Source: a bacterium (GTDB lineage Bacteria; Myxococcota_A; UBA9160; UBA4427). From it: a stretch of 64,000 bases of DNA. The notes under the pieces were generated by a model, which had not been told where the DNA came from, ran no database searches, and worked only from the letters and a program-made list of their open reading frames with translations. The DNA lies in contig JANSYR010000003.1 of assembly GCA_024742285.1 (NCBI GenBank), forward strand, positions 124,001 to 188,000, written 5' to 3'. This document shows, in pieces, positions 1 through 64,000 of the stretch (position 1 is its first letter; every line of letters starts with the position of its first letter). Position numbers and translations under genes: made by a program.

Positions 1-150
1 CTCGGACTCGCCGGATTCCGACGTCTCGACCGACGCCCCGAAGGCCGGCGGTCGTGTCGGGTCCGGGGTCGTGTCGGCCGCCGACGGAAGGGCGAAGGCC
101 GCGGCCAGGGCGAGCAGCGCCAAGTTCAGCGTGATCGAGCGATCAGACAC
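1..150 (-). CDS. MshK-like pilus biogenesis protein, partial
   Basis: Only the first 50 codons are present; the gene runs off the left edge of the window. It opens with GTG and an N-terminal hydrophobic signal segment (LNLALLALAAAFALPSAA), followed by a DPTRPP motif. Small periplasmic MshK proteins of MSHA type IV pilus operons characteristically have a signal peptide followed by a D-P-T/M-R-P-P motif. It overlaps the stop of the MshJ-like gene by 8 bases, so it should be co-translated with it. The gene order mshI-mshJ-mshK agrees with the assignment. The truncation limits certainty. Confidence 0.6.
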   Translation of the reverse strand, partial: MSDRSITLNLALLALAAAFALPSAADTTPDPTRPPAFGASVETSESGESE

Positions 151-835
151 CGATCCATTCCTCCACTTCGCTCAGGGTGTGGAGGTCGATCGTGATGCGC
201 GCGTGGGGGTACGCGATCACCTCGTACTCGAGTCGATCCCACAGGAGGTGCCAACGCGCGCGCTCCACCCGCTCGAGGTATTCGACGGTCGAAGCGAAAT
301 CGCCGACGAGCTCGACGTGCATGCCGTGGCGGTAGAGGCTCGTCGTCGCATCGAGGACACTCGGCTCCGCTTCGTCGAGAGCGCCGGAGCCCACGCGGTG
401 CGGCGTTTCGCTCGCGACCCGGACGAGCTCGAGGCCGTCGCTCGAACGAAGCATCGCCTCGAGGACGGAGACGACGTCTTCGGGCGGGACGAGCTCGGAG
501 ACCTCGCTCGCGATGTCGCGGTTGACGGACTCGAGCGCCCCTTCGAGCACCTGACGTCGTTGGCGCCAGGCGATCTCGTCCGGGCTGAGCTCGACTCTGT
601 CGAGCGTCTCACGTTTCTCCTCGAGCGACTCGATCTCCTGCCGGATCGACCTGGAGAGTTGCTCGGCCCGCTTGATCTCGGCCTCCGCGGGCTGGATCAG
701 GACATTGTCGAAGAAGAGGACGAGGACCGCGACCGCGCCGATGCCCACCACCGCGCGCTCGCGAGTGGTGAGGGCCTGGAACTTCTCGTCGAGACGAAGG
801 AACTCGCTCTGGAAGGTCTCGCGAAGCCGTCTCAA
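143..835 (-). CDS. mshJ: MshJ-like (PilO/GspM-type) pilus assembly protein
   Basis: A 230-residue protein with one membrane helix near residues 27-45 (AVVGIGAVAVLVLFFDNVL), a coiled coil at about 47-110, and a C-terminal alpha/beta domain. This is the architecture of the inner-membrane alignment proteins PilO, GspM and MshJ of type IV pilus machines. It starts at TTG, and the start overlaps the TGA stop of the MshI-like gene in a TTGA junction at 832-835, which implies translational coupling. The assignment to the MSHA type rests on the combined PilM/PilN-like gene upstream and the MshK-like gene downstream. The call as a PilO/GspM-type protein is firmer than the exact symbol. Confidence 0.7.
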   Translation of the reverse strand: MRRLRETFQSEFLRLDEKFQALTTRERAVVGIGAVAVLVLFFDNVLIQPAEAEIKRAEQLSRSIRQEIESLEEKRETLDRVELSPDEIAWRQRRQVLEGALESVNRDIASEVSELVPPEDVVSVLEAMLRSSDGLELVRVASETPHRVGSGALDEAEPSVLDATTSLYRHGMHVELVGDFASTVEYLERVERARWHLLWDRLEYEVIAYPHARITIDLHTLSEVEEWIGV

Positions 836-2469
836 GACTCGCCCTCCCCGCCGTAGACACTCGGCTCGTCCCGGTTCTTCCCGGAGAGGTCCTCGCTCTG
901 CGAATCGTCGAGGGTCGCGAGGCGAAAGGCGATCGCTGGGTCGCGCCCGTCGCGTCGTTCGAGCAGGAAGGTCCGGAACCGTCGATCCTCGAAGCCGGAA
1001 TCGCTTCCGAGACGACGGAGGTATCTGGGAATCGCCTCGGGCGTGAGCGATTTCCCCTCGATCTCGATGGCGTCGCCGCCGCTGGAGAAGCGGATTCGCT
1101 GCAGCCAGATCGACTCGAGGTCCTGGCGGGCGAGTCCACCGAGGAGGTTCGAGAACGAAGCGTCGCGTCGAGAGGTTCGCTGGGTCATGTCACGGAGGAT
1201 CGAACGCCGGGCATCGAGCTCGGCGCTCAAGGCCGCGATCTCGGCCTCGGGATCCGCCTCGACGCCGCCCGCGACGGCGGCGGAGACGCGCGCGTCGACC
1301 TCGGCCGCCAGGAGGTCACGCCGCGACTGCAGGGCAGAGACTTCGGTCTCGAGCAGCTCCGCTCGCCAGGTCGCGAGCCCCAGGTAGATCGAGAGCAGGA
1401 CGAGCACCGCCGCGGCCATTCGCGCGACGGAGGCGATTCCGAATCCACCTCGTCGCTTGCGGAGGGTCGTGGGCAGGAGTGCGTCGCCGATCGGACTCAT
1501 TGCCCCGGTCGTGCAGCCGGCGGCCATCGCGACGGACAGGTGGAGATCCGTGGGTACGTCGGAAGGCGCCGCGAAGTAGCTGTCGAACTCGAACCACTCG
1601 ATCGCGAGCGGCCGGAGCGCTTCGCTGAGGATCGGAACGAGCGGTGAGGTGTCGACCGTCGAAGGCAGGAGGGTGAGTCGCGAGGCCGGTGCGAGCCCGT
1701 ACTCGCTCTCGTAGTAGTCGAGGGATCGCTGGATGTCGAGGAGCAGGGGATCCACGCCTTCCATGACCTCGGGCGCCATCGAGTCGCCGGAGAGCGCGAT
1801 CTGGGCTGCGCGGTCGATCGCATCGAGGTCGACGTGGAGGTTTCTTGCGAGATGGAGATCGCCGCCCTGGGCGATCGTGAGCACGCTCGCCTTCTCGTCC
1901 ATTCGCAACATCGCGGATCCCGAGACGATCTCGGGCATCTGCTGCGCGAGGGCGACCATTGCCGTCTCGACCACGTCGAAGCCGATGGGCCGAAGTCCGG
2001 CATCCTGGATCGCCCGTGAGGCAGCGGCGACGAAGTCGCCCCGCGCGGCGATGACGAACATGTGCGGCGTGCGTCCCCGCCTGGATTCTTCGGGCAGCGT
2101 GAGGATCGCGAGCTCGGCGTCGTCGACGTCGAACTCGACGAGGTCCTTGACCAGCCACCGGGTCGCGTCGCTGAGGTCTTCGTCCGGGACGTTGGCCGGG
2201 CGTTCGACGAGGCGCAGGCTGTAGCCATCGGAGGCGATGACGATACGGCACGCGTGGCCTCGAAGGCCGTGGCGTTCGACGAAGTCGCGAAGCGGGAGCG
2301 CGAAGTCCTCGAGGGCTTCGTAGGCGATCGTCTCCCAGGCGAGGATCTGCGTGGGAGCGCCGAGGGTGGAGTCGACGTGGACGACGCAGATCTCCCGCGC
2401 GCCTACGAAGATGCCCACCGAGGCTGCTTCGAGGTCGCCGGATTCCTTCTTGCGCTTCCACCAGGCCAA
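832..2469 (-). CDS. mshI: MshI-like (PilM-PilN fusion) pilus assembly protein
   Basis: A 545-residue protein. Residues up to about 330 look like the actin-fold PilM/MshI domain that sits at the cytoplasmic face of the pilus machine. A single membrane helix follows (about 343-360, VARMAAAVLVLLSIYLGLA), then a coiled coil and a PilN-like periplasmic domain. One chain therefore covers functions that PilM and PilN carry separately in other systems, as MSHA MshI proteins can do. I chose the TTG at 2469 because a GGAGAAGG ribosome-binding sequence lies just upstream; the reading frame continues further upstream, but those 33 residues look non-native. The downstream genes are coupled by overlaps. 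Confidence 0.7.
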   Translation of the reverse strand: MAWWKRKKESGDLEAASVGIFVGAREICVVHVDSTLGAPTQILAWETIAYEALEDFALPLRDFVERHGLRGHACRIVIASDGYSLRLVERPANVPDEDLSDATRWLVKDLVEFDVDDAELAILTLPEESRRGRTPHMFVIAARGDFVAAASRAIQDAGLRPIGFDVVETAMVALAQQMPEIVSGSAMLRMDEKASVLTIAQGGDLHLARNLHVDLDAIDRAAQIALSGDSMAPEVMEGVDPLLLDIQRSLDYYESEYGLAPASRLTLLPSTVDTSPLVPILSEALRPLAIEWFEFDSYFAAPSDVPTDLHLSVAMAAGCTTGAMSPIGDALLPTTLRKRRGGFGIASVARMAAAVLVLLSIYLGLATWRAELLETEVSALQSRRDLLAAEVDARVSAAVAGGVEADPEAEIAALSAELDARRSILRDMTQRTSRRDASFSNLLGGLARQDLESIWLQRIRFSSGGDAIEIEGKSLTPEAIPRYLRRLGSDSGFEDRRFRTFLLERRDGRDPAIAFRLATLDDSQSEDLSGKNRDEPSVYGGEGES

Positions 2470-2757
2470 GTCGCCTTCTCCCCCTCGACGTCGTGGAGCA
2501 TCACGCGCTCCTCGGTCGCCGTGGGCTCCCTGCAGCGATCGCGCAATCGATGCGCTGGCCGCGTGCAATGGAGCTGGACTCTTTGGCTGTTAACGGAAGC
2601 TGCGCGCGAAAGTTGAGAAAGGGTCGCTGGCGCGCGCCTCGTCTGCGCACGAAGCCGGGGCATTCCGCCACGAAGCGGGGTGGGGACTCCAGGCGCGCTT
2701 CCGGATCGACCGGATCGCGTCTGCCGAGAACACCCCCGGCCGACTCGGGTCGCACCC

Positions 2758-4200
2758 CTAGCGGAGCGGGCTGCCCTCGACGAAGCGCACGGCCTTCTTG
2801 CGCTCGCCCGACTCGGAGAACGTCAGCAGCCAGCCGTGCTGAAGGCCCGCGTCGAACTCGGCCTGCGCGCGTACGGCGCCGGACGGATGGAAGCGTGTCC
2901 ACACGCCGATCCGGAGACCCTCGTGGTACTCGCCGACCTGCTCGGGCTTGCCATTCGCGAAGTAGCGCGCGTACCAGCCGTGGCGCAGGCCGCCGTTCCC
3001 GGCGCGCTGTTGGCACCATTCCTCTTCGCCCGTCTCGCCGGCGCGCGTGCGCAGCTCGGTTCCTTCCGGACAGGCGTCGGCGACCTGGACGGCGAAGGGC
3101 CGGAGCGGCGCGCCCTCGGCCAGAGGTGCCGCGGCGGCGGGGGCGTCGGAGCCGCCAGACGTGCGCGCGGACCTCTTCGAGCCGAGGACGAGGGATCCTG
3201 ATCTCGACGCGCCGTCGGCGTCGGGCGAGTCGAGGCTCGCTTCGAGTCGGTTCAGATGGTGGGCCAGCTCTTCGTAGGTCTGGCGGTCGAGGTCGGCGTG
3301 CAGTCCTTCGAGATCGGCGCGGAGGCTTCGGACCAGGGCGAGGGCGTCCATCCGGTCGTCGTCCATCGCGGCGGGGGCGAGCAGGGCATCGAGCTGTTCG
3401 AAGCGCCCCTTCAGCTCGAAGAGCGCGTGGATCGTCCGGTCGTTCTGCCGCCGGGGGAGGGCCTCCTGCGGCGGCCTCTCGGCGAGCTCGGAGGGGAGCG
3501 CCGTCGGCGCGGGGCCCTCGATGGCCCCGTCGAAAGCACCGTCGGACTCCATCGCCTCGAGCTCCGCCATCTGCGCCGCCATCGCGGCCTCGCCCCACTC
3601 GGCCAGCATCCCTTCGAACGCTTCCTCGTCGACGTGGTGGGCGAGGTAGACGCCGGGCAGGATCAACGCGAGGGAGAGAACGGCCGCGGCGACGAGGCCG
3701 CCGCGATGTGGCCGGGCCCAGCCGTCGTGGAAGGCGAGCACCCAGGTCGCGATGACGTTCAGGAGGGGAAGGGCGAGGAGCAGGCCGAAGACCGGCGGCA
3801 GCGCGCGCCGATCCGCGAGGCGCCATCCGAGCCAGCCCGAGAAGCCCAGGAAATAGAGGTCGACCACCCAGGTCGAATAGGCCCCGATCAGGGTGGCGAG
3901 GGGGCCTTCGCCCAGCGCACCACTCGCGAAGCCCGTCAGGACCGCAGACAGAACGACCGCGGCGCTCAGCACGACGACCTGCCAGACGGTGCCGCCCGCA
4001 GCCCAGATCATCGGGATGAACTGGAGGCCCGGGATCCAGGCGAGGACCTCCGCCGTGTCGGACTGGTCCGTCTTCCGCGCGATCACGGACGTGGGGTGGC
4101 CCATCACGCAGAGGGAGAAGACGAGGACGGCGATGACGACGGTGATCACGATTCCCATGCAGGGGACATCGGCAACACAGATGTAGGATTTTAACACCAT
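2758..4200 (-). CDS. Multi-pass membrane protein with C-terminal MORN-type repeats
   Basis: A 480-residue protein with about five membrane helices in the first 190 residues. The N-terminal part, with its WIPGLQFIPMIW segment, resembles small integral membrane modules of the DUF5684 type. A charged Ala/Glu-rich linker follows. The last 100 residues carry repeats of the type G-x-Y-A-R-Y-F-x-N-G-K-x-E-Q-x-G-E-Y, which are variant MORN/YwqK repeats. The function is unknown; MORN-type repeats are often found in cell-surface or anti-toxin-like proteins. The start is uncertain: ATG at 4200 or at 4158, and neither has a strong ribosome-binding site. It is divergent from the porin operon and shares its upstream region. 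Confidence 0.75.
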   Translation of the reverse strand: MVLKSYICVADVPCMGIVITVVIAVLVFSLCVMGHPTSVIARKTDQSDTAEVLAWIPGLQFIPMIWAAGGTVWQVVVLSAAVVLSAVLTGFASGALGEGPLATLIGAYSTWVVDLYFLGFSGWLGWRLADRRALPPVFGLLLALPLLNVIATWVLAFHDGWARPHRGGLVAAAVLSLALILPGVYLAHHVDEEAFEGMLAEWGEAAMAAQMAELEAMESDGAFDGAIEGPAPTALPSELAERPPQEALPRRQNDRTIHALFELKGRFEQLDALLAPAAMDDDRMDALALVRSLRADLEGLHADLDRQTYEELAHHLNRLEASLDSPDADGASRSGSLVLGSKRSARTSGGSDAPAAAAPLAEGAPLRPFAVQVADACPEGTELRTRAGETGEEEWCQQRAGNGGLRHGWYARYFANGKPEQVGEYHEGLRIGVWTRFHPSGAVRAQAEFDAGLQHGWLLTFSESGERKKAVRFVEGSPLR

Positions 4201-4247
4201 TTCGGTGGTTTGGAGTGATCGCGCGGTCCTGTGCGGAATGTTGCATT

Positions 4248-4266
4248 GAAAATGAAAACCGCTTTC
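4248..4266. promoter_or_regulatory. Fur-box-like operator upstream of the porin operon
   Basis: The 19 bases at 4248-4266 match the classical Fur consensus (GATAATGATAATCATTATC) at 13 of 19 positions by my count. The surrounding stretch 4240-4275 is unusually AT-rich for this genome and lies in the divergent region, 60 bases upstream of the porin start. Position and composition suit an operator. This is a by-eye match, and the consensus comes from gamma-proteobacteria. Confidence 0.35.
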
Positions 4267-4325
4267 GTTAAAACCGGGGCCCGCCTGAAAACGACTTTCA
4301 ATTCCGATCCTGAACCGGAGATTCC

Positions 4326-5660
4326 ATGAACCGCCCGATGTCCTCTTTCGTGGGCAGCAGCTGGGCCGCCCTCGCGGCCTTCCTGCTGATCGCGATCACG
4401 AATCCTGCCCTTGCCGAAGGCGAAGCCGACGAGGCTTCGAACGAAGCCACCGACAGCGAACGCCTCGAAGTCGTCGAAGCCAAGGTCGATGCGCTGACCG
4501 ACGAGGTCGGCCGACTCGAGTCGATCTTCGCCGTTCCCGAGGAGCTCGAGTTCGAGTCCTTCAGCGGCCTCGGCCCCGCTGCGTCGAAGGTCTACAAGCG
4601 CGAGTCCGGTCTCTCGATCGGCGGCTACGGCGAGACCCGCCTGCGGACGTTCCACGGCCAGGGCGACGACAACGAGAACGACGTCTTCGATTCCCTCCGC
4701 GCAGTCCTGTACGTCGGCTACAAGTTCAACGACAAGTGGGTGTTCAACTCCGAGCTCGAGTTCGAACACGCCGGAACCGGCGGCGGCGGCTCCGTCTCGA
4801 CGGAATTCGCGACGATCGACTACCTCCACCGCGACGAGTTCAACGTCCGTGCCGGCGTGTTGCTCATCCCGATGGGCTTCGTGAACGAGATCCACGAACC
4901 GAACTTCTTCTACGGCGCGGAGCGTCCCGAGGTCGAGCGACAGATCATGCCGTCGACCTGGCGCGAGAACGGTGCGGGCATCTTCGGCACGATCGCCGAC
5001 CGCGTGCACTACCGCATCTACGTCGTGAATGGCCTCGACGGCGAGGGCTTCGACGAGGGCGGCCTCCGCGGCGGCCGGCAGAGGGCCAGCCGAGCCCTCT
5101 CCGACGACTTCGCCTTCGTGGGTCGCGTCGACGTCGACGTGACCGACGGGCTTCTGGTCGGTGGCTCGGTCTACGCGGGCCAGAGCGGCCAGGAGCAGCG
5201 TTCCGGCGGTTCGGCCCCGGTCGTGGGTGAGCTCCTGCCGGACCTGATGACGCACATCTACGAGATCCACGCCCAGTACAAGGGCAACGGGTTCAGCTTC
5301 CGCGGCCTCTGGAGCGAGGCCTTCATCGACGAGGCCGGCGCCCACAACCGCATCCTGGGCAGCGGACTCGCCTCCCGGATGCAGGGCTGGTACGTCGAGG
5401 GCGGGTACGACATCCTTCCGCTCTTCTGCGACACCAAACAGACCCTCGAACCCTTCTTCCGGTTCTCCCAGCTGGACACCCAGCACAAGACGCCTGACGG
5501 GGTGATCCGGGACGCGACCCGGGACGTGAACATCTATACCGCAGGCCTCCACTACCGGCCGATTCCGCAGGTCGTCTTCAAGCTGGACTACCGGCGCTTC
5601 GACCAGCGAAGCGGGTCTCGCGCGAACGAGGTACAAGCGCTCGTTGGCTACGTCTTCTAG
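4326..5660 (+). CDS. Outer-membrane porin with N-terminal coiled coil
   Basis: A 444-residue protein with a Sec signal peptide (residues 1 to about 30, cleavage near NPALA-EG). A short coiled coil at about 42-68 (RLEVVEAKVDALTDEVGRLE) is followed by a long run of alternating polar and aromatic beta strands ending in a terminal Phe, typical of outer-membrane beta barrels. The coiled coil before the barrel recalls DcaP-type trimeric porins. GGAG lies 8 bases before the ATG. It is the first gene of an operon with an FMN-binding protein, a membrane protein and ApbE, so it may pass the substrate or metal used by that redox module. The substrate cannot be read from the sequence. Confidence 0.8.
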   Translation: MNRPMSSFVGSSWAALAAFLLIAITNPALAEGEADEASNEATDSERLEVVEAKVDALTDEVGRLESIFAVPEELEFESFSGLGPAASKVYKRESGLSIGGYGETRLRTFHGQGDDNENDVFDSLRAVLYVGYKFNDKWVFNSELEFEHAGTGGGGSVSTEFATIDYLHRDEFNVRAGVLLIPMGFVNEIHEPNFFYGAERPEVERQIMPSTWRENGAGIFGTIADRVHYRIYVVNGLDGEGFDEGGLRGGRQRASRALSDDFAFVGRVDVDVTDGLLVGGSVYAGQSGQEQRSGGSAPVVGELLPDLMTHIYEIHAQYKGNGFSFRGLWSEAFIDEAGAHNRILGSGLASRMQGWYVEGGYDILPLFCDTKQTLEPFFRFSQLDTQHKTPDGVIRDATRDVNIYTAGLHYRPIPQVVFKLDYRRFDQRSGSRANEVQALVGYVF

Positions 5661-5709
5661 TCGGAAATCGACACCGGTTCGGCCGGTACTCGGGAACGAT
5701 TCGTTTCCC

Positions 5710-6360
5710 GTGAGCGCCCCGCCCGTCCTCCGGAATGCCGGACGGGTGGGGCGGCTCGCGTTTCTGCTCGGCGTGTTCGTCGCGGCGCTCGTGCCGACCC
5801 TCGCGTCGGCGAAGGTCTTCGTGAGCCAGAACCAGGCGCTGCGCGAAGCATTTCCCGACGCGACCCGGATCGAGCGCGAGACGAAGGTCCTCGTCGGGGC
5901 CGACTTCGACCGGATCAAGGATCTCACGAAGGACGACCGTCCGGCGAAGGTGATCGTCCTTCACACCGCCTGGCGCGACGACACCGTCCTCGGCTACGCG
6001 CACATCGACGTGCACAACGTGCGGACGAAGCCGGAGGCCTTCATGGTCGTGCTGACGCCCGACGGCATCGTGCGGAGCGTGCGCGTGCTCGCCTTTCACG
6101 AGCCCCTCGACTATCTGCCCACGGATCGCTGGTACGCCCAGTTCCAGGGCAAGACCCGGGAAGACCGCATGCGGGTCGGTGGCGACATCCACGGGGTGGT
6201 CGGCGCCACGCTGTCCGCCCAGGCGGCGTCGGATGGCGTGCGTCGCATGCTCGCGTACTTCGAGGTGCTCCTGAAGGCCGAGCCCATGGCGGCGGTGACG
6301 GAGGCGGCGCTCGTGCCTTCCGCCGATGCCGCCGATGAAGCGGCGCCGGTGGAACCCTAG
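5710..6360 (+). CDS. FMN-binding domain protein, covalently flavinylated (predicted)
   Basis: A 216-residue exported protein: signal sequence at about 14-34 (GRLAFLLGVFVAALVPTLASA), then an FMN-binding domain of the RnfG/NqrC/NosR type. Near the C-terminus, GDIHGVVGATLS holds the flavinylation signature G-A-T-x-S, with Thr167 the expected FMN attachment site. ApbE attaches FMN to this motif in the periplasm, and an apbE gene lies two genes downstream. I chose GTG at 5710; a TTG at 5644 inside the porin gene would add 22 residues ahead of the signal peptide. The likely role is extracytoplasmic one-electron transfer, with the adjacent membrane protein as a plausible partner. Confidence 0.8.
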   Translation: MSAPPVLRNAGRVGRLAFLLGVFVAALVPTLASAKVFVSQNQALREAFPDATRIERETKVLVGADFDRIKDLTKDDRPAKVIVLHTAWRDDTVLGYAHIDVHNVRTKPEAFMVVLTPDGIVRSVRVLAFHEPLDYLPTDRWYAQFQGKTREDRMRVGGDIHGVVGATLSAQAASDGVRRMLAYFEVLLKAEPMAAVTEAALVPSADAADEAAPVEP

Positions 6361-6383
6361 ACTCCGATTTTCGAGGGGAAACC

Positions 6384-6905
6384 GTGCGATTCACCGTCAC
6401 CGGCGAGTGGGACCACAATCGACTGCTCCAGGTCGTGGTCGTGCTCTATTGCTTCTTCGTGATCCTGCTCTGGTTCACGAACTGGATGCTCTACTTCGAC
6501 GCGATGGATCTCACGACGGCCTCCGTCGTCGATCACTATCTCGGCAACGAAGAAGAGTTTCGTTCGCCGCGGACGTATCGCGGGATGGTCGAGCTCGCCC
6601 ATTTCCATCTCTTCGCAATGGGGATGCTGATGATGGTGCTCACGCACCTCGCGCTCTTCGTGCCCGTAGGCGCGCCGCTCAAGATCGCGCTGATCGTCGT
6701 CCCCTTCTTCTCGGCGCTCGCCTCCGAGGGCGCGGGTTGGCTCGTCCGCTACGGAGGCGCCGGATTCGCATGGACGAAGATCGCGGGGGTGCTGCTCCTT
6801 CAAGGCAGCCTCGCGGCGCTCGTTGCGATCGCCCTGTGGTCCGTCTTCGCCGGGAACCAGGGGGCGAACTACAGCGACTCGGACGATGACGACGACTGGG
6901 ACTGA
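6384..6905 (+). CDS. Four-helix integral membrane protein of the flavin redox operon
   Basis: A 173-residue protein with four predicted membrane helices (about 14-36, 75-95, 98-118, 130-152). Helix 2 includes H-F-H-L-F-A-M-G and a further His (MVLTHLALF), so it has several intramembrane histidines able to bind haem or a quinone. The C-terminus is a short acidic tail (SDSDDDDDWD). I do not recognise the family. Its place between an FMN-binding protein and ApbE suggests a membrane electron donor or quinone interface for the flavinylated protein. Its 3' end overlaps the start of apbE by 20 bases. Confidence 0.7.
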   Translation: MRFTVTGEWDHNRLLQVVVVLYCFFVILLWFTNWMLYFDAMDLTTASVVDHYLGNEEEFRSPRTYRGMVELAHFHLFAMGMLMMVLTHLALFVPVGAPLKIALIVVPFFSALASEGAGWLVRYGGAGFAWTKIAGVLLLQGSLAALVAIALWSVFAGNQGANYSDSDDDDDWD

Positions 6906-8037
6906 TCCTCGGTCGCGGCGCTGCCTTCGGCGAGGTCGCTTTCTGGCGGTCGCAGCGCTCGCGTTGGGCTGCTGTGCCTGCGTCGCTCCGAGCTTCCAGT
7001 TCGACCTGCGCGAAGAGCGGGTCGTCGTCTCGGATGGATGGCTCGCGATGGGGACGTTCTTCGACGTCGATCTGCGCGTGCCACCGTCGCGAGTCGACGA
7101 GGCGCGTGCCTGGCTCGACGCCCAGCGTCAGGAGATCGCCCGTCGGGAAGCGATCTATTCCCGATACGATCCGCAGAGCGAGCTCTCGCAGCTGAACGCC
7201 GCATTGGCCGATGAGCGTGTCCTGCGCGACGGCGCCCGCGCCGGCCCCGAGCTCGAGGCGATCCTCTACGAGGCCCTCGAGGTCTGGGAGGGGAGCGCCG
7301 GAGCCTTCGATCCGACGGTCGGCCCCTTGATCGACCTCTGGGCCGACGCCGCCCTTCGAGGCGAATTCCCGGGACTCGACCGGATTCGCGAGACGCGCCG
7401 GCGCGTCGGGGCGCAGAGTCTTCTGTTGCCGGGAGACGGCGTGGTCGGCGTGACCGTCGAGGACGTCCAGATCGATCTCGATGGACTCGCGAAGGGCGTG
7501 ACCCTCGACCGGATCGGCGCGGATTTCCGCGCCGTCTTCCCGAGTTCGGCTGCGCTCTTCAGCTTCGGCGAGAGCAGCGTCTACGCAGTCGGCGATCCAG
7601 AGGGCCGACCGCGCGGCGGCGGCTGGCGTCTCGAAGTCCGGTCACGGGATGACCGCGGGACCCGACTCTCGACGATCCAGCTCCGCGACCTCGCCCTCTC
7701 GGTCAGCTCGAGCCTCGGGCGGACCAGCGAGATCGGCGACGCGCGTATCTCCCATGTGGTGGATCCGCGCACGGCGGTCACGGTCGAGGGGACCGTCGAG
7801 GCGGTCGTCGTCTCTCCGCGCGCAGGCCTCGCCGACGGGTGGAGCACTGCTCTTCTGGTCCTGGGGGCCCAACGCGAGTCGATGCGACTCGTCGAACGGG
7901 CGGAGCTCGAGGCCTACGTCTTCGAGCAGGCGGGCCGCATCGCGGCGACCGACGGCTGGGAGGCGCTCGAAGCGGAACGCGCGCCCGACGCTCCGGTGGA
8001 GGCCGGGCCGGGCATCACCCCGGTCGGGTTCGAGTAG
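6886..8037 (+). CDS. apbE: FAD:protein FMN transferase (ApbE), lipoprotein form
   Basis: A 383-residue ApbE family protein. It transfers FMN from FAD to a Thr of target proteins outside the cytoplasmic membrane, using Mg2+. The N-terminus is a lipoprotein signal with lipobox ALGC (Cys29). Family landmarks are WLAMGTFFDVDL, FDPTVGPLIDLW, DLDGLAKGVTLDRI, and HVVDPRTAV with a later ADGWSTALLVLG. I chose the ATG at 6886, which overlaps the preceding gene, since downstream starts would lose the lipoprotein signal. The obvious client is the FMN-binding protein of the same operon. A second ApbE lies at 12240-13340. Confidence 0.88.
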   Translation: MTTTGTDPRSRRCLRRGRFLAVAALALGCCACVAPSFQFDLREERVVVSDGWLAMGTFFDVDLRVPPSRVDEARAWLDAQRQEIARREAIYSRYDPQSELSQLNAALADERVLRDGARAGPELEAILYEALEVWEGSAGAFDPTVGPLIDLWADAALRGEFPGLDRIRETRRRVGAQSLLLPGDGVVGVTVEDVQIDLDGLAKGVTLDRIGADFRAVFPSSAALFSFGESSVYAVGDPEGRPRGGGWRLEVRSRDDRGTRLSTIQLRDLALSVSSSLGRTSEIGDARISHVVDPRTAVTVEGTVEAVVVSPRAGLADGWSTALLVLGAQRESMRLVERAELEAYVFEQAGRIAATDGWEALEAERAPDAPVEAGPGITPVGFE

Positions 8038-8047
8038 GCCCTGTCGA

Positions 8048-8224
8048 TCAGTCCTGGGGGCCGTCCGCGAGCGCGCAGTCGCGGCGCGCTTCCTCGGTGC
8101 ACGTGCAGGCGCGACCGGTCCCACCGCAGGACCCCTTCAGCTCTCGATTCGAGAAGATCACGCCGACTGCCATGGCAGCCATGGCGAGGCCGAAGAAGAG
8201 GGCGGTGGCGAGGAAGGTTTCCAT
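8048..8224 (-). CDS. nqrM: NqrM, Na+-NQR maturation factor
   Basis: A 58-residue protein with one membrane helix (about 4-24) followed by a short Cys-rich tail (KGSCGG, then CTC, then C at about 50). This is the pattern of NqrM (DUF539), the small protein needed to assemble the membrane iron centre between NqrD and NqrE. A GGGAG ribosome-binding site precedes the ATG at 8224. In many genomes nqrM follows nqrF-apbE; here it is about 5 kb away, at the end of the other apbE operon and in convergent orientation. Confidence 0.87.
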
Positions 8225-8304
8225 GGACGGGGGCTCCCTGGGGACGTGCCGACGAACTATAGCCGACGGAGCGAGGAGGACGCGGAAGCACGCTCGGCGC
8301 CGGC

Positions 8305-8673
8305 TCAGCGGGCCTCCAGGTATTCGACCAATGCGCGCGCATTGTTGAGGTCGCGTTCCCGGGAGCCGAAGACGATCGAGTTCCGCCCCGGGACGAGCTC
8401 GGCGCGTAGGGCGTCGACCGCCTCCGGCCGGGCGTCGAGCTCCGCGAAGTAGCGCTCCCGGAAGCGCTCCCACTTCTCGGGATCGTGCTGGTACCACTTT
8501 CGAAGTGCATCCGAGGGGGCCGCGTCCTTCGCCCAGTAGTCGATCCGGGCCTTCTCCCGGGAGAGGCCGCGGGGCCAGAGCCGGTCGATCAGGATCCGCT
8601 TTCCATCGTCGTCGGACGCCGGCTCGTAGACGCGCTTCGTCACCAGCTCGATTCGCTTCGAGCGCGCGGTCAT
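8305..8673 (-). CDS. DUF488 family (YeaO-like) protein
   Basis: A 122-residue protein with the DUF488/YeaO landmarks [29 protein letters not shown]-type core, the W-x-x-F-R-x-R-Y block and an SRERDLNNA segment near the C-terminus. Members are small cytoplasmic proteins of unknown biochemical function, sometimes linked to stress. The ATG at 8673 overlaps the TGA of the upstream GFA-family gene (ATGA junction), so the two are translationally coupled. Confidence 0.85.
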
Positions 8674-9125
8674 CGTCGCTCTCCTCGACCCGTTGGCGAG
8701 GATCCGTCTTCGCTGCGCCGAGGGACGCCGCGCGGGAAGGTCGGGAGCCGGGTCACCAGCGCGTACCAGGGGGCCGACTCCTCGGTCCAGATGTGGACGA
8801 GCGGTCGGGCCCCGGGGTCTCCGTCCAGGCTGCCGACCCGCAGAATCAGCTCGTCCTGGTCGTCCCAGGCGGCGAAGAGCTTCGCGCCGCAATGGCCGCA
8901 GAAGTGGCGCTTCTTGCCGGGCGACGATTCCCAGGCGCGCAGGGAGGCTTCGCCGCGCTGCCACCGGACGGCGTCGCGCGGGAGGCGCGCCGTCGTCGCG
9001 AACGCACCGCCCTCCGCCTTCTGGCACGTGCGACAATGGCAGAAGCCGATCGGGCCGAGGGGCCCCTCGATCGTGTAGCGGACGGCGCCGCAGAGGCAGC
9101 CGCCTTCGAGGCGTTCGCTGGACAT
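8670..9125 (-). CDS. GFA / CENP-V family zinc protein
   Basis: A 151-residue protein with the GFA fold zinc-binding cysteines: [10 protein letters not shown] (Cys10, Cys12), CHCRTC (Cys29, Cys31, Cys34) and [10 protein letters not shown] (Cys76, Cys79). The family includes glutathione-dependent formaldehyde-activating enzyme (Gfa) and many uncharacterised relatives, so I would not claim formaldehyde as the substrate. It is the first gene of a two-gene unit with the DUF488 gene. Confidence 0.87.
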
Positions 9126-9216
9126 GACGGTCCCCGGGCGTGCGCCGCCAGCCTAGCAAGCCTGTCCCCTGGATCGCGTATCCTGTCGGCAGAGAAATGG
9201 TTCGGGAGCGCGGACG

Positions 9217-9567
9217 ATGAAGCGGGACGTCGAAACGCCGAAGGCCTACCTCGACCAGCTCGAGGGCGACCAGCTGGCCCTCGTGAAGGCGCTGCGAAAG
9301 GCGATCCGCCGGGCGATGCCCCGCTTCGACGAAGGGCTTCGCTACGGGATGCTCGACTATCCCGGGCTGGCGAACGTCGCGGCGCAGAAGCGGTACGTCG
9401 CGCTCTACGTCGCGCCGGAGATCCTGAAGAAGCACCGGGCGGCGTTCGCGGGCGTCGATGCCGGCAAGAGCTGCCTGCGTTTCACGAAGCCGGAGCAGGC
9501 CGACCCCGCGGCCCTCGACGCCCTCCTCGAGGAAGTCTGGGCCTGGCGCCGAGCGAAGGACGACTGA
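9217..9567 (+). CDS. DUF1801 (YdhG-like) domain protein
   Basis: A 116-residue protein matching the DUF1801/YdhG family: an N-terminal helical segment with VKALRKAIRRAMP, then E-G-L-R-Y-G-M-L-D-Y, and a C-terminal KSCLRFTKPEQAD block. The fold resembles iron chaperone frataxin-like or SCP2-like small domains; the function is not established. It ends one base before the stop of the convergent methyltransferase gene, leaving no room for a terminator between them. Confidence 0.82.
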   Translation: MKRDVETPKAYLDQLEGDQLALVKALRKAIRRAMPRFDEGLRYGMLDYPGLANVAAQKRYVALYVAPEILKKHRAAFAGVDAGKSCLRFTKPEQADPAALDALLEEVWAWRRAKDD

Positions 9568-10182
9568 TCAGGGTCGCAGCCGCGATTGGCGCAGGATCCA
9601 GGGCTGGGAACGTACCTCGTCGTAGTCGCCGTCGTGGATCTCGAAGCCGGCCCGCGCGAGTCGTTCGTCGAAATCGTCCTCGCTCCAGTAGTGGAACCAA
9701 CGGGGCTCGCCGTAGCGTGCGTCCTCCCACTCGTCGCCGGTGCCACCCTTGACCGACGTATGCAGCCAGCCGCCCGGCCGCAGGATCCGGGCGATCTCGG
9801 CGAGGGCAAGGTCGACCTCGTCGGGCCAGAGGTGGAGCAGCGAGGCATTCACCCAGGCGCCCCCGAAGGCATCGTCGACGAAGGGAAGCCAGCGGAGGTC
9901 GCCCTGAACCCGCGGACCTTCGAAGTCCGCGAGTCCCGCGCGGAGCATGCCCAGCGAGAAGTCCATCGACACGGTCTCGACGCCGAGCCCTCGAAGCGCG
10001 ATCGAGTCCCGCCCGGGGCCGCAACCGAGATCCGCGACCCGAGCCCCGCGCCCGACCCGACGGACGAGCGCTTCGGTCCAGGGCTCGCTGAAGGTCGGAT
10101 CGCTCGCCTTCGCGCGAAAGGCCTCGGCGATCCGGTCGTAGGTGGCGCGGTTGCGCCTCGCGGTGTCGTCGTCGGTGGTCAG
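9568..10182 (-). CDS. SAM-dependent methyltransferase (class I), CTG start
   Basis: A 204-residue class I methyltransferase. Motif I is VADLGCGPGRDS (about residues 49-60), followed by an acidic motif II region (SMDFSLGML), the post-II stretch GDLRWLPFVDDAFGGAWVN and RILRPGGWL. The substrate is unknown. In frame there is no ATG, GTG or TTG before motif I: the first standard start (GTG at 9972) would delete the SAM-binding site. The best candidate is CTG at 10182, which overlaps the TGA stop of the upstream MAPEG gene in a CTGA junction. No clear ribosome-binding site is seen, so coupling to the upstream gene is likely. Confidence 0.75.
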   Translation of the reverse strand: MTTDDDTARRNRATYDRIAEAFRAKASDPTFSEPWTEALVRRVGRGARVADLGCGPGRDSIALRGLGVETVSMDFSLGMLRAGLADFEGPRVQGDLRWLPFVDDAFGGAWVNASLLHLWPDEVDLALAEIARILRPGGWLHTSVKGGTGDEWEDARYGEPRWFHYWSEDDFDERLARAGFEIHDGDYDEVRSQPWILRQSRLRP

Positions 10183-10580
10183 AACGTCGTGATCGCCCAG
10201 ATCGAGGCGACGATGGTGGTGATCGCGGTGCCCCCGGCACCGATCGTCCTGAGGACGTTGTTCGATCCATCTCCCTTCATGCCGAAGGCATGGCAGGCGC
10301 GGAAGACGACGACGGCGACGCCGAGACCGTGGATCACGTTGCCGGGCGTGCGGTTCATCTCGAGCAGCGCCATCAGGATCAGGAGCAGCGGCACCGTCTC
10401 GACGAAATTCGCGTGCCGTCGCATGGCGACCCGAAGATCCGTTCGTCCGCCGTCGCCGAGGGCGACGCCGTTCTCGCCCCCGCGCAGCCGACCGGCTGCG
10501 GCCGAGATCACGAACGCCATCAGGCCGAGGAATCCCGCATAGAGCGCGGTGATGGTGGGCATCGCGACGAGCTCGGGCAT
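10179..10580 (-). CDS. MAPEG family membrane protein
   Basis: A 133-residue protein with four membrane helices and the MAPEG hallmark R-R-H-A-N-F-V-E-T-V-P-L-L-L-I-L (about 53-69), followed by R-A-C-H-A-F-G-M in helix 3. MAPEG proteins are membrane-associated glutathione or eicosanoid-type transferases, trimeric in the known cases; bacterial members are mostly uncharacterised. A GGAGG sequence lies about a dozen bases before the ATG. Its stop overlaps the CTG start of the methyltransferase gene. Confidence 0.85.
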   Translation of the reverse strand: MPELVAMPTITALYAGFLGLMAFVISAAAGRLRGGENGVALGDGGRTDLRVAMRRHANFVETVPLLLILMALLEMNRTPGNVIHGLGVAVVVFRACHAFGMKGDGSNNVLRTIGAGGTAITTIVASIWAITTF

Positions 10581-11086
10581 GGCATCAGCCTCCAGTCCTT
10601 CGATGAACGAGAGCGTAGCGGTTGGTCAAGCCTCGCGAATGCCAGGCCGTTTCGCGTCTTCGTCGCGGACGGAGCGCCGGGGTGCGCGCATGCACGCGTT
10701 GACATTCGAGCCCGGTCGCGACAGAATGCCGCCCGAAGACGCTGAAGAGAGGAGGCATGGATGCCGACCCACACCGTTCCGAGCATCGCCCTTGTGCCCC
10801 CGCGCCGCCTTCGGATCCCCGAATAGCGACCGGCCCAGAATCGAACGCTCTCGAGTGAAGTGAGCTCCGTGCTGCGATGAAGTAGCCGGGTCTCCTTCGC
10901 CGCAGCCGTCGTGCTCGCACGACGTGCAGCGTCCGGTCCTCATCTTCGATCCGCGCGGCGCACGCCCAAGCCCTTTCCCCCTGCTTGGAACCCGCTTTCG
11001 CGTGACGGCGCGGAGGCCTTGCGCGCAGGCGTACCTCCACGCCTGGCGATCGACGTGCGACGCGCACGTTGAGAGACGAGGATCTC
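10581..11086. other. Intergenic region, no gene recognised
   Basis: About 500 bases between the divergent MAPEG and RNHCP genes. Open frames exist on both strands but their translations are Arg/Ser-rich and family-less, as expected of shadow frames in GC-rich DNA. I saw no tRNA-like or terminator-like structure. Promoters for both flanking genes should lie here. Confidence 0.5.
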
Positions 11087-11479
11087 GTGAGTCGACGAAA
11101 CCGTCGCGGACGCCGCGATGTTTCTACGGACTTCTTCTGCAAGCGTTGCCGCCTTTCGATGTCGGGCAGCGCACCTGGAACCGATCATCGAAACCACTGT
11201 TCTCAGTGCCTCTGGAGTCGTCACGTCGACGAACGTCCCGGAGACCGGAGATCGGACTGCCGCGGCGGAATGGAGCCGATCGCGATCTGGGTCCGGCCGG
11301 ACGGGGAGTGGGCGATCGTGCACCGATGTGCGACGTGTCACGTCGTCCGTGTGAATCGGATCGCCGGGGACGACAACGAGCACGCATTGGCTTCGCTCGC
11401 CGCTCGTCCGATCGCGCTCCCCCCGTTTCCGCTCGATCGGCGCCCCGTCCCTGTGCGATTTCGCGAGGAGGAGGACTAG
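11087..11479 (+). CDS. RNHCP domain zinc-binding protein
   Basis: A 130-residue Cys/His-rich protein of the RNHCP family, named for its R-N-H-C-P motif. Here the motif reads HRNHCSQCLWSRHVD (Cys38, Cys41), with Ser in place of the Pro. Further pairs are FFCKRC (Cys18, Cys21), Cys58, and HRCATC (Cys81, Cys84), and the family's GDR, GEWAIVHRC and NRIAGDDN blocks are all present. The function is unknown; the residues suggest zinc binding. I chose GTG at 11087 because GAGGA lies just upstream; a TTG at 11069 is the alternative. The 3' end overlaps the convergent MmcQ/YjbR gene by 4 bases. Confidence 0.85.
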   Translation: MSRRNRRGRRDVSTDFFCKRCRLSMSGSAPGTDHRNHCSQCLWSRHVDERPGDRRSDCRGGMEPIAIWVRPDGEWAIVHRCATCHVVRVNRIAGDDNEHALASLAARPIALPPFPLDRRPVPVRFREEED

Positions 11480-11811
11480 TCGTCCAGCTCGGCGATCTGC
11501 TTCTGCGAAGCGTCGGCGCGCCACGCGGCCTCGAAGATCGCCCGCGCCTGGCTCTTCTCGAGCTTCGACGTCCGCGCGAGGACCCAGGGGTACCCCTCGT
11601 AGTGGTCCGTGATGTAGAAGACCTTCGGGTCCATCTCGATCAGCGCTTCCTGCTCGTCGAGGCTCGCGACCTTCATCACGAGCGCCGGCTCCTTCTGATG
11701 GACCCGGACGAGGAGCTTCTTGCGGACCTTGAAAGCCGGCGTGCCGTAGGAGGAGCCCTCCTCCACGCCCGGATACGAGAGGAAGAGCTCGCGCAGCTTC
11801 TCGAAGGTCAA
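11476..11811 (-). CDS. MmcQ/YjbR family DNA-binding-like protein
   Basis: A 111-residue MmcQ/YjbR family protein: an N-terminal LRELFLSYPGVEEGSSYGTPAF segment, RKKLLVRVH, and a C-terminal HYEGYPWVLARTSKL block. The fold is CyaY-like and the role unknown. The TTG start at 11811 overlaps the TGA of the diacylglycerol kinase gene in a TTGA junction. The frame stays open upstream, but that part lies inside the kinase gene and shows no family similarity. Confidence 0.8.
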   Translation of the reverse strand: MTFEKLRELFLSYPGVEEGSSYGTPAFKVRKKLLVRVHQKEPALVMKVASLDEQEALIEMDPKVFYITDHYEGYPWVLARTSKLEKSQARAIFEAAWRADASQKQIAELDD

Positions 11812-12197
11812 CGCGGTCCTTCCGAGGCGCTCGCGAAGAGCGCGAGCACGCGATGGCCGAAGACGAGGGCCGCAATCACGACCGCAGCGATGGCCGCGAT
11901 CAGCACGGCGCCCGCGGCGACGTCCTTCGCGCGCCCGATCTCCTCGTTGTGGTCCGGCGAGACCGCGTCGCCGATCGCTTCGATCGCGGTGTTGACCGCT
12001 TCGAGAGAGAGGACCGCGGCCATCGTCAGAACGAGGATCATCCACTCGATCCGCGGCAGATCGAGGGCGAGACCGCCGGCGATGACGAGGATCGCGCTCG
12101 CCAGGTGGAAGCGCGCGTTCGGCTCGGTTCGGAGCATCGAACCGAGCCCGCGGAAGGCGTTTCCGAAGGTGCGAGCGGACGGGATGAGTCTCGCCAT
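11808..12197 (-). CDS. dgkA: Diacylglycerol/undecaprenol kinase family protein
   Basis: A 129-residue, three-helix membrane kinase of the DgkA family. The signature E-A-V-N-T-A-I-E-A-I-G-D (about 66-77) carries the metal- and ATP-binding acidic residues, followed by the conserved GRAKDVAAGAVL segment. DgkA phosphorylates diacylglycerol with ATP to recycle lipid head groups; close relatives act on undecaprenol, and the sequence alone does not decide between them. It has an N-terminal amphipathic stretch and typical length. The downstream MmcQ/YjbR gene is coupled by a TTGA overlap. Confidence 0.85.
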   Translation of the reverse strand: MARLIPSARTFGNAFRGLGSMLRTEPNARFHLASAILVIAGGLALDLPRIEWMILVLTMAAVLSLEAVNTAIEAIGDAVSPDHNEEIGRAKDVAAGAVLIAAIAAVVIAALVFGHRVLALFASASEGPR

Positions 12198-12239
12198 TCG
12201 AAGAGCGTAGCGGGTCCGCGATCACGACCCACGCGGGGA

Positions 12240-13340
12240 TCAGGGGGTCGGCGGGGCCGGGTCGATCGTCGGTGGGAAGAGCGCGTTGCTCTTCGCCTCG
12301 ATCACGTCGCCTTCGCCGCGGACGAGGATGAGCGCGGCGATGTCCCACTCCTCCGTGAGGGCGAGGCCGTCCTCCTCGCCGATCACCATGAGCGCGGTCG
12401 CCCAGGCATCGGCCTCCGCCGCGGAGGTGGCGATCACCGTCGTCGCCGCGGGTCCGTTCTCGACGGGGCGCCCGGTCCGCGGATCGATCGTGTGGGAGAT
12501 GCGGCGCCCGTCTTCGCGATAGAAGATCCGGTAGTCGCCGGAGCTGGCCATGCCCTGATTCGAGAGCTCGACGATCGACTGGATCGCTCTGCCTTCGTCG
12601 AGCGGCTTTTCGATCGCCAGCCGCCAGGGCCCCCCACCCGGCCGCTCACCGGCGGCATAGACCTCGCCCCCGATCTCGACCATGAAGTCTTCGCGACCGA
12701 GGTCGAGGAGGCCGTCGGCGACGAAATCGACTCCATAGCCCTTGGCGATCGACGAGAGGTCGATCTCGAGGGCGGGGTCGGCCTTCCGGAGGAAGCCTCG
12801 CCCGCCGACGGTGCCGCGCCCGACCCTGAGGAGCCGCGCGCCCATGTGGCCGAGGGCTTCGTGGATCTCTTCTTCGGTCGGCGGCTGGCCGACGCGCGCG
12901 CCCTGACCGAAGCCCCAGAGCGCGACGAGCGGACCAACGGAGATGTCGTAGGCACCGCCCGTCCATTTGCCGAGCTCGACGGCGAACGCGACGAGGCTTG
13001 CGGTCTCGTAGGCGACCGGGAAGGGGTCGGTCGAAGCGTGGGCGTTGAAGCGCGAGACCTCGGAGTCCGGATTCCAGTTCGACATCCATCCGTCGATCCG
13101 GGCCAGTCGCTCCTCGGCCATCGCCGCGACGTCCCGCTTGATCCGCCCGCCGAGTCCCTCGCCGGCGACCCGGATCTGGTAGGTCGTTCCCATCGTCTCT
13201 CCCGTCACGACGATCACGTCCGGGGCGGCGGGATCGTCGGCGAACCAGAGTCGGTGGACGGAGAGTGCACCGAGCAGCACGAAGGCGATCGCGATCATAC
13301 GAAGCGTATGCGCGTCGAGGACGAGTCGCGGAGGAGGCAT
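12240..13340 (-). CDS. apbE: FAD:protein FMN transferase (ApbE) of the nqr operon
   Basis: A 366-residue ApbE with an N-terminal membrane anchor (about 14-31). Family blocks: TGETMGTTYQIRV, YDISVGPLVALWGFG, DLSSIAKGYGVDFVADGL, SHTIDPRTGRPV and ADAWATALMVIG. It should attach FMN to Thr227 of NqrC and Thr234 of NqrB, encoded just upstream in the same orientation, as established for Na+-NQR maturation. I chose ATG at 13340; the frame continues upstream but through a terminator-like hairpin. The hairpin between nqrF and this gene suggests it is transcribed at lower level or by read-through. Confidence 0.9.
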   Translation of the reverse strand: MPPPRLVLDAHTLRMIAIAFVLLGALSVHRLWFADDPAAPDVIVVTGETMGTTYQIRVAGEGLGGRIKRDVAAMAEERLARIDGWMSNWNPDSEVSRFNAHASTDPFPVAYETASLVAFAVELGKWTGGAYDISVGPLVALWGFGQGARVGQPPTEEEIHEALGHMGARLLRVGRGTVGGRGFLRKADPALEIDLSSIAKGYGVDFVADGLLDLGREDFMVEIGGEVYAAGERPGGGPWRLAIEKPLDEGRAIQSIVELSNQGMASSGDYRIFYREDGRRISHTIDPRTGRPVENGPAATTVIATSAAEADAWATALMVIGEEDGLALTEEWDIAALILVRGEGDVIEAKSNALFPPTIDPAPPTP

Positions 13341-13375
13341 GGGTGGAGTCTCGCTCGGGGTGCCCGGAAGAGAAA

Positions 13376-13404
13376 GGGCGGATCCGATCGAATCGGATCC
13401 GCCC
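13376..13404 (-). terminator. Terminator-like hairpin between nqrF and apbE
   Basis: A perfect 13-base stem (GGGCGGATCCGAT at 13376-13388, complement at 13392-13404) with a 3-base loop. In the direction of the nqr operon (minus strand) it is followed by TTTCTCTT, a weak U-tract. It lies 65 bases after the nqrF stop and 36 before the apbE start, so it may end or attenuate the operon. Confidence 0.65.
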
Positions 13405-13445
13405 CTTCCGGACTCCAGTGTCGTCGACGGGTCTCCGCCGATGCC

Positions 13446-13476
13446 GTGGCTAGCCACCGACGCCGTGGCTAGCCAC
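13446..13476. repeat. Duplicated 12-base palindrome at the end of nqrF
   Basis: GTGGCTAGCCAC occurs at 13446-13457 and again at 13465-13476, 19 bases apart, within a short tandem duplication. The second copy includes the last codons and TAG stop of nqrF, so the first copy looks like a duplicate of the gene's 3' end. Confidence 0.8.
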
Positions 13477-14698
13477 CAAAGTCGTCGAACATCACGTTCT
13501 CCGGCTCGACCCCGAGGTCGGTGAGCATCTTGATGACCGCATCGTTCATCATCGGCGGTCCACAGATGTAGTACTCGCAGTCCTCGGGTGCCGGGTGGTC
13601 CTTCAGGTAGTTGTCGTACAGCACCTGATGGATGAAGCCCGTGTAGCCGTCGAAGTTGTCCTCGGGCTGCGGCTCCGAGAGGGCGAGGTGCCAGACGAAG
13701 TTGTCGTTCTCCGAGGCGATCGTGTCGAAGTCTTCGATGTAGAAGGCCTCGCGCAGCGACCGGGCGCCGTACCAGAACGACACCTTGCGGTCGGTGTGGA
13801 GCCGGCGGAACTGGTCGAAGATGTGTGAGCGCATCGGCGCCATGCCCGCGCCACCGCCGATGAAGATCATCTCGTTGTCGGTCGGCTTCGCGAAGAACTC
13901 GCCGAAGGGGCCCGAGATCGTGACCTCGTCACCCGGCTTCAGGTCGAAGATGTACGAGGACATCTGGCCCGGCGGGATGCCTTCCGGTCCGCGGGGCGGG
14001 GGCGACGCGATCCGGACGTTGAGCATGATGATGCCCTCCTCCTCCGGATAGTTCGCCATCGAGTATGCACGCGTGACCGTCTCGTTCACCGTCGAGACGT
14101 AGCGCCAGACGTCGAAGTTGTCCCAGTCGCCGTGGTACTCCTCCTCGACGTCGAAATCGCGGTAGTTGACCGTGTGCGGCGGACATTCGATCTGGATGTA
14201 GCCACCGGCCCGGAAGGGGACGCTCTCGCCTGCGGGAAGCTCGAGGACGAGTTCCTTGATGAAGGTCGCGACATTGTGATTCGATCGGACCTTGCACTTC
14301 CAGCGTCGCACGCCGAAGACCTCGTCCGGGATCTCGATCTCCATGTCCTCCTTGACCTTGACCTGACAGGAGAGTCGGCAGCCCTCGCGGGCCTCGCCCC
14401 GGTTGATGTGGCCGGTCTCGGTCGGGAGGATCGAACCGCCGCCCTCGTGGACCTTGACGCGGCAGACGCCGCAGGTGCCCTGACCGCCGCAAGCGGAGGG
14501 GATGAAGATCCCGTTGTCCGCGAGCGTGTTGAGCAGCGTGCTGCCCGCCGCCGTCGTGAGCGCCTTGTCCGGATCCTCGTTGATCAGGATCTTGACGTTG
14601 CCGCTCTGGACGAGGCGGGATCGCGCAGCCATCAGGACGAGCACGAGGGCGATGACCACGCCCGTGAAGGTCGCTACGCCTGCAATTACGGTTTCCAT
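13469..14698 (-). CDS. nqrF: Na+-NQR subunit F (NADH dehydrogenase, FAD and 2Fe-2S)
   Basis: A 409-residue protein; it takes electrons from NADH at the cytoplasmic face of the sodium pump. It has an N-terminal membrane helix (about 4-26), a 2Fe-2S ferredoxin domain with Cys70, Cys76, Cys79 ([11 protein letters not shown]) and Cys111, a FAD-binding site RAYSMANYP, and an NAD-binding site [11 protein letters not shown] followed by CGPPMMN. The cluster cysteines sit at the same numbers as I recall for the Vibrio enzyme. It is the last nqr structural gene, separated from nqrE by 98 bases. Confidence 0.96.
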
Positions 14699-14796
14699 CG
14701 ATTGAAGCTCCCTCGCTCCTCTGAGGGCCGGTTCGAAGCAGACCGGAGCCCTCAGCGGTCGATCGCCGTGCGATCGACAGCGCGCTCTGCGCGCGT

Positions 14797-15393
14797 CTAC
14801 AACTGAATGCCGGAAAAGGCCATGAAGCCGACGGACATGAGCCCGACGGTGATGAACGTGATGCCGAGCCCGCGAAGCGGACCGGGCACGTTGCTGTACC
14901 GCATCTTCTCGCGGATCGCGGCGAGGGCGGCGATCGCGAGGAGCCAGCCGATGCCGGAGCCCACGCCGAAGACCGTCGCTTCACCGAGCGAGTAGGCGCG
15001 CTCCTGCATGAAGAGCGATGCGCCCAGGATCGCGCAGTTCACCGCGATCAACGGCAGGAAGATGCCGAGTGCGTTGTAGAGCTCGGGCAGATAGCGGTCG
15101 AGCGTCATCTCGACGATCTGCACGGCCGCCGCGATGGTTCCGATGAAGGTCAGGAACTTCAGGAACTCGAGGCTCACGCCATCGACGATCGCCCCCTCCG
15201 CGAGCAGCAGCCCGAAGAGGAACTGGTTCAGCGGGCAGGTGATCGCGAGGACGAAGACGACCGCGAGACCGAGACCGACTGCCTGCTCGACCTTCTTGGA
15301 GACGGCTAGAAAGGAGCACATCCCCAGGAAGAAGGCCAAGGCCATGTTCTCAACGAAGATTGCCTTCGTTGCTAAGCTCAAGTAGTGCTCCAA
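14797..15393 (-). CDS. nqrE: Na+-NQR subunit E (membrane)
   Basis: A 198-residue, six-helix membrane subunit. With NqrD it holds an intramembrane iron centre; the ligand cysteines are Cys26 (FLGMCSF) and Cys120 (AVNCAILG), at the expected positions. I chose TTG at 15393, giving the family start MEHYLSL and the usual 198-residue length; this start lies inside the 3' end of nqrD, a 44-base overlap. Starting further upstream would add a stretch unlike any NqrE. Confidence 0.94.
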
Positions 15394-16024
15394 CGTGGAA
15401 CTCCTCTTCGATCTGTTCGGGCTTCCATGAGCGCACGGCCCAGATGAAGCATCCAATGAGGAAGAAAGCGGCGGGCGCCAGGACCATCAGCCCGTTCGGC
15501 ACGTACCAGCCACCCTCGTTGACGGGGTGCAGGATCGTATAGCCGTAGAACTTGCCGGTCCCGAAGAGCTCGCGGAAGAACGCGACGGCGATCAGGACGA
15601 TCGAGTAGCCGACACCGTTGGCGAAGCCGTCGATCGCCGAGAGACGGACGGTGTTCTGCATGGCGAAGGCCTCGGCGCGGCCCATCACGATGCAGTTCGT
15701 GATGATCAGGCCGACGAAGACCGAGAGCTGCTTCGCGATGTCGTAGACGAAGGCCTTGAGGACCTGGTCGGTGATGATCACGAGCGACGCGATCACCGTC
15801 AGCTGGACGATGATGCGGATCGAGCTCGGGATGTGATTGCGCATCGCCGAGATCGCGACGTTCGAGAGCGTGCAGACTGCGACCACCGCGAGGCTCATCA
15901 CCACCGCCGTCTCCATCTTGGTCGTGACGGCGAGCGCCGAGCAGATCCCCAGGACCTGGAGGGCGATCGGATTGTTGTTGAAGAGCGGGTCGATCATCGC
16001 TTCGCGCGGGCTGGTATCGGCCAT
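15350..16024 (-). CDS. nqrD: Na+-NQR subunit D (membrane)
   Basis: A 224-residue membrane subunit, homologous to NqrE with inverted topology. Iron-centre cysteines are Cys28 (LGICSALA) and Cys111 (IITNCIVMG). The ATG at 16024 has an AGGAG ribosome-binding site. The C-terminal tail after the last helix is charged ([12 protein letters not shown]) and is encoded by DNA shared with the start of nqrE. Confidence 0.94.
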
Positions 16025-16084
16025 CTTTTCTGCTCCTGAGTGGGTACGCCCTGGAGGCGTTTCGGAAGGGCTGTGCGGCAAGCT

Positions 16085-16103
16085 CGCCGAGCGCCCGCAG
16101 GCG
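16085..16103. repeat. Dispersed 19-base repeat, copy A
   Basis: CGCCGAGCGCCCGCAGGCG, identical to copies at 22602-22620, 54937-54955 and 54967-54985. It lies 5 bases downstream of the nqrC stop codon. The inner CGCC-CGCA-GGCG can form a small hairpin. Confidence 0.8.
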
Positions 16104-16108
16104 AAGGT

Positions 16109-16885
16109 CTAGCCGGCGGACTCGCGGTACTTGTCGAGGTAGGGGCCGAAGCCGTCGTCACCGAGCCAGAAGCGCACGAGGTTCGTCACGCCGCGACTGG
16201 TGATGGTCGCGCCGGAGAGGCCGTCGACCTGGTAGGGGTCGTTTTCGACGGATCCCGCGATTCCCTTCTTGACGGTGATCGCCGGCTTTCCGCGGTCGTC
16301 GAAGGCGAGGCGGCCGGGCCAGAGCGCCTTCCAGCGCGGGTTGTCGACTTCGCCGCCGAGGCCCGGCGTCTCGCCGTGATCGTAGAAGGTGATGCCGCGA
16401 ATCGTGCGTGCGTCGGGCTCGAGGGCCAGGTAGCCGTAGAGGAAGCCCCAGAGGCCGTAGCCCTCGATCGGCAGGATCAGGCCCTTGAGCTCGCCATCTT
16501 GGACGATGTCGAAGACGACGACCTCGTTCGGGAGGCGCAGGATCTTCGACGCGTTCTCGGGCGCGACGAAGCTGGTTCCGTCGCCCTTCGTCGCCTTGCG
16601 CTGGTCGTAGCTCGCCACGTCGACGCTCGGCGCCGGGGCGCCCGTCTTCAGGTCGATCGCCTTGGGCTGGATCGACTCGGTGTAGAGGGCGTTCACCTCG
16701 TCGGCCGAGAGGCCGGCGTCCGCGTCCATCAGCCCCGCCACGGTCAGGACCTTCTTCTGGACGTCGAGGCGCTTGTTGGCTTCCTGGAGGTCCTTGAGTC
16801 CGACCGCGGAGCCCGCGACGAAGAGCGAGGCGACGAGGCACACGGCGGCCGCGAAGCCGATGATGTAGCCGGTACTATGCTGCAT
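16109..16885 (-). CDS. nqrC: Na+-NQR subunit C (covalent FMN, periplasmic)
   Basis: A 258-residue protein with an N-terminal membrane anchor (about 7-28) and a periplasmic FMN-binding domain. The C-terminal [10 protein letters not shown] contains the flavinylation motif, with Thr227 the FMN attachment site; [15 protein letters not shown] is the conserved flavin-pocket block. ApbE carries out the attachment. Its start overlaps the end of nqrB by 11 bases. The 3' end abuts a dispersed 19-base repeat also found in two other places in the window. Confidence 0.96.
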
Positions 16886-18095
16886 AGCGTGCTTCCCTTC
16901 GGCGGATGTTGGCCTGCACGAAGTAGTGGTCGATCAGCGGCGCGAACATGTTCATGAACAGGATCGCGAGCATCATGCCTTCCGGGTAGGCCGGGTTGAC
17001 GACGCGAATCAGCACGACCAGCACGCCGATCAGGCCGCCGTAGATCAGCTTGCCCTGGTTGGTGAAGGCCGAGGAGACGGGGTCGGTCGCCATGAAGACC
17101 ATGCCGAAGGCCCAGCCGCCGAGGACCGCGTGCCAGTACCACGGGACGCCGAACATCGGATTGGTGTCCGAGCCGATCGCGTTGAGGGTGCCCGCCATGA
17201 AGATCGTGCCGACCACGACGCCGGCCATCGTCCGCCAGGAGCCGATTCCGGTCCAGATCAGCAGGAAAGCGCCGATCAGGCACGCCAGCGTCGAGGTCTC
17301 GCCCATCGAGCCGGGCACGAAGCCGAGGAACGCGTCCATCCAGCTCGCGCCGGCGAGGGCCGCCTCGCCCTCGACCGCGGCCGCGGCCAGCCAGGTCGCG
17401 CCGGAGAAGCCGTCGACGGCGGAGAAGTCGGCGGCGATCCAGGCAGCGTCGCCGCTCATGGCCGCCGGGTAGGCGAAGAAGAGGAACGCGCGCGCGGTCA
17501 GCGCGGGGTTCAGGAAGTTCATCCCGGTCCCGCCGAAGATCTCCTTCGCGAAGACCGTTCCGAAGGCGGTGCCGAGGACGACCATCCAGAGCGAGATCGT
17601 CGGCGGCAGCGTCAGCGGGATCAGCATGCCCGAGACGAGGAAGCCCTCGTTGATCTCGTGCTTGCGGATCATCGCGGTCAGCGGCTCGACGATGCCGCCG
17701 GTGAGCATCGCGGCGGCCATGATCGGCAGGTACTGCCCGGCGCCGACCAGCACGTTCAGGAACGGGTTCCGGAAATCGTAGTCGAACCCGAGGGCGTCGA
17801 AGAGCCAGGCCTGCCAGGTGTCGAGGGGCACGGCGCCCGAGGCGATCGCCAGCTGCGCCTGGTAGCCCGTGTTGTACATCGCCATCAGGATGCACGGGAC
17901 CAGCGCGATCACGACGGTGAACATCAGGCGCTTGTTGTCGATGCCGTCGCGCACGTGCGAGGCCGTGCGCGTCACCTCGCCGGGCGTGAAGAGGCCCGTG
18001 AACTGGGCTTCCCAGAGCGGGTAGAAGAACTCGAGCTTCCCGCCCTTTTCGAAGTGGTGCTTGACGTTGAGATGGGCGTCCTTCAGGAACTGCAT
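16875..18095 (-). CDS. nqrB: Na+-NQR subunit B (covalent FMN, membrane)
   Basis: A 406-residue membrane subunit with about ten helices, homologous to RnfD. It carries covalent FMN and riboflavin and forms the sodium and quinone path. [10 protein letters not shown] holds the flavinylation motif with Thr234, close to the Thr236 I recall for the Vibrio subunit. Other family blocks include [23 protein letters not shown] and [30 protein letters not shown]. Seven bases separate it from nqrA. Confidence 0.96.
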
Positions 18096-18102
18096 GGCTC
18101 CC

Positions 18103-19500
18103 TCAGCCCTCCTTCTCGATGAGTTCGAGGTTCTGTCGCAGGAGCGGTCCGTAGTTGACCTTGCCCGGGCAGACGTAGGTGCAGAGCGCGAGGTCCTCTT
18201 CGTCGAGCTCGAGGACGCCGAGGCTCTCGGCCCGCTCCGTGTCCCCGACGATGAGAGCGCGGAGGAGGAACGTCGGCATGATGTCCATCGGCATCACCTG
18301 CTCGTACTGGCCGATCGGGACCATTGCGCGCTGGCTGCCGTTGGTGTTCGTCGTGAATCGGAACTTCTTCGGCTTGAAGACCTTCGAGAGGTAGATCCCG
18401 GCGAGCGAGAACATGTCCGCGCCCGGCGTGAGCCATCCCATGAACACGTTCTCGCGATCCTCTTCGAGGAGGCTGACCTGGCGCTCGTAGCGGCCCAGGA
18501 AATCGAAGGCCTCGCCGTGGGTGCGTTTGCCGGAGAGCGCGGATCCCGAGATCGTGCGGATCTCGGCATCCAGCCCGGCGACGTCCTCTGCGACGATCTC
18601 GCTCACGCAGGCGCCGATCCGCGAACGGACGAGGCGCGGATCCTCGACGACCGGTCCACCGACCGAGAGGACGCGGGAGACGTCGAGGCGTCCGGTCCGC
18701 GCGAGCGCGCCGACGGCCGCGACGTCCTGGTATCCGATGTACCAGGCAGCGTGTTCGCGGTTCACCGGACGCACCGCGTGGATGTGGTAGCCGGGCGTCC
18801 CTGCCGGATGCGGGCCCGCGAAGGTCTGGACCTTGACGTTCTCGGGCTTGTCCGCGCCGAGCACCTCCGCGAGCTCGGAGTGCTCCGCCACGCACAGGTG
18901 GGTCGGGGCATCGAGCAGCTTCGCGAGGAGCGTGACGCCGAGGCGGAAGTCGTCGAGTCGGTCCTGGAGGACCACCTCCGGGAGCGGCGCGTGCGGGTTC
19001 GTGTCCATCGCCGTGATGAAGAGCGCCTCGGCCTGGCTTTCCGGAGACGGGACCTTGCTGAACGGGCGTACGCGAATCGCCGTCCAGAGCCCGGATTCGA
19101 CGAGCAGAGCTCGAAGCTGCTCTCCGGAGAGGCTCGCGGGATCGCCCGACGGAGCGTGCTCGAAGGTCTGGAACTCGTCGTCGCCGGGCTGGCCGTTTCG
19201 CTCGCCGTCGGAGAGATCGATGACCACCGACTGGAGAGCGCGCTTCTCACCACGATTGATCGCGAGGACGCGGCCGGCGCCGGGCGCAGTGTGGAGTACG
19301 CCGGGCATCTTGCGGTCCTCGAAGAGGACCTGGCCGCGCTTGACCGTGTCGCCCTCGGCGACGTGCATCCGCGGCTTCATGCCGGGGAAATCGTCCGCCA
19401 TGACGGCGACACGCGAACAGGGAGACGTACCTCGAACGACCTGGAGCGGCTTCCCGGGAATCGGGAGGTCGAGGCCCTTCTCGATCTTGTGCAGTGCCAT
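18103..19500 (-). CDS. nqrA: Na+-NQR subunit A
   Basis: A 465-residue cytoplasmic subunit and first gene of the nqr operon. The N-terminal [13 protein letters not shown], the [15 protein letters not shown] lipoyl-like segment and the C-terminal [21 protein letters not shown] are family landmarks. NqrA has been linked to quinone binding. The frame is open for 82 codons upstream, but the family begins at MALHKIEKG, so I chose ATG at 19500. The 940 bases upstream should contain the operon promoter. Confidence 0.95.
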
Positions 19501-20441
19501 GCTTGCTCGATTGTTGGGGTCCGCGAGCGGGCCCGTGCTGGTTGCGCGTCGCCCCCGGATCCGACGGTCGTGTGGATCGGGGTTGGGCTTCCGCCGAGGT
19601 CGTTCGGCTGAAGGGGCAGGCGACTTGTGTTCCGTCGTGAACCCGGATTCGAGCATCGCGACCGACCCTTCGGAGGGCTGATCGCCGGAATCGTCCCGCG
19701 GGCCTAACGAAGCCGACCCGACGGGCGCAGGGACCACGTCAGTCATCGGCGTTCATCGTCGTAAGGGACCGATCTCGAAAGGATTCTGGCTTCTGGAACG
19801 CCCGGGAGAGTAGGGTCCCGGCGGGGTTCTTTCAACCGGATTGCGTAGGGAGGAGGGGGACGCTTTCGGGATCTAGGGGCCTCTCGCGCATCGCCTTCGG
19901 GGGTTCACCCGACGGCGGCGGTCCAGGGCGCGTACGCGTCGGAGCGAACCGCTCCGGAGCAGGCCGGTCGAGGCTCGGGTGGCCTTGACCGAGTCGAGAA
20001 CGGCCTCGAGAGAGCCTCTAACCCTCGAAATCGACGAGTGTTAGGCGCCCCGGCCGCTTCACGTGCCCGAATCGGAGAACCGGCCGAAGCGACGGGCGCG
20101 GAGGCGCGCGGGGAAGGTCGGTCCGGGGATGTCGTGGTGAGTCACGATCGGGACGGACCCTGGGATGGTGGGCCTTCTCGGACGACGATACGATAGAGGC
20201 AGCAGGATTTCGCTGCAACGAATCGCGGCGCGACGAGGGAGTGCGCCGCCAGCCGCCTCCGCAAGACGTCTTTCGGCGCGCGGGGGCACTCGAAAGAGAA
20301 GCTCGAAGAGGTCCCGAGCCCGACGACGCGACGCCCACGATCCGCCCGCCGCTCTCGCTCGCGGTGGCCCTGCTCTCGAGTGGCCATCGCCTGCCGTCCG
20401 GGCCCGCCCCCCCGACTCGAGTCCTCGAGCAAGGAGGTCCC
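19501..20441. other. Intergenic region upstream of nqrA and the CBS gene
   Basis: About 940 bases between divergent genes. No frame in it gives a recognisable protein. It should hold the nqr promoter on the minus strand and the CBS-gene promoter on the plus strand, but I cannot pick confident -35/-10 pairs. A strong AAGGAGG at 20431-20437 serves the CBS gene. Confidence 0.5.
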
Positions 20442-20906
20442 ATGAGAGAACCCAACCGAATCCTGACGGCCCGGGATCTGATGACTTCGAGCTTGATCAC
20501 GTTCCGGCCGAATCAGACGATCCTCGAAGCGATCGCGACGCTCACGAAGCGGGGCGTCTCCGGAGCGCCGGTGGTCGATGACGAGGGCGTCCTGATCGGC
20601 ATCCTCTCGGAGCTCGACTGTCTCCGGATGCTCGCTTCCGACGAGTTCTATCAGGAGGAGCAGGAAGAGCAGGGCGCTCTGGTCGGGCAGTTCATGACCC
20701 GGGACTTCCAGACCATCCCGCCCGAGATGGGGATCTACGCGATCTCCCACTACTTCCTGACGAGGCCGATTCGTCGCCTGCCGGTCGTCGACAAGAACCG
20801 GCTGCTCGGCCAGGTGAGTCGGCGGGACATCCTCCGTGGGATGGAGGAGATGAGCCGGAAGCGGTTGGTCCGGAAGCGATACCCGGATTACCTGCAGCCG
20901 ACCTGA
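20442..20906 (+). CDS. CBS-domain pair protein
   Basis: A 154-residue protein made of two CBS domains (about 8-65 and 80-140), with the typical MTSSLITFRPNQTILEAI and MTRDFQTIPPEMGIYAI starts and GAPVVDDEGVLIGILSE and RLPVVDKNRLLGQVSRRD ends. CBS pairs bind adenosyl ligands such as AMP, ATP or SAM and regulate partner proteins; no partner domain is fused here. An AAGGAGG sits 4 bases before the ATG. It stands alone and is divergent from nqrA. Confidence 0.88.
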   Translation: MREPNRILTARDLMTSSLITFRPNQTILEAIATLTKRGVSGAPVVDDEGVLIGILSELDCLRMLASDEFYQEEQEEQGALVGQFMTRDFQTIPPEMGIYAISHYFLTRPIRRLPVVDKNRLLGQVSRRDILRGMEEMSRKRLVRKRYPDYLQPT

Positions 20907-20960
20907 CCTCTCGCGGCGGCCGTGGCGTCATGGCCGCCGCGAAAGGGCTCGCGAGCGTTC

Positions 20961-21377
20961 TCAGCTCGGGAGGGCGACGAGCACGGTCCCCGTCACGTGA
21001 TCTCCGAGCTGGTTGGCGCCGCGGACGGAGACCTCGATCGTTCCCGCTGCGTCGTCCTTCGCCGTGACGGCGCCTTCGACGGTCATCGTGTCGCCGGGAT
21101 AGTTCGGGGCGCCGAGTCGGATGTCGATCTTCTTGAGGGTCGCGCCCGGGCCGGTCCAGTCCGTCACGAAGCGTCCGACGAAGCCGTTGGTCGTCAGGAT
21201 GTTCATGAAGATGTCCGGCGAGCCACGCTCTTTCGCGAGCTCGGGGTCGTGGTGCACGTCCTGGTAGTCGCGGCTCGCGATCGCCGTGGCGACGATCAGG
21301 GTGCGCGAGAGCGGGATCTCGAGCGACGGGAGCTTCTCTCCGACGGTGACCGAAGCCAGCGATCTCGTTTCACTCAT
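20961..21377 (-). CDS. MaoC-like enoyl-CoA hydratase, catalytic subunit (cluster 1)
   Basis: A 138-residue MaoC hot-dog domain. The hydratase-2 motif is SRDYQDVHHDPELA (about 35-48): the catalytic Asp and His are both kept, while the usual Asn-Pro is Gln-Asp. The length and its pairing with a separate N-domain-like protein (22636-23169) match two-subunit hydratases such as ChsH1-ChsH2, which hydrate bulky steroid enoyl-CoA thioesters. The ATG at 21377 overlaps the stop of the acyl-CoA dehydrogenase gene (ATGA). The substrate is inferred from context only. Confidence 0.82.
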   Translation of the reverse strand: MSETRSLASVTVGEKLPSLEIPLSRTLIVATAIASRDYQDVHHDPELAKERGSPDIFMNILTTNGFVGRFVTDWTGPGATLKKIDIRLGAPNYPGDTMTVEGAVTAKDDAAGTIEVSVRGANQLGDHVTGTVLVALPS

Positions 21378-22534
21378 TGGAGGACCGCTCCCGCGTCGGC
21401 TCCGCTCTTCGCCTCGGCCGCCATTCGCGCACCCAGCGTCGCAAGCTGCTCGTTGGAGCCGCCGAGGGTCATCGCGATGTGCTTGAGGCGCAGGAAGTGG
21501 CGGTGGATCGGGTAGTCGACGTCCGCGCCGATGCCGCCGTGGAGGTGCTGGCACGTGTGCGAGACGCGGTGACCGCCCATGCAGGCCCACCACTTCGCGA
21601 TCGCCGCCTGCTTCTCGGCCGGATCGCCGTTGTCGATCCGCCAGGCCGCCTGCCACATGGTCGAGCGCATCGCCTCGACGTCGATGTACGCGTCGGCTGC
21701 ACGGAGCGACACGCCCTGGAACGAACCGATCGGCTTGTCGAACTGCTTGCGCTCGCTCGTATAGGTCGCCGTCTGCTTCAAGCCTTCGTCGGCGACGCCG
21801 ACGGCGAGGGCGGAGAGGGCCGTCGCAGCGCGCGGCTCCAGCCAGTCGAGGACGGCCTCGCCCGAACCGGGGAGCGCGAGCACGTCGCCCGCGGCCACGT
21901 TCACGCCGTCGAGGTTCAGCACGAACTGGCGTTCGTGCGCCGTGGTCTCCTGCTGCTCGAGGGTCACGCCGGCCGCGCCCGGCTCGACGAGGAAGAGGCC
22001 GAGCCCGCCGTCGCCCTGGGCGGAGACGAGGATCTTGTCGGCCGCCGCCGCGAAGGGTACGCAGACCTTCTGGCCGGAGAGGGCGAAGCCGTCGCCCGTC
22101 GCTTCCGCGCGCGTGCGCGCCTTGCGCGACAGCGCCGGGTCACCGACCTCGAAGAGCGCCGCGGTCAGGAGCGTGCTGCCGTTCGCGATGGCGGGAAGCA
22201 GGTCCTTCTTGAGGATCTCGCTTCCGAACTGCTGGATCGGCAGGGCCGTGTAGACGACCGACTCGATGAGCGGGATCGGAGCGAGGTTGCGGCCCGCCTG
22301 CTCGAGGAGAAGGCAGAGCGCGAGGAAGCTCCAGTCCTGTCCGCCGTGCTCTTCCGAGAGCGCGAGACCGAGCAGGTTCGACTCGGCGAGGGACGCCCAG
22401 AGGACCTGGTCGAAGCCCGGGCCGTCCGCGTCGGCCTCGACCTCGCGCAGGCGGTCGAAGCTCGTCGCGTCGCCGAGGATCTGGCCGGCCAGCTCCTGGA
22501 CCGCTTCTTCTTCTTCACTGAAATCGAAATTCAT
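21374..22534 (-). CDS. Acyl-CoA dehydrogenase, divergent subunit (cluster 1)
   Basis: A 386-residue acyl-CoA dehydrogenase fold protein: N-terminal helical domain (FDFSEEEEAVQELAGQIL), a degenerate middle beta domain, and a C-terminal helical domain with YTSERKQFDKPIGSFQGV and HLHGGIGADVDYPIHRHF. The middle-domain signature of typical members (the YSEPxxGTD type) is missing, and Asp occupies the place of the Glu found in GGxGYxxE-type enzymes. Such divergent chains occur as one half of alpha2-beta2 dehydrogenases (ChsE type). The partner would be the 23186-24361 product, two genes upstream. Confidence 0.85.
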   Translation of the reverse strand: MNFDFSEEEEAVQELAGQILGDATSFDRLREVEADADGPGFDQVLWASLAESNLLGLALSEEHGGQDWSFLALCLLLEQAGRNLAPIPLIESVVYTALPIQQFGSEILKKDLLPAIANGSTLLTAALFEVGDPALSRKARTRAEATGDGFALSGQKVCVPFAAAADKILVSAQGDGGLGLFLVEPGAAGVTLEQQETTAHERQFVLNLDGVNVAAGDVLALPGSGEAVLDWLEPRAATALSALAVGVADEGLKQTATYTSERKQFDKPIGSFQGVSLRAADAYIDVEAMRSTMWQAAWRIDNGDPAEKQAAIAKWWACMGGHRVSHTCQHLHGGIGADVDYPIHRHFLRLKHIAMTLGGSNEQLATLGARMAAEAKSGADAGAVLQ

Positions 22535-22601
22535 CGGGAACTCCGTGATTGTTTCTGTCTGCGCGGCCCGTGGCCGTCGCGTGGGAGGAGGGGGCCAACC
22601 C

Positions 22602-22620
22602 GTCGCCGAGCGCCCGCAGG
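22602..22620. repeat. Dispersed 19-base repeat, copy B
   Basis: Exact copy of the repeat at 16085-16103. It lies 15 bases downstream of the stop of the minus-strand gene at 22636-23169, in the spacer before the next dehydrogenase gene. Confidence 0.8.
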
Positions 22621-22635
22621 CGACAGACCAGGCGA

Positions 22636-23169
22636 CTAACTCGGCGGTCGGAACTTGAGGATGCGAAAGCGCATCGTCGCGACGACCTCGCCGGCGGCAT
22701 CCTTGTACGTGTAGAGCTGGGTCACGAAGTGACCGACGCCGAGGCCCGTCTTCTTCTCGCCGGAAATCGACTCGGTCGTGACCTCGTGACTGATCTGGTC
22801 ACCGGGGACGAGCTCGCGGAAGTACTCCTGCTCGCAGTTGGTCGCGACGACCGAGGTGAAGCCCGCCTCGTCGAGGACGTCGAGGGATTGCTTCTGGTCG
22901 CCCAGCGCCGCGGCGTAGGCCTCTTCCTCTTCGGTCGAAGGCCGCAGTCCGCGCATCGTCCAGGCCTGCAGCATGGCCGGCGGCGCGATCAGCCCATCCC
23001 GGCCGGCAGCCTTCGCGGCCTCCGGGTCGAGGTACGCCGGATTGCGATCGCCGATCGCGTCGCACCAATGGTGGATCATCGGCTCGTTGACCGGATAGGG
23101 GCAGGTGCCCGTCGGGCCCGCCGGCGTGCCGGCGAAGGCGTCCAGGGTCTTCTGAAGATCGTCGCTCAT
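22636..23169 (-). CDS. MaoC-type N-domain (FAS1-like dehydratase) protein, cluster 1
   Basis: A 177-residue hot-dog protein of the FAS1-like dehydratase / ChsH2 N-domain type. The GDRNPAYLDPEAAKAAG stretch keeps Asp and Asn but has Tyr where an active MaoC has His; GLIAPPAMLQAW follows. This is the normal state of the non-catalytic partner, which shapes the acyl tunnel for the catalytic MaoC. In mycobacteria ChsH2 carries an extra C-terminal DUF35 domain; that is absent here. It is 16 bases from the upstream dehydrogenase gene. Confidence 0.85.
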   Translation of the reverse strand: MSDDLQKTLDAFAGTPAGPTGTCPYPVNEPMIHHWCDAIGDRNPAYLDPEAAKAAGRDGLIAPPAMLQAWTMRGLRPSTEEEEAYAAALGDQKQSLDVLDEAGFTSVVATNCEQEYFRELVPGDQISHEVTTESISGEKKTGLGVGHFVTQLYTYKDAAGEVVATMRFRILKFRPPS

Positions 23170-23185
23170 ACCGAGGTCTCCCCGC

Positions 23186-24361
23186 CTAGCGCGGAACGCG
23201 CGGCATGCGGAGGCCGGCCATCGAGACGATCTCCCGCTGGATCTCGTTCACACCGCCACCGAAAGTGTTGATCGTCGCCTGCCGCGCCTCGTGCTCGATC
23301 TCGCCGTCGATCTGCGCCGCCGGCGAGCCCGCGGCGACGAGCGCGCTGGGGCCCACGATCTCCTGGAGCAGGCGGTAGACCTCGAGCACGACCTCGGTTC
23401 CGTAGACCTTGACCGCGGAGGCGTCCGCCGGGTTCACGAACCCGGACTCGAGCTGCGACGTCATGCGCCAGTTGAGGAGCTTCATTGCTTCGATTCGCGC
23501 GTAGACCTCGGCCAGGTTCGACTGGACCCACGGCAGGTCGATCATCTTCTGACCGTCCGGCGTCTCGGTATCCCGCGCCCAGCTGATCACCTTCTCGGTC
23601 CGCGCGTACGCCGCGGAGCCGAAAGCCGCGAGTCCGACACGTTCGTGGTTCAGCTGGGAAGTGATCAGCTTCCAGCCGCCGTGCAGCCCGCCGACGATGT
23701 TCTCCTTGGGAACGCGCACGTTCTCGTAGTAGGACATCGCCGTGGCGGAGCCGGAGAGCGTGTGGATCGGCGCGGCGCTGAAGCCCTCGCTGTCGGCGGG
23801 GACGATGAACATCGTGATGCCCTTGTGCTTCGGGGCATCCGGATCGGTTCGCGCGGCGAGCCAGATGAAGTCCGTGTCCGTCGCACCCGACGTGAACATC
23901 TTCGTGCCGTTGATGACGTAGTCGTCGCCGTCGGCGACGGCCGTCGTCGTGAGGCTCGCGAGGTCCGTACCCGCGTTCGGCTCGGAGTAGCCGATCGAGA
24001 AGTGACACTCGCCGTGGAGGATCTTCGGCAGGTATTCCGCCTTCTGTTCCTCGCTGCCGTACTCCATCAGCGCCGGGCCGACCGTCGAGACGGTCACGAA
24101 GGGGAAGGGCGCGCCCGAGCGGCGCTGCTCTTCGAGGAAGATCATCTGCTCGACCATGGTCATGCCGCCGCCGCCGTACTCGCTCGGCCAGCCGACGCCG
24201 AGCCAGCCGTCCTTGCCGATCTGGCGCACGAGCTCGCGGTACTTCTGGCCGCCTTCCATGCCGGAGACTTCGGCCTTGACCTCGGGCGTCATCAGGTGGT
24301 CGAAGTAGGCACGGAGCTGCTGTCGCAGCGCCTTCTGGTCTTCGGTCAGGTCGATGTACAT
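23186..24361 (-). CDS. Acyl-CoA dehydrogenase, typical subunit (cluster 1)
   Basis: A 391-residue acyl-CoA dehydrogenase, first gene of a four-gene unit. The flavin/substrate signature FSIGYSEPNAGTDLASL and the NGTKMFTSGA block are intact, and the C-terminus has FGGGVNEIQREIVS, the conserved flavin-contacting segment. It oxidises an acyl-CoA to the 2-enoyl-CoA with FAD, passing electrons to ETF. No residue equivalent to the GGxGYxxE glutamate is visible, which fits a heteromeric enzyme in which the divergent partner supplies the base. The substrate is unknown; a branched or steroidal acyl-CoA is suggested by the MaoC pair. Confidence 0.9.
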   Translation of the reverse strand: MYIDLTEDQKALRQQLRAYFDHLMTPEVKAEVSGMEGGQKYRELVRQIGKDGWLGVGWPSEYGGGGMTMVEQMIFLEEQRRSGAPFPFVTVSTVGPALMEYGSEEQKAEYLPKILHGECHFSIGYSEPNAGTDLASLTTTAVADGDDYVINGTKMFTSGATDTDFIWLAARTDPDAPKHKGITMFIVPADSEGFSAAPIHTLSGSATAMSYYENVRVPKENIVGGLHGGWKLITSQLNHERVGLAAFGSAAYARTEKVISWARDTETPDGQKMIDLPWVQSNLAEVYARIEAMKLLNWRMTSQLESGFVNPADASAVKVYGTEVVLEVYRLLQEIVGPSALVAAGSPAAQIDGEIEHEARQATINTFGGGVNEIQREIVSMAGLRMPRVPR

Positions 24362-25170
24362 CTCTTCGTCTCCTCATGGACCGGATGGCGCGGTGACGCT
24401 TCGCAGGATCGGGCGGGCGCCGGCGCATCCGGGGTTGGGCGGCCGGAGCCGGTTCCGCCCCGAGTCATCGAAACCATAGCTGCGGAAAGAGGTGGGTGAA
24501 ACATGTTCTACCGGGGGGTCATGGCGCCCCGAGGCGGCTTCCAGGGTCGCTCTGGCGCGTTTCGCGTCCCGACGGGGAGGCAGGGCCGAGGCCTCCCGCC
24601 GCGGCGTCCGGCTCGGGCATGCGGGGCTTCCACCGGAGACCCGGAGCCCAGCCGATCTTGAAAGGGTGTGGGTGACTCCGAATCGATGGACCCCCGAGTC
24701 GGTGGAGGGAGCGGTCCGGGCCGACCCCCTTCGGCCGCGTCTGCGCGCTCGACGACAGGAAGAATTTCCTGCCGCCCTCGTTCCCGTCATTCCACGCGCG
24801 TTTCCGAGGGGCAACGCACCGGCAGGTGAGCGCGCCAACCCATCGGACTGAAAGCACTGCTCCCATGTGCTCCCGGCGTCACCGTACTGCGGCGAGGCGC
24901 GCGCATCCGGTGGTGCGGCGGTCACGAGTGGTCCAGCGAGGGCGTTTCGCGGCTTGCCGTGAGACAGAGCGCGGGTACGCTTCGTTTTTCCTTCTGCCGA
25001 TGAATCTTCCGGGGGCGAGCCGGGAGATGTGCCGAAAGGCAGCTCCCCAGAATTACCGAGTGTGAGAACAAGAACGCTTCGACCGCGGCGCAACCTGGCG
25101 GCCGCGCGAAGCGCTCGACTGTTTGAGGCACACCGGTTTGCGTCTGTCGTCTGGGCTCGAGGAATCCATC
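24362..25170. other. Intergenic region, no gene recognised
   Basis: About 800 bases between divergent transcription units (acyl-CoA dehydrogenase cluster 1 and the XRE-cupin regulator). Frames on both strands translate to low-complexity Arg/Pro/Gly-rich sequence without family features. It should contain promoters for both units, and is a natural place for the regulator to bind. Confidence 0.5.
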
Positions 25171-25830
25171 GTGGATGAAGACCTGAAGCGGATCGCCGCT
25201 CGGATCCGTAGCTGGCGGGACGAAGCCGGGCTGACTCTGCAGCAGCTCGGAGACCGCTCCGGCGTTTCCGCCAGCACGATCCACAAGATCGAGAACCTCC
25301 AGACGGTTCCGACGATCGCCGTGCTGCTCAAGGTGGCCCACGGGCTCAATCGGCGGCCGAGCGAGCTGCTCGCCGAAGTCGACGTCGGCCGGCAGGTGGC
25401 GGTCATGCGCCGCGACGATCGGCAGACCCTGTCGGTCGATTCGCGTGGGGCGATCGAACACCTCGTCGGGACGATCCCGCGGAACAAGCTCGACGTATGG
25501 CGCGTGCGGATCGAGCCCGGGATCGGTGCGGGCATGGAGGGTGATGAGCCCTGGCAGTTCCACGGCGAGATGGTCCTGCTCGTCGAAGAGGGCCTCGTCC
25601 GGACCGACGTCGGTGGCGAGATCTTCGAGGTCGGGCCCGGCGACTCGATCCACTTCGACCCGAGCATCCCCCACCGCTGGGTCGCCGCCGGCGAGAAGCC
25701 GGCGCAGGCGGTGGTCGTCGCGATCATCCCCGAGCGTCTGCAGGGGGACCTGATGGGCAGGATCACCGCCGCGATGGGGAACTCGTCGATCGAGGAGCCG
25801 GGCGCCGCGGCGCTGGCGGAGAACGCCTAG
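25171..25830 (+). CDS. XRE-family regulator with C-terminal cupin domain
   Basis: A 219-residue transcription factor: XRE helix-turn-helix at about 7-62 (LTLQQLGDRSGVSASTIHKIEN) and a cupin sensor domain in the second half (EVGPGDSIHFDPSIPHRW is the second cupin motif). Regulators of this form often control catabolic or polyamine genes through a small ligand. I chose GTG at 25171, preceded by GAGGAA; a TTG at 25123 is the alternative. It is divergent from acyl-CoA dehydrogenase cluster 1 across an 800-base gap, and could regulate it. Confidence 0.87.
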   Translation: MDEDLKRIAARIRSWRDEAGLTLQQLGDRSGVSASTIHKIENLQTVPTIAVLLKVAHGLNRRPSELLAEVDVGRQVAVMRRDDRQTLSVDSRGAIEHLVGTIPRNKLDVWRVRIEPGIGAGMEGDEPWQFHGEMVLLVEEGLVRTDVGGEIFEVGPGDSIHFDPSIPHRWVAAGEKPAQAVVVAIIPERLQGDLMGRITAAMGNSSIEEPGAAALAENA

Positions 25831-25833
25831 GGC

Positions 25834-27867
25834 TCAGGCCCGAGTCGGGTCCGCTTCGGCTTCACCGCCTCGGTCCGTGCGCTCCTCGGCGACGTCGCGG
25901 AGCACCTTCAGGATGCCCTCGCCGTAGCGCTGGGCCTTCGTCTCGCCGATCCCGTGGGCAAGGGTCAGATCCTCGACGCGCCTCGGCGGTTCCTCGAAGA
26001 GTCGTGAGAGTTCCCGGAGCGCGCGATCGCTCGCGATCACGTAGGGCGGCACGCCTTCGACCTGCGCGACCGTGAGTCGGTGGGCACGGAGCGCTTCGAA
26101 ACGAGCCTGGCCGGCCTCGTCGAGCGGCGCGTCCTCCGTCGCCGTACCGCCCTTCTTACGGACGACGAAGCCCGGACTCGAGGGTGTCGGCGTTCGTGGC
26201 CCCGCCCCCTTCTCGGGCGGCAGCAGCAGACGGACCTCGCGCTCTCCGCGCATGACCGCCGCGCCGAGCTCGGTCAGCACCGCGACCGGGCGATCGCCAC
26301 CGTCGAAGTCGAGCCAGCCCGCGGTGACGCAACGGCGCAGCAGGCGCGTGAGCCAGACCTCGCTTCGTTCGGCGAGGATCCCGAACGTCTTCGTCAGGTC
26401 GAGGCCGGCGCTCCGCAGGCGGGGATCGTCGACGCCCCGAAGCAGCGCGACGGCTGCCGAAAGGCCGTACCGGCCGTGGATCCGCGCGACCGCCGAGAGA
26501 CTCTTGCGCACGAGGAGCGACACCTCCTCATCGGACTCGTCGTTCGCCCGTTGACCGCCGGCGCCCAGCTGGACGCAGATGTCGCAGCGCCCGCAGCCGG
26601 CGAGGGTCTCCTCCTCGTCACCGAAGTAGCGCAACACTGCATCGTGTCGGCAGGTCCCGCCTTCCGCGAAACGCATCAGCTCGAGGAAGAGGCTCCAGCG
26701 ATGACGTGCGCTCTCGCTCGCGCCGGGGCCATCATGCACGGCATCGTTCTCGATCAGCGCGCGCCGGCGGGCCAGATCTCCCGGACCGACGAGCATCTGG
26801 CCGACCGCCGGCTCTCCGTCCCGTCCCGCACGCCCGACCTCCTGGTAGTAGGCCTCGATCGAGCCGGGAGGGGCGAGATGGATCACCGCCCGGACATCCG
26901 CGCGGTCGATCCCCATCCCGAAGGCGTTGGTCGCGACTACGACTTCGACCTCGCCTTCGGCGAAGGCGGCGTGGACGCGGTCGCGTTCCTCGGCGGTCAG
27001 CCCCGCGTGGTAGGACTCGGCGCGCCAGCCCCGGTCCCGGAGCCGATCCCGCTCGTTCTCCGTCGACTTGCGTGTCGGGCCGTAGAGGATCGCGCAGCCG
27101 CGACCTTCGCCCGGCGCGCCGAGCGTCTCGTGGAGCACACCGTCGACGGTGCGCCTTCGCTCGGCGGTTCGTTCGACCTCGAGCACGCGGAGCGCGAGGT
27201 TCGGACGCGCGAAGCCGCGGACGAGCTGGGGCGTCTCCGCCGGCAGCCCGAGGCGGACGAGGATCTCGTCGCGAACGAAGGGCGTGGCGGTCGCGGTACA
27301 CGCGAGAACGCGCGCGCCCGGATGCTCCTTCAGGACGTGACCGATCTCGAGGTACTCGGGTCGGAAGTCGTGGCCCCATTCGGAGATGCAGTGCGCCTCG
27401 TCGATCGCGAAGAGCGGGACCTCGAGCCGGCGCAGGATCTCGCGGAAGCGCGGGAAGACCAGCCGCTCCGGCGCGACGTAGACGAGCCGGACGCGACCCG
27501 CTTCGAGGTCGTCGAGTCGACGCGCCATCTCCGCGCCGTCGAGGGTCGAAGCCAGGTAGGTCGCTTCGATTCCCAGTCGCTCGAGGGCATCCACCTGGTC
27601 GCGCATCAGCGCGATCAGCGGCGACACGACGACCGTCGTGCCTTCGAGGAGCAACGCGGGCAGCTGGTAGCAGAGGCTCTTGCCGCCGCCGGTCGGCGCG
27701 ACCAGCAGCATCCGGTCGTCATCGAGGAGGCCTTCGATCGCTTCTCGTTGGCCGGGGCGGAACGTCGCGTGGCCGAGGCGGGCGAGGCGCTCGAGGAGTG
27801 CGGCCTCCCGCGCGTTCGGATCGTCCGGGTTCCACCCGAAGCTGCCCGGATCCGTTTGTTCTGCCAT
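25834..27867 (-). CDS. recQ: ATP-dependent DNA helicase RecQ family, HRDC-containing
   Basis: A 677-residue superfamily 2 helicase. Motif 0 FRPGQREAI, Walker A APTGGGKS (Lys63), DEAH (FAIDEAHC), TATATP (motif III), and the QxxGRxGRDG-type motif VGRAGRDG are all present. The zinc site follows: CRH...CGRCDIC. A winged-helix region and a C-terminal HRDC domain (about 585-660) complete a full-length RecQ. RecQ unwinds recombination and replication intermediates 3' to 5'. A second RecQ lies at 58303-60201 and differs in sequence and C-terminal layout. It is convergent with the XRE-cupin gene, 3 bases away. Confidence 0.95.
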   Translation of the reverse strand: MAEQTDPGSFGWNPDDPNAREAALLERLARLGHATFRPGQREAIEGLLDDDRMLLVAPTGGGKSLCYQLPALLLEGTTVVVSPLIALMRDQVDALERLGIEATYLASTLDGAEMARRLDDLEAGRVRLVYVAPERLVFPRFREILRRLEVPLFAIDEAHCISEWGHDFRPEYLEIGHVLKEHPGARVLACTATATPFVRDEILVRLGLPAETPQLVRGFARPNLALRVLEVERTAERRRTVDGVLHETLGAPGEGRGCAILYGPTRKSTENERDRLRDRGWRAESYHAGLTAEERDRVHAAFAEGEVEVVVATNAFGMGIDRADVRAVIHLAPPGSIEAYYQEVGRAGRDGEPAVGQMLVGPGDLARRRALIENDAVHDGPGASESARHRWSLFLELMRFAEGGTCRHDAVLRYFGDEEETLAGCGRCDICVQLGAGGQRANDESDEEVSLLVRKSLSAVARIHGRYGLSAAVALLRGVDDPRLRSAGLDLTKTFGILAERSEVWLTRLLRRCVTAGWLDFDGGDRPVAVLTELGAAVMRGEREVRLLLPPEKGAGPRTPTPSSPGFVVRKKGGTATEDAPLDEAGQARFEALRAHRLTVAQVEGVPPYVIASDRALRELSRLFEEPPRRVEDLTLAHGIGETKAQRYGEGILKVLRDVAEERTDRGGEAEADPTRA

Positions 27868-28020
27868 TCCGGGGGGATCTTCCTGTTCCTGCTCGTCGGG
27901 GGCGGCGTGGGGAGCGAATCGGGGAGCAGGCTAGCACGCGAAGGCCGCGCGCTTGCGGCGTGAACGCGCCGCATCGGGCACTCTCTCCACTTCCTCCAGT
28001 CCTGGATCCGGGAGCCCCGC

Positions 28021-28428
28021 ATGGTCGAGATGACTCTGGTCTACGAAGGCGGTCTGCACACGACCGCGACCCACGGCCCGTCCGGCGCCGAGCTGGCGAC
28101 CGATGCGCCGGTCGACAACCAGGGGAAGGGGGCGTCCTTCTCGCCGACGGATCTCCTCGGCACGGCTCTGGCGAGCTGCATGCTGACGACGATGGCGATC
28201 GTCGGGGACCGCGAGGGCTGGAAGATCGACGGTGCGCGGGCGCGGGTCGAGAAGCACATGGAGCTCGAGCCCCGGCGACGAGTCGGTCGCCTGGTCGTCG
28301 CGCTCACGATGCCGCCGGGTCTGCCGGAGGCGGCGCGGGCGAAGCTCGACGAGACCGCGCGCGGGTGTCCCGTCGCCCTCTCGATCCATCCCGACCTCGC
28401 GGTCGATCTGTCGATCGACTGGAGCTGA
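28021..28428 (+). CDS. OsmC family peroxide-detoxification protein
   Basis: A 135-residue OsmC/YhfA-like protein. The two family cysteines are Cys53 (ALASCMLTTMAI) and Cys116 (ARGCPVALSI), the peroxidatic and resolving thiols in characterised relatives that reduce organic hydroperoxides. GGKG-type loop KGASFSPTDLLGTAL is typical. A second gene, with a possible thioredoxin-fold N-terminus, follows 22 bases downstream and may be co-transcribed. Confidence 0.88.
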   Translation: MVEMTLVYEGGLHTTATHGPSGAELATDAPVDNQGKGASFSPTDLLGTALASCMLTTMAIVGDREGWKIDGARARVEKHMELEPRRRVGRLVVALTMPPGLPEAARAKLDETARGCPVALSIHPDLAVDLSIDWS

Positions 28429-28450
28429 GGCCGGCGCGGAGATCCAGCGA

Positions 28451-29332
28451 GTGGAAACGGACGGGCGCTACACCCTCTACGGAGACCTCGCGCGTCGGGA
28501 CGCGGCCGGATTGGCGGCGATCCTCGTGGCGAAGCGCGTCCCGGTCGAGCTCGTGGACGAGACGTCCTCGCTCGCGATGGTGCTCGCGTCGAGGGCGGGG
28601 CGCGACCGGGGCCCGTACCTGAGGACGCCGGAGGGCTTCGTCCTCGCCGACCCGTTCGCAATCCGGGAATGGCTCGACCGGGTCCATCCCGAGCCGGTGC
28701 TCCTGCCGACCACGCCGGTGCGACGGACCTGCGCCCGACTCCTCGAGGACTGGGTCGAGCTCTGGCTCCCGCATTGGCCACGGCGCTCCTGGGGCACGCT
28801 CGAACGGCTCGGTCTCCACGTCGGGGCGGCGGGCTTCCTGCTCGGCCGCGCGCCCACGCGCCCCGATCGCCTGCTCGCCGCGTGGCTCGAGACCGAAGTG
28901 CTCGTCCACGCGCACGCGCGCGAGCATCTCGCCCGGATCGCGCCTCGGCTCGTGCGATTCGGGGACGACCTGCTCGCCGCCGAGGAACGGGTCGACGGGT
29001 CGGCCGAGGAAGGGGACGCGATCCCGATCTCGCTCCTCGACGTGCTCGAAGAGATCGCGGCGGACTACCACGCGTTCCTGGTCCTGAACCATCAGGCCCT
29101 CAAGGATCACGAGGACGAGGTCCGGATCGATCTGGGCCTCGGGCGTGAGCCCCTTCCGGTCCAGCCCGAGTGCGAGGCACGGCGAACCGCGATCGGCCGG
29201 GAGCTGTCGTCCCTGGACCGGGAGGTTCGCCGCCGCGTTGCGGGGATGCTCGAGCCCGTGGGCGCCTGGCACGCGCTCACGCTCCCCCCGGTCCTCGAGG
29301 ACAGGGACACGAGCGATCCGCGCAGCCTCTAG
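28451..29332 (+). CDS. Uncharacterised protein with glutathione-transferase-like N-terminus
   Basis: A 293-residue soluble protein. Residues 1-80 read like a thioredoxin-fold GST N-domain (YTLYGDLARRDAAGLAAILV, then a strand and DPFAIREWLDRVHPEP), but no catalytic Cys or Ser is seen in the usual place. The rest is mainly helical and Arg/Glu-rich, as in a GST C-domain, though longer. I chose GTG at 28451 with GGAG upstream; the frame is open further upstream but runs through the OsmC gene. The function is unknown. It ends 4 bases inside the convergent dioxygenase gene. Confidence 0.65.
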   Translation: METDGRYTLYGDLARRDAAGLAAILVAKRVPVELVDETSSLAMVLASRAGRDRGPYLRTPEGFVLADPFAIREWLDRVHPEPVLLPTTPVRRTCARLLEDWVELWLPHWPRRSWGTLERLGLHVGAAGFLLGRAPTRPDRLLAAWLETEVLVHAHAREHLARIAPRLVRFGDDLLAAEERVDGSAEEGDAIPISLLDVLEEIAADYHAFLVLNHQALKDHEDEVRIDLGLGREPLPVQPECEARRTAIGRELSSLDREVRRRVAGMLEPVGAWHALTLPPVLEDRDTSDPRSL

Positions 29333-30156
29333 CGGGCCGGGTCGTTCTTTCGGCTCGCTTCCGCGACGAAGGGCTCGACGAGCTTGCTCGGGTTGCGGCC
29401 ATCGACGTAGCCCATGAACGAGTGTTGCATGAGGTCGTAGCCGAGCATCGCGCGCACGCGCTCCGAGTATCGCGCCGCGGTCTCCGGCGGGACCGCGAGG
29501 ACCATGTTCTCGATCTGCCGGAGCCAGGGCTGGCAGTACTGGAGCGTGATGCCGAGGCGCGTCGTGTTCGTGTGGTTCGCGCCGCCGCGGTGGAAGAGCG
29601 AGCCCAGCCAGACGAGGCAGGAGCCCGCCGGCATGACCGCCTTGAACGTGCGTGCGTCGTCGGCGGCGGGCGCTTCGCCGGGTCCCCAGAGATGGCTCCC
29701 CGGGATGATCTCCGTCGCCCCGTTCTCCTCGGTGAAGTCGTCGAGGGTCCACATCGTGCTGACGCCCTGGGGCGGTCGCGGGCGCGGCGGCGCGCCCGCT
29801 TCATCGTCGACGTGATAGTCCTGGCGGACCTCGTCCGGATGTTTGTTGATCGCGAGTCCACCCCAGAGCAGGTACGACGGCGCGAGGAAACGATCGATCA
29901 GGGCGAGTACGTCCGGGTGCTCGACGAGCGGAGCGATCGACGGGGCCTTGGCGAGGAGGGCATAGACCCGCTGGGTCTTGTGGCCTTCGAAGGGATTGCG
30001 GCCGAAGTGCGTGAGGTGCGGCGCGAGCTCGCCGCGAATCGTTTCGACCTCCTCGCGTGAGAGCAGCGACGGCAGGATCACGTAGCCGTGCGTCTCGAGG
30101 TGTTCGAGGGCCTCGGGGTTCGCATCGGACGTGGGAACGGCGGGTAGGGTGGCCAT
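29329..30156 (-). CDS. Phytanoyl-CoA dioxygenase (PhyH) family protein
   Basis: A 275-residue Fe(II)/2-oxoglutarate dioxygenase of the PhyH family. Iron ligands are the H-x-D of YHVDDE (His115, Asp117) and the distal His189 in FHRGGANHTN, with Arg200 as the 2-oxoglutarate anchor. The family hydroxylates fatty acyl-CoAs and many small molecules; the substrate is not evident. It is followed downstream (lower coordinates) by the convergent GST-like gene and preceded by an SDR gene 56 bases away, which may form an operon. Confidence 0.88.
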   Translation of the reverse strand: MATLPAVPTSDANPEALEHLETHGYVILPSLLSREEVETIRGELAPHLTHFGRNPFEGHKTQRVYALLAKAPSIAPLVEHPDVLALIDRFLAPSYLLWGGLAINKHPDEVRQDYHVDDEAGAPPRPRPPQGVSTMWTLDDFTEENGATEIIPGSHLWGPGEAPAADDARTFKAVMPAGSCLVWLGSLFHRGGANHTNTTRLGITLQYCQPWLRQIENMVLAVPPETAARYSERVRAMLGYDLMQHSFMGYVDGRNPSKLVEPFVAEASRKNDPAR

Positions 30157-30211
30157 GGTGTGGCGGGTCTCCGGTTCGCCCGGTCGCGGCGCGCCCTCGG
30201 CGCGCTCGCCG

Positions 30212-31096
30212 CTAGCGGGTCTCTCCGCGCGCGATCGCTTCGAACACGTCCTCGCCTGCGACGGCGCGCGCCACGTCTTCGAGCCAGGGGAATTTCCGGA
30301 TCGTGTGACCGCCGTCGACCGTCATGCTCTGGCCGGTGATCCAGGCGGATTCGGGACCGGCCAGGAAGCGGATCGCGCGACCGATGTCCGAGGCGCTTCC
30401 ATCCTTCTTGATCGGCTGCTCTGCGAGGAACGCGTCGATCATCGGCCGGTTCTCGAACATCGTGTCCGTCGCGCCGGTCCGCGTCAGACCCGGGCGGACG
30501 GAGTTCACCCGGATCCCGTGCTGGCCGACCTCGTCCGCCGCGACGCGCACCAGCTGGTCGCAGGCCGCCTTGGCGGCGCAGTAGGCGGCCAGGAACGGAG
30601 AGGAGAACTCCGCGGCGGTCGAGCTCGTCACGACGATCGAGCCGCCCCCGGACTTCACCATCGCGAGGCCGGCGTACTTGATCATCAGGTACGTCGGTCG
30701 CACGTTGAGGTCGATCGTCGCCGAGAACTCTTCGTCGTCGTAGCCAAGGACCGGGCAGTAGTTTCCGCCGCCGGGGACCGAGACGGCGATGTCGAGGCCC
30801 GACTCGCCGGCGGCGGCCGCGACGGCATCACGGACCTGCGCGCCGTCCATCCCGTCGCAGGTTCGCGTCGAGAGCGAGCCGCCGTCGGGCGCTGCCTCTC
30901 GAAGTCCCTCTGCGGCCGCCTCCAGGCGCGCTGCGTCACGCGCGCAGATCAGGACGTCCGCTCCGTCCGCGAGGAGCGCTTCGGAGGTCGCGAGTCCGAT
31001 CCCGCTGCTCGCGCCGATCACGAGGGCCCGCTTGCCCGCGAGGCTCCCCGGGCCTCCGATCCGGTTTCCCATCCCTGCGGCGTCGTCCGTCGCCAT
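30212..31096 (-). CDS. Short-chain dehydrogenase/reductase
   Basis: A 294-residue SDR oxidoreductase. Cofactor motif GASSGIG at 28-34, active-site Ser158/Ser159, Tyr172 and Lys176 (AAYCAAK), and RVNSVRPGLTRTGATD after the active site. Asp-free, Arg-containing segment CARDAARL suggests NADP preference. I chose ATG at 31096, preceded by AGGAGAGCGAG, rather than the upstream start that adds six residues. Its substrate is unknown; a lipid or steroid alcohol is possible given the neighbouring genes. Confidence 0.9.
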   Translation of the reverse strand: MATDDAAGMGNRIGGPGSLAGKRALVIGASSGIGLATSEALLADGADVLICARDAARLEAAAEGLREAAPDGGSLSTRTCDGMDGAQVRDAVAAAAGESGLDIAVSVPGGGNYCPVLGYDDEEFSATIDLNVRPTYLMIKYAGLAMVKSGGGSIVVTSSTAAEFSSPFLAAYCAAKAACDQLVRVAADEVGQHGIRVNSVRPGLTRTGATDTMFENRPMIDAFLAEQPIKKDGSASDIGRAIRFLAGPESAWITGQSMTVDGGHTIRKFPWLEDVARAVAGEDVFEAIARGETR

Positions 31097-31177
31097 GCTC
31101 GCTCTCCTTCGCACCCGACCGCGGAGAGCAGCTCCGCGACGGCGTCCAGCGAGGGTAGTGCGGGCGGCTGGCGGTCG

Positions 31178-32926
31178 TCAGTCCGCGCGGCGCGCGGCAT
31201 CGAGGGAGATCACGGGGGCGCGTTCGGCGTCGACGTCGCCGCGGCGCACGTCCGGCGCGCCGATGCGGGCCGCGTCCGCGGCCTGGTCGTCGCTCTGCTC
31301 CTGGCTCTCGCGCTCCGCCTGGACCCGCGCCTCGTAGTGGGCGATCTCGCGATCCCGGGTGGCGTCGTCCCAGTCGAGGACCTCGGCCATGAGCCGCGCG
31401 GCGGGCAGGGCGGCGATCACACCCCGGTCGAACGTCTCGATCGAGATGCGCGTTCGCCGAGTGAGGACGTCGTCGAGATGGAGCGCACCCTCGTGGCTCG
31501 CTGCGTAGCGGATCTCCGCGGCGAGGTACGTCGGCGCGCCGTCGAGGGGCTCGGCGAGCGTCGGGCGCTCACGGATCGAATCGAGCAGCTCGTGGATCCG
31601 GGTGCCGTAGCGATCGAGCAGTCGCTCGATCACGTGGACGTGCAGGCCGGTCTCCTCGGCGAGGGCCTCGCGCCGGTTCCAGTGGGCGCGGTAGCCGGCG
31701 GCGCCGACGAGGGGCGTCTCGTGGGAGCAGGAGGCCGGGACCTTCTGCTCGAGGCCGCGCGCGGCGACGTCGACCACGTCCTTGGCCATCACGCGATAGG
31801 TCGTGTACTTGCCGCCGGCGACCGTGATCAGCCCCGAGACCGATTGACTGACCGCGTGCTCGCGGGAGAGCTTGCTGGTCGCGTCGCTCTCGCCCTGGAG
31901 GAGTGGGCGGAGCCCGGCGTAGACGCCCTCGATGTCTTCGTGGCGAAGCGGCTGGGCGAGGACGTCGTTCACACGGTCGAGCAGGTAGTCGATGTCGGTC
32001 CGGCTCGCGGCGGGGTGGGCGAGGTCGAGATTCCAGTCCGTATCCGTCGTCCCGACGATCCAGTGGCTGTCCCACGGAATCACGAAGAGCACGCTCTTCT
32101 CGGTCCTGAGGATGAGGCCCGCGTCGCCGTGGATGCGGTCGCGGGGGACGACGAGATGGATGCCCTTCGAGGCGCGGACGTGGATCCGGCCGCGGCCGGC
32201 AAGCTTCTGGACGATGTCGGTCCAGACGCCCGTCGCATTCACGACCTGACGTCCGCGGATCTCGAGGGTGGCGCCGCTCTCGAGACAGGTCGCTTCGACC
32301 CCGGCGACCCGCGCGCCGGACATCACGAAGCCTTCTGCGCGAACGCTCGAGAGCGTCGCCGCGCCGTGCATCCGCGCCGTGCGCACCAGGGTCATCGTGT
32401 GCCGCGCGTCGTCGACCTGCGCGTCGTAGTACTGGATCCCGCCGACCAGGCGATCGCCGCGAAGACCCGGGAAGCGCCGGAGGACGCCGCGGCGCGTGAG
32501 GTGTCGATGGCGCGGGAGCGCGCGACGCCCGGCGAGGGTGTCGTAGAGGAGCGTGCCGGCGCCGATGTAGATCCGCTCCCAGATGCGTCGCGTGAGCGGA
32601 TAGAGGAAGGGGACGGGCTTCACGAGGTGCGGGCTCAATCGATCGAGGAGCAGCGTCTGCTCCGTCAGCGCCTCGCGCACGAGCCCGAAGTCGAGCTGCT
32701 CGAGGTAGCGGAGTCCGCCGTGGATCAGCTTGCTCGACCGGCTCGAGGTCCCCGAGGCCCAATCGCGTTGTTCGATGAGCGCGACGGAGAGGCCACGACT
32801 GGCCGCATCGAGGGCGGTGCCTGCGCCGACCACGCCGCCGCCGATCACGACGAGGTCGAAGGTCTCCTGCTGGACACGTTCGAGATCGCGGCTTCGCTGG
32901 GCCGGATCGAGTCGGGCCGGATCCAT
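31178..32926 (-). CDS. glpD: Aerobic glycerol-3-phosphate dehydrogenase
   Basis: A 582-residue FAD enzyme of the GlpD family. It oxidises sn-glycerol-3-phosphate to dihydroxyacetone phosphate at the inner membrane and reduces quinone. FAD motif VVIGGGVVGAGTALDAASRG (about 26-45), SSRSSKLIHGGLRYLE, the ATGVWTD block, VGTTDTDW and the TVAGGKYTTYRVMA segment are conserved. The C-terminus carries an extra charged tail after the usual domain (QEQSDDQAADAARI and beyond). The likely role is growth on glycerol or turnover of phospholipid head groups. Confidence 0.94.
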   Translation of the reverse strand: MDPARLDPAQRSRDLERVQQETFDLVVIGGGVVGAGTALDAASRGLSVALIEQRDWASGTSSRSSKLIHGGLRYLEQLDFGLVREALTEQTLLLDRLSPHLVKPVPFLYPLTRRIWERIYIGAGTLLYDTLAGRRALPRHRHLTRRGVLRRFPGLRGDRLVGGIQYYDAQVDDARHTMTLVRTARMHGAATLSSVRAEGFVMSGARVAGVEATCLESGATLEIRGRQVVNATGVWTDIVQKLAGRGRIHVRASKGIHLVVPRDRIHGDAGLILRTEKSVLFVIPWDSHWIVGTTDTDWNLDLAHPAASRTDIDYLLDRVNDVLAQPLRHEDIEGVYAGLRPLLQGESDATSKLSREHAVSQSVSGLITVAGGKYTTYRVMAKDVVDVAARGLEQKVPASCSHETPLVGAAGYRAHWNRREALAEETGLHVHVIERLLDRYGTRIHELLDSIRERPTLAEPLDGAPTYLAAEIRYAASHEGALHLDDVLTRRTRISIETFDRGVIAALPAARLMAEVLDWDDATRDREIAHYEARVQAERESQEQSDDQAADAARIGAPDVRRGDVDAERAPVISLDAARRAD

Positions 32927-33035
32927 GTTCGGCTCTCCGGGGACGCGGGGGGAGGGCGGAAGAGTAGCGTTCGGGGGGCGTGGGCTTCGTGGCCCCTGGT
33001 CAGTCCGGCGTCGAGGAGGTCGAGACCCTACTCGT

Positions 33036-33788
33036 TCAGACCTCGAGGCCTTCGTGGGTGGTCTCCACGTCGTCGCGGATCACCTGCTGGATGTGCTCCG
33101 AGAGCGGACGGAAGGCGACGGCCATGCCCCTGGGCAACCCGTTCCGGTCCCCACCCATGTTCGTGTAGAGGATCCGGCCCGAGACGAGGAGCCGATCGCG
33201 CCCGATCGGGAGCTCGAGTGCGATGTCCGAGCCGACGACCCAGGGTCGCGGCGTCACGAAGTAGGCGCCGCCGCTCGAGAGCGAGTAGCAGCGGACCGCC
33301 TTCTCCTTGCCCGAGGAATAGGTCCGCGTCCGCCACTCCATCGGCGCGCGCTGTTCGCCCCGGGGCGGTCGCTCCGACCAGGGAGAGAGGGCGCGATTGA
33401 TCTGGAAGCGGAGCGCGTGGCGACCGAAGCGGCCGAAGAGAGCGAGCTCGACGCCAGCGTCCCGGATCTCGCGGCGGCGTTCGTCGCCGGGGGCGCGGCC
33501 GAAGGCGATCGGGACGAGGTCCGGCGCACCGGCGCGGATGCGCAGCTCGGCGAGGGCGGTCTCGAAGTCGTCGTCGATGTGGATCTCGGGCACGAGCACG
33601 ACCTGCGGCGGTCGCTCGAAGGTCTCGGCGGAGTCGATCGCGTCGGCCAGGGAGGTCGCGACCAGACTCGCTGCGGGGAGGGCTTCGACCTCCTTGGCGA
33701 GCGCGCGGCGGAAGAGGCCGTCGGGACCGATCACGAGGACCGGGTCGTGGCGATGGGCGGCGAGTTGGGATCCGTTCCAGGTTTGCAT
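33036..33788 (-). CDS. PilZ-domain protein with degenerate receiver domain
   Basis: A 250-residue cytoplasmic protein. Residues about 10-125 have a receiver-like alternation (DPVLVIGPDGLFRRALAKEV, then QVVLVPEIHID), but the phospho-acceptor Asp is replaced, so it should not be phosphorylated. The C-terminal domain (about 145-240) is PilZ-like: R-x-Y-S-S-G and Y-S-L-S-S-G-G-A-Y-F strands, with the usual hydrophobic pattern. PilZ domains bind cyclic-di-GMP and tune motility or surface attachment. The canonical RxxxR appears only weakly (RTRTYSSGKEKAVR). The upstream frame is open, but ATG at 33788 fits the domain boundary. Confidence 0.75.
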   Translation of the reverse strand: MQTWNGSQLAAHRHDPVLVIGPDGLFRRALAKEVEALPAASLVATSLADAIDSAETFERPPQVVLVPEIHIDDDFETALAELRIRAGAPDLVPIAFGRAPGDERRREIRDAGVELALFGRFGRHALRFQINRALSPWSERPPRGEQRAPMEWRTRTYSSGKEKAVRCYSLSSGGAYFVTPRPWVVGSDIALELPIGRDRLLVSGRILYTNMGGDRNGLPRGMAVAFRPLSEHIQQVIRDDVETTHEGLEV

Positions 33789-33939
33789 GACCGACTCGGG
33801 CTTCGAAGAGCGTTGCGGAGATTTTTTCGTGGGGCGCGTTCCGTTCTCGTCGAAACCGTCTACCCGTCTCGAATCGATCGGAGCGCCCGAGGCGTGTCTT
33901 GAGGCCCAGGCGTGTCTCGAGGCGATAGACTCGTGCGCC

Positions 33940-35619
33940 GTGACCGACTCACAGGACACATCGCCCGCCGCCGTCCCCGCGTCGTCATCCACGTCACATC
34001 GCCTCCGCGTGATGGGCGTCGAGCTCCGCGTCGACGAGCCCGAGAGCGAGCTGCGCGCAAGATGCGCGCAGCGCATCGGCATCGAACCGGAACGCATCGT
34101 CCACCTGCGGATCGCCCACCGCGCCCTCGACGCCCGGCGGCGCGGTCGCCGGCACGACCTGCGCTTCGTCCATCACGTCGATCTGACGCTCGCCCCGGAC
34201 GCGAGTGCCGCCGGGAGCAAGGCCGTGGCGAAGGCGCTCCGGACGGGAATCCTCCGCGAGCTGCCGCCGCCGGCGCGCTTCGAGCGCGACGGCGTGGAAG
34301 CCGCGGCGCGCGGGCGGAAGATCGCGGTCGTCGGGGCCGGGCCGGCCGGGCTCTACGCCGCGTGGACTCTCGCCTCGAACGGCGTCGCGGTCGACGTCCT
34401 CGATCGCGGCCCATCTCTCCGGGAACGCGGCCGCGCCGTCGCGCGCTTCACCCGGTCCCGGGAGCTCGATCCCGAGCGCAACCTCCTCTTCGGAGAAGGC
34501 GGCGCGGGCACCTACTCCGACGGCAAGCTCTACACGCGGAGCCATCACGCCCTGGAAGAGCCGATCGTGGCGACCCTCGTCGAGGCCGGAGCGGAGCCCG
34601 CGATCGCCTTCGATGCGCGCGCCCACGTCGGCACGGATCGGCTGCACCGCATCCTTCCCCGTCTCCGCGAGCGCCTCGAGTCGATGGGCGTCCGCTTCCA
34701 CTTCGAGACGCGACTCGAGGGCCTCGAGCGGGCGCGCGACGGTCGCGTGGTCGCGCTCCGGACGAGCGAGGGGCGCTTCGATTGCGACGGGGTCGTCCTC
34801 GCCGTCGGGCACAGTGCACGGGACACGCTCCGGTCGCTCCACGCCGAAGGACTCCCCCTCGAAGCGAAACCCTTTCAGCTCGGCCTGCGGGTGGAGCATC
34901 CCCAGGCGCTCGTCGACGTCGGACGCTTCGGTGAGGGCGCGGACCTCGAGAAGCTCGGGCACGCCTACTATTCGCTCGTCGCGAAGGGGTCCGAGGGCGT
35001 CGCCGCGGTCCACAGCTTCTGCATGTGTCCCGGTGGACAGGTCGTCGCGGCGGTCGCGCAGCCGGGTCTGCTCTGCACGAACGGCATGAGCAACTCGCGG
35101 CACTCCTCGCCCTTCGCGAACTCGGGCCTCGTCGTGACCCTCGGGCCGCGCGAGTACGGCCGGGGCATCCTCGCCGGGGTCGACTACCAGGAAGCGCTCG
35201 AAGCCCGTTTCTTCGAGGCGGGTGGCGGCGACTACTCGGTGCCCGCGCAGCGGGTCGACGACTTCCTGTCGGGTCGCGCTTCGAGCGCGCTTCCGCGCAG
35301 CAGCTACAAGCTCGGGACGGTCCCGCGCCGGATCGACACGCTCCTCCCGGAACCCATCACGGACGCGCTGCGCGCCGGGATCGCGCGCTTCGACCGACAG
35401 CTCCCGGGCTACGCGAGCGAGGCCGGGCTCCTGGTCGGGATCGAATCCCGAAGCTCGGGCCCCCTGCGCATCCCGCGCGATCGCGTCTCGCGCGAGGCGA
35501 CGGGGATCCCGAACCTGTGGCCGGTCGGCGAGGGGGCCGGCTACGCGGGCGGGATCATGAGCGCGGCGATCGACGGCGCGCGGAGCGCGTGGGCGCTGCT
35601 CGGCGTGGTCGAGGACTGA
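33940..35619 (+). CDS. FAD-dependent oxidoreductase (COG2509 type)
   Basis: A 559-residue protein. An N-terminal ferredoxin-like region ends with LDARRRGRRHDLRFVHHVDL, followed by the FAD motif IAVVGAGPAGLYAA (about 128-141), EGGAGTYSDGKLYTR, the SFCMCPGGQVV segment and a C-terminal PVGEGAGYAGGIMSAAIDG. This is the layout of COG2509, uncharacterised FAD dehydrogenases. I chose GTG at 33940; ATG at 34012 would cut into the conserved N-terminus, and no ribosome-binding site decides it. Confidence 0.85.
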   Translation: MTDSQDTSPAAVPASSSTSHRLRVMGVELRVDEPESELRARCAQRIGIEPERIVHLRIAHRALDARRRGRRHDLRFVHHVDLTLAPDASAAGSKAVAKALRTGILRELPPPARFERDGVEAAARGRKIAVVGAGPAGLYAAWTLASNGVAVDVLDRGPSLRERGRAVARFTRSRELDPERNLLFGEGGAGTYSDGKLYTRSHHALEEPIVATLVEAGAEPAIAFDARAHVGTDRLHRILPRLRERLESMGVRFHFETRLEGLERARDGRVVALRTSEGRFDCDGVVLAVGHSARDTLRSLHAEGLPLEAKPFQLGLRVEHPQALVDVGRFGEGADLEKLGHAYYSLVAKGSEGVAAVHSFCMCPGGQVVAAVAQPGLLCTNGMSNSRHSSPFANSGLVVTLGPREYGRGILAGVDYQEALEARFFEAGGGDYSVPAQRVDDFLSGRASSALPRSSYKLGTVPRRIDTLLPEPITDALRAGIARFDRQLPGYASEAGLLVGIESRSSGPLRIPRDRVSREATGIPNLWPVGEGAGYAGGIMSAAIDGARSAWALLGVVED

Positions 35620-35671
35620 GGCGCATCTCGGAGCCGTCGTCGCCGGCGCGTGTGGGCGGTATCGTAATCAC

Positions 35672-36958
35672 GTGCCGCCTCCGTCGTCCCCCGCATACGC
35701 GCGTTATGTCCTCGGTGTGATGTTCGCGCTCACGGCGCTGAACGTGATGGATCGACAGGTGCTCGCGGCGCTGGTCGAGCCGGTGAAGGCCGAGTTCGCG
35801 CTGACCGACCTGCAGATGGGGATCCTGCTCGGCAGCGCCTTCGGCTTTGCCCACGTGGTCGCGATGGTGCCGGCGGGGCGACTCGCGGATCGCGGGAGCC
35901 GCCGCAACGTCCTGGGCGGCGGGCTCGTGCTCTGGAGCGCTTTGACGTCGCTGACGGGACTGGCGCAGGCGGTCTGGCACCTCTTCGCGACCCGGGTGGG
36001 CGTCGCGATCGGCGAGACCGTGGGGAGCGGTCCGGCGCAGTCGCTCCTGACCGACTATTTCCCGATCGAGCAACGCGGGCGCGCGCTCTCGATCCACGCG
36101 TCGGGGGGCACCTTCGGCGCCATGATCGGCCTGGCGCTGGGCGGTCTCCTGGGCCAGATGGTCGGTTGGCGGTGGACCTTCGTCTTCTTCGGGATCCCGG
36201 GCCTGCTGCTCGCCGCCCTGTTGGTGGCGACGGTCCGGGAGCCGGTGCGAGGTGCGGCGGACGGCCTGACGACGAACGAGGCGACGCCGACCCTCCCGGC
36301 GGTCCTTCGGAAGCTCGCCGCGATGTCGACGTTCCGGCATCTCCTGGTCGCGGGTTCGCTCAACTGCCTGGCGAACTACGCCCTGCTGGCGTGGGCGTCG
36401 GCGGCGATGATGCGGGGGCACGGGCTCTCGCTCGCCGAGGCCGGTGCGCGGGTCGGGTTCTACGTGACGATGGTCTCCGCGCTCGGCTTGATCGCGGCCG
36501 GCGCGATCGCCGACCGCCTCGGGCGCCGCGACCTCCGCTGGTACCTGTGGTGGCCCTCGATCGCCTCCGTCGGCGCGTTCCCCTTCCTGGGCGCGTTCCT
36601 CGTGCTGCCGGATCCGGACGTCGCGTTCCTCGTCGCGATCCCCGGCGCCTTCCTGAACACGATGTGGGTCGGCACGTTCAACGCGACCGTCCACTTGCTC
36701 GCGCGTCCGTCGATGCGGGCGACGTCGTCGGCGCTCTTCGCGATGATCACGAGCGGGCTGGTCGGTCAGGGGCTCGGTCCGCCGCTCGTGGGCTTCCTCT
36801 CGGATCGGCTCACGCCGACCTACGGCGACGACGCGCTCCGCTATGCCCTTGCCGTCGCCCTCGCCGCGAGCGTCTGGGCAGGGCTGCACGGGGTGCTCGC
36901 CGCGCGGAGTCTCGAGCGCGAGCGCTTCGCGCCGGACGCCGTCGAAGAGACGCGTTAG
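35672..36958 (+). CDS. MFS transporter (Spinster-like)
   Basis: A 428-residue major facilitator with 12 predicted membrane helices. The N-terminal NVMDRQVLAAL and the loop 2-3 motif GRLADRGSRRNVLG are typical of the Spinster/hexuronate-like group common next to lipid catabolism genes, and the middle loop (about 180-205) separates two six-helix halves. The substrate is unknown; an organic acid or lipid is plausible. It is 52 bases downstream of the FAD oxidoreductase and may share its transcript. Its stop overlaps the convergent TPM gene by 4 bases. Confidence 0.87.
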   Translation: MPPPSSPAYARYVLGVMFALTALNVMDRQVLAALVEPVKAEFALTDLQMGILLGSAFGFAHVVAMVPAGRLADRGSRRNVLGGGLVLWSALTSLTGLAQAVWHLFATRVGVAIGETVGSGPAQSLLTDYFPIEQRGRALSIHASGGTFGAMIGLALGGLLGQMVGWRWTFVFFGIPGLLLAALLVATVREPVRGAADGLTTNEATPTLPAVLRKLAAMSTFRHLLVAGSLNCLANYALLAWASAAMMRGHGLSLAEAGARVGFYVTMVSALGLIAAGAIADRLGRRDLRWYLWWPSIASVGAFPFLGAFLVLPDPDVAFLVAIPGAFLNTMWVGTFNATVHLLARPSMRATSSALFAMITSGLVGQGLGPPLVGFLSDRLTPTYGDDALRYALAVALAASVWAGLHGVLAARSLERERFAPDAVEETR

Positions 36959-37587
36959 TCGGAGAGCACGAGGGCGTGGGGGATCTCGTCCTCGTCGTCG
37001 GGCTGAGCCGGGAGCGGGTGGGAGAGGATTTCGCCGCATCGCGCGATGGCCTCTTCGAGGCCTTCGGTGAGGCGCCCGGCGCGGATTCCGGCGAGGATCC
37101 GATCCACGATCTCCTCCCAGCTCTCGCCGGGCCCCCGCGCCTGGTCGATCGCCTCGTCCGCCAGGACGACGACCCGGTGTTCGAGGAGGGCGACGAAGAT
37201 CAGGATGCCGGTCCGGCCGCGGGTCCTGCGGAGTCCCTGCTCCTGGAAGGCGTGGAAGGCCGCGCGCTCGGCGCGTTGCTGGAGCTCGACGTCGGTCAGG
37301 AAGAGGCGGCGGATCGCGTCGATCCGGCAGAGCAGATGACCCAGCGCGAGACCCGTGAGCTGGAGCGCGAGGATCTCGAAGACGAGCCCTTCGACGGGCA
37401 GGTAGAAGGAAAGCAGGAGCGCGAGGGTCGCGAGCGCGACGCCGAGTCGCCAGGCCGCCGCCGGGTGCGGGTCGCACGCGCGCACGACGCTCACCACGAT
37501 CTCGCCCGAGGTATTCGCCTCCGCGCGCTCTACGGCGGCTTCGATCCGCTCCCGTTCGGCGGTCCCGATCAGCTTCGACGGCCGCAT
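36955..37587 (-). CDS. TPM-domain membrane protein
   Basis: A 210-residue protein with a TPM-domain beginning (AAVERAEANTSGEIVVSVV), two membrane helices near 50-95, and a second TPM-like half with GRTGILIFVALLEHRVVVLAD and WEEIVDRILAGIRAG. TPM domains are soluble alpha/beta modules found in photosystem II repair and in membrane-quality proteins such as YgcG. ATG at 37587 is chosen; the upstream frame would run into the neighbouring gene's Gly-rich 3' end. It follows the next gene by one base and forms a three-gene unit with lemA. Confidence 0.8.
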   Translation of the reverse strand: MRPSKLIGTAERERIEAAVERAEANTSGEIVVSVVRACDPHPAAAWRLGVALATLALLLSFYLPVEGLVFEILALQLTGLALGHLLCRIDAIRRLFLTDVELQQRAERAAFHAFQEQGLRRTRGRTGILIFVALLEHRVVVLADEAIDQARGPGESWEEIVDRILAGIRAGRLTEGLEEAIARCGEILSHPLPAQPDDEDEIPHALVLSD

Positions 37588-37588
37588 C

Positions 37589-38509
37589 TCACCACCCTCC
37601 CGAGGCGCCGCCGCCTCCGAATCCACCGCCGAGGCCGCCTCCGAATCCGCCCCCGAAGCCGCCGCCGCCGAACCCGCCGCCGGAGCCGCCTACGTAGAAG
37701 CCCCCGCGGCCGCGTCGTCCCGGACTGACGGCACCCGTCACGAACATGGTCGAAGAGACGGCCGCCGCGAAGACGGCAGCGCCGAACGCGGCGAGGAGGG
37801 ATCCGGTCAGCAGGCCGCACAGACCGCCGGCACAGATCGTCGACGCGAACGGCGCCAGCCACACGGGCTTCCGGTGAGTCAAGAAGGCCCCGATCAGAAC
37901 GCCGAGCAGCGCGGAAACGAGGAAGTCGTTCGAGGACGATTCGATGGAGCGCCGAGCCTCCGCGGGCGGCAGCGCCTCACCGCGGCCGACGGCGAGGATC
38001 GCGTCGACGCCCGCCACGATGCCGGCGGCCATCCGGTCGCGTCGGAACTCGGGGATCATCTGCTCGCGCAGGATGCGCGCGGCGACGGCGTCCGGGAGGA
38101 CGCCCTCGAGGCCGTAGCCGACCTCGATCCGCGCTTTTCGATCCTGTGAGGCGACGATCAGGATCACGCCGTTGTCGAACTCGGCGGTGCCGATCTTCCA
38201 GGCTTCGGCGACGCGGATCCCGAAGGCTTCGATCGGCTCGCCGTCGAGGGTCGGGACCGTGAGTACGACGACCTGATGCCGCGTCTCCGCTTCGTAGGCG
38301 CCGAGGGTCGAGCGCAGCCGGTTCTCGGTCTCTGCCGCGAGGAGTCCTGCGCCGTCGACGACGCGGGAGGTCAGCTCGGGGACCGCGATCTCTGCGAGCG
38401 CGGGGGCGGCACCGGCGAGAAGCGCGACGAGCGTCAGGACGAGTGTCGTCCGGATCGCGACCTCGCGAAACGACGCGCCGGGAACGTTCCCGCGCCGCCC
38501 GAGCCTCAG
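37589..38509 (-). CDS. TPM-domain YgcG-like secreted/membrane protein, non-standard start
   Basis: A protein of about 306 residues. Signal peptide TLVLTLVALLAGAAPALA, a TPM domain (LTSRVVDGAGLLAAETENRL ... NGVILIVASQDRKARIEVGYGLEG), two or three membrane helices, then a Gly-rich tail of GGGFGGG repeats. This is YgcG-like and usually sits beside lemA, as here. No ATG, GTG or TTG lies in frame upstream of the signal peptide. Candidates are CTG at 38509, overlapping the lemA stop (CTGA), or ATC at 38455, which has GAGG 8 bases upstream and would give a compact signal peptide. I give the CTG coordinates. Confidence 0.75.
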   Translation of the reverse strand: MRLGRRGNVPGASFREVAIRTTLVLTLVALLAGAAPALAEIAVPELTSRVVDGAGLLAAETENRLRSTLGAYEAETRHQVVVLTVPTLDGEPIEAFGIRVAEAWKIGTAEFDNGVILIVASQDRKARIEVGYGLEGVLPDAVAARILREQMIPEFRRDRMAAGIVAGVDAILAVGRGEALPPAEARRSIESSSNDFLVSALLGVLIGAFLTHRKPVWLAPFASTICAGGLCGLLTGSLLAAFGAAVFAAAVSSTMFVTGAVSPGRRGRGGFYVGGSGGGFGGGGFGGGFGGGLGGGFGGGGASGGW

Positions 38510-39099
38510 AACGTGATCTCCGGCGGCCGGTCTCCGACGTCCGCGCGGGCCTCGAAGGTGGGCTTCACCTCGGCACCGATGACCATCGCCGTCAGGTTCG
38601 TCGGGAAGGAGCGGACGAGGGTGTTGTAGCGGCGTACGCCGTCGATGAAGCGGCCGCGGGCGACGGTGATCCGGTTCTCGGTCCCTTCGATCTGGGCCTG
38701 GAGATCCCGGAAGCCGGCGGTCGCGGTCAGCTGCGGATAGCTCTCGGCGACGGCGAAGAGGCGGGAGAGGGCGCTCGAGAGCTGGCCCTGGGCGTCCATG
38801 AAGCGCTGGAGCGCCTCGGGGTCGTTCACGAGCTCGGGCGTGACCTGGATGCTCGTCGCCTGGGATCGCGCAGCGACGACCCCCTCGAGCGTCTCCTGCT
38901 CGAACGCGGCGGCGCCCTTGACCGTCTGCACGAGGTTGGGGATCAGGTCCGCGCGACGCTGGTACTGGTTGGTCACCTCGGCCCACTGCGCCTTGACCTC
39001 TTCGTCGCCGGCCTGGATGTCGTTGTAGCCACAGCCGGTCAGCGACAGCGCGAGCAGCAGCGCGGCGAGTACGCCCGATCGTCGTCTTCGGTCCTTCAC
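38506..39099 (-). CDS. lemA: LemA family lipoprotein
   Basis: A 197-residue LemA protein with a lipoprotein signal (LSLTGC, Cys23) in place of the single membrane helix of most relatives. The body is a helical hairpin, with Q-R-R-A-D-L-I-P-N-L-V (about 47-57), the family fingerprint. LemA proteins occur next to TPM-domain proteins, and the pair are thought to act in membrane or envelope quality control; the biochemical role is not settled. It is the first gene of a three-gene unit whose second gene starts at the lemA stop. Confidence 0.9.
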   Translation of the reverse strand: MKDRRRRSGVLAALLLALSLTGCGYNDIQAGDEEVKAQWAEVTNQYQRRADLIPNLVQTVKGAAAFEQETLEGVVAARSQATSIQVTPELVNDPEALQRFMDAQGQLSSALSRLFAVAESYPQLTATAGFRDLQAQIEGTENRITVARGRFIDGVRRYNTLVRSFPTNLTAMVIGAEVKPTFEARADVGDRPPEITF

Positions 39100-39159
39100 G
39101 TTTCGAACCCCCCTTTCGAATCCGTCCCGTCCGTCGAGCGTGGTCTGGTGTTGGCGAGC

Positions 39160-40914
39160 CTAGGCGGGCGTCGCCTGCGCTCCGCGGATCAGCCGACCCG
39201 GTCGCGCGTCCGTGATCTCTCCATCGCGCATCGTCACCTGTCCGGAAACGATCGTCGCGTCGTAGCCCCGGCTCTTCTGGAGCAGCCGTCGCGCCCCGCC
39301 GGGCAGGTCGAAGGCCATCTCCGGTCGGCGGAGCGAGAGGTTGTCGAAGTCGATCACGTTGAAGTCGGCCTTGTAGCCGGGGGCGACCACGCCGCGGTCG
39401 TAGAGTCCGTAGACCCGCGCCGTGTCCTGGGTCATGCGATGGACGGCGTGCTCGAGGCCGACCTTGGGTCCCCGCTTCCGGTCGCGAACCCAGTGGGTCA
39501 GCATGAAGGTCTGGAGCGAGGCGTCGCAGATCACGCCGCAGTGCGCGCCGCCGTCGCCGAGGGACACGACCGCCCGGTCGTCGTTCAGCAGCTCGTGCAT
39601 CAAGTCGAGGTTGCCGTCGCTGTAGTTGAAGAAGGTGAGCAACAGGAGCTCCTTGCCTTCGTCGCGCAGCATGTAGTCGTAGAGGACCTCGTCCGCGTTC
39701 CGGCCCTCGCGCTGGGCGATCGCCCAGATGCTCTGCTCCGGGCCCGGCTCGTAGTCCGGCGGATCGCCGAGGGGGAAGATCTTCTTCAGCATGTATTCGT
39801 TGTCGAGCATGCTGCCGAAGCCGGCCGAATCGTCCCGCTCCGGACCGAGGATCCGTGCACGCACGTCGGGATCCTTCATGCGGGCGACGCGCTCCGCAAG
39901 CGGCAGGTCCTTGATCTCGAGATAGGCCGGCCGGCTGAGGAACTGGTTCGCCTCGGTCTGATGGCCCGTGAGGATGCCGAAGGGACGCGGGGCGAACTGG
40001 GCCATCACGTCACCGCCGTTCTCGTGGGACTTGTGGCAGATCTCGACCAGCTCACGCCACTGGTTCGGCGCGCCGTCGAACTGGAGCATCGCGAAGGAGA
40101 CCGGCCGCTGGATCTCCTTCGAGAGGCGCTGCATCCACTCGATCTCCTTGAGCGCCGAGTCGACCTCGTCCCCGCCCATGTCGCCCGCGGCGCCGGCGCC
40201 GGCGAGCTCGAACACGCCCTGGCCGAGGTCGCCGAGCACGCGACCGATCCCGAAGAGCTCGTCCTCCGCGGCGAAGGTGCCGGGCACCGGCTCGCCGGAG
40301 AGCGCCTTGTGTCCCATCGTCCGCGAGGTAGAGAAGCCGAGCGCGCCCGCCTGGATGCCTTCCTTCACGAGCTCGGCCATCTCGGCGATGTCGTCGGCGG
40401 TGGCCGCTTCGTTGTTCGCGCCGCGTTCGCCCATCACGTACGTGCGGATCGAGCCGTGAGGCACGTGGGTCCCGAGGTCCACCGCGAGCGGCGAGCGCTC
40501 GAGCGCGTCGAGGTATTCCGGGAAGGTCTCCCAGTCCCACTTGATGCCCTCGGAGAGCGCGGCGCCCGGGATGTCCTCCACGCCTTCCATCAGCTCGATC
40601 ATCATCTGTCGCTGGTCCGGGCGCGCCGGGGCGAAGCCGACCCCGCAATTCCCGACGACGGCGGTCGTCACGCCGTGCCAGCCCGAGGGCAGCAGGTGCG
40701 GATCCCAGGTCGCCTGGGCGTCGTAGTGGGTGTGGATGTCGACGAAGCCCGGGGTGACCAGGCGGCCGTCGGCGTCGATCGTCTCCCGCGCCTCGCCCTC
40801 GACCTTGCCGACCTCGGTGATCACGCCGTCGCTCACGGCGACGTCGCCCGAGAAGGCTTCGTTCGTTCCGGTTCCGTCGACGATCTTTCCGTTGCGGATG
40901 ACGAGGTCGTGCAT
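39160..40914 (-). CDS. N-acyl-D-amino-acid deacylase-like amidohydrolase
   Basis: A 584-residue amidohydrolase of the D-aminoacylase type (Amidohydro_3). It opens with HDLVIRNGKIVDGTG, and the metal site is FVDIHTHYDAQ (His61, His63). VVGNCGVGFAP, SLGDGGAHCG and a closing GYDATIVSGQVTMRDGEI are family features. Known members hydrolyse N-acyl-D-amino acids; many relatives have unknown substrates. ATG at 40914 fits the family start; a longer frame upstream crosses the pit gene and is a shadow. Confidence 0.87.
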   Translation of the reverse strand: MHDLVIRNGKIVDGTGTNEAFSGDVAVSDGVITEVGKVEGEARETIDADGRLVTPGFVDIHTHYDAQATWDPHLLPSGWHGVTTAVVGNCGVGFAPARPDQRQMMIELMEGVEDIPGAALSEGIKWDWETFPEYLDALERSPLAVDLGTHVPHGSIRTYVMGERGANNEAATADDIAEMAELVKEGIQAGALGFSTSRTMGHKALSGEPVPGTFAAEDELFGIGRVLGDLGQGVFELAGAGAAGDMGGDEVDSALKEIEWMQRLSKEIQRPVSFAMLQFDGAPNQWRELVEICHKSHENGGDVMAQFAPRPFGILTGHQTEANQFLSRPAYLEIKDLPLAERVARMKDPDVRARILGPERDDSAGFGSMLDNEYMLKKIFPLGDPPDYEPGPEQSIWAIAQREGRNADEVLYDYMLRDEGKELLLLTFFNYSDGNLDLMHELLNDDRAVVSLGDGGAHCGVICDASLQTFMLTHWVRDRKRGPKVGLEHAVHRMTQDTARVYGLYDRGVVAPGYKADFNVIDFDNLSLRRPEMAFDLPGGARRLLQKSRGYDATIVSGQVTMRDGEITDARPGRLIRGAQATPA

Positions 40915-41097
40915 GGCGAAGGGTGTCCTCGAGGATCCAGGACGGATCCGGATGGGGGGTGAACCCCCAATGGTGGCAGCATGCGCGACTGCCGTCGACC
41001 CTCGAAGACGCGGTCGCTCGGCTGCAATGCGCCGGCGGAAGGAATAGGCTTGCCGGTGCCTGCGGGCCCGGCCAGGGCCCCGGCCGGAGGTGACCGA

Positions 41098-42342
41098 GTG
41101 ATTGCCGATATCTCCTTCGAGATCTGGCTCGCAGGTGGGCTGGCTCTCTACATGGCCTGGGCGATCGGCGCGAACGACGTCGCGAACGCGATGGGCACGA
41201 GCGTCGGCTCGGGTGCGCTGACGATTCGCGGCGCGATCATCGTCGCCGCGGTGCTCGAGTTCGGCGGCGCGTTTCTCGCGGGTGGGCACGTCACGAATAC
41301 CGTCCGCAAGGGCATGCTCGACATGAACCTCGTGACGGAAGAAGCGATCCTCTACGGCATGCTCGCTGCGTTGGCCTCGGCGGCGACGCTCCTGCTGGCT
41401 GCGACGAGATTCGGGCTTCCCGTCTCGACGACCCACTCGATCGTCGGCGCGATCGTCGGGTTCGGCGCGATCGCGATCGGTCCGGACGCGGTCAACTGGG
41501 CCAAGGTCGGGCAGATCGTGCTCAGTTGGCTGACCTCGCCGCTCCTCTCGGGCGTGCTCGCGTTCGCGATCTTCAACCTGACGCGGCGGGCCGTGCTCGA
41601 TCGGCCGGATCCCATGACGGAGGTGCGACGCGTCGGTCCCTTCTTCTTCTTCTACGTCTTCTTCATCATGGGCCTGGTCACGCTCTTCAAGGGTCTCAAG
41701 AACCTGAAGCTCGATCTCGATCTTCCCGAGGCGCTCGGCGGATCGGTCGTGCTCGGTCTCGTCGGAATGGCTTTCGGATACTTCGTCCTCCGGCGAGTCG
41801 ACGCCGGTGAGGAGGTCGAGGGGAATCGTTTCGGTCAGGTCGAGCGCGTCTTCGTCGTTCTCCAGATCCTGACCGCTTGCGCGGTGGCCTTTGCGCACGG
41901 CTCGAACGACGTCGCGAACTCGATCGGCCCGCTGGCGGCGGTCGTGAGTGTCGTCGAAGGCGGGGGCGTGGCGGCCAAGGCGCCGGTCGAGCCGTGGATG
42001 CTCGCCGTCGGCGGCCTCGGGATCGTTCTCGGCCTCGGGACCTGGGGCTACCGGGTGATGGAGACGGTCGGGAAGAAGATCACCGAGCTGACGCCGAGTC
42101 GCGGTTTCTCGGCGGAGCTCGCGGCGGCGACGACGATCGTCCTCGCGAGTCGTATGGGCATTCCGATCTCGACGACCCATACGCTGGTCGGCGCCGTGTT
42201 GGGTGTGGGGATGGCCCGCGGGATCGCCGCGATCGACCTTCGCGTGGTCGGGAGCATCGTCGCTTCCTGGGTCGCGACGCTGCCGATCGCGGCCGCGCTC
42301 GCGATCTTCTTCTTCTACTTCTTCAAGGGACTCCTGTCCTAG
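41098..42342 (+). CDS. pit: Inorganic phosphate transporter, PiT family
   Basis: A 414-residue PiT transporter with about ten membrane helices. Both signature GANDVANAxG / GSNDVANSIGP blocks are present (about 22-32 and 266-276), with the paired STTH motifs (VSTTHSIVGAIVG and ISTTHTLVGAVLG). It imports phosphate (often metal phosphate) with H+ or Na+. GTG at 41098 has a perfect GGAGG seven bases upstream. A DUF47 (PhoU-like) gene follows 15 bases downstream, the usual partner. Confidence 0.94.
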   Translation: MIADISFEIWLAGGLALYMAWAIGANDVANAMGTSVGSGALTIRGAIIVAAVLEFGGAFLAGGHVTNTVRKGMLDMNLVTEEAILYGMLAALASAATLLLAATRFGLPVSTTHSIVGAIVGFGAIAIGPDAVNWAKVGQIVLSWLTSPLLSGVLAFAIFNLTRRAVLDRPDPMTEVRRVGPFFFFYVFFIMGLVTLFKGLKNLKLDLDLPEALGGSVVLGLVGMAFGYFVLRRVDAGEEVEGNRFGQVERVFVVLQILTACAVAFAHGSNDVANSIGPLAAVVSVVEGGGVAAKAPVEPWMLAVGGLGIVLGLGTWGYRVMETVGKKITELTPSRGFSAELAAATTIVLASRMGIPISTTHTLVGAVLGVGMARGIAAIDLRVVGSIVASWVATLPIAAALAIFFFYFFKGLLS

Positions 42343-42357
42343 CAACCGGAGCGAACC

Positions 42358-43026
42358 ATGGCCTGGATCGACAAGCTCGTCGGCCGATCTCCGATCGAAC
42401 CGATGCAGGAACACATGAAGGCGGCGGTCGCCTGCGCCGAGCAGATCCCGGAGCTCGTCGCCGCGATGTCCATCGGTGACCTGGAGGCGATCGCACGCGT
42501 TCGCGCGAAGATCGACGAGCGCGAGCACGAGGCGGACGGGATCAAGAACGAGATCCGGAACCATCTGCCGCGTCGATTCATGCTCGCGATCGAGCGGCGC
42601 GATCTGCTGGAGGTTCTGGAGAGCCAGGACTCCATCGCAGACGTCGCGCAGGACATCGCAGAGCTCGCGGACCAGCGGGGCATGGTTCTGCCCGAGAACC
42701 TGCGGGAACCCGTCGAGGCTCTGGCATCGCGCGTGGTCGCCGCCTGCAAGCTGGCCGAGAGCATCATCAACGAGCTGGACGAGCTACTCGAGACCGGTTT
42801 CGCCGGGCGCGAGTCCAGTCGGGTCGAGGGCATGATCGCCGATCTCGGCCGGCTCGAGACGGAGACGGACGAGCTCCAGGATCGCTGCTGTCGGGTCCTC
42901 TTCGGCATGGAAGACGAGCTCGGCGTCGCGACCGTGTACTGGCACCGCCTCGTACTCTGGATCGCGACGATCGCGGATCACGCCGAGCGGGTCGGAAACC
43001 GTCTACGTCTCCTGATCGCGCACTGA
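42358..43026 (+). CDS. DUF47 PhoU-like regulator of PiT transporter
   Basis: A 222-residue all-helical protein of the DUF47/TIGR00153 family. It carries the PhoU-type E-x-x-x-D-x-x-x-x-E pattern (EREHEADGIKNEI; LETETDELQDRCC) expected to bind metal clusters. Genes of this family lie directly downstream of pit and are thought to modulate the transporter. The 15-base gap after pit implies one transcript. Confidence 0.9.
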   Translation: MAWIDKLVGRSPIEPMQEHMKAAVACAEQIPELVAAMSIGDLEAIARVRAKIDEREHEADGIKNEIRNHLPRRFMLAIERRDLLEVLESQDSIADVAQDIAELADQRGMVLPENLREPVEALASRVVAACKLAESIINELDELLETGFAGRESSRVEGMIADLGRLETETDELQDRCCRVLFGMEDELGVATVYWHRLVLWIATIADHAERVGNRLRLLIAH

Positions 43027-43111
43027 TCCGTGCGGGCCGCGTTAGGCCTCGTCTCGCCTCGATTCGACCCCGACGGTCGCGGGCGCCGAGCGGGGACGCT
43101 GTAGCGTCGCC

Positions 43112-43690
43112 TCAGCCCGTCGTGAACTCCGCGAAGCGCAGGGCGAAGAAGAGCAGGATGCTCACCAGCAGCGTGAGACCGGCCCAGTGCACCTTCGGGT
43201 TGCGCGAGGCCGACTGGATCGTGAGGACCGAGGCGGTCAGGATCCGGACCGCCAGGAGCTGGCCGGTATTCTCGCCGTATCGACCGAGGTGGTCGGTGAG
43301 GAGCCACTCGAGGAGGCCCGCCATCGCGATCCAGATCGCGATCAGCAGGTAGGCCGCGCGCCCGCTCGAGAAGTAGTGGGCGCGGAGGCTCGTCGAGTCC
43401 GCCCAGGTCGCGGGGGGATGGATCAGGACCGCGGCGCCGGCCAGGGGAAGCGTCGAGGCGAAGTAGACGAGGAAGGTTCCGAAGGTCCACGGCACGTCGC
43501 GGTAGATCCAGCTCCCCCAGATCGACTGGACGAGGGTGATCAGGAAGAGGATCGAGCTCACGGTGTGGAGCGCGTAGGGCGGTTGGCTCTCGCGCAGCGC
43601 GAACTGCCGCCCCCAACCGGCGAGCACCTGCGAGACGGCGAAGGCCGTCACGAACGAGACGACCATCGTGATGTACTCGAAATGGTCCAT
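43112..43690 (-). CDS. Uncharacterised integral membrane protein
   Basis: A 192-residue hydrophobic protein with about six membrane helices and few charged residues. I do not recognise the family. It opens with MDHFEYITMVVSFVTAFAVSQVLAGWG, seen in a group of small uncharacterised membrane proteins that lack a known role. It lies just downstream of the MaoC pair of cluster 2 on the same strand (25-base gap), so it may be the last gene of that unit, though nothing links it functionally. Confidence 0.7.
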   Translation of the reverse strand: MDHFEYITMVVSFVTAFAVSQVLAGWGRQFALRESQPPYALHTVSSILFLITLVQSIWGSWIYRDVPWTFGTFLVYFASTLPLAGAAVLIHPPATWADSTSLRAHYFSSGRAAYLLIAIWIAMAGLLEWLLTDHLGRYGENTGQLLAVRILTASVLTIQSASRNPKVHWAGLTLLVSILLFFALRFAEFTTG

Positions 43691-43715
43691 CCCGATCGTC
43701 TCCAGGAGGGCGTGG

Positions 43716-44150
43716 CTAGAGCGTGACCTTCGCCGTGCCCACGACCGGGGTCTCGCCCTTTTCGTTCCGGAGCGTCAGGTCGACCTCGATCACCTTCGTG
43801 TCGTCGTCGATGTCGGTGACGACGCCGCTGGCGACGGGCTTCGAGTCGACGAGGAGCGGGGCGCGGAAGATCGTGTCGACGTTCAACACCTTCGCGTTCG
43901 GCGCCCAGGCATGGATCGCGGCGACGAGGATCCCCTGGCTCATGATGCCTGGCACGATCGCGCCGGGGAGTCCGGCCTTCTTCGCGGCCTCGTGGTCGGT
44001 GAATCGGTCGGCGAGCATCATGGAGGCCTTGGCGAAGACCTTCACGGTGTCGAGGCTCACGTCGACGTCGACCTCGGGGAGGTCCTCGCCGAACTCGACG
44101 TCTTCGAACTGCTTCTCGGAGGTCTCGGGGGTGTCGGAGGGCTTGCTCAT
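43716..44150 (-). CDS. MaoC-like hot-dog protein lacking the catalytic dyad (cluster 2)
   Basis: A 144-residue hot-dog protein related to MaoC hydratases: VDVDVSLDTVKVF start, EAAKKAGLPGAIVPGIMSQG helix and the final VVGTAKVTL strand. When aligned with the GDxNPxHxD motif, its LADRFTDHEAA segment has Met and Phe at the Asp and His positions. It may therefore be non-hydrating, or the alignment may shift. It pairs with the next gene (3-base gap) in the same manner as the cluster 1 subunits. Confidence 0.8.
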   Translation of the reverse strand: MSKPSDTPETSEKQFEDVEFGEDLPEVDVDVSLDTVKVFAKASMMLADRFTDHEAAKKAGLPGAIVPGIMSQGILVAAIHAWAPNAKVLNVDTIFRAPLLVDSKPVASGVVTDIDDDTKVIEVDLTLRNEKGETPVVGTAKVTL

Positions 44151-44153
44151 GGC

Positions 44154-44588
44154 TCAGTCGAACTCGCGCTGGACCAGACGCCAGTCGACCGTCGCGAGAG
44201 GGTCGCCGCCCTGGTTGTAGAAGTTCATGCGGTGGACGATGAAGAGCATGGTGCCGGTCCGGCCGCTCTTCTCGTAGATGTCGTGGATCTCGCTCCGGCC
44301 GGTCACGCGGTCGCCCTGTCGGACCGGCTGGTGGACCTGGATCGACTTGCCGGCGTCGAAGCATCGGTGCATCTCGACCGGGAATCCCTCGGGCAGCGAG
44401 CGCGTCCCGTGGATCCGCGTGAGGTAGTTGGGCACGCCCTGGAAGTCCGCGTGGGACGGGTCGACGAAGCGCGGATGGGTCTCGCCGCAGGCGGTGGCGA
44501 AGCCGACGAGGGAGTCGGCCTCGATCTCGAGGTCGATCTCGTCGAAGACGTGGTCGCCGTATTCGGCGAGGAGTTCGGCAGCGGTCAT
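44154..44588 (-). CDS. MaoC N-domain-like (FAS1-type) hot-dog protein, cluster 2
   Basis: A 144-residue hot-dog protein of the FAS1-like dehydratase type, resembling the N-domain of ChsH2. The region CGETHPRFVDPSHADFQG replaces Asp and Asn/His of the catalytic motif, as expected of the non-catalytic partner. GVPNYLTRIHGT and the C-terminal FNQGG-like NFYNQGGDPLA block are typical. It should form a heterodimer with the 43716-44150 product. The clustered dehydrogenases and thiolase-like protein lie a few genes away on the same strand, but interrupted by plus-strand genes. Confidence 0.8.
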   Translation of the reverse strand: MTAAELLAEYGDHVFDEIDLEIEADSLVGFATACGETHPRFVDPSHADFQGVPNYLTRIHGTRSLPEGFPVEMHRCFDAGKSIQVHQPVRQGDRVTGRSEIHDIYEKSGRTGTMLFIVHRMNFYNQGGDPLATVDWRLVQREFD

Positions 44589-44829
44589 GGTCGTTCTCGG
44601 CGGAGGGCGGCGGATCGGCCGCGGACCCGATCGTAGAGGTTTCGCCTGCGATGTCGAATCCGGCGCTCTCGAGATTCGCGTAGGAAACAGGCGGGCGCCC
44701 GTTCCTGGATTCTCGCTTCATTCGTCCGTCGGGGCGAGCCATTCCTTCGCGATTCCCGAGCCTCGGGCGCCACGAAGAGACGAGACCCCGGCGCGTTCGG
44801 CTCGGCCGGGGATTCGGAAGGAACCGCCC

Positions 44830-45432
44830 ATGACCCCCCGATTCCGTGCCCCCTCGTCTCTCGTCGTCTTCTTTGTCCTGAGCTTCGCCGCCGGCGGTGC
44901 CCAGGCGTACACCGAGACCACCGACGGCGAGTTCTCCGCCGACCCCCTCGCGCCGACGCCGGTCGACGTCGCGCCGGGCAGCAACCTCTTCACGGGCTCG
45001 GTCGCGGCGCCCGAGGACGTGCGGGACTACTGGACGTTCACGATCGATCCCGGCGAGCTCCTGACGGCGATCCAGCTCGTGTCGTCCGAGGACGGCACGA
45101 CCGGCGGAGCCCCTGACCGGGGGTTCATCGCCCTCCACCCGGGGGCGACGGCCGCGATCCCCGGTGGCAGCACGATCGGCGGGTTCCTCGGCGGCGATCA
45201 TCTCGATGCGATCGACGCGGGAACGGACGTGCTCCTCAACCTGGCCGGGGCGCCGCTCGGCGGAACCGGCTTCACCGCGCCCCTCGGGCCAGGCGACTAT
45301 GCGTTCCTCATTCAGCAGACCAGCGGCCAGATCATTGCCTACACCTTCGACTTCGTCGTCATCCCGGAGCCCGGCACGGCGTTGCTCCTCGGACTCGGGC
45401 TGGCCGGTCTGTCGGCGAGACGTCGCCGGTAG
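44830..45432 (+). CDS. PEP-CTERM surface protein
   Basis: A 200-residue secreted protein: signal peptide (about 1-26, ending GGAQA), a beta-rich body with Asp/Gly/Thr-rich segments, and a C-terminal IPEPGTALLLGLGLAGL helix with an Arg cluster. That end is the PEP-CTERM sorting signal recognised by an exosortase, so the protein is probably processed and anchored or released at the cell surface. The body has the pattern of a bacterial pre-peptidase C-terminal type domain (DYWTFTIDPG). It is followed by EthD and has no obvious operon partner. Confidence 0.85.
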   Translation: MTPRFRAPSSLVVFFVLSFAAGGAQAYTETTDGEFSADPLAPTPVDVAPGSNLFTGSVAAPEDVRDYWTFTIDPGELLTAIQLVSSEDGTTGGAPDRGFIALHPGATAAIPGGSTIGGFLGGDHLDAIDAGTDVLLNLAGAPLGGTGFTAPLGPGDYAFLIQQTSGQIIAYTFDFVVIPEPGTALLLGLGLAGLSARRRR

Positions 45433-45484
45433 CTCGCGCCCGGATCGCCTTCGCTCCTAGACTGTCCAGCGAGGAGGGCGTCTC

Positions 45485-45838
45485 GTGATCAAGGTCATCG
45501 TGATGGTGAAGCGGAATTCCGCGCTCACCCCGGCAGAGTTCCATCGCCATTGGCGCGAGGTGCACGCGCGCCTCGTCGCGGACACCCCGAGCGTCGCCCG
45601 CCGCATCGTCCGCTACGAGCAGAACCACCGAACCGAGGAGGACTACGCCCGCGGCGAAGTCGACTTCGACGGCGTGGCGATCGCCTGGTACCGCTCGCGC
45701 GAGGACATGGACGCGCTCTTCGCGGAGCCCGACTACCAGGCCGTCATCGCCCCGGACGAGGCCCGGCTCTCGGATCAGGAACGCAACGTCTGGATCGTGA
45801 CGGAAGAGGAAGAGGTGGTGATCGGCGGCGAGCGCTGA
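45485..45838 (+). CDS. EthD-family (dimeric alpha-beta barrel) protein
   Basis: A 117-residue protein with the EthD start IKVIVMVKRNSALTPAEFHRHW and HARLVADTP, the family's signature. EthD-like ferredoxin-fold dimers accompany oxidative catabolic systems, but most members have no known activity. It follows the PEP-CTERM gene by 52 bases on the same strand. Confidence 0.85.
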   Translation: MIKVIVMVKRNSALTPAEFHRHWREVHARLVADTPSVARRIVRYEQNHRTEEDYARGEVDFDGVAIAWYRSREDMDALFAEPDYQAVIAPDEARLSDQERNVWIVTEEEEVVIGGER

Positions 45839-45857
45839 GCACCCCGCGGATGCCCCG

Positions 45858-46493
45858 CTACGCCTGGTCGAGGGGCGTCACCGCCTCGTACCCATCGCCC
45901 TTGAGCGCCGCGACCAGGCCGTCGATGTCGCGGATTTCCGCGTCGAAGCGCGTCGCACAGCGGCCGATGTGGGAGACGATGTGGGAGTCGGATCCGCCGA
46001 TCCGCTTCCAGCCGTAGCGTTCCGCATAGGCGAGGGCCTCTTCGTTCTCTCCCTCGCGACTGCCGCCGTTCAGGGTCTCGACGATCTCGACGCCCTCGAC
46101 TTCGCCCCTGGACTCCCAGTGGGCGCACATCCCGACCTTCGGACGGCCGGGGTGGCAGGGCACGGGGACCGCGCCGCAGCGCTTGCTCTCCTCGAGGACC
46201 ATGGCGAGGGGGTTTCGGATGTCTGCGAAGTCGAAGCGCGCCTTCAGGTCGTCGTTCACGCCGAAGACGAGGACGTGGCCGTACTCGGTCTCGACCTCGC
46301 TCGCCTTCAGGATCAGCAGGCCGAACTCGTCCTCGAGGGCGCGGTAGTCGCTGGTGTCGTCGAACTGCCGGTGTTCCGTCAGGACGAAGCCGTCGAGGGG
46401 GAGTGACTTCTTCCGGATCCACTGGCAGTAGTTCTCGACCTTCGCGCGTCCGTCGTCGCTCGCGACCGAGTGGGAGTGGAGGTCGAGGATCAT
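45858..46493 (-). CDS. PHP-domain metal-dependent phosphoesterase
   Basis: A 211-residue PHP domain. Motif DLHSHSVASDD holds the first metal ligands, ALTEH-type LTEHRQFDD the next, and further His/Glu/Asp residues appear at EVETEYGHVLVF, PCHPGRPK and GGSDSH. PHP domains bind two or three metals and cleave phosphoesters; the substrate is not evident. Its ATG overlaps the stop of the DUF35 gene (ATGA), so it is likely co-transcribed with the thiolase unit. Confidence 0.87.
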   Translation of the reverse strand: MILDLHSHSVASDDGRAKVENYCQWIRKKSLPLDGFVLTEHRQFDDTSDYRALEDEFGLLILKASEVETEYGHVLVFGVNDDLKARFDFADIRNPLAMVLEESKRCGAVPVPCHPGRPKVGMCAHWESRGEVEGVEIVETLNGGSREGENEEALAYAERYGWKRIGGSDSHIVSHIGRCATRFDAEIRDIDGLVAALKGDGYEAVTPLDQA

Positions 46494-46921
46494 GCGGGCA
46501 CGAACCTCGGCACGCCGAGCACGTCGCCGTTCTTCGACGGCGTCGGGACGAAGTCGACCTTGACGGGCATCCCGATCGTGACCGTGTCCGGGTCGCAGTC
46601 GACGATGTTCGTCAGGAGCTGGGGACCCTCTTCGAGCTGGACGTACGAGACGACGTAGGGGACCGCTTTCGCGAACGCGGGCATCTGGTTCTGCCGGACG
46701 ACCGAGTAGGTGTAGACCTCGCCGCGTCCGCTCGCGACGAAGTGCTCGATGTCGTCGGAGAGGCAGCTGGCACAGAGGCCGCGGGGGCGGTGTTGGACCA
46801 CGCCGCAGTCGCGGCAGCGCTGCAACACGAGCTCTCCACGGCCCGCGCCTTCCCAGTACGCGCGGCTCTCCCAGTCGATCGCGGGCGCGGAGTATTCGGG
46901 ATTCTGCTTTTCGTCGGCCAT
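46490..46921 (-). CDS. DUF35 OB-fold zinc-ribbon partner protein
   Basis: A 143-residue protein with rubredoxin-like zinc ribbon cysteines CRDCG (about Cys36/39) and CASC (about Cys50/53) followed by an OB-fold half (GEVYTYSVVRQ ... VPYVVSYVQLEEGPQLLTNIV). DUF35 proteins pair with thiolase-fold enzymes, binding acyl-CoA or the partner; in mycobacteria the DUF35 part of ChsH2 joins the Ltp2 aldolase. It lies 11 bases downstream of a thiolase-like gene, the expected partner. Confidence 0.88.
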   Translation of the reverse strand: MADEKQNPEYSAPAIDWESRAYWEGAGRGELVLQRCRDCGVVQHRPRGLCASCLSDDIEHFVASGRGEVYTYSVVRQNQMPAFAKAVPYVVSYVQLEEGPQLLTNIVDCDPDTVTIGMPVKVDFVPTPSKNGDVLGVPRFVPA

Positions 46922-46932
46922 CTCGCTCTCCC

Positions 46933-48090
46933 CTAGCTGTTGGACAGGATCAGCGTCGCGCCGCTGTGCATCAGACCGAGATAGCCGCCGGTTCCGTGGG
47001 CGACCGCGAGCTCGGCACCTTCGACCTGCCGCGCGCCCAGGCCGCCGCGCAGCTGCCGCACGGCCTCGATCACGAGGAAGATGCCGCGCATCCCGGAATG
47101 ATTGGAGGAGAGTCCGCCGCCGTCCGGGTTGACCGGGAGGCGTCCGCCGAGCCCGATCCCGCCGTTCTCGACGAACGCGCCGCCCTCTCCCTTCTTGCAG
47201 AAGCCGAGGTTCTCGAGGGTGCAGAGGACGGTGATCGTGAACGAGTCGTAGATCGTCGCGAGGTGCATGTCGGCGGGCGAGAGGCCGGCCATCGCGAAAG
47301 CCTGCTCGCCGGACTGCTTCGCGGCGATCGTCGTCAGGTCCGGCGCGCCGATCTCGCGGTGGGCGACGGACTCACCGGTCCCGCGCACGACGACCGGCTT
47401 CTGCCGCAGGTCCTTTGCGCGTTCGAGGCTCGTCACGATCACGGCGCCGCCGCCGTCGCTGATGATGCAGCAGTCGAGGAGGTGGAGCGGGTCGGCGATC
47501 ACGCGGCTCTCGAGCACGTCGGCCCGGGTGATCGGGTTCTGCATCTTCGCGTGGGGATTCAGCGAGGCGTGGTGACGGGTGGAGACGGCGATGTCCGCCA
47601 GCTGCTCGCTCGTCGTGCCGTACTCGTGCATGTGGCGGTGGGCGACCATCGCGTAGGACGAGACGAGCGTCATGCCGTAAGGCGTGTTGAACGCCGCGCC
47701 CGGGTCGCGTCCGCCGGAGTTGCCCGTCCCGATCGCCATCGCGTCGGAGGCGGCCGTCGATCCATAGAGGATCAGTCCGACGTCGCAGAGCCCCGCGTGG
47801 ATCGCCGCAGCGGCGTGCGCCACGTGGGAGACGAAGCTCGATCCGCCGATGTTGCTCCCGTCGAGGTAGCGCGGCTTGATGTTCAGGTACTCGGAGAGCT
47901 GGACCGGCATCATCGCGTCGGAAGCCATCGACGCACAGAAGAGGCCGTCGACGTCCGAGAGCGTGAGCCCCGCGTCGGTGAGGGCTTCCCGGGTGCACTC
48001 GCCCATGATCTGGAAGGAGGTCTTGTCCGGCGCCCATCGGCTCTCGTATTCGTGGATGCCGGCGATCGCGATCTTTCCGGAGAACGACAT
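46933..48090 (-). CDS. Thiolase-fold protein, Ltp2/SCP2-thiolase-like
   Basis: A 385-residue thiolase-fold protein. The usual nucleophilic Cys motif is replaced by SNIGGSSFVSHV (about 79-90), so it cannot act as a normal thiolase. The C-terminal AHGTGGYLGLMHSGATL (364-380) replaces the GHPxGxxG-type loop, and YDSF is at 281-284. The steroid aldolase Ltp2 also lacks the thiolase Cys and, from memory, uses two tyrosines; Tyr281 and Tyr370 are candidates. Together with a DUF35 protein it probably forms a retro-aldolase or acyl-CoA lyase complex. ATG at 48090 fits the family. Confidence 0.86.
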   Translation of the reverse strand: MSFSGKIAIAGIHEYESRWAPDKTSFQIMGECTREALTDAGLTLSDVDGLFCASMASDAMMPVQLSEYLNIKPRYLDGSNIGGSSFVSHVAHAAAAIHAGLCDVGLILYGSTAASDAMAIGTGNSGGRDPGAAFNTPYGMTLVSSYAMVAHRHMHEYGTTSEQLADIAVSTRHHASLNPHAKMQNPITRADVLESRVIADPLHLLDCCIISDGGGAVIVTSLERAKDLRQKPVVVRGTGESVAHREIGAPDLTTIAAKQSGEQAFAMAGLSPADMHLATIYDSFTITVLCTLENLGFCKKGEGGAFVENGGIGLGGRLPVNPDGGGLSSNHSGMRGIFLVIEAVRQLRGGLGARQVEGAELAVAHGTGGYLGLMHSGATLILSNS

Positions 48091-48091
48091 G

Positions 48092-48895
48092 CTAGGCGGC
48101 CTCCGCGGCGCTTCGGATCCGATCGGCGAGGGCTTCGGGCTGCTCGAGCGGGAGGAAATGGGCGGCGGCCTCGATCGTCGAGGACCGGCCGTTCGAGAGC
48201 GCGCTCGCCAGGGCCTCGGCTCGCGCGACACAGTCCGCGTTCTCGGCGGCGCCGGACACGACCGTCACCGGGCATTCGATGCCACACGCCGCCGCGTCGA
48301 AGGCGTCCGACCAGGCGCGGCTCGCCTGGAGGTCGACGAGGGTCGCGCGCGGATCGGTCTTGATCCCTTCCATGTACGCCTTCTGCATCATCTCGCGCCC
48401 GCCTTCCTTGCAGACGCGGGCCGGATCGAAGGGGCGCGGGGCCTTGCCGCGGGTGACCTGGGCCATGGTCGAGATCGCGTCGTCCTCGATCCCGAGTGCG
48501 AGGCCCGAACCGCAGAGGACGAGCCCGGCGACGCGGGTCTGCTTCGCCCATTCGAGGGCGATCAAGGCGCCCATGCCGTGGCCGACCAGGATCGGCTCGT
48601 TCGCGCCGCACCAGTCCGCGACCCAGCGCGCCATCTCGGTCATGTCGCCGATCGAGGGCAGGGCGTCGAGGGAGCCCGAGCGTCCGTGACCCGGGAGGTC
48701 GAAGGCGATCGCGCCGCCGAAGGCTTCGACCGAGGAGAGCAGACCCTCGAAGACCGAGCTCTGGAGCCCGGCGTCGTGGAGGCAGACGATCGGCGGGCCG
48801 TCGCCCAGGACGGGCGGATCCTGGGGCAGGGTCGTGCGGCCGGTGTGGCGCACGAGGATCGGCAGGCCGTCCCGTCGGACGTATTTCTCGGGCAT
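48092..48895 (-). CDS. Alpha/beta hydrolase-fold protein without nucleophile Ser
   Basis: A 267-residue alpha/beta hydrolase fold protein: IVCLHDAGLQSS oxyanion region, FDLPGHGRSG strand-turn, PILVGHGMGALIAL elbow and a C-terminal AAHFLPLEQPEALAD with the catalytic-type His. In the elbow the usual G-x-S-x-G reads G-H-G-M-G, with Gly107 where the Ser nucleophile should be; the codon is GGC in the DNA. It lies one base upstream of the thiolase-like gene. It may be a non-hydrolytic member (lyase, or binding partner). Confidence 0.85.
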   Translation of the reverse strand: MPEKYVRRDGLPILVRHTGRTTLPQDPPVLGDGPPIVCLHDAGLQSSVFEGLLSSVEAFGGAIAFDLPGHGRSGSLDALPSIGDMTEMARWVADWCGANEPILVGHGMGALIALEWAKQTRVAGLVLCGSGLALGIEDDAISTMAQVTRGKAPRPFDPARVCKEGGREMMQKAYMEGIKTDPRATLVDLQASRAWSDAFDAAACGIECPVTVVSGAAENADCVARAEALASALSNGRSSTIEAAAHFLPLEQPEALADRIRSAAEAA

Positions 48896-49011
48896 CGGGG
48901 GCTCCCGGATGAGGCGCGGCGTCGCGCCGAGGGAGTCCGACGAGTAGCAGAAAGTCCGCGCAGGCTCCGGGTACGTCCGGTGCCCGCGCGGACCTCGAGA
49001 GAGCGCGGTGG

Positions 49012-50253
49012 CTACTGCGGCGGGCCGGTCGGGATGTCCTTGAACGCGACGCCCTTGTCGGCGCGGGCGTCCGAGGGGAGGCCCATCACGCGCTCGGCGA
49101 TGATGTTGCGCAGGATCTCGTCCGTGCCGCCCGCGATCCGCAGTCCGGGCAGCGAGAGGTAGCGCTCCTGCCACGCCGCGCCGTCCGGCGTCACCTCGTC
49201 GTCGAGCAGCGCGCCCGACGCGCCCGCGAGGTCCATCGCGAACGAAGCCGCCTCCTGCTGGAGCACCGCGCCGACCAGCTTGCCCATCGAGGCCTCGGGC
49301 CCCGGCGGCAATCCCTTGGAGAGCGCGGTCAACGTCCGAAGCGACGTGTTCTTGAGACCGCGCGCCTTCGTCACGTAGTCCGCGATCCGCTCGCGGACGG
49401 CGGTGTCTTCGATCGCCGGCTTGCCGTCGAGCTCGATCCCCTCGGCGAACTCGACCAGATCCTCGAGCGAGCCCACGCCCATCCCGGAGCCGATCGACTG
49501 GCGTTCGTTCATCAGCGTCGTGAGTGCCACCGACCAACCGTTGCCGACCTCGGAGAGACGCTGGTCGTCGGGGATGCGGACATCGGTGAAGAAGACTTCG
49601 TTGAAGCCCTGGGCCTTGTTGATCTGGGTGATGGGTCGGATCTCGATCCCGGGCGACTTCATGTTGACCACGAAGTAGGAGAGGCCCGCGTGCTTCACGA
49701 CCGTCGGGTCGGTGCGCACGACGAGGATGCCCCACTCGCAGATCTGCGCGCCGGAGGTCCAGATCTTCTGGCCGTTCACGACCCACTCGTCGCCGTCCTT
49801 GACGGCGGTCGTCCGCAGGCCCGCGAGGTCCGAGCCGGCGGAGGGCTCGGAGAAGAGCTGGCACCAGACCTCCTCACCCGAGAGGAGCTTCGGGATCCAG
49901 CGCGCCTGCTGCTCCGGCGTACCGTGGGCCATGACGGTCGGGCCGCACATGCCGATGCCGATCGAGAAGATGTCGCCGGGCGTCTTGAACCTCGCCTGCT
50001 CCTCGTTCCAGATCACGTTCTCCATGGGTGTGGCGCCGCGGCCGCCGTATTCCTTGGGCCAGGTGATGCAGGCCCAGCCGGCGTCGGCCTTCTTCTTCTG
50101 CCAGGCCTGGGCCGCGGCCACGTTCTCGTCGGAAAGGTTCTCGCCCATGATCGGGGCGTCGTCGTCGGGCCCCCGCAGCTCGGCGTTCGCCTCGAGCCAG
50201 GTGCGCGCTTCGGCGCGGAAGGCGGCTTCTTCGGGAGTGTCGTTGAAATCCAT
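49012..50253 (-). CDS. Acyl-CoA dehydrogenase, typical subunit (cluster 2)
   Basis: A 413-residue acyl-CoA dehydrogenase. Flavin/substrate signature CQLFSEPSAGSDLAGLRT, NGQKIWTSGAQ, and C-terminal IAGGTDEILRNIIAERVMGLP are intact. A longer N-terminal segment and the GWACITWPKEYGG block match the FadE17/FadE26-type group involved in steroid or branched-chain oxidation. It lies downstream of the divergent dehydrogenase (114-base gap) and should pair with it. Confidence 0.91.
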   Translation of the reverse strand: MDFNDTPEEAAFRAEARTWLEANAELRGPDDDAPIMGENLSDENVAAAQAWQKKKADAGWACITWPKEYGGRGATPMENVIWNEEQARFKTPGDIFSIGIGMCGPTVMAHGTPEQQARWIPKLLSGEEVWCQLFSEPSAGSDLAGLRTTAVKDGDEWVVNGQKIWTSGAQICEWGILVVRTDPTVVKHAGLSYFVVNMKSPGIEIRPITQINKAQGFNEVFFTDVRIPDDQRLSEVGNGWSVALTTLMNERQSIGSGMGVGSLEDLVEFAEGIELDGKPAIEDTAVRERIADYVTKARGLKNTSLRTLTALSKGLPPGPEASMGKLVGAVLQQEAASFAMDLAGASGALLDDEVTPDGAAWQERYLSLPGLRIAGGTDEILRNIIAERVMGLPSDARADKGVAFKDIPTGPPQ

Positions 50254-50367
50254 GTCGTGTCTCCTGGGCGGATCGCCCGGCTGATGAGTAGAAGGAAGGA
50301 GGGGCGGTCGGATTCGCGGCTCGAGTGTCCGGCGCGAATCCCCTGGTTCCGGCGGAGCCGGAACTGA

Positions 50368-51459
50368 CTAGACGAGCCGATCGATCAGGAGGTTCTTCCA
50401 GTATTTCGGGGTGCCGAGCTGCGACGAGAGGAGCTTGGCTCGCCGGTAGAAGAGGTGGCAGTCGTACTCCCACGTGTATCCGACGCCACCGTGGAACTCG
50501 ATCATCTCGACCGTCGTGTCCTCGAAGGCTTCGCAGGCCGAGATCCGGGCGATCGCCGCGGCGGTCGCGAGCTCGGGGTCGTCGGTCGAGAGCGCCCAGG
50601 CGGCGTAGTACGCGTTCGATCGGGCGAGCTCGACCTTGCACCAGAGGTCGGCCATGCGGTGCTTGATCGCCTGGTTCGCGGCGATCGGCTTGCCGAAGGC
50701 GTAGCGACCGAGGATGAACTCGCGGGTGATCTCGAGGGCGCGTTCGGCGGCGCCGACCTGCTCGAAGGCCTGGAGAACCGCGGCGACGTCGAGGAGCTTC
50801 GCGATCCCCGCCTCGTCGGCGCCGGCGAGCTTCTCCGCCGCCGCCCCGTCGAACGCGAGCTTCGCCTGGGTCCGGCTCATGTCGAAGGAGTCGAGCCCCT
50901 CGCGGGTCACGCCCGCGCCGTCCAGGTCGACCACGTAGAGGCCGAGGGCTCCGCCTTCCGTCGCGGCGACGATCGCCACGTTCGCGACGTCGCCGTCCGC
51001 GACCGGAAGCTTCGTACCGCTGAGCGCGCCGCCGGAGACGCTCGCCTCGATTCCGGCCACCGCGTTCTGGCCGGGCTTCTCGGTGAAGGCGAAGGTGCCG
51101 ATCGCCGAGCCGTCGGCGAGCTTCGGGAGCCAGGCGCCCTTCTGGGCGTCGGAGCCGAAACGGAGGATCGCCTCCGTGGCGACGTAGACGCTCGGGCCGA
51201 AGGGGATCGGCGCGAGGGCGCGACCGACCTCGAAGGCGATCATCGCGAGCTCGAGGTAGCCGAACTCGGCCCCGCCGTACTGCTCGGGCACGACCGCCCC
51301 CTGCCAGCCCATCTCCGCGGCGCCCTTCCAGAGGTCCGTCGCATAGGGCTGATCGCCCTCGAGGATCTCGCGACAGGTCGTGAGGGGTGAGTTGGCTTCG
51401 AGGTAGTCCCTCGCCGTTTGCTGCAAGAGCTTCTGTTCATCGGAAAAGTCGAAGTTCAT
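50368..51459 (-). CDS. Acyl-CoA dehydrogenase, divergent subunit (cluster 2)
   Basis: A 363-residue dehydrogenase-fold protein. The N-terminal FDFSDEQKLLQQTARDYL and C-terminal FHGGVGYTWEYDCHLFYRRAK are recognisable, with Glu in the GGxGYxxE position that supplies the base in medium-chain type enzymes. The middle beta domain (TFAFTEKPGQNAVA) has lost the typical SEPxxGSD residues. The C-terminus (GTPKYWKNLLIDRLV) lacks the NEILRN-type motif. These gaps fit the beta partner of an alpha2-beta2 enzyme; the 49012-50253 product is the probable alpha subunit. It starts at ATG 51459 and is the first gene of the unit. Confidence 0.86.
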   Translation of the reverse strand: MNFDFSDEQKLLQQTARDYLEANSPLTTCREILEGDQPYATDLWKGAAEMGWQGAVVPEQYGGAEFGYLELAMIAFEVGRALAPIPFGPSVYVATEAILRFGSDAQKGAWLPKLADGSAIGTFAFTEKPGQNAVAGIEASVSGGALSGTKLPVADGDVANVAIVAATEGGALGLYVVDLDGAGVTREGLDSFDMSRTQAKLAFDGAAAEKLAGADEAGIAKLLDVAAVLQAFEQVGAAERALEITREFILGRYAFGKPIAANQAIKHRMADLWCKVELARSNAYYAAWALSTDDPELATAAAIARISACEAFEDTTVEMIEFHGGVGYTWEYDCHLFYRRAKLLSSQLGTPKYWKNLLIDRLV

Positions 51460-51703
51460 GGCCTTCGGTGCTCCCTGTACGGATCTCACGGATCCCGGCC
51501 GGCGCGCCGTGTGCGTCTCGGGGGTCACGGAGAGGAATCGGGTCGGCAAGTCGCGGTGGAGGCGGGGCGGGCGCTCGGCCTTCTCTCCGCTGCGTGCGCA
51601 GAATCGCCGAATAGGAAGGCGTGTCAACGCCGGGTCCTGCTCGCGGATTGCTACTTTCCGCCGCGAGCGGAGCTGCGATCGAGCGGACGAAGCGGAGGTC
51701 AAC

Positions 51704-52423
51704 GTGCGCCATTTTCCGGGATCCGATCCGAGGCCTTCGGCCGGAATCCCTTCTCGTGCCTCGAGGCCGTCTTTCCTCGTCACCGTGCTCCTTCTTCTCT
51801 TCTTCCCCGGGGTCGCGCTCGCTCAGGCGCTCGGGGTCGCGGAGACCGAGAACCTCGTTCGTATGCGGCACTACGAGGGCGTGCCGGCGGAATCGCTGGA
51901 AAGGATCGGGGCCGAAGGCTGTGAGCGCCTCGTCGAGATGCTGGCCGATCCCAAGGAGCGCAAGAGCCACGCCGAAGTCCTTCTCGGAATCGGGCGCTGT
52001 CGGCCCGACGGGGGTCTCGAGGCGATCGCGGCCTGGGCCGACCGACCCCGCGACGGAGAGATCGACCGCGCCACCTTTCGAGCCTGGCAGGCGCTGCCCT
52101 TCGCGTTGGCAGCCCTCGCCGAAGAAGACCCGCGTGCCGTCGCGCGCCTCACGGCCCGCCTAGAGAGCGAAGACACGCCGCGATGGACCTTCCGGCATCA
52201 CCGGGGCGATCGCCTGAGGAAGCTGCGCAAGCGCGCGGCGGCGGATTGCCTCGCCGATACGGATCACCCGGACGCCGACGCCGCGCTCGATCGCGCCGCG
52301 CGTCGCGCACGCAACGTCGAAGTGAGGGCCCACATCGAGCGGGCCCGCGACCGCTACCGGGAACGCCGGGCGGAGCGTCGCGGCGACCGTCGTGAGGTCG
52401 GACGCGGGGGAATGAACCGATGA
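51704..52423 (+). CDS. Secreted Arg-rich protein, function unknown
   Basis: A 239-residue protein with an N-terminal signal (PSFLVTVLLLLFFPGVALAQA) and a helical, charged body (MRHYEGVPAESLERIGAEGCERL, then Ala/Asp/Arg-rich helical pairs) that resembles HEAT-like repeats. No family is recognised. GTG at 51704 has a perfect GGAGG five bases before it. The stop overlaps the next start (ATGA), coupling it to the metzincin-like PEP-CTERM protein, so it may be a periplasmic partner of it. Confidence 0.75.
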   Translation: MRHFPGSDPRPSAGIPSRASRPSFLVTVLLLLFFPGVALAQALGVAETENLVRMRHYEGVPAESLERIGAEGCERLVEMLADPKERKSHAEVLLGIGRCRPDGGLEAIAAWADRPRDGEIDRATFRAWQALPFALAALAEEDPRAVARLTARLESEDTPRWTFRHHRGDRLRKLRKRAAADCLADTDHPDADAALDRAARRARNVEVRAHIERARDRYRERRAERRGDRREVGRGGMNR

Positions 52424-54114
52424 GGGCGGGATGGACCCGATTCATGGCAGCGACCCTCGCATGTTCGTTCTTCGGCGTCGTCTTCGGCTCCGCGGCGGCT
52501 GCGCAGACTGGACCCGAAGTCGATCTCCACGATCTGACCTGGTTCGTGCACGTCGATCTGATCGATCCCGGCGCCGGTGAGGATCTCGTCTACTGGAGCA
52601 ACGCCATCTCCGAGGCCGTCGATCAGGGCAATCAGCTCCTGCAAGGCTCTCACGGACCCGCTGACAACGTCTGTTGCGCGAAGCTGGGTAGCTCGGTGGC
52701 AGTCTCGACCTTCGGCTCCCCCGACGACGGCCTCGATGTCATCGACAGCCTGGCCGACCAGCAGGCGATCGCCGCGCTCGGCAGCGGCATGGGATCGAGT
52801 GCCTTCCTCGTCGACAGCCTGACCTACTGCAGCGGCTCGTCGCCGGGGGCGATCGGCTGCGCGCTCCGGCCGAACTGTTCCGCCAACGCGAACGACGACC
52901 CGAACCTCTGGATGATGGTGACCGTGGATGCGTTCGAGGACGAGACCCTGGGTGCCGTGATCGCGCACGAACGCGGCCACAACTCCTGCCTTCAGCACGT
53001 CTCGACCCCGACCTGTGCCCTCATGCAGGCTTCGGTCTTCACGCCCGGCCTCGCCGGCTGTATCTCGCTGTCCGAGTGCACGAGCATCCGGAACGCCCGG
53101 ACCGAGGTGTCGAGCGGCGAGTTCTGTACTTGTCACGACGGCTCTGGGTCGACGCTCGCCGACGGCGCCCTCTGCGACGCGAACGGCGGCGTCTGCTCCG
53201 GCGGTTGCTGCGGCCCCATCACGGGCGACGCCGGTGTGCGACTGCTCGCGGCGGGGGGACCGGGCGAGTTCGGCTTCCCGCCCGAGGAGGCGCTCACGGT
53301 CTCGCCCTACACGGGGGGCTGGTCGAGCCTCGGGACGTTCGCGCCCACCAACGACGACGTGCGCGGACTCGCCTACGCCTGGGATTCGGGCACGCTCTAC
53401 GGGATCGTGCCTACGACCGCCGACGACGCGCTGGTCACGATCGACCCCGACACCGGGCAGATCGTGAGCTGGGTCGGGGCGATCGCGAACGGCACGGACG
53501 AGTTCATCAACCTGGCCTACGACCCGGGCCCGACGGCGGCGACCACGGACGATCGCCTGCTGGCAGTCGAATCGGAAGCGGATCCCGTGAACTTCGGGCA
53601 GGTCCGGTCGATCGACCCGGCGAATCCGAATACCTCGACGCTGCTCGGACAGCTCGGACGGAGTCCGTCGACCGCCTTCAGCGGCGCGGCGTTCCACCCG
53701 GGCCTGAACAAGCTGTTCCTGGCCTCGCCCTTCGGAAACACGGATCCGGAAGATCCGCCGCTCTTGACCGGGATCTGGGAGATCGACATGTCAGCCTGCC
53801 AGGGCGGGAACTGCACGCCGACCCAGCGCATCGGCCAGGGACTCTTCTGGAACAACGCCAGTCTCGCCTACTCGCCGGACACGGAAATGCTCTACGCCGT
53901 CGGTGAAGTGACCTACAACGTCGTGGGGGGCGGAAGCACGACCGTGTCCTTCTACAACGTCATCGATCCCACGACGATCTCGACGGTCGAGACCCAGCAC
54001 GTCGACCGCTTCACGCCCGCAGGTCTCGCGAGCGTGCCGGAGCCGGGGCTCGGTGTCGGGCTGCTGCTCGGAGCAGGCCTGCTGGCCAGGCTACGACGCT
54101 CCCGTCGCTCGTAG
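52420..54114 (+). CDS. Metzincin-like metalloprotease with PEP-CTERM signal
   Basis: A 564-residue exported protein. Signal peptide at 1-28; then a domain with HERGHNSCLQH at 183-193, which fits the metzincin zinc motif HExxHxxGxxH with Cys in place of the Gly, followed nine residues on by LM (Met202), a possible Met-turn. A Cys-rich stretch (216-262) and a WD/YVTN-like beta-propeller-type region (LAYAWDSGTLYGI, LNLAYD, GAAFHPGLNKLF) follow. The C-terminus is SVPEPGLGVGLLLGAGLLARLRR, a PEP-CTERM sorting signal. It is coupled to the upstream gene. Confidence 0.8.
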   Translation: MRAGWTRFMAATLACSFFGVVFGSAAAAQTGPEVDLHDLTWFVHVDLIDPGAGEDLVYWSNAISEAVDQGNQLLQGSHGPADNVCCAKLGSSVAVSTFGSPDDGLDVIDSLADQQAIAALGSGMGSSAFLVDSLTYCSGSSPGAIGCALRPNCSANANDDPNLWMMVTVDAFEDETLGAVIAHERGHNSCLQHVSTPTCALMQASVFTPGLAGCISLSECTSIRNARTEVSSGEFCTCHDGSGSTLADGALCDANGGVCSGGCCGPITGDAGVRLLAAGGPGEFGFPPEEALTVSPYTGGWSSLGTFAPTNDDVRGLAYAWDSGTLYGIVPTTADDALVTIDPDTGQIVSWVGAIANGTDEFINLAYDPGPTAATTDDRLLAVESEADPVNFGQVRSIDPANPNTSTLLGQLGRSPSTAFSGAAFHPGLNKLFLASPFGNTDPEDPPLLTGIWEIDMSACQGGNCTPTQRIGQGLFWNNASLAYSPDTEMLYAVGEVTYNVVGGGSTTVSFYNVIDPTTISTVETQHVDRFTPAGLASVPEPGLGVGLLLGAGLLARLRRSRRS

Positions 54115-54299
54115 GCGCCCTCGCGCGTCTCCTCGTTCCCGATCCTGCGACCCGCCCGGATTCCCGGAAAACGTGATGCCTGTCACGGCGGTAGATCCCC
54201 GCCTTCCGTTGACTGCGCGGCGTCGGACCCACTCGCTTTGTGACGAATCGCACCTTTCGTCCATTGGGGAGGGCAACGGGGTGAGAAGAGGAGGATGAG

Positions 54300-54764
54300 A
54301 TGACGATTTCGAAGACGAAGGGCGCGGTGTTCGCGTCGATTCTCGGGCTGACGGTCGCGGCCGTCGGCTGCAGCGAAGATCAGGCGTCGACGCCCGGCGA
54401 GGCGCTCGACCAGACCCTCGGCAACGTCCAGGCCGGATTCGAAGACGCGGCGGACAGCGTCCGCCAGGGCGCCGGCGAGGCGCTCGACAGCGCGAACGAC
54501 ATGGTGAACGACGCGGTCGAGGGCGCCCAGGATGCCGCCAGCGGCGCGGCGGACGCGGTCAACGGCGCGGTCGAAGACGCGACGGACGCCACCAGGAAGG
54601 CGGCGAGCGACGCGGCCAATGCGGCCGGGGACACGATCGACTCGGCGAACGACGCGATGGGCGACGCGGCGGACTCTGCGAACGCCGCGATGAACGACGC
54701 CGCGGACTCCGCGAACGCTGCGATGAACGACGCCGCGGACGACGCGCGCTCGGCGCTCCAGTAG
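54300..54764 (+). CDS. Lipoprotein with Ala-rich 11-residue helical repeats
   Basis: A 154-residue lipoprotein: lipobox AAVGC (Cys24), then a long Ala/Asp/Asn-rich helix. The end consists of 11-residue units such as DSANAAMNDAA, repeated exactly three times (DNA 54639-54737), and earlier units are looser. Eleven-residue repeats form amphipathic helices in apolipoproteins and LEA-type stress proteins; an envelope or membrane-surface role is likely. It has GGAGG a few bases before the ATG. It is monocistronic as far as I see. Confidence 0.82.
   Translation: MTISKTKGAVFASILGLTVAAVGCSEDQASTPGEALDQTLGNVQAGFEDAADSVRQGAGEALDSANDMVNDAVEGAQDAASGAADAVNGAVEDATDATRKAASDAANAAGDTIDSANDAMGDAADSANAAMNDAADSANAAMNDAADDARSALQ
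54639..54737 (+). repeat. Three 33-base tandem units coding for 11-residue repeats
   Basis: Three consecutive 33-base units in frame in the lipoprotein gene, coding for the DSANxAMxDAA pattern. The last two are nearly identical in DNA; the first differs at a few codons. The repeats are within the gene and were probably produced by slippage. Confidence 0.8.
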
Positions 54765-54906
54765 ACCTCGCTCGTCGGCGGGCCGACGCGGCCTGTCGAC
54801 GCGAACGACCATCGGATCCCGAGCGGATCCGAAACGGGGGGCCGTGCCCGGATGCCTGCCAAGAGCAGGGTCCGGCCACGGCCCCGTTTCGTCGTGCCGT
54901 CCTCCG

Positions 54907-55000
54907 CGCCGGGCGCCCGCAGGCGGCGGACCATCCCGCCGAGCGCCCGCAGGCGGCGGACTAGCCCGCCGAGCGCCCGCAGGCGGCGGACTAGCCCGAC
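54907..55000. repeat. Tandem 30-base repeat carrying three copies of the dispersed 19-base repeat
   Basis: Three 30-base units. They contain CGCCGAGCGCCCGCAGGCG at 54937-54955 and 54967-54985, and a one-mismatch version at 54907-54925. Units two and three each contain CTAG, the second of which is the stop codon of the minus-strand gene at 54991-55251. The same 19-base sequence occurs after nqrC (16085) and after the MaoC-like gene (22602). Confidence 0.85.
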
Positions 55001-55251
55001 GGTCGGTTCACACCGACTGTGGCGGGCTCGGCGTCGTCGACCTCGGCCCCGGCCGAGACCGCAGGGGTCTCCGCCGTCGCGGTCGATGCGGCGACCTCGT
55101 CGAGCCACTGCAGCGATCCGAGCAGGACCAGGATCATGACCGCCAGGGCGGCAGCCGCCGCGGCGTTCCAGACGATGCGCTCGAACCAGAGCGCGGCGCG
55201 GTGATCGGCTTCCATTCTTCGCTGCGTTCCGGGCTGCATTTCGGGCTGCAT
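54991..55251 (-). CDS. Small single-helix membrane protein
   Basis: An 86-residue protein: a charged N-terminus (MEADHRAALWFERIVWN), one strong membrane helix (AAAAAALAVMILVLLGSL, about 34-51), and an acidic Ala/Thr/Glu-rich periplasmic tail. No family is recognised. Its stop codon lies in the tandem-repeat array. ATG at 55251 is the longest plausible start inside the region; GC-rich third codon positions support coding. Confidence 0.55.
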   Translation of the reverse strand: MQPEMQPGTQRRMEADHRAALWFERIVWNAAAAAALAVMILVLLGSLQWLDEVAASTATAETPAVSAGAEVDDAEPATVGVNRPSG

Positions 55252-55384
55252 GGTGGCTCTCTCTTTCTGGATCCGTCGCTGCGGGGTCCTTCCCCGGGAG
55301 GTTCGATCCGTCGTTTTCGTTCCCATCTTCGTGATCCGGCTCCGCCGGCCGGCCCGGGCTCGGGTTCCGCGTCCTGAAACGACG

Positions 55385-55417
55385 GAACCCCTCCGGCCGG
55401 TCGGGCGGGAGGGGTTC
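55385..55417 (-). terminator. Hairpin downstream of the small 55466-55735 gene
   Basis: A perfect 10-base stem (GAACCCCTCC at 55385-55394 and its complement at 55408-55417) with a 13-base loop, located about 50 bases after the stop of the minus-strand gene at 55466. On the minus strand it is followed by CGTCGTTTC, a weak run of T. Likely a transcription terminator for that gene. Confidence 0.55.
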
Positions 55418-55465
55418 TCGTGGACTCGGTCCCCGCTTCTCGCGGGGCTTGTCGGGGTGGTTCGC

Positions 55466-55735
55466 TTACTGGCGATGCGTCACCTCGACCCGGGTTCGGA
55501 GTCCCCCTCCGTTGTCGATGCTCGAGCAGTGGCCCTGCTTGGCGCCGGCCTGCGTAAAGGACGCAAGGACCGGGTTCGCAGCCCCGCCGCGCGTCCAGCG
55601 CGTGCTCGACTGGATGCCGCGGCCAACCACGACACCGCCTCGCAGTACGCCTTCGACGACGCACGGCGGGACGACCATCGGGGTCGTCGCGGCGGCGCCT
55701 GCGGCGTAGAGGCTGATGTGGTTGGTGGACATCAT
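55466..55735 (-). CDS. Small uncharacterised protein, low confidence
   Basis: An 89-residue open frame (start MMSTNHISLYAAGAAATTP) with strong GC bias at third codon positions, a candidate promoter at 55788-55816 and a hairpin after the stop. The translation has no recognisable family and the ribosome-binding site is poor. It could be a small secreted or basic protein, or the transcript could be a regulatory RNA with an incidental frame. Confidence 0.4.
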   Translation of the reverse strand: MMSTNHISLYAAGAAATTPMVVPPCVVEGVLRGGVVVGRGIQSSTRWTRGGAANPVLASFTQAGAKQGHCSSIDNGGGLRTRVEVTHRQ

Positions 55736-55787
55736 CGGAACGGGAAACCTCGTGATTCGGGTCCGCGCTGGAACCTCGGTTGCGGGC

Positions 55788-55816
55788 TTTGTATCGGTTG
55801 ACGCCCGCGAAGTCAA
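55788..55816 (-). promoter_or_regulatory. Candidate sigma-70-like promoter, minus strand
   Basis: On the minus strand TTGACT (55811-55816) is followed, after exactly 17 bases, by TACAAA (55788-55793). The flank is AT-rich for this genome. It points toward the small gene at 55466-55735, with the start codon about 50 bases downstream. Confidence 0.5.
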
Positions 55817-55880
55817 AGGCGTTTTCGCGTCGCCACGAAAATTTGCGACGCAGGGCCGCCGAGCGCGGGCCGAGGCGGTG

Positions 55881-56621
55881 CTAGGCGGTCGTGTCGTGGG
55901 GCGGCTGGACCGGGATCTCGGTGATCGAGGTCGCTCCGCCCATGCACACGTCGACGTCGTGCCCCGATACCCGCGGGCGGGCGTGGAAGTCGCTGATCCA
56001 GTGGAGCACCCCGTCGCGGGTTTCGTAGTGGAAGTCGTGGGGGCTCGGGTCGAGGGCGCAGAAGACGAGGTCGTGGCTCGTGCCCTCGTCCGTGGGGTGG
56101 GGCAGGTTCACGTTCCAGAAGTAACCGGGGCGGGGGGCGCGTTCGAGCAGGACCTCGAGGACCTGCTGGGCGCGCTCGGCGGTGGCGGCCCAGTCCGGGG
56201 CGCGGTGCTTCCCGATGTACTGGGAGATCGCGATCGCCGGGAAGCCGAGGATCGTGGCCTCCCGGGCGGCAGCGGCGGTCCCGGAGATGTAGGTGTCCAT
56301 GCCGAGGTTGGCGCCATGATTGATCCCGGAGACCAGCCAGAGCGGGTCGTCGCCTGCATCGCCGAGGGTCTGCCGCGCGAAGGCGGCGCTCCGACCGAGG
56401 GCGACCCGCGCACAGTCGGCCGGGGTGCCGGCGAGGCCGAATCGGAGGGGGCCGTGCTGGTCGAGACGCAGCGGCTCGCGGGTCGTCACCGCGTGCCCGA
56501 CGCCGCTCTGGGGCCCCGCCGGGGCGACGATCAGGCATTCGGCGCGGGGCGCGAGCACTTCGTGGAGGGTGGCGAGTCCATCGGCGGAAACGCCATCATC
56601 GTTCGAGAGCACCAGCGGCAT
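55881..56621 (-). CDS. surE: 5'/3'-nucleotidase SurE
   Basis: A 246-residue SurE protein. The metal site begins at VLSNDDGVSADGL (family consensus xSNDDG), with SGINHGANLGMDTYISGTAAAAREA as the second conserved block, both diagnostic of SurE. SurE removes phosphate from nucleotides or polyphosphate during stress. The ATG at 56621 is preceded by GGAAGGGG. The gene is divergent from the CheC-like gene on the other side. Confidence 0.92.
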   Translation of the reverse strand: MPLVLSNDDGVSADGLATLHEVLAPRAECLIVAPAGPQSGVGHAVTTREPLRLDQHGPLRFGLAGTPADCARVALGRSAAFARQTLGDAGDDPLWLVSGINHGANLGMDTYISGTAAAAREATILGFPAIAISQYIGKHRAPDWAATAERAQQVLEVLLERAPRPGYFWNVNLPHPTDEGTSHDLVFCALDPSPHDFHYETRDGVLHWISDFHARPRVSGHDVDVCMGGATSITEIPVQPPHDTTA

Positions 56622-56787
56622 CGGCCCCTTCCAGGTCGGTTGCGAGTTGGGGAGGCGGGGCGATCGTGGTCGGCGCCCGGCCTTGGACGCAAGCCCGGCC
56701 CTGCCTGCCTCGGTTCTGCCGACGGGCTGCATTTCCCGACGAAAAAACCGCAGCGCGTGATGGGAAACCCCTTCTATTGGCGCTGGA

Positions 56788-57465
56788 ATGGACGATAGCT
56801 TCAAGGTCCACCGCTGGGGTGGCCCGGTAGAGACTCGACCGCGATCCGATCGCGCGTTCGAGCGGAGTGGGTACGACCCGGAGATGACCCCCCTGAAGAT
56901 TTCGACGGAACAGATGATCGCGCTGCACGGCTTCTTCGCCGAGGCGGCGGCGGTCGGCGAACAGGCCCTCGGCGAGATGACCGGCTGCGACACCGAAGTC
57001 GAGGTCCAGGAGATCCGCGCGACCGCGTTGGCGGAGTTCGGCGAGCGGGGTCTGTGCCTCTCGGACGATCTCGTCGCCTCGGTCATGGGACGCCTGGACG
57101 GGCGCCTGCCGGGCACGCTCTCCCTCGCCCTCGAGCCGGAGGACGCGCTCCTCTGGGCCCGGTTGGCGGGCGGGGACGATCCGCTCGAGGCCTTCGTCGC
57201 GCTCTCGCGCACGCTGCTCGAGGGCGTGTCCCGCGCGCTCGGGGAGCTGCTCGACGGCGAGGCGCGCTTCGAAGGGGCCCGCCTCGTCGAGGAGCCCGAG
57301 CTCGCGATGCTCGTGAAGACCCACGCGCCGTCGGACACGATCGTCTTCTCGACGCGCCTGCGCATCGACGCCCGGGATGAGGTCCTGACCGCCGTCTCGC
57401 ACATGCTGGTCGAGCCGAAGTACCTGGCCCAGGTCCTGTCGGCGCTGTCCGCTGCGCATCACTGA
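56788..57465 (+). CDS. CheC/CheX-like protein, function unproven
   Basis: A 225-residue soluble protein. Two segments resemble CheC-type helices: FAEAAAVGEQALGEMTGCD early and LSRTLLEGVSRALGELLDG later, separated by a strand-rich region with G-R-L-D-G-R-L-P-G-T-L-S-L. CheC and CheX dephosphorylate CheY-P in chemotaxis. The key E-x-x-N motif is absent, so enzymatic activity is doubtful. The start may be ATG at 56884 rather than 56788. Confidence 0.5.
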   Translation: MDDSFKVHRWGGPVETRPRSDRAFERSGYDPEMTPLKISTEQMIALHGFFAEAAAVGEQALGEMTGCDTEVEVQEIRATALAEFGERGLCLSDDLVASVMGRLDGRLPGTLSLALEPEDALLWARLAGGDDPLEAFVALSRTLLEGVSRALGELLDGEARFEGARLVEEPELAMLVKTHAPSDTIVFSTRLRIDARDEVLTAVSHMLVEPKYLAQVLSALSAAHH

Positions 57466-57473
57466 TCTCATCA

Positions 57474-57492
57474 GTTCGCCCTTCGGGCGAAC
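57474..57492. terminator. Perfect hairpin after the CheC-like gene
   Basis: An 8-base perfect stem (GTTCGCCC / GGGCGAAC) with loop TTC at 57474-57492, 9 bases after the upstream stop codon. There is no U-tract, so it may be a mild terminator or an RNA-stabilising hairpin. Confidence 0.4.
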
Positions 57493-57572
57493 CAGGATGG
57501 ACAGGTCGGTGGCCTTGCTGGGCGCGCTTCGCGCGACCGGCGGGCGACGCGACGCTGCTAACGTGGCGCGTC

Positions 57573-58235
57573 ATGGCGATCTTCCTGATTCGACACGGCG
57601 AGACTCCCGGAAATCGGGACCGGATCATCCAGTTCCCGGACACGCCGCTCTCGGACCGAGGGCTCGAGCAGGCCGCGCGCCTCGGCGAGCGGATGGCGGG
57701 GCAGCCGATCCGCGAGATCTGGGTGAGCGACCACGCGCGGGCCCACCAGACGGCCCAGGCGGTCGAGCGCGCGACTGGCGCGAGCCTGTCCGTCGTCGAG
57801 GACCTGGCCGAGCGGAACCTCGGCGCCCTGCGTGGGCGCCCGTATTCCGAGCTCGACTTCGACCCCTTCGCGCCGGGCTACGTCCCGCCGGAAGGGGAGA
57901 GTTGGGAGGTCTTCCACGACCGGGTCGACAGCGTCTGGGCCCGGATCGAGGACCACTGGCGCGCGCACTTCGCGGGCGCCGACGACCATTTCTGCATCGT
58001 GACCCACGGCCTGGTCCTCCGCTCTCTCTTCGAGCGAAGGCTGCTGGGCGAGGCCGGACTCCAGGCGCACGCGAACGCCGACGGGCAGGTCGCGATCGCG
58101 AACACCGCCGTCTCGATCCTCGAGCCCCGCCCCCGCGAAGGCGATGTCCTCGACCATTCGATCGAGCTGCTCGCCTGCGTCGCCCACCTCGACGCGTCGA
58201 CCGCGCCCCGCGCGAACCCGAACGTCGGGATGTAG
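57573..58235 (+). CDS. Histidine phosphatase (phosphoglycerate mutase-like)
   Basis: A 220-residue histidine phosphatase: catalytic RHGE at 7-10 (FLIRHGETPGN), second conserved GIRE-type block ERNLGALRGRP, and the second His in VTHGLVLRSL. The family removes phosphate from sugars, lipids or proteins; the specificity is not readable. It starts at ATG 57573 after a short spacer and ends 67 bases before the second RecQ gene, in the same direction. Confidence 0.9.
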   Translation: MAIFLIRHGETPGNRDRIIQFPDTPLSDRGLEQAARLGERMAGQPIREIWVSDHARAHQTAQAVERATGASLSVVEDLAERNLGALRGRPYSELDFDPFAPGYVPPEGESWEVFHDRVDSVWARIEDHWRAHFAGADDHFCIVTHGLVLRSLFERRLLGEAGLQAHANADGQVAIANTAVSILEPRPREGDVLDHSIELLACVAHLDASTAPRANPNVGM

Positions 58236-58302
58236 ACCCCGGCGAGCCCGAACTCCGCTCCCCGCTCCGGCGCCGAGCGGCGCTTCGTGATACCCCTACG
58301 GC

Positions 58303-60201
58303 ATGGCCGATTCAGGGGGGAATCGCGGGACGCTCTCGGACGCGTCCGGGAGCTCGGGCGTCGACGTCCTCGCCGAAGTCTTCGGCCATGCGTCGTTCCG
58401 GCCCGGGCAGGCGGAGGCGGTCGAGGCCGTGCTCGACGGGCGCGATGCGGCCGTCTTGCTCCCGACCGGGTCGGGGAAGTCCGTCTGTTACCAGGTCCCG
58501 GCGATCGCGCTGGCGCGGGAGGGGCGCGGTACCACGATCGTCGTCTCGCCGCTCATCGCGCTGATGCAGGACCAGGTCGGTGCGCTCCGCGGGCGAGGCG
58601 TCGCCGCGGGCGCGCTTCATTCCCATCAAGACGACGACGAGCAGGCGGACACGGTCCGCGATCTGCTGTCCGGCCAGCTCGCGCTTCTCTACGTCTCCCC
58701 GGAGCGGGCCGCGAAGGCCAGCTTCCGGCGGATGCTCGACCGGATCGACGTCGCGCTCGTGGCGATCGACGAGGCCCACTGTGAGACGCAGTGGGGGCAC
58801 GACTTCCGCCCGGACTACATGCTGCTCCGAGAGCTCCGGGACGTCGTCGACTGCCCGATGATCGCGCTCACGGCGACCGCCACTCCGGTCGTGCTCAAGG
58901 AGATCGAGAGCCGGCTCGGACTCGTGAAGCCCGCCCGGGTCCGCACGGGCTTCGATCGTCCGAACCTCTCGTTCGCGGTCCACGCGATTCGAACCGAGAA
59001 GGAACGGACGGAGGCGACCCTCGCCGCGATCGACGCCGCCGGGATCCGTGGGCGGGGCGGACGGGGGCGCGTGATCGTCTACTGCTCGACCCGCAAGGTC
59101 ACCGAGCGCGTCGCGAAGTCCCTGCGCTCCTCCGGGCTCCGCGTCGGTCACTACCACGGCGGCCGGACGGCGCTCGCCCGCGAGCGTGCCCAGCAGGCCT
59201 TCGAGCAGGGCCGCACCCGGATCCTCGTCGCGACGAACGCCTTCGGGATGGGGATCGACCTCCCCGACATCCGCCTGATCGTCCACTACCAGACCCCCGG
59301 AAGTCTCGAGGCCTACTACCAGGAGGCGGGGCGGGCAGGCCGGGACGGGGACCCGGCGCGCTGTCTGCTCTTCTTCGGGCGCGCCGATCTCCAGACCCAG
59401 CGGCGGCTCGCCCAGAGCGGCCCGTCGAGCGCGGCCCTCGATCAGCGACGCGAGGACGCCCTCGGCGAGATCGAACGCTACGCGATCGGGATGGCCTGTC
59501 GGCACGCGGGGCTCGTCGCGCACTTCACGGGGGGCGAAGACGAGCCGACCTGCGGGCGCTGCGACGTGTGCGACGGGTCCGCGAGCGACGTCGACTCGGA
59601 CGTCTTTGGCGCCGAGCGGGCGGCTCCTCCGGAGCCGCTGACCGCCGAGGTCGAGGACGTGATCGTGTCGGCGGTCGATCGACTCTCGCGCCCGGTCGGG
59701 CGTCGCAATCTCGCCCAGGCGCTCCGCGGCGGGAAGGCGAAGAGCCTCTCGCGGGGCGGGCTGCTCACGATGCCCGAGTACGGAACGCTCTCGGACTACG
59801 ACGAGGATCGCCTCGTCGCCGGGATCGACAGGCTCCTCGCGCGGGGGCGGCTCGAACGAACGGGCAAGAAGTACCCGACGGTCTGGATCCCGGGGAAGCC
59901 GGTGCGCCCGGCGCGAACGCGCGGCGGGGAAGGCGCATCGGACGCGCGGCCCGTTAAGAAGAAGTCGTCGCGCTACGGGGGCGACATCGCCCGCGCCCTC
60001 GACAACTACCGCCGCCGTCGGGCGCGCACGCTCGGATGGAAGACATACATGGTCTTCCAGCGCGCGGCGATGCTCGCGATCGACCGCGAGGAACCCTCGA
60101 CCCTCGACGAGCTCGCACGGATCCCGGGGCTCGGCCCGGCCAAGATCGAGCGCTTTGGCGAGGACATTCTCCAGATCGTGCGCGAGCACGGGGGGTGTTA
60201 G
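58303..60201 (+). CDS. recQ: ATP-dependent DNA helicase RecQ family, second copy
   Basis: A 632-residue RecQ-family helicase: FRPGQAEAV, Walker A LLPTGSGKSVCYQ, DEAH (LVAIDEAHC), TATATPVV, and GRAGRDGDPARC motifs. The zinc cysteines are near CRHAG...TCGRCDVC. The C-terminus ends in helical turns with KSSRYGGDIARAL and LARIPGLGPAKIERFGEDIL, a helix-hairpin-helix/HRDC-type end. It is a different sequence from the RecQ at 25834-27867, so the genome has at least two RecQ proteins; which one is the main RecQ cannot be said. Confidence 0.94.
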   Translation: MADSGGNRGTLSDASGSSGVDVLAEVFGHASFRPGQAEAVEAVLDGRDAAVLLPTGSGKSVCYQVPAIALAREGRGTTIVVSPLIALMQDQVGALRGRGVAAGALHSHQDDDEQADTVRDLLSGQLALLYVSPERAAKASFRRMLDRIDVALVAIDEAHCETQWGHDFRPDYMLLRELRDVVDCPMIALTATATPVVLKEIESRLGLVKPARVRTGFDRPNLSFAVHAIRTEKERTEATLAAIDAAGIRGRGGRGRVIVYCSTRKVTERVAKSLRSSGLRVGHYHGGRTALARERAQQAFEQGRTRILVATNAFGMGIDLPDIRLIVHYQTPGSLEAYYQEAGRAGRDGDPARCLLFFGRADLQTQRRLAQSGPSSAALDQRREDALGEIERYAIGMACRHAGLVAHFTGGEDEPTCGRCDVCDGSASDVDSDVFGAERAAPPEPLTAEVEDVIVSAVDRLSRPVGRRNLAQALRGGKAKSLSRGGLLTMPEYGTLSDYDEDRLVAGIDRLLARGRLERTGKKYPTVWIPGKPVRPARTRGGEGASDARPVKKKSSRYGGDIARALDNYRRRRARTLGWKTYMVFQRAAMLAIDREEPSTLDELARIPGLGPAKIERFGEDILQIVREHGGC

Positions 60202-60213
60202 GCGCCGAGGACT

Positions 60214-60663
60214 CTACGCTCCGTCGAGCTCGACCTCGATCAGCACGACGTGACTCGCGCACTGCTCGATGTCGGACGCGCGCGGGGTCCGGTCCGCTTC
60301 GAGCTTGATGCCGTACACGCTCGCGTCGCGAGGAAGCGCGGTCAGGAACTCGCGCACGCCGGTTCGGAAGGCCTCGCTGTCGGTGGTGATCGCTCGGGCG
60401 GATCCGGGAAGGCGCTCGCCGGCGATCTCGACCTCGACCGGGCGAGACTCGCCCGTGAAGTTCTTCCACCAGCTCGTGTTGTAGCTCGACAGCAGACGGA
60501 CCTGGCTGCCTTCGCGCACGTAGGAGAGCGGCGTCTCGTACTGCTTGCCCGACTTGCGGCCCGCGTAGCGGAGGATGCAGAGGTTGCCCTTCGCGACCCC
60601 CATCCGGAGGAGGGGGCGCATACCGACGTTCAGCAGGCTGAAGAACGTGTTGGAGAGGCTCAA
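60214..60663 (-). CDS. Deazaflavin (F420)-dependent reductase family protein, DUF385
   Basis: A 149-residue protein of the deazaflavin-dependent nitroreductase family (DUF385): LNVGMRPLLRMGV, RKSGKQYETPLSYVREG, and WWKNFTGESRPVEVEI match the split beta-barrel FMN/F420-binding fold. The family uses F420H2 in actinobacteria; whether this genome makes F420 is unknown. The TTG start at 60663 overlaps the stop of the upstream gene (TTGA junction). Confidence 0.8.
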   Translation of the reverse strand: MSLSNTFFSLLNVGMRPLLRMGVAKGNLCILRYAGRKSGKQYETPLSYVREGSQVRLLSSYNTSWWKNFTGESRPVEVEIAGERLPGSARAITTDSEAFRTGVREFLTALPRDASVYGIKLEADRTPRASDIEQCASHVVLIEVELDGA

Positions 60664-61184
60664 TGTCCGGCGTCCCCCTCGCTGGCCTGCTGCGCGTCCG
60701 CGTCCGCGTCGCGGATCATCGCCTCGACGACCTCTTCGAAGTCGTCGTTGTAGATCGCGCGGGTCCGGGACCACCAGGTCCGGATCCCCGGATGGCGGAG
60801 GTTGGCCCGGATCGCGCCCGCCTGGTCGCTCCAGACGTTCTCGGCGGTGGCGCCTTCGATGTAGCGCGTCCAGGTGTTCTGGTGGGCGAAGAAGAGCTCC
60901 TGGAAGAGCCGGCCCGTCCGGACCTTCTCGACCGGGTCGAGGGCATCGTAGTCCTCGATCCCCTTCAACCAGAGGGCGGCCAGCTCGGGATCGCGGATCA
61001 GCGGGTCCCGGAAGCGCGAGAACGAGCTCGCGATCGCGTCGAGGGCCGCGACCCGGAGCTCTCGGCTGTGCTCCCCGATCTGCTTCGTGTTCTGGCGGAT
61101 CTGGACCGAGAGATAGGCGAGGGACACGATCACGCCGAGGGCGCCGAGGAGCTCTGCGATCGCGCCGACCGCGTCCCAGTTCAC
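60660..61184 (-). CDS. Uncharacterised protein with N-terminal membrane helix
   Basis: A 174-residue protein. Residues 5-28 form a hydrophobic helix (AVGAIAELLGALGVIVSLAYLSVQI) followed by QIRQNTKQ, a start common to a family of uncharacterised bacterial proteins; the rest is helical with conserved Trp, Phe and Arg. No function can be assigned. Its stop overlaps the TTG start of the reductase gene. Confidence 0.7.
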   Translation of the reverse strand: MNWDAVGAIAELLGALGVIVSLAYLSVQIRQNTKQIGEHSRELRVAALDAIASSFSRFRDPLIRDPELAALWLKGIEDYDALDPVEKVRTGRLFQELFFAHQNTWTRYIEGATAENVWSDQAGAIRANLRHPGIRTWWSRTRAIYNDDFEEVVEAMIRDADADAQQASEGDAGH

Positions 61185-61215
61185 GAGGGCGCTCCCGGGT
61201 CGAACGCCCCCGCCC

Positions 61216-62379
61216 TCACGCGTAGTCGTCCGGCAGGTTGCGCCCGGTGAACAGCATGAAGGTCACGTTCTCCTCGCAGTCGCAGTCCTCGTCCCACTCG
61301 CGGACCGTCGTGAACTCCTCCTTCTCGGAGTGGTAGTAGAACGAGTTCAGGTCGAGGAGGTCCGCGAAGGCGACGAGGGTCGAGTGGGCCCACGAGGTCC
61401 AACCGTGATAGTTGAACATTGTCTTGTCCTTGCGCCCGTTCGTCGCCTGGAGGCGGAAGGAGAGCTGGTTGGTCAGCGGGTTCGGGTCGCCGCCCTTCTC
61501 GCCGGCGAGCTCGCACTTGAAGCCCGCGTCCTCCTGCTCCTGGCGGGTGAGCTCGTCGGTGTCGCCCATCTCCGACACGAGGCAGATCTGCGGCGTCTCG
61601 AGCATGAGGTAGTCGACGTGCTCCGTCGCCACCTTCATCAGCTGCATCATCTGCTTGGCGTCGAAGAAGTGGTGGCTCTGCTTGCCGATGTACGCGAGGG
61701 ATTCGCCTTCGCTCTTCGACTTGATCTGGTCCCAGATCGCGGGCGCGAGCACGTCGCCGACGACGTACTCCTTCTTCGCCTGCGGGAGCCAGTTCTGGCC
61801 CATCACGAGCTCGGCGGCTTCCTCGTCGAGGTCGATCATCAGGTAGTTGAAGTCCGGGTAGCGGAAGTGGCCCGAATAACAGAACTCGGCGGTGCCGGCC
61901 ATCGGCTCGACGATCGTCCGGACGTTCCGACACATCCGTGTCTCGATGAAGTCCTCGACGCCGAAGTCGAAGGTCCCGAGGACCGAGGAGTAGACCTTGT
62001 AGGGATCGAGGGCGTCGATCCCGCCGGTCTGGTACGCCTGGATGTAGTCGTAGTTCTCCACGAAGGGCGAGTCGTAGTTCTTCGTCCAGCCGAGCTCGCT
62101 GAAGTCGTGGAAGCCACAGCGGGTGATCGACTGCCAGAGCGCGAGGCGCTCCTTGCGGTCGTCCGGCATCCCGCAGGCGTCCTTGAAGCCGCGCAGCACG
62201 CACCCGTGGATCCGCGCGAGAAAGCCCCTGCGCTGGTCCTCGGTCATGTCCTCGAGGTCGCAGTCCCCCTGGAGCCGGATCCAGTCGGGCTTCGCGAGGT
62301 CTCCGCTCTCGATCCGCCCGAGGAGCTTGTCGAGGTCCTCGAACGTCTTGGCGATCTTCAGTACTTCCTTGCGGGACAT
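61216..62379 (-). CDS. Cys-rich class I methyltransferase-like protein, unknown family
   Basis: A 387-residue protein. The VEPMAGTAEF segment (157-166), followed by an acidic strand YLMIDLDEEA (about 179-188) and VVGDV, fits a class I SAM-binding core with motif I and II. The N-terminal 150 residues are helical with several Cys (GDCD, CVLRGFKDACG, RCGFHDF). The C-terminus ends with acidic Cys residues (CDCEEN). I do not recognise the family; the substrate is unknown. It is 16 bases downstream of another unknown gene on the same strand. Confidence 0.7.
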   Translation of the reverse strand: MSRKEVLKIAKTFEDLDKLLGRIESGDLAKPDWIRLQGDCDLEDMTEDQRRGFLARIHGCVLRGFKDACGMPDDRKERLALWQSITRCGFHDFSELGWTKNYDSPFVENYDYIQAYQTGGIDALDPYKVYSSVLGTFDFGVEDFIETRMCRNVRTIVEPMAGTAEFCYSGHFRYPDFNYLMIDLDEEAAELVMGQNWLPQAKKEYVVGDVLAPAIWDQIKSKSEGESLAYIGKQSHHFFDAKQMMQLMKVATEHVDYLMLETPQICLVSEMGDTDELTRQEQEDAGFKCELAGEKGGDPNPLTNQLSFRLQATNGRKDKTMFNYHGWTSWAHSTLVAFADLLDLNSFYYHSEKEEFTTVREWDEDCDCEENVTFMLFTGRNLPDDYA

Positions 62380-62395
62380 GGCAACTCGGCTCGAT

Positions 62396-62698
62396 TCACT
62401 GGGAAGAGCGCTCGCGCTCTTCGAGGTATTTCGTGAGGGAGCGATGGACCTGTCGGGCGCGTTCGCCTCGCCAGCCCTGCATCGACGTCAGCACGAAATA
62501 CGCCTGCTGCGGAATCGCATCGGCGCCCTGCTGCTTGATCGCTTCGAGCGCCTGCTCGGCGACCGAGACGACCACGCCACTCGGACACGAGCGCGTCACG
62601 AACATGATCGCTTCGATCACGCCCAGGTCGCGCGCGTAGTCGCGGTCTTCGTCGCCGGCATCGCCGGTTCCGTCAGTCGTGTCCGCGTTCGACGTCAT
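62396..62698 (-). CDS. Small helical protein, unknown
   Basis: A 100-residue protein with an acidic Thr/Asp/Gly-rich N-terminus (1-22) and a helical body of conserved-looking hydrophobic and Arg residues (ARDLGVIEAIMFVTRSCPSGVVVSVAEQAL; ends KYLEERERSSQ). No family was recognised. It lies upstream of the methyltransferase-like gene with 16 bases between, so both may be one transcript. ATG at 62698 is the best start; no clear ribosome-binding site. Confidence 0.6.
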   Translation of the reverse strand: MTSNADTTDGTGDAGDEDRDYARDLGVIEAIMFVTRSCPSGVVVSVAEQALEAIKQQGADAIPQQAYFVLTSMQGWRGERARQVHRSLTKYLEERERSSQ

Positions 62699-63524
62699 CG
62701 GTCGCGGGCATCCTCCCCCAAGCACCGAACGATATCGCATTCGGGTGCGACATTCTCCGACATCGCACGATCGAGCGTGATCGGGACGGGCAGGCTGCAC
62801 GCGTCGCGACGACACGAACTCGGTCGACGTCGTCTCGATCGATGACTCGGTCGCGCCCTCCACACGGAACGGGTCCGCACCGCCGTCGCGTCGCGCTTCG
62901 CCGCGCCGATCCACTTTCCGCTGGACACCCGCCGTCCGGGGCGAGGCCGGTGGCGACGAAACGCTCGGCAAGGCCGGTGCGCTCGTCCTTGCCGGCGACC
63001 GACGCGGTCTCTCCGTTCGCGAGGCGTGATGTGTCGTGACTTGCGACGGAGGGCGGACGCTCGACCCGAACGGGCGGACGGTCGAGCTCATGCGCGTCGA
63101 TCCGATCGAAGGGAACGGTGCGTCCTTCGCCCGCTTCGTCGTGTCGGACGGGCTCTGCACCTGCGACCCGTTCCGGGTCGGCCGAACCGCCGTGTTCGGC
63201 CGGGTCAGCGGCGGGAGGACGGCTGCAACGGCGCTGGGCCCTCGAGATCGCCGGGCCGGCGACGCAGCTCGTGTCCGGGCACCGCCCCGGGTCGCGAGCG
63301 GCTCGTGCCTCGCGTGTCCGTCGCCCCGCGCCGAGATTCGCGACCGTGTTCGCAAGATGGCCGATGGGCGGTCCGCCCGTCGCGCCGATGGCTTCGGCGG
63401 GTCGCATGTGATCGTCTCGAGTCGTCCGATTGACCCTTGGGGGAATAAAATCGATTAATATGATGTCCTTAAACGAGGGGCCTTTGTCATTGATGACGAA
63501 ACTCGGGCCCGGCATCCTCTTCCC
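62699..63524. other. Intergenic region with AT-rich promoter-like segment
   Basis: About 825 bases between divergent genes. An open frame on the plus strand at 63036-63458 has partial codon bias, but it ends in AT-rich sequence, lacks a family, and may be a gene remnant. At 63430-63465 the sequence is unusually AT-rich (TTGACC, then AATAAAATCGATTAATATG), consistent with a promoter for the GlxA-type gene at 63525. Confidence 0.45.
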
Positions 63525-64000
63525 ATGTCGAGCCCGCCGCTTCCGCCCCGACGAATCGCGATGGTCGCCTATCCGGGCGTCCAGCTCCTCGACGTCGTCG
63601 GTCCGCTCGAGGTCTTCGCTGCGGCGAGCGAAGCGGTCGGCGTGCAAGGCGCCGACGCGACCGCCCGTGGCTACGAGATCACCGTCGTCGGCTCCGCGCC
63701 CGGCACCGTCCGGGCCTCCTCGGGGCTCGCGATCGGCGTCGACCGGGCCTACGAGGATCTGCCCGACGAGATCGACACGCTGATCGTCGCCGGCGGCCAC
63801 GGGACCGCCCGGGCGTTCCGCGAGCCCCGGATCCTCGAGGCGGTTCGCTCTGGCGCCGCCCGGGCCCGGCGGACCTGCTCCGTCTGCACGGGGGCGTTCG
63901 TGCTGGCGGCGGCGGGTCTTCTCGACGGTCGGCGCGCCACGACCCACTGGGGCAGTGCTGACGAGCTCGCGCGGCGCTTCCCCGACGTCGACGTCGACCC
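63525..64000 (+). CDS. GlxA-type transcriptional regulator, N-terminal part
   Basis: The first 158 codons; the gene continues past the right edge. The N-terminal DJ-1/PfpI-like domain has RRIAMVAYPGVQLLDVVGPLEVF, VAGGHGTARAF and the nucleophile-elbow region CSVCTGAFVLAAAGLLDGR followed by ATTHW, the pattern of AraC-family GlxA regulators (DJ-1 domain plus C-terminal AraC HTH). The C-terminal HTH is not in the window. An AT-rich promoter-like segment precedes it. Confidence 0.85.
   Translation, partial: MSSPPLPPRRIAMVAYPGVQLLDVVGPLEVFAAASEAVGVQGADATARGYEITVVGSAPGTVRASSGLAIGVDRAYEDLPDEIDTLIVAGGHGTARAFREPRILEAVRSGAARARRTCSVCTGAFVLAAAGLLDGRRATTHWGSADELARRFPDVDVD

Follow-up and report, generated by a model that had tools for sequence, protein, structure and literature searches.

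Cluster 2, at positions 43716-51459 of the window (the whole analysed stretch of 64,000 nt from contig JANSYR010000003.1), is probably an uncharacterised CoA-thioester module: a six-gene operon, joined in one family to a heterotetramer-type dehydrogenase pair, that would most likely act on a non-steroid acyl-CoA. The conserved core encodes an alpha/beta-hydrolase fold protein, a thiolase-like protein, a DUF35 protein, a PHP protein, MaoCa and MaoCb. The eight minus-strand genes of the cluster are all open reading frames at the coordinates listed here, together with the two plus-strand genes between them and two other loci of the window.

20961..24361, minus strand: cluster 1, igr-type locus with ChsH1-, ChsE2-, ChsH2 MaoC half- and ChsE1-like genes
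39160..40914, minus strand: amidohydrolase
43716..44150, minus strand: MaoCb, single hot-dog MaoC protein (PF01575)
44154..44588, minus strand: MaoCa, FAS1_DH/MaoC_N type partner of MaoCb (PF13452)
44830..45432, plus strand: PEP-CTERM protein, local insertion outside the conserved unit
45485..45838, plus strand: EthD-family protein, local insertion
45858..46493, minus strand: predicted PHP metallo-phosphoesterase, CehA/McbA-like (PF13263)
46490..46921, minus strand: DUF35 protein, four-Cys zinc ribbon and OB fold (PF12172 and PF01796)
46933..48090, minus strand: thiolase-like protein (PF22691; above the PRK06158 cut-off)
48092..48895, minus strand: alpha/beta-hydrolase fold protein
49012..50253, minus strand: acyl-CoA dehydrogenase, large-subunit type
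50368..51459, minus strand: acyl-CoA dehydrogenase, small or divergent subunit

The earlier note on this DNA had described a minus-strand array of a MaoC pair, PHP, DUF35, a thiolase homologue, a hydrolase fold and two dehydrogenases, interrupted by two plus-strand genes, and both the open reading frames and the family assignments bear this out. It had called one dehydrogenase typical and the other divergent, and the product of 50368-51459 indeed lacks a match to the middle domain (Acyl-CoA_dh_M). The interrupting PEP-CTERM and EthD genes were rejected as operon members: the former is not in the operon of the other relatives examined, and the latter lies beside PHP elsewhere only in the closest relative (genome G003, locus L027). 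The DUF35 and PHP open reading frames overlap by 4 bases. In three sibling genomes the amidohydrolase gene follows immediately after MaoCb; in the window, they are separated by a pair of phosphate transporter genes plus one further gene.

The analysis of conservation was based on loci found by the PHP gene alone. Of 29 Myxococcota-type loci, 25 have all six genes in the same order, as do 12 of 16 Acidimicrobiia loci. Among 35 gammaproteobacterial and other loci, 24 carry PHP-MaoCa-MaoCb, and 16 of these also have a convergent DUF35-thiolase-like pair. The counts rest on gene calls made by a simple script on sequence stretches; where contig quality is low, such calls can overlook genes or cut them short. 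All eight minus-strand genes stand in identical order in sibling genomes, and six of the eight do so across phyla, so that the gene order exceeds what chance would give. The dehydrogenase pair adjoins the operon only within the window's own family, and in Acidimicrobiia the six-gene set stands by itself, with unrelated genes on its flanks. The carriers are unrelated, mostly uncultured bacteria, the majority without any sign of steroid breakdown. No paper on the operon came up in literature searches on PRK06158 or on the combination of DUF35 and PHP, and we know of no biochemical test of any of its members; for this reason, while gene order, families, residues, phylogeny and distribution are read from the sequence, we infer the reaction, the complex, the PHP activity and the substrate class.

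The thiolase homologue had been taken for an Ltp2-like protein, an assignment that our phylogeny does not support. It scores 455 bits against PRK06158 (NCBIfam NF004811; cut-off 421) and 275 bits against PRK07855, below the cut-off of 469, and phylogenetically it branches within the PRK06158 clade (support 100/99), separately from Ltp2 and from Sal. Among solved structures, the chains 4u4e, Sal 9myr and Ltp2 6ok1 come closest. Its diagnostic residues are Y281-D-S283-F, H331 and H365; the position of the thiolase nucleophile Cys holds Gly/Ser and that of the acid/base Cys holds His, so it does not qualify as a Cys-dependent thiolase. The protein retains the Tyr equivalent to the catalytic base of Ltp2 and Sal (PMC12329534). 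Where Sal is defined by YDC(Y/F) and Cys304, it has Ser283, and since the C304S mutant of Sal is inactive (PMC12329534), its acid-base set cannot be that of Sal. The adjacent DUF35 gene gives the pair the gene arrangement of DUF35-thiolase-like complexes. A benzoylsuccinyl-CoA thiolase identity was rejected, with scores far under the BbsA and BbsB cut-offs.

The MaoC pair has also lost its catalytic residues. MaoCb carries Met/Phe where HadB and ChsH1 have the catalytic Asp/His, and all 25 MaoCb sequences in the alignment have Phe at the position of the dyad His. In MaoCa, the dyad positions hold Glu and Phe/Tyr. The His/Asp dyad is thus missing in both subunits, whereas an igr pair has one, and a dehydrogenation-hydration-cleavage series is therefore incomplete on known chemistry. 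In the alpha/beta-hydrolase fold protein, the nucleophile Ser is not kept in the family and is Gly in the window copy. The adjacent genes for a large and a divergent small subunit are those of a heterotetrameric acyl-CoA dehydrogenase, an assembly that is predicted here. The two dehydrogenases reach 31% identity to Tcur3483 and 32% to Tcur3481, against 55% and 46% for cluster 1, and they are not ChsE1/ChsE2 orthologues. The pair resembles PimC/PimD but falls far under their cut-offs, and pimeloyl-CoA dehydrogenase was rejected.

The igr operon encodes ChsE1-ChsE2, ChsH1-ChsH2 and Ltp2, which act on the C3 side chain of cholesterol. The earlier note saw in cluster 2 an independently organised parallel to it, a module for steroid-type side-chain degradation. 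The resemblance in composition stands: the superfamilies are the same, DUF35 is present as a gene of its own (46490-46921), the MaoCb model (pLDDT 94.5) best matches M. tuberculosis ChsH1 (4wnb_B), and the best solved match of the large dehydrogenase is ChsE4, followed by the ChsE1-type Tcur3483. Steroid pathway genes are present in the host genome, and the operon has a complete igr set in its neighbourhood in genome G085 (locus L079, at about 3.7 kb) and an igr set at about 20 kb in the window's genus, a proximity that could hint at a steroid link. However, cluster 1 and loci L019, L020, L009 and L017 are far nearer to characterised steroid enzymes than cluster 2 is. The host genome carries Ltp2/ChsH1/ChsH2-, Sal- and HIP-type sets outside cluster 2, its L009 and L017 belonging to the Sal clade. 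Cluster 1 is the igr-type locus of the window, where it lacks both Ltp2 and ChsH2's DUF35 half; in sibling genomes it is complete.

The distribution of the operon already weakens the steroid interpretation. EchA20 and FadA6 exceed their cut-offs in none of 12 Acidimicrobiia carriers and in one of 14 gammaproteobacterial carriers, and in the operon-bearing genome G084 (93% complete) PRK07855, PRK06059, KshA_C and EchA20 are missing at the thresholds used. Steroid ring-degradation markers show no association with the operon within the class (Fisher p = 0.62), a value from a test with PRK06059 that gave no significant association over 97 relatives either (p = 0.17). No P450 (CYP125) is found among the cluster 2 genes. 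On phylogeny (a different thiolase clade, dehydrogenases that are not of the ChsE type), residues (the lost MaoC dyad) and distribution (many marker-free genomes), we rejected a steroid side-chain module as the main reading and consider it very unlikely. Homology with igr is only at the superfamily level, and a second operon for steroid side chains is probably not what cluster 2 represents.

Plasmids of Roseobacter and Burkholderiales carry related thiolase/DUF35 pairs within acyl-CoA islands that also contain genes for TRAP or TTT transporters, which suggests a narrower form of our preferred explanation: cluster 2 would catabolise a soluble organic acid imported by a transporter, for example a branched, cyclic or aromatic one. 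Marinovum and Sulfitobacter plasmids combine a 54%-identical large dehydrogenase with a PRK06158-clade thiolase/DUF35 pair beside TAXI-TRAP transporters, and copies in Achromobacter, Variovorax and Methylobacterium lie near TTT substrate-binding genes. The six-gene operon, however, is not accompanied by a transporter or a CoA ligase. Neither PHP nor MaoCa had a close relative in searches of plasmids, and the function of the plasmid pairs may therefore differ from that of the operon. We regard this specific form as a minority possibility.

The PHP protein has a complete metal site (H6, H8, D13, H41, E66, H73, H114, D169 and H171) plus R117, as judged against the metal ligands of RNase AM/CV1693 (PMC9410882). 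The trinuclear site and the Arg are invariant in 22 aligned orthologues and conserved across three groups. CV1693 is described as a 3',5'-nucleotide bisphosphate phosphatase in work cited as reference 24 in PMC9410882, and a CoaE dephospho-CoA kinase gene adjoins PHP or lies within about 5 kb of it in 22 PHP loci, being the sole CoaE found in several genomes. These observations are compatible with a role in CoA or acyl-CoA housekeeping, in which the target of PHP would be a 3'-phosphate, for instance the one carried by CoA, and cluster 2 would not be a carbon-source pathway. Yet CoaE is a housekeeping gene that may be a neutral neighbour, none occurs at the operon loci examined in Acidimicrobiia or at those of Myxococcota type, the fold match between the PHP model and CV1693 is moderate and the PHP activity is itself predicted; we hold such a role to be improbable. 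A bolder proposal, for which we see only a slim chance, is an unrecognised pathway in at least three phyla, in which the dyad-less MaoC heterodimer and the Cys-less thiolase-like/DUF35 pair would perform new acyl-CoA chemistry and PHP would act on the 3'-phosphate of CoA, the route passing through dephospho-CoA thioesters.

Under the preferred reading of a CoA-thioester module, the dehydrogenase pair, where present, would oxidise an acyl-CoA that the MaoC heterodimer would then bind. The thiolase-like/DUF35 complex would split a C-C bond by acid-base chemistry of the retro-aldol or retro-Claisen type, presumably with Tyr281, Ser283 and His331 and no Cys nucleophile, and PHP would be an active metal-dependent phosphoesterase.

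The operon is broadly distributed and tightly conserved, with no characterised member found, and thus invites experiments. Annotation pipelines would label its proteins hydratase, thiolase and hydrolase; because the catalytic residues behind these names are gone, such automatic labels are likely to mislead, and calls of steroid degradation are no exception. Cluster 2 is thus a caution that gene composition by itself is insufficient to infer igr, and our analysis directs attention to cluster 1 instead.

Among known systems, igr shares with cluster 2 the superfamilies, the MaoCb fold and the adjacency of the DUF35 and thiolase-like genes. It differs in its thiolase clade, with YDHF and a second catalytic Tyr against YDSF and a His (H331), and in ChsH2, where MaoC and DUF35 are fused, whereas in cluster 2 DUF35 is unfused and PHP stands between it and MaoC. 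Cluster 2 also adds the PHP and alpha/beta-hydrolase genes, has a MaoC pair without the dyad and belongs to an operon found without steroid markers. Sal-Shy, the bile acid aldolase/hydratase of Comamonas testosteroni, likewise has a thiolase-like/DUF35 pair, the catalytic Tyr position and a lost Cys nucleophile; however, Sal requires Cys304 and forms a separate clade, and the DUF35 of cluster 2 has four Cys rather than Cys3His. BbsAB (benzoylsuccinyl-CoA thiolase) has the same thiolase-DUF35 architecture, but cluster 2 stays well below its cut-offs. CV1693 and RNase AM agree with the cluster 2 PHP in every metal ligand and in the Arg that binds phosphate, but the cluster 2 protein is much shorter between His73 and His114, without the insertion domain, and is the operon partner of acyl-CoA enzymes. 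The closest likeness in motifs is to PRK06158, a family for which we know of no function, and to 4u4e (52% identity), with YDSF...H...HGTGG in common; within PRK06158, the link to PHP and a dyad-less MaoC pair is confined to the operon subclades.

Cluster 2 (window 43716-51459) represents a variant form of the thiolase-like/DUF35 modules that is widespread and uncharacterised, and the eight minus-strand and two plus-strand genes that an earlier note had described in it were all found in this assembly of 6.55 Mb. Relatives of the same class retain, on a single strand, the order alpha/beta-hydrolase fold protein (ABH), thiolase-like protein (THL), DUF35, PHP metallo-phosphoesterase and the MaoC pair, MaoCa and MaoCb. 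A dehydrogenase pair lies ahead of these six genes in several members of the window's family (loci L065, L067, L068, L071, L072 and L083), and none precedes the operon in genomes G012, G045, G050, G062, G080, G081, G082 and G084. The two plus-strand genes, encoding PEP-CTERM and EthD proteins, represent a local insertion.

The PHP alignment alone was used as the query against one genome per species (84,980 species), yielding 285 relatives, the best 80 of which were retained. Among these 80, the complete ordered set of six genes occurs in 25 of 29 Myxococcota-type loci, and 11 of the 25 also carry the dehydrogenase pair. Of the 16 Acidimicrobiia loci, 12 have the complete ordered set; three of the four that do not are short contigs. 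The mostly gammaproteobacterial loci have PHP-MaoCa-MaoCb in 24 of 35 cases, with DUF35-THL on the opposite strand in 16 of the 24. The flanks of the Acidimicrobiia operons are mostly unrelated between genomes, which indicates that the six genes are the unit.

The array had been likened to igr, the mycobacterial cholesterol side-chain operon, and read as a possible steroid-type module; the parallel in composition is real at the superfamily level, but the steroid side-chain reading is unlikely. The array is not igr, and the characterised steroid enzymes match other loci of this genome better. Tcur3483 (ChsE1-type) shares 54.8% identity with the dehydrogenase ACAD2 of cluster 1, the igr-type locus at window 20961-24361, versus 31% with the large dehydrogenase of cluster 2, and Tcur3481 shares 45.7% with ACAD1 of cluster 1 versus 31.6% with the small dehydrogenase of cluster 2. 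Ltp2 (6ok1) is 57% identical to L019 and 54% to L020, and the bile acid aldolase Sal (9myr) is 58% identical to L009. In a maximum-likelihood tree, the window THL falls inside the PRK06158 clade (support 100/99), in a subclade of 12 rows with Myxococcota-type and Acidimicrobiia operon proteins (100/99). This clade is separate from those of Ltp2 and Sal, and the cluster 1 Ltp2 genes of siblings fall in the Ltp2 clade.

Within the class, the steroid marker PRK06059 was present in 25 of 32 operon carriers versus 41 of 58 non-carriers (Fisher p = 0.62). Two further steroid markers, EchA20 and FadA6, were both detected in Myxococcota-type carriers; each passed its cut-off in none of the 12 Acidimicrobiia and in one of the 14 gammaproteobacterial carriers with MaoC genes. 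PRK07855, PRK06059, KshA_C and EchA20 were not found at the thresholds used in G084 (operon at L078); marker absence from one incomplete MAG is weak evidence, and the pattern over carriers is consistent.

Cluster 1 of siblings G001 and G002 has the full igr-type gene set (Ltp2, ChsH1, ACAD, MaoC-DUF35 ChsH2, ACAD). Read against L064 7999-13190 and L066 7387-12625, two clean gaps in the window copy have removed precisely the aldolase Ltp2 and the half of ChsH2 that binds it, DUF35; both dehydrogenases and both MaoC parts are kept. Elsewhere in the window's genome, L019 holds a ChsH2-ChsH1-Ltp2 set (PRK07855, 590 bits), and PRK06059, PRK07801, PRK07938 and PRK07791 are each above cut-off in L023 (C13:1-15000), a cluster in a Myxococcota-type genome that resembles the actinobacterial steroid C/D-ring (HIP) set. 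In G085, from another family of the class, the six-gene operon is followed about 3.7 kb downstream by a complete igr-type set (L079 10802-19997). DUF35 genes number 17 in the window's genome and thiolase-like genes about 20; most form pairs (L009, L013 and L019 among the loci), and they cover the Ltp2, Sal and PRK06158 types as well as several without a name. Within about 42 kb, a marine Sulfitobacter sp. SK025 plasmid (L063, 233000-275000) carries three thiolase-like/DUF35 pairs together with two TAXI-TRAP transporters. In this genome or its siblings there are at least three cases of paralogous amidohydrolases next to thiolase-like/DUF35 sets:

Window 39160-40914, amidohydrolase
L013 6428-8158, amidohydrolase
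L019 6185-7909, amidohydrolase

The sequences themselves show the gene unit of cluster 2, its families, residues, phylogeny and distribution. The nucleophile position of ABH varies among members (Gly, Ser, Asp or Glu). PHP shows no variation at any of the metal ligands, or at the Arg, that are described for RNase AM, and Foldseek matched it to PHP phosphoesterases with moderate TM scores. In Gammaproteobacteria, a gene for the dephospho-CoA kinase CoaE lies directly before PHP or within about 5 kb in 22 loci:

Loci within L120-L163, CoaE near PHP, for example L120 6384-7004

It lies near PHP even without MaoC or thiolase genes in the vicinity (L121, L133), and is the sole CoaE detected in some of these genomes. 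These neighbours suggest, rather than show, that the substrate site of PHP is the 3'-phosphate of CoA.

In THL, the nucleophile Cys is replaced by Gly82-Gly83-Ser84, and the protein has a Tyr281-Asp-Ser283-Phe motif, His331, and His365 at the second-Cys position, a set common to the Myxococcota-type, Acidimicrobiia and mostly gammaproteobacterial groups. Sal uses Tyr302 as base and Cys304 as acid, and Ltp2 uses two Tyr (PMC12329534). By analogy with their homologues, THL and DUF35 would form a complex, which may use acid-base chemistry to make or break a C-C bond in an acyl-CoA. Where present, the dehydrogenases would act upstream.

The MaoCb model (pLDDT 94.5) has ChsH1 (4wnb_B) as its top structural match (TM 0.92 on target), with HadB and PhaJ close behind. 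Compared with HadB, the Asp/His dyad of MaoCb is Met/Phe, the Phe being invariant and the Asp position variable, and MaoCa has Glu and Phe/Tyr there. The pair may serve substrate binding alone, or rely on different residues, for instance the conserved His53 and His80. In ChsH1-ChsH2 the dyad is kept by one subunit, ChsH1 (PMC11321319), and therefore its loss from both MaoCa and MaoCb is a real difference between the two systems.
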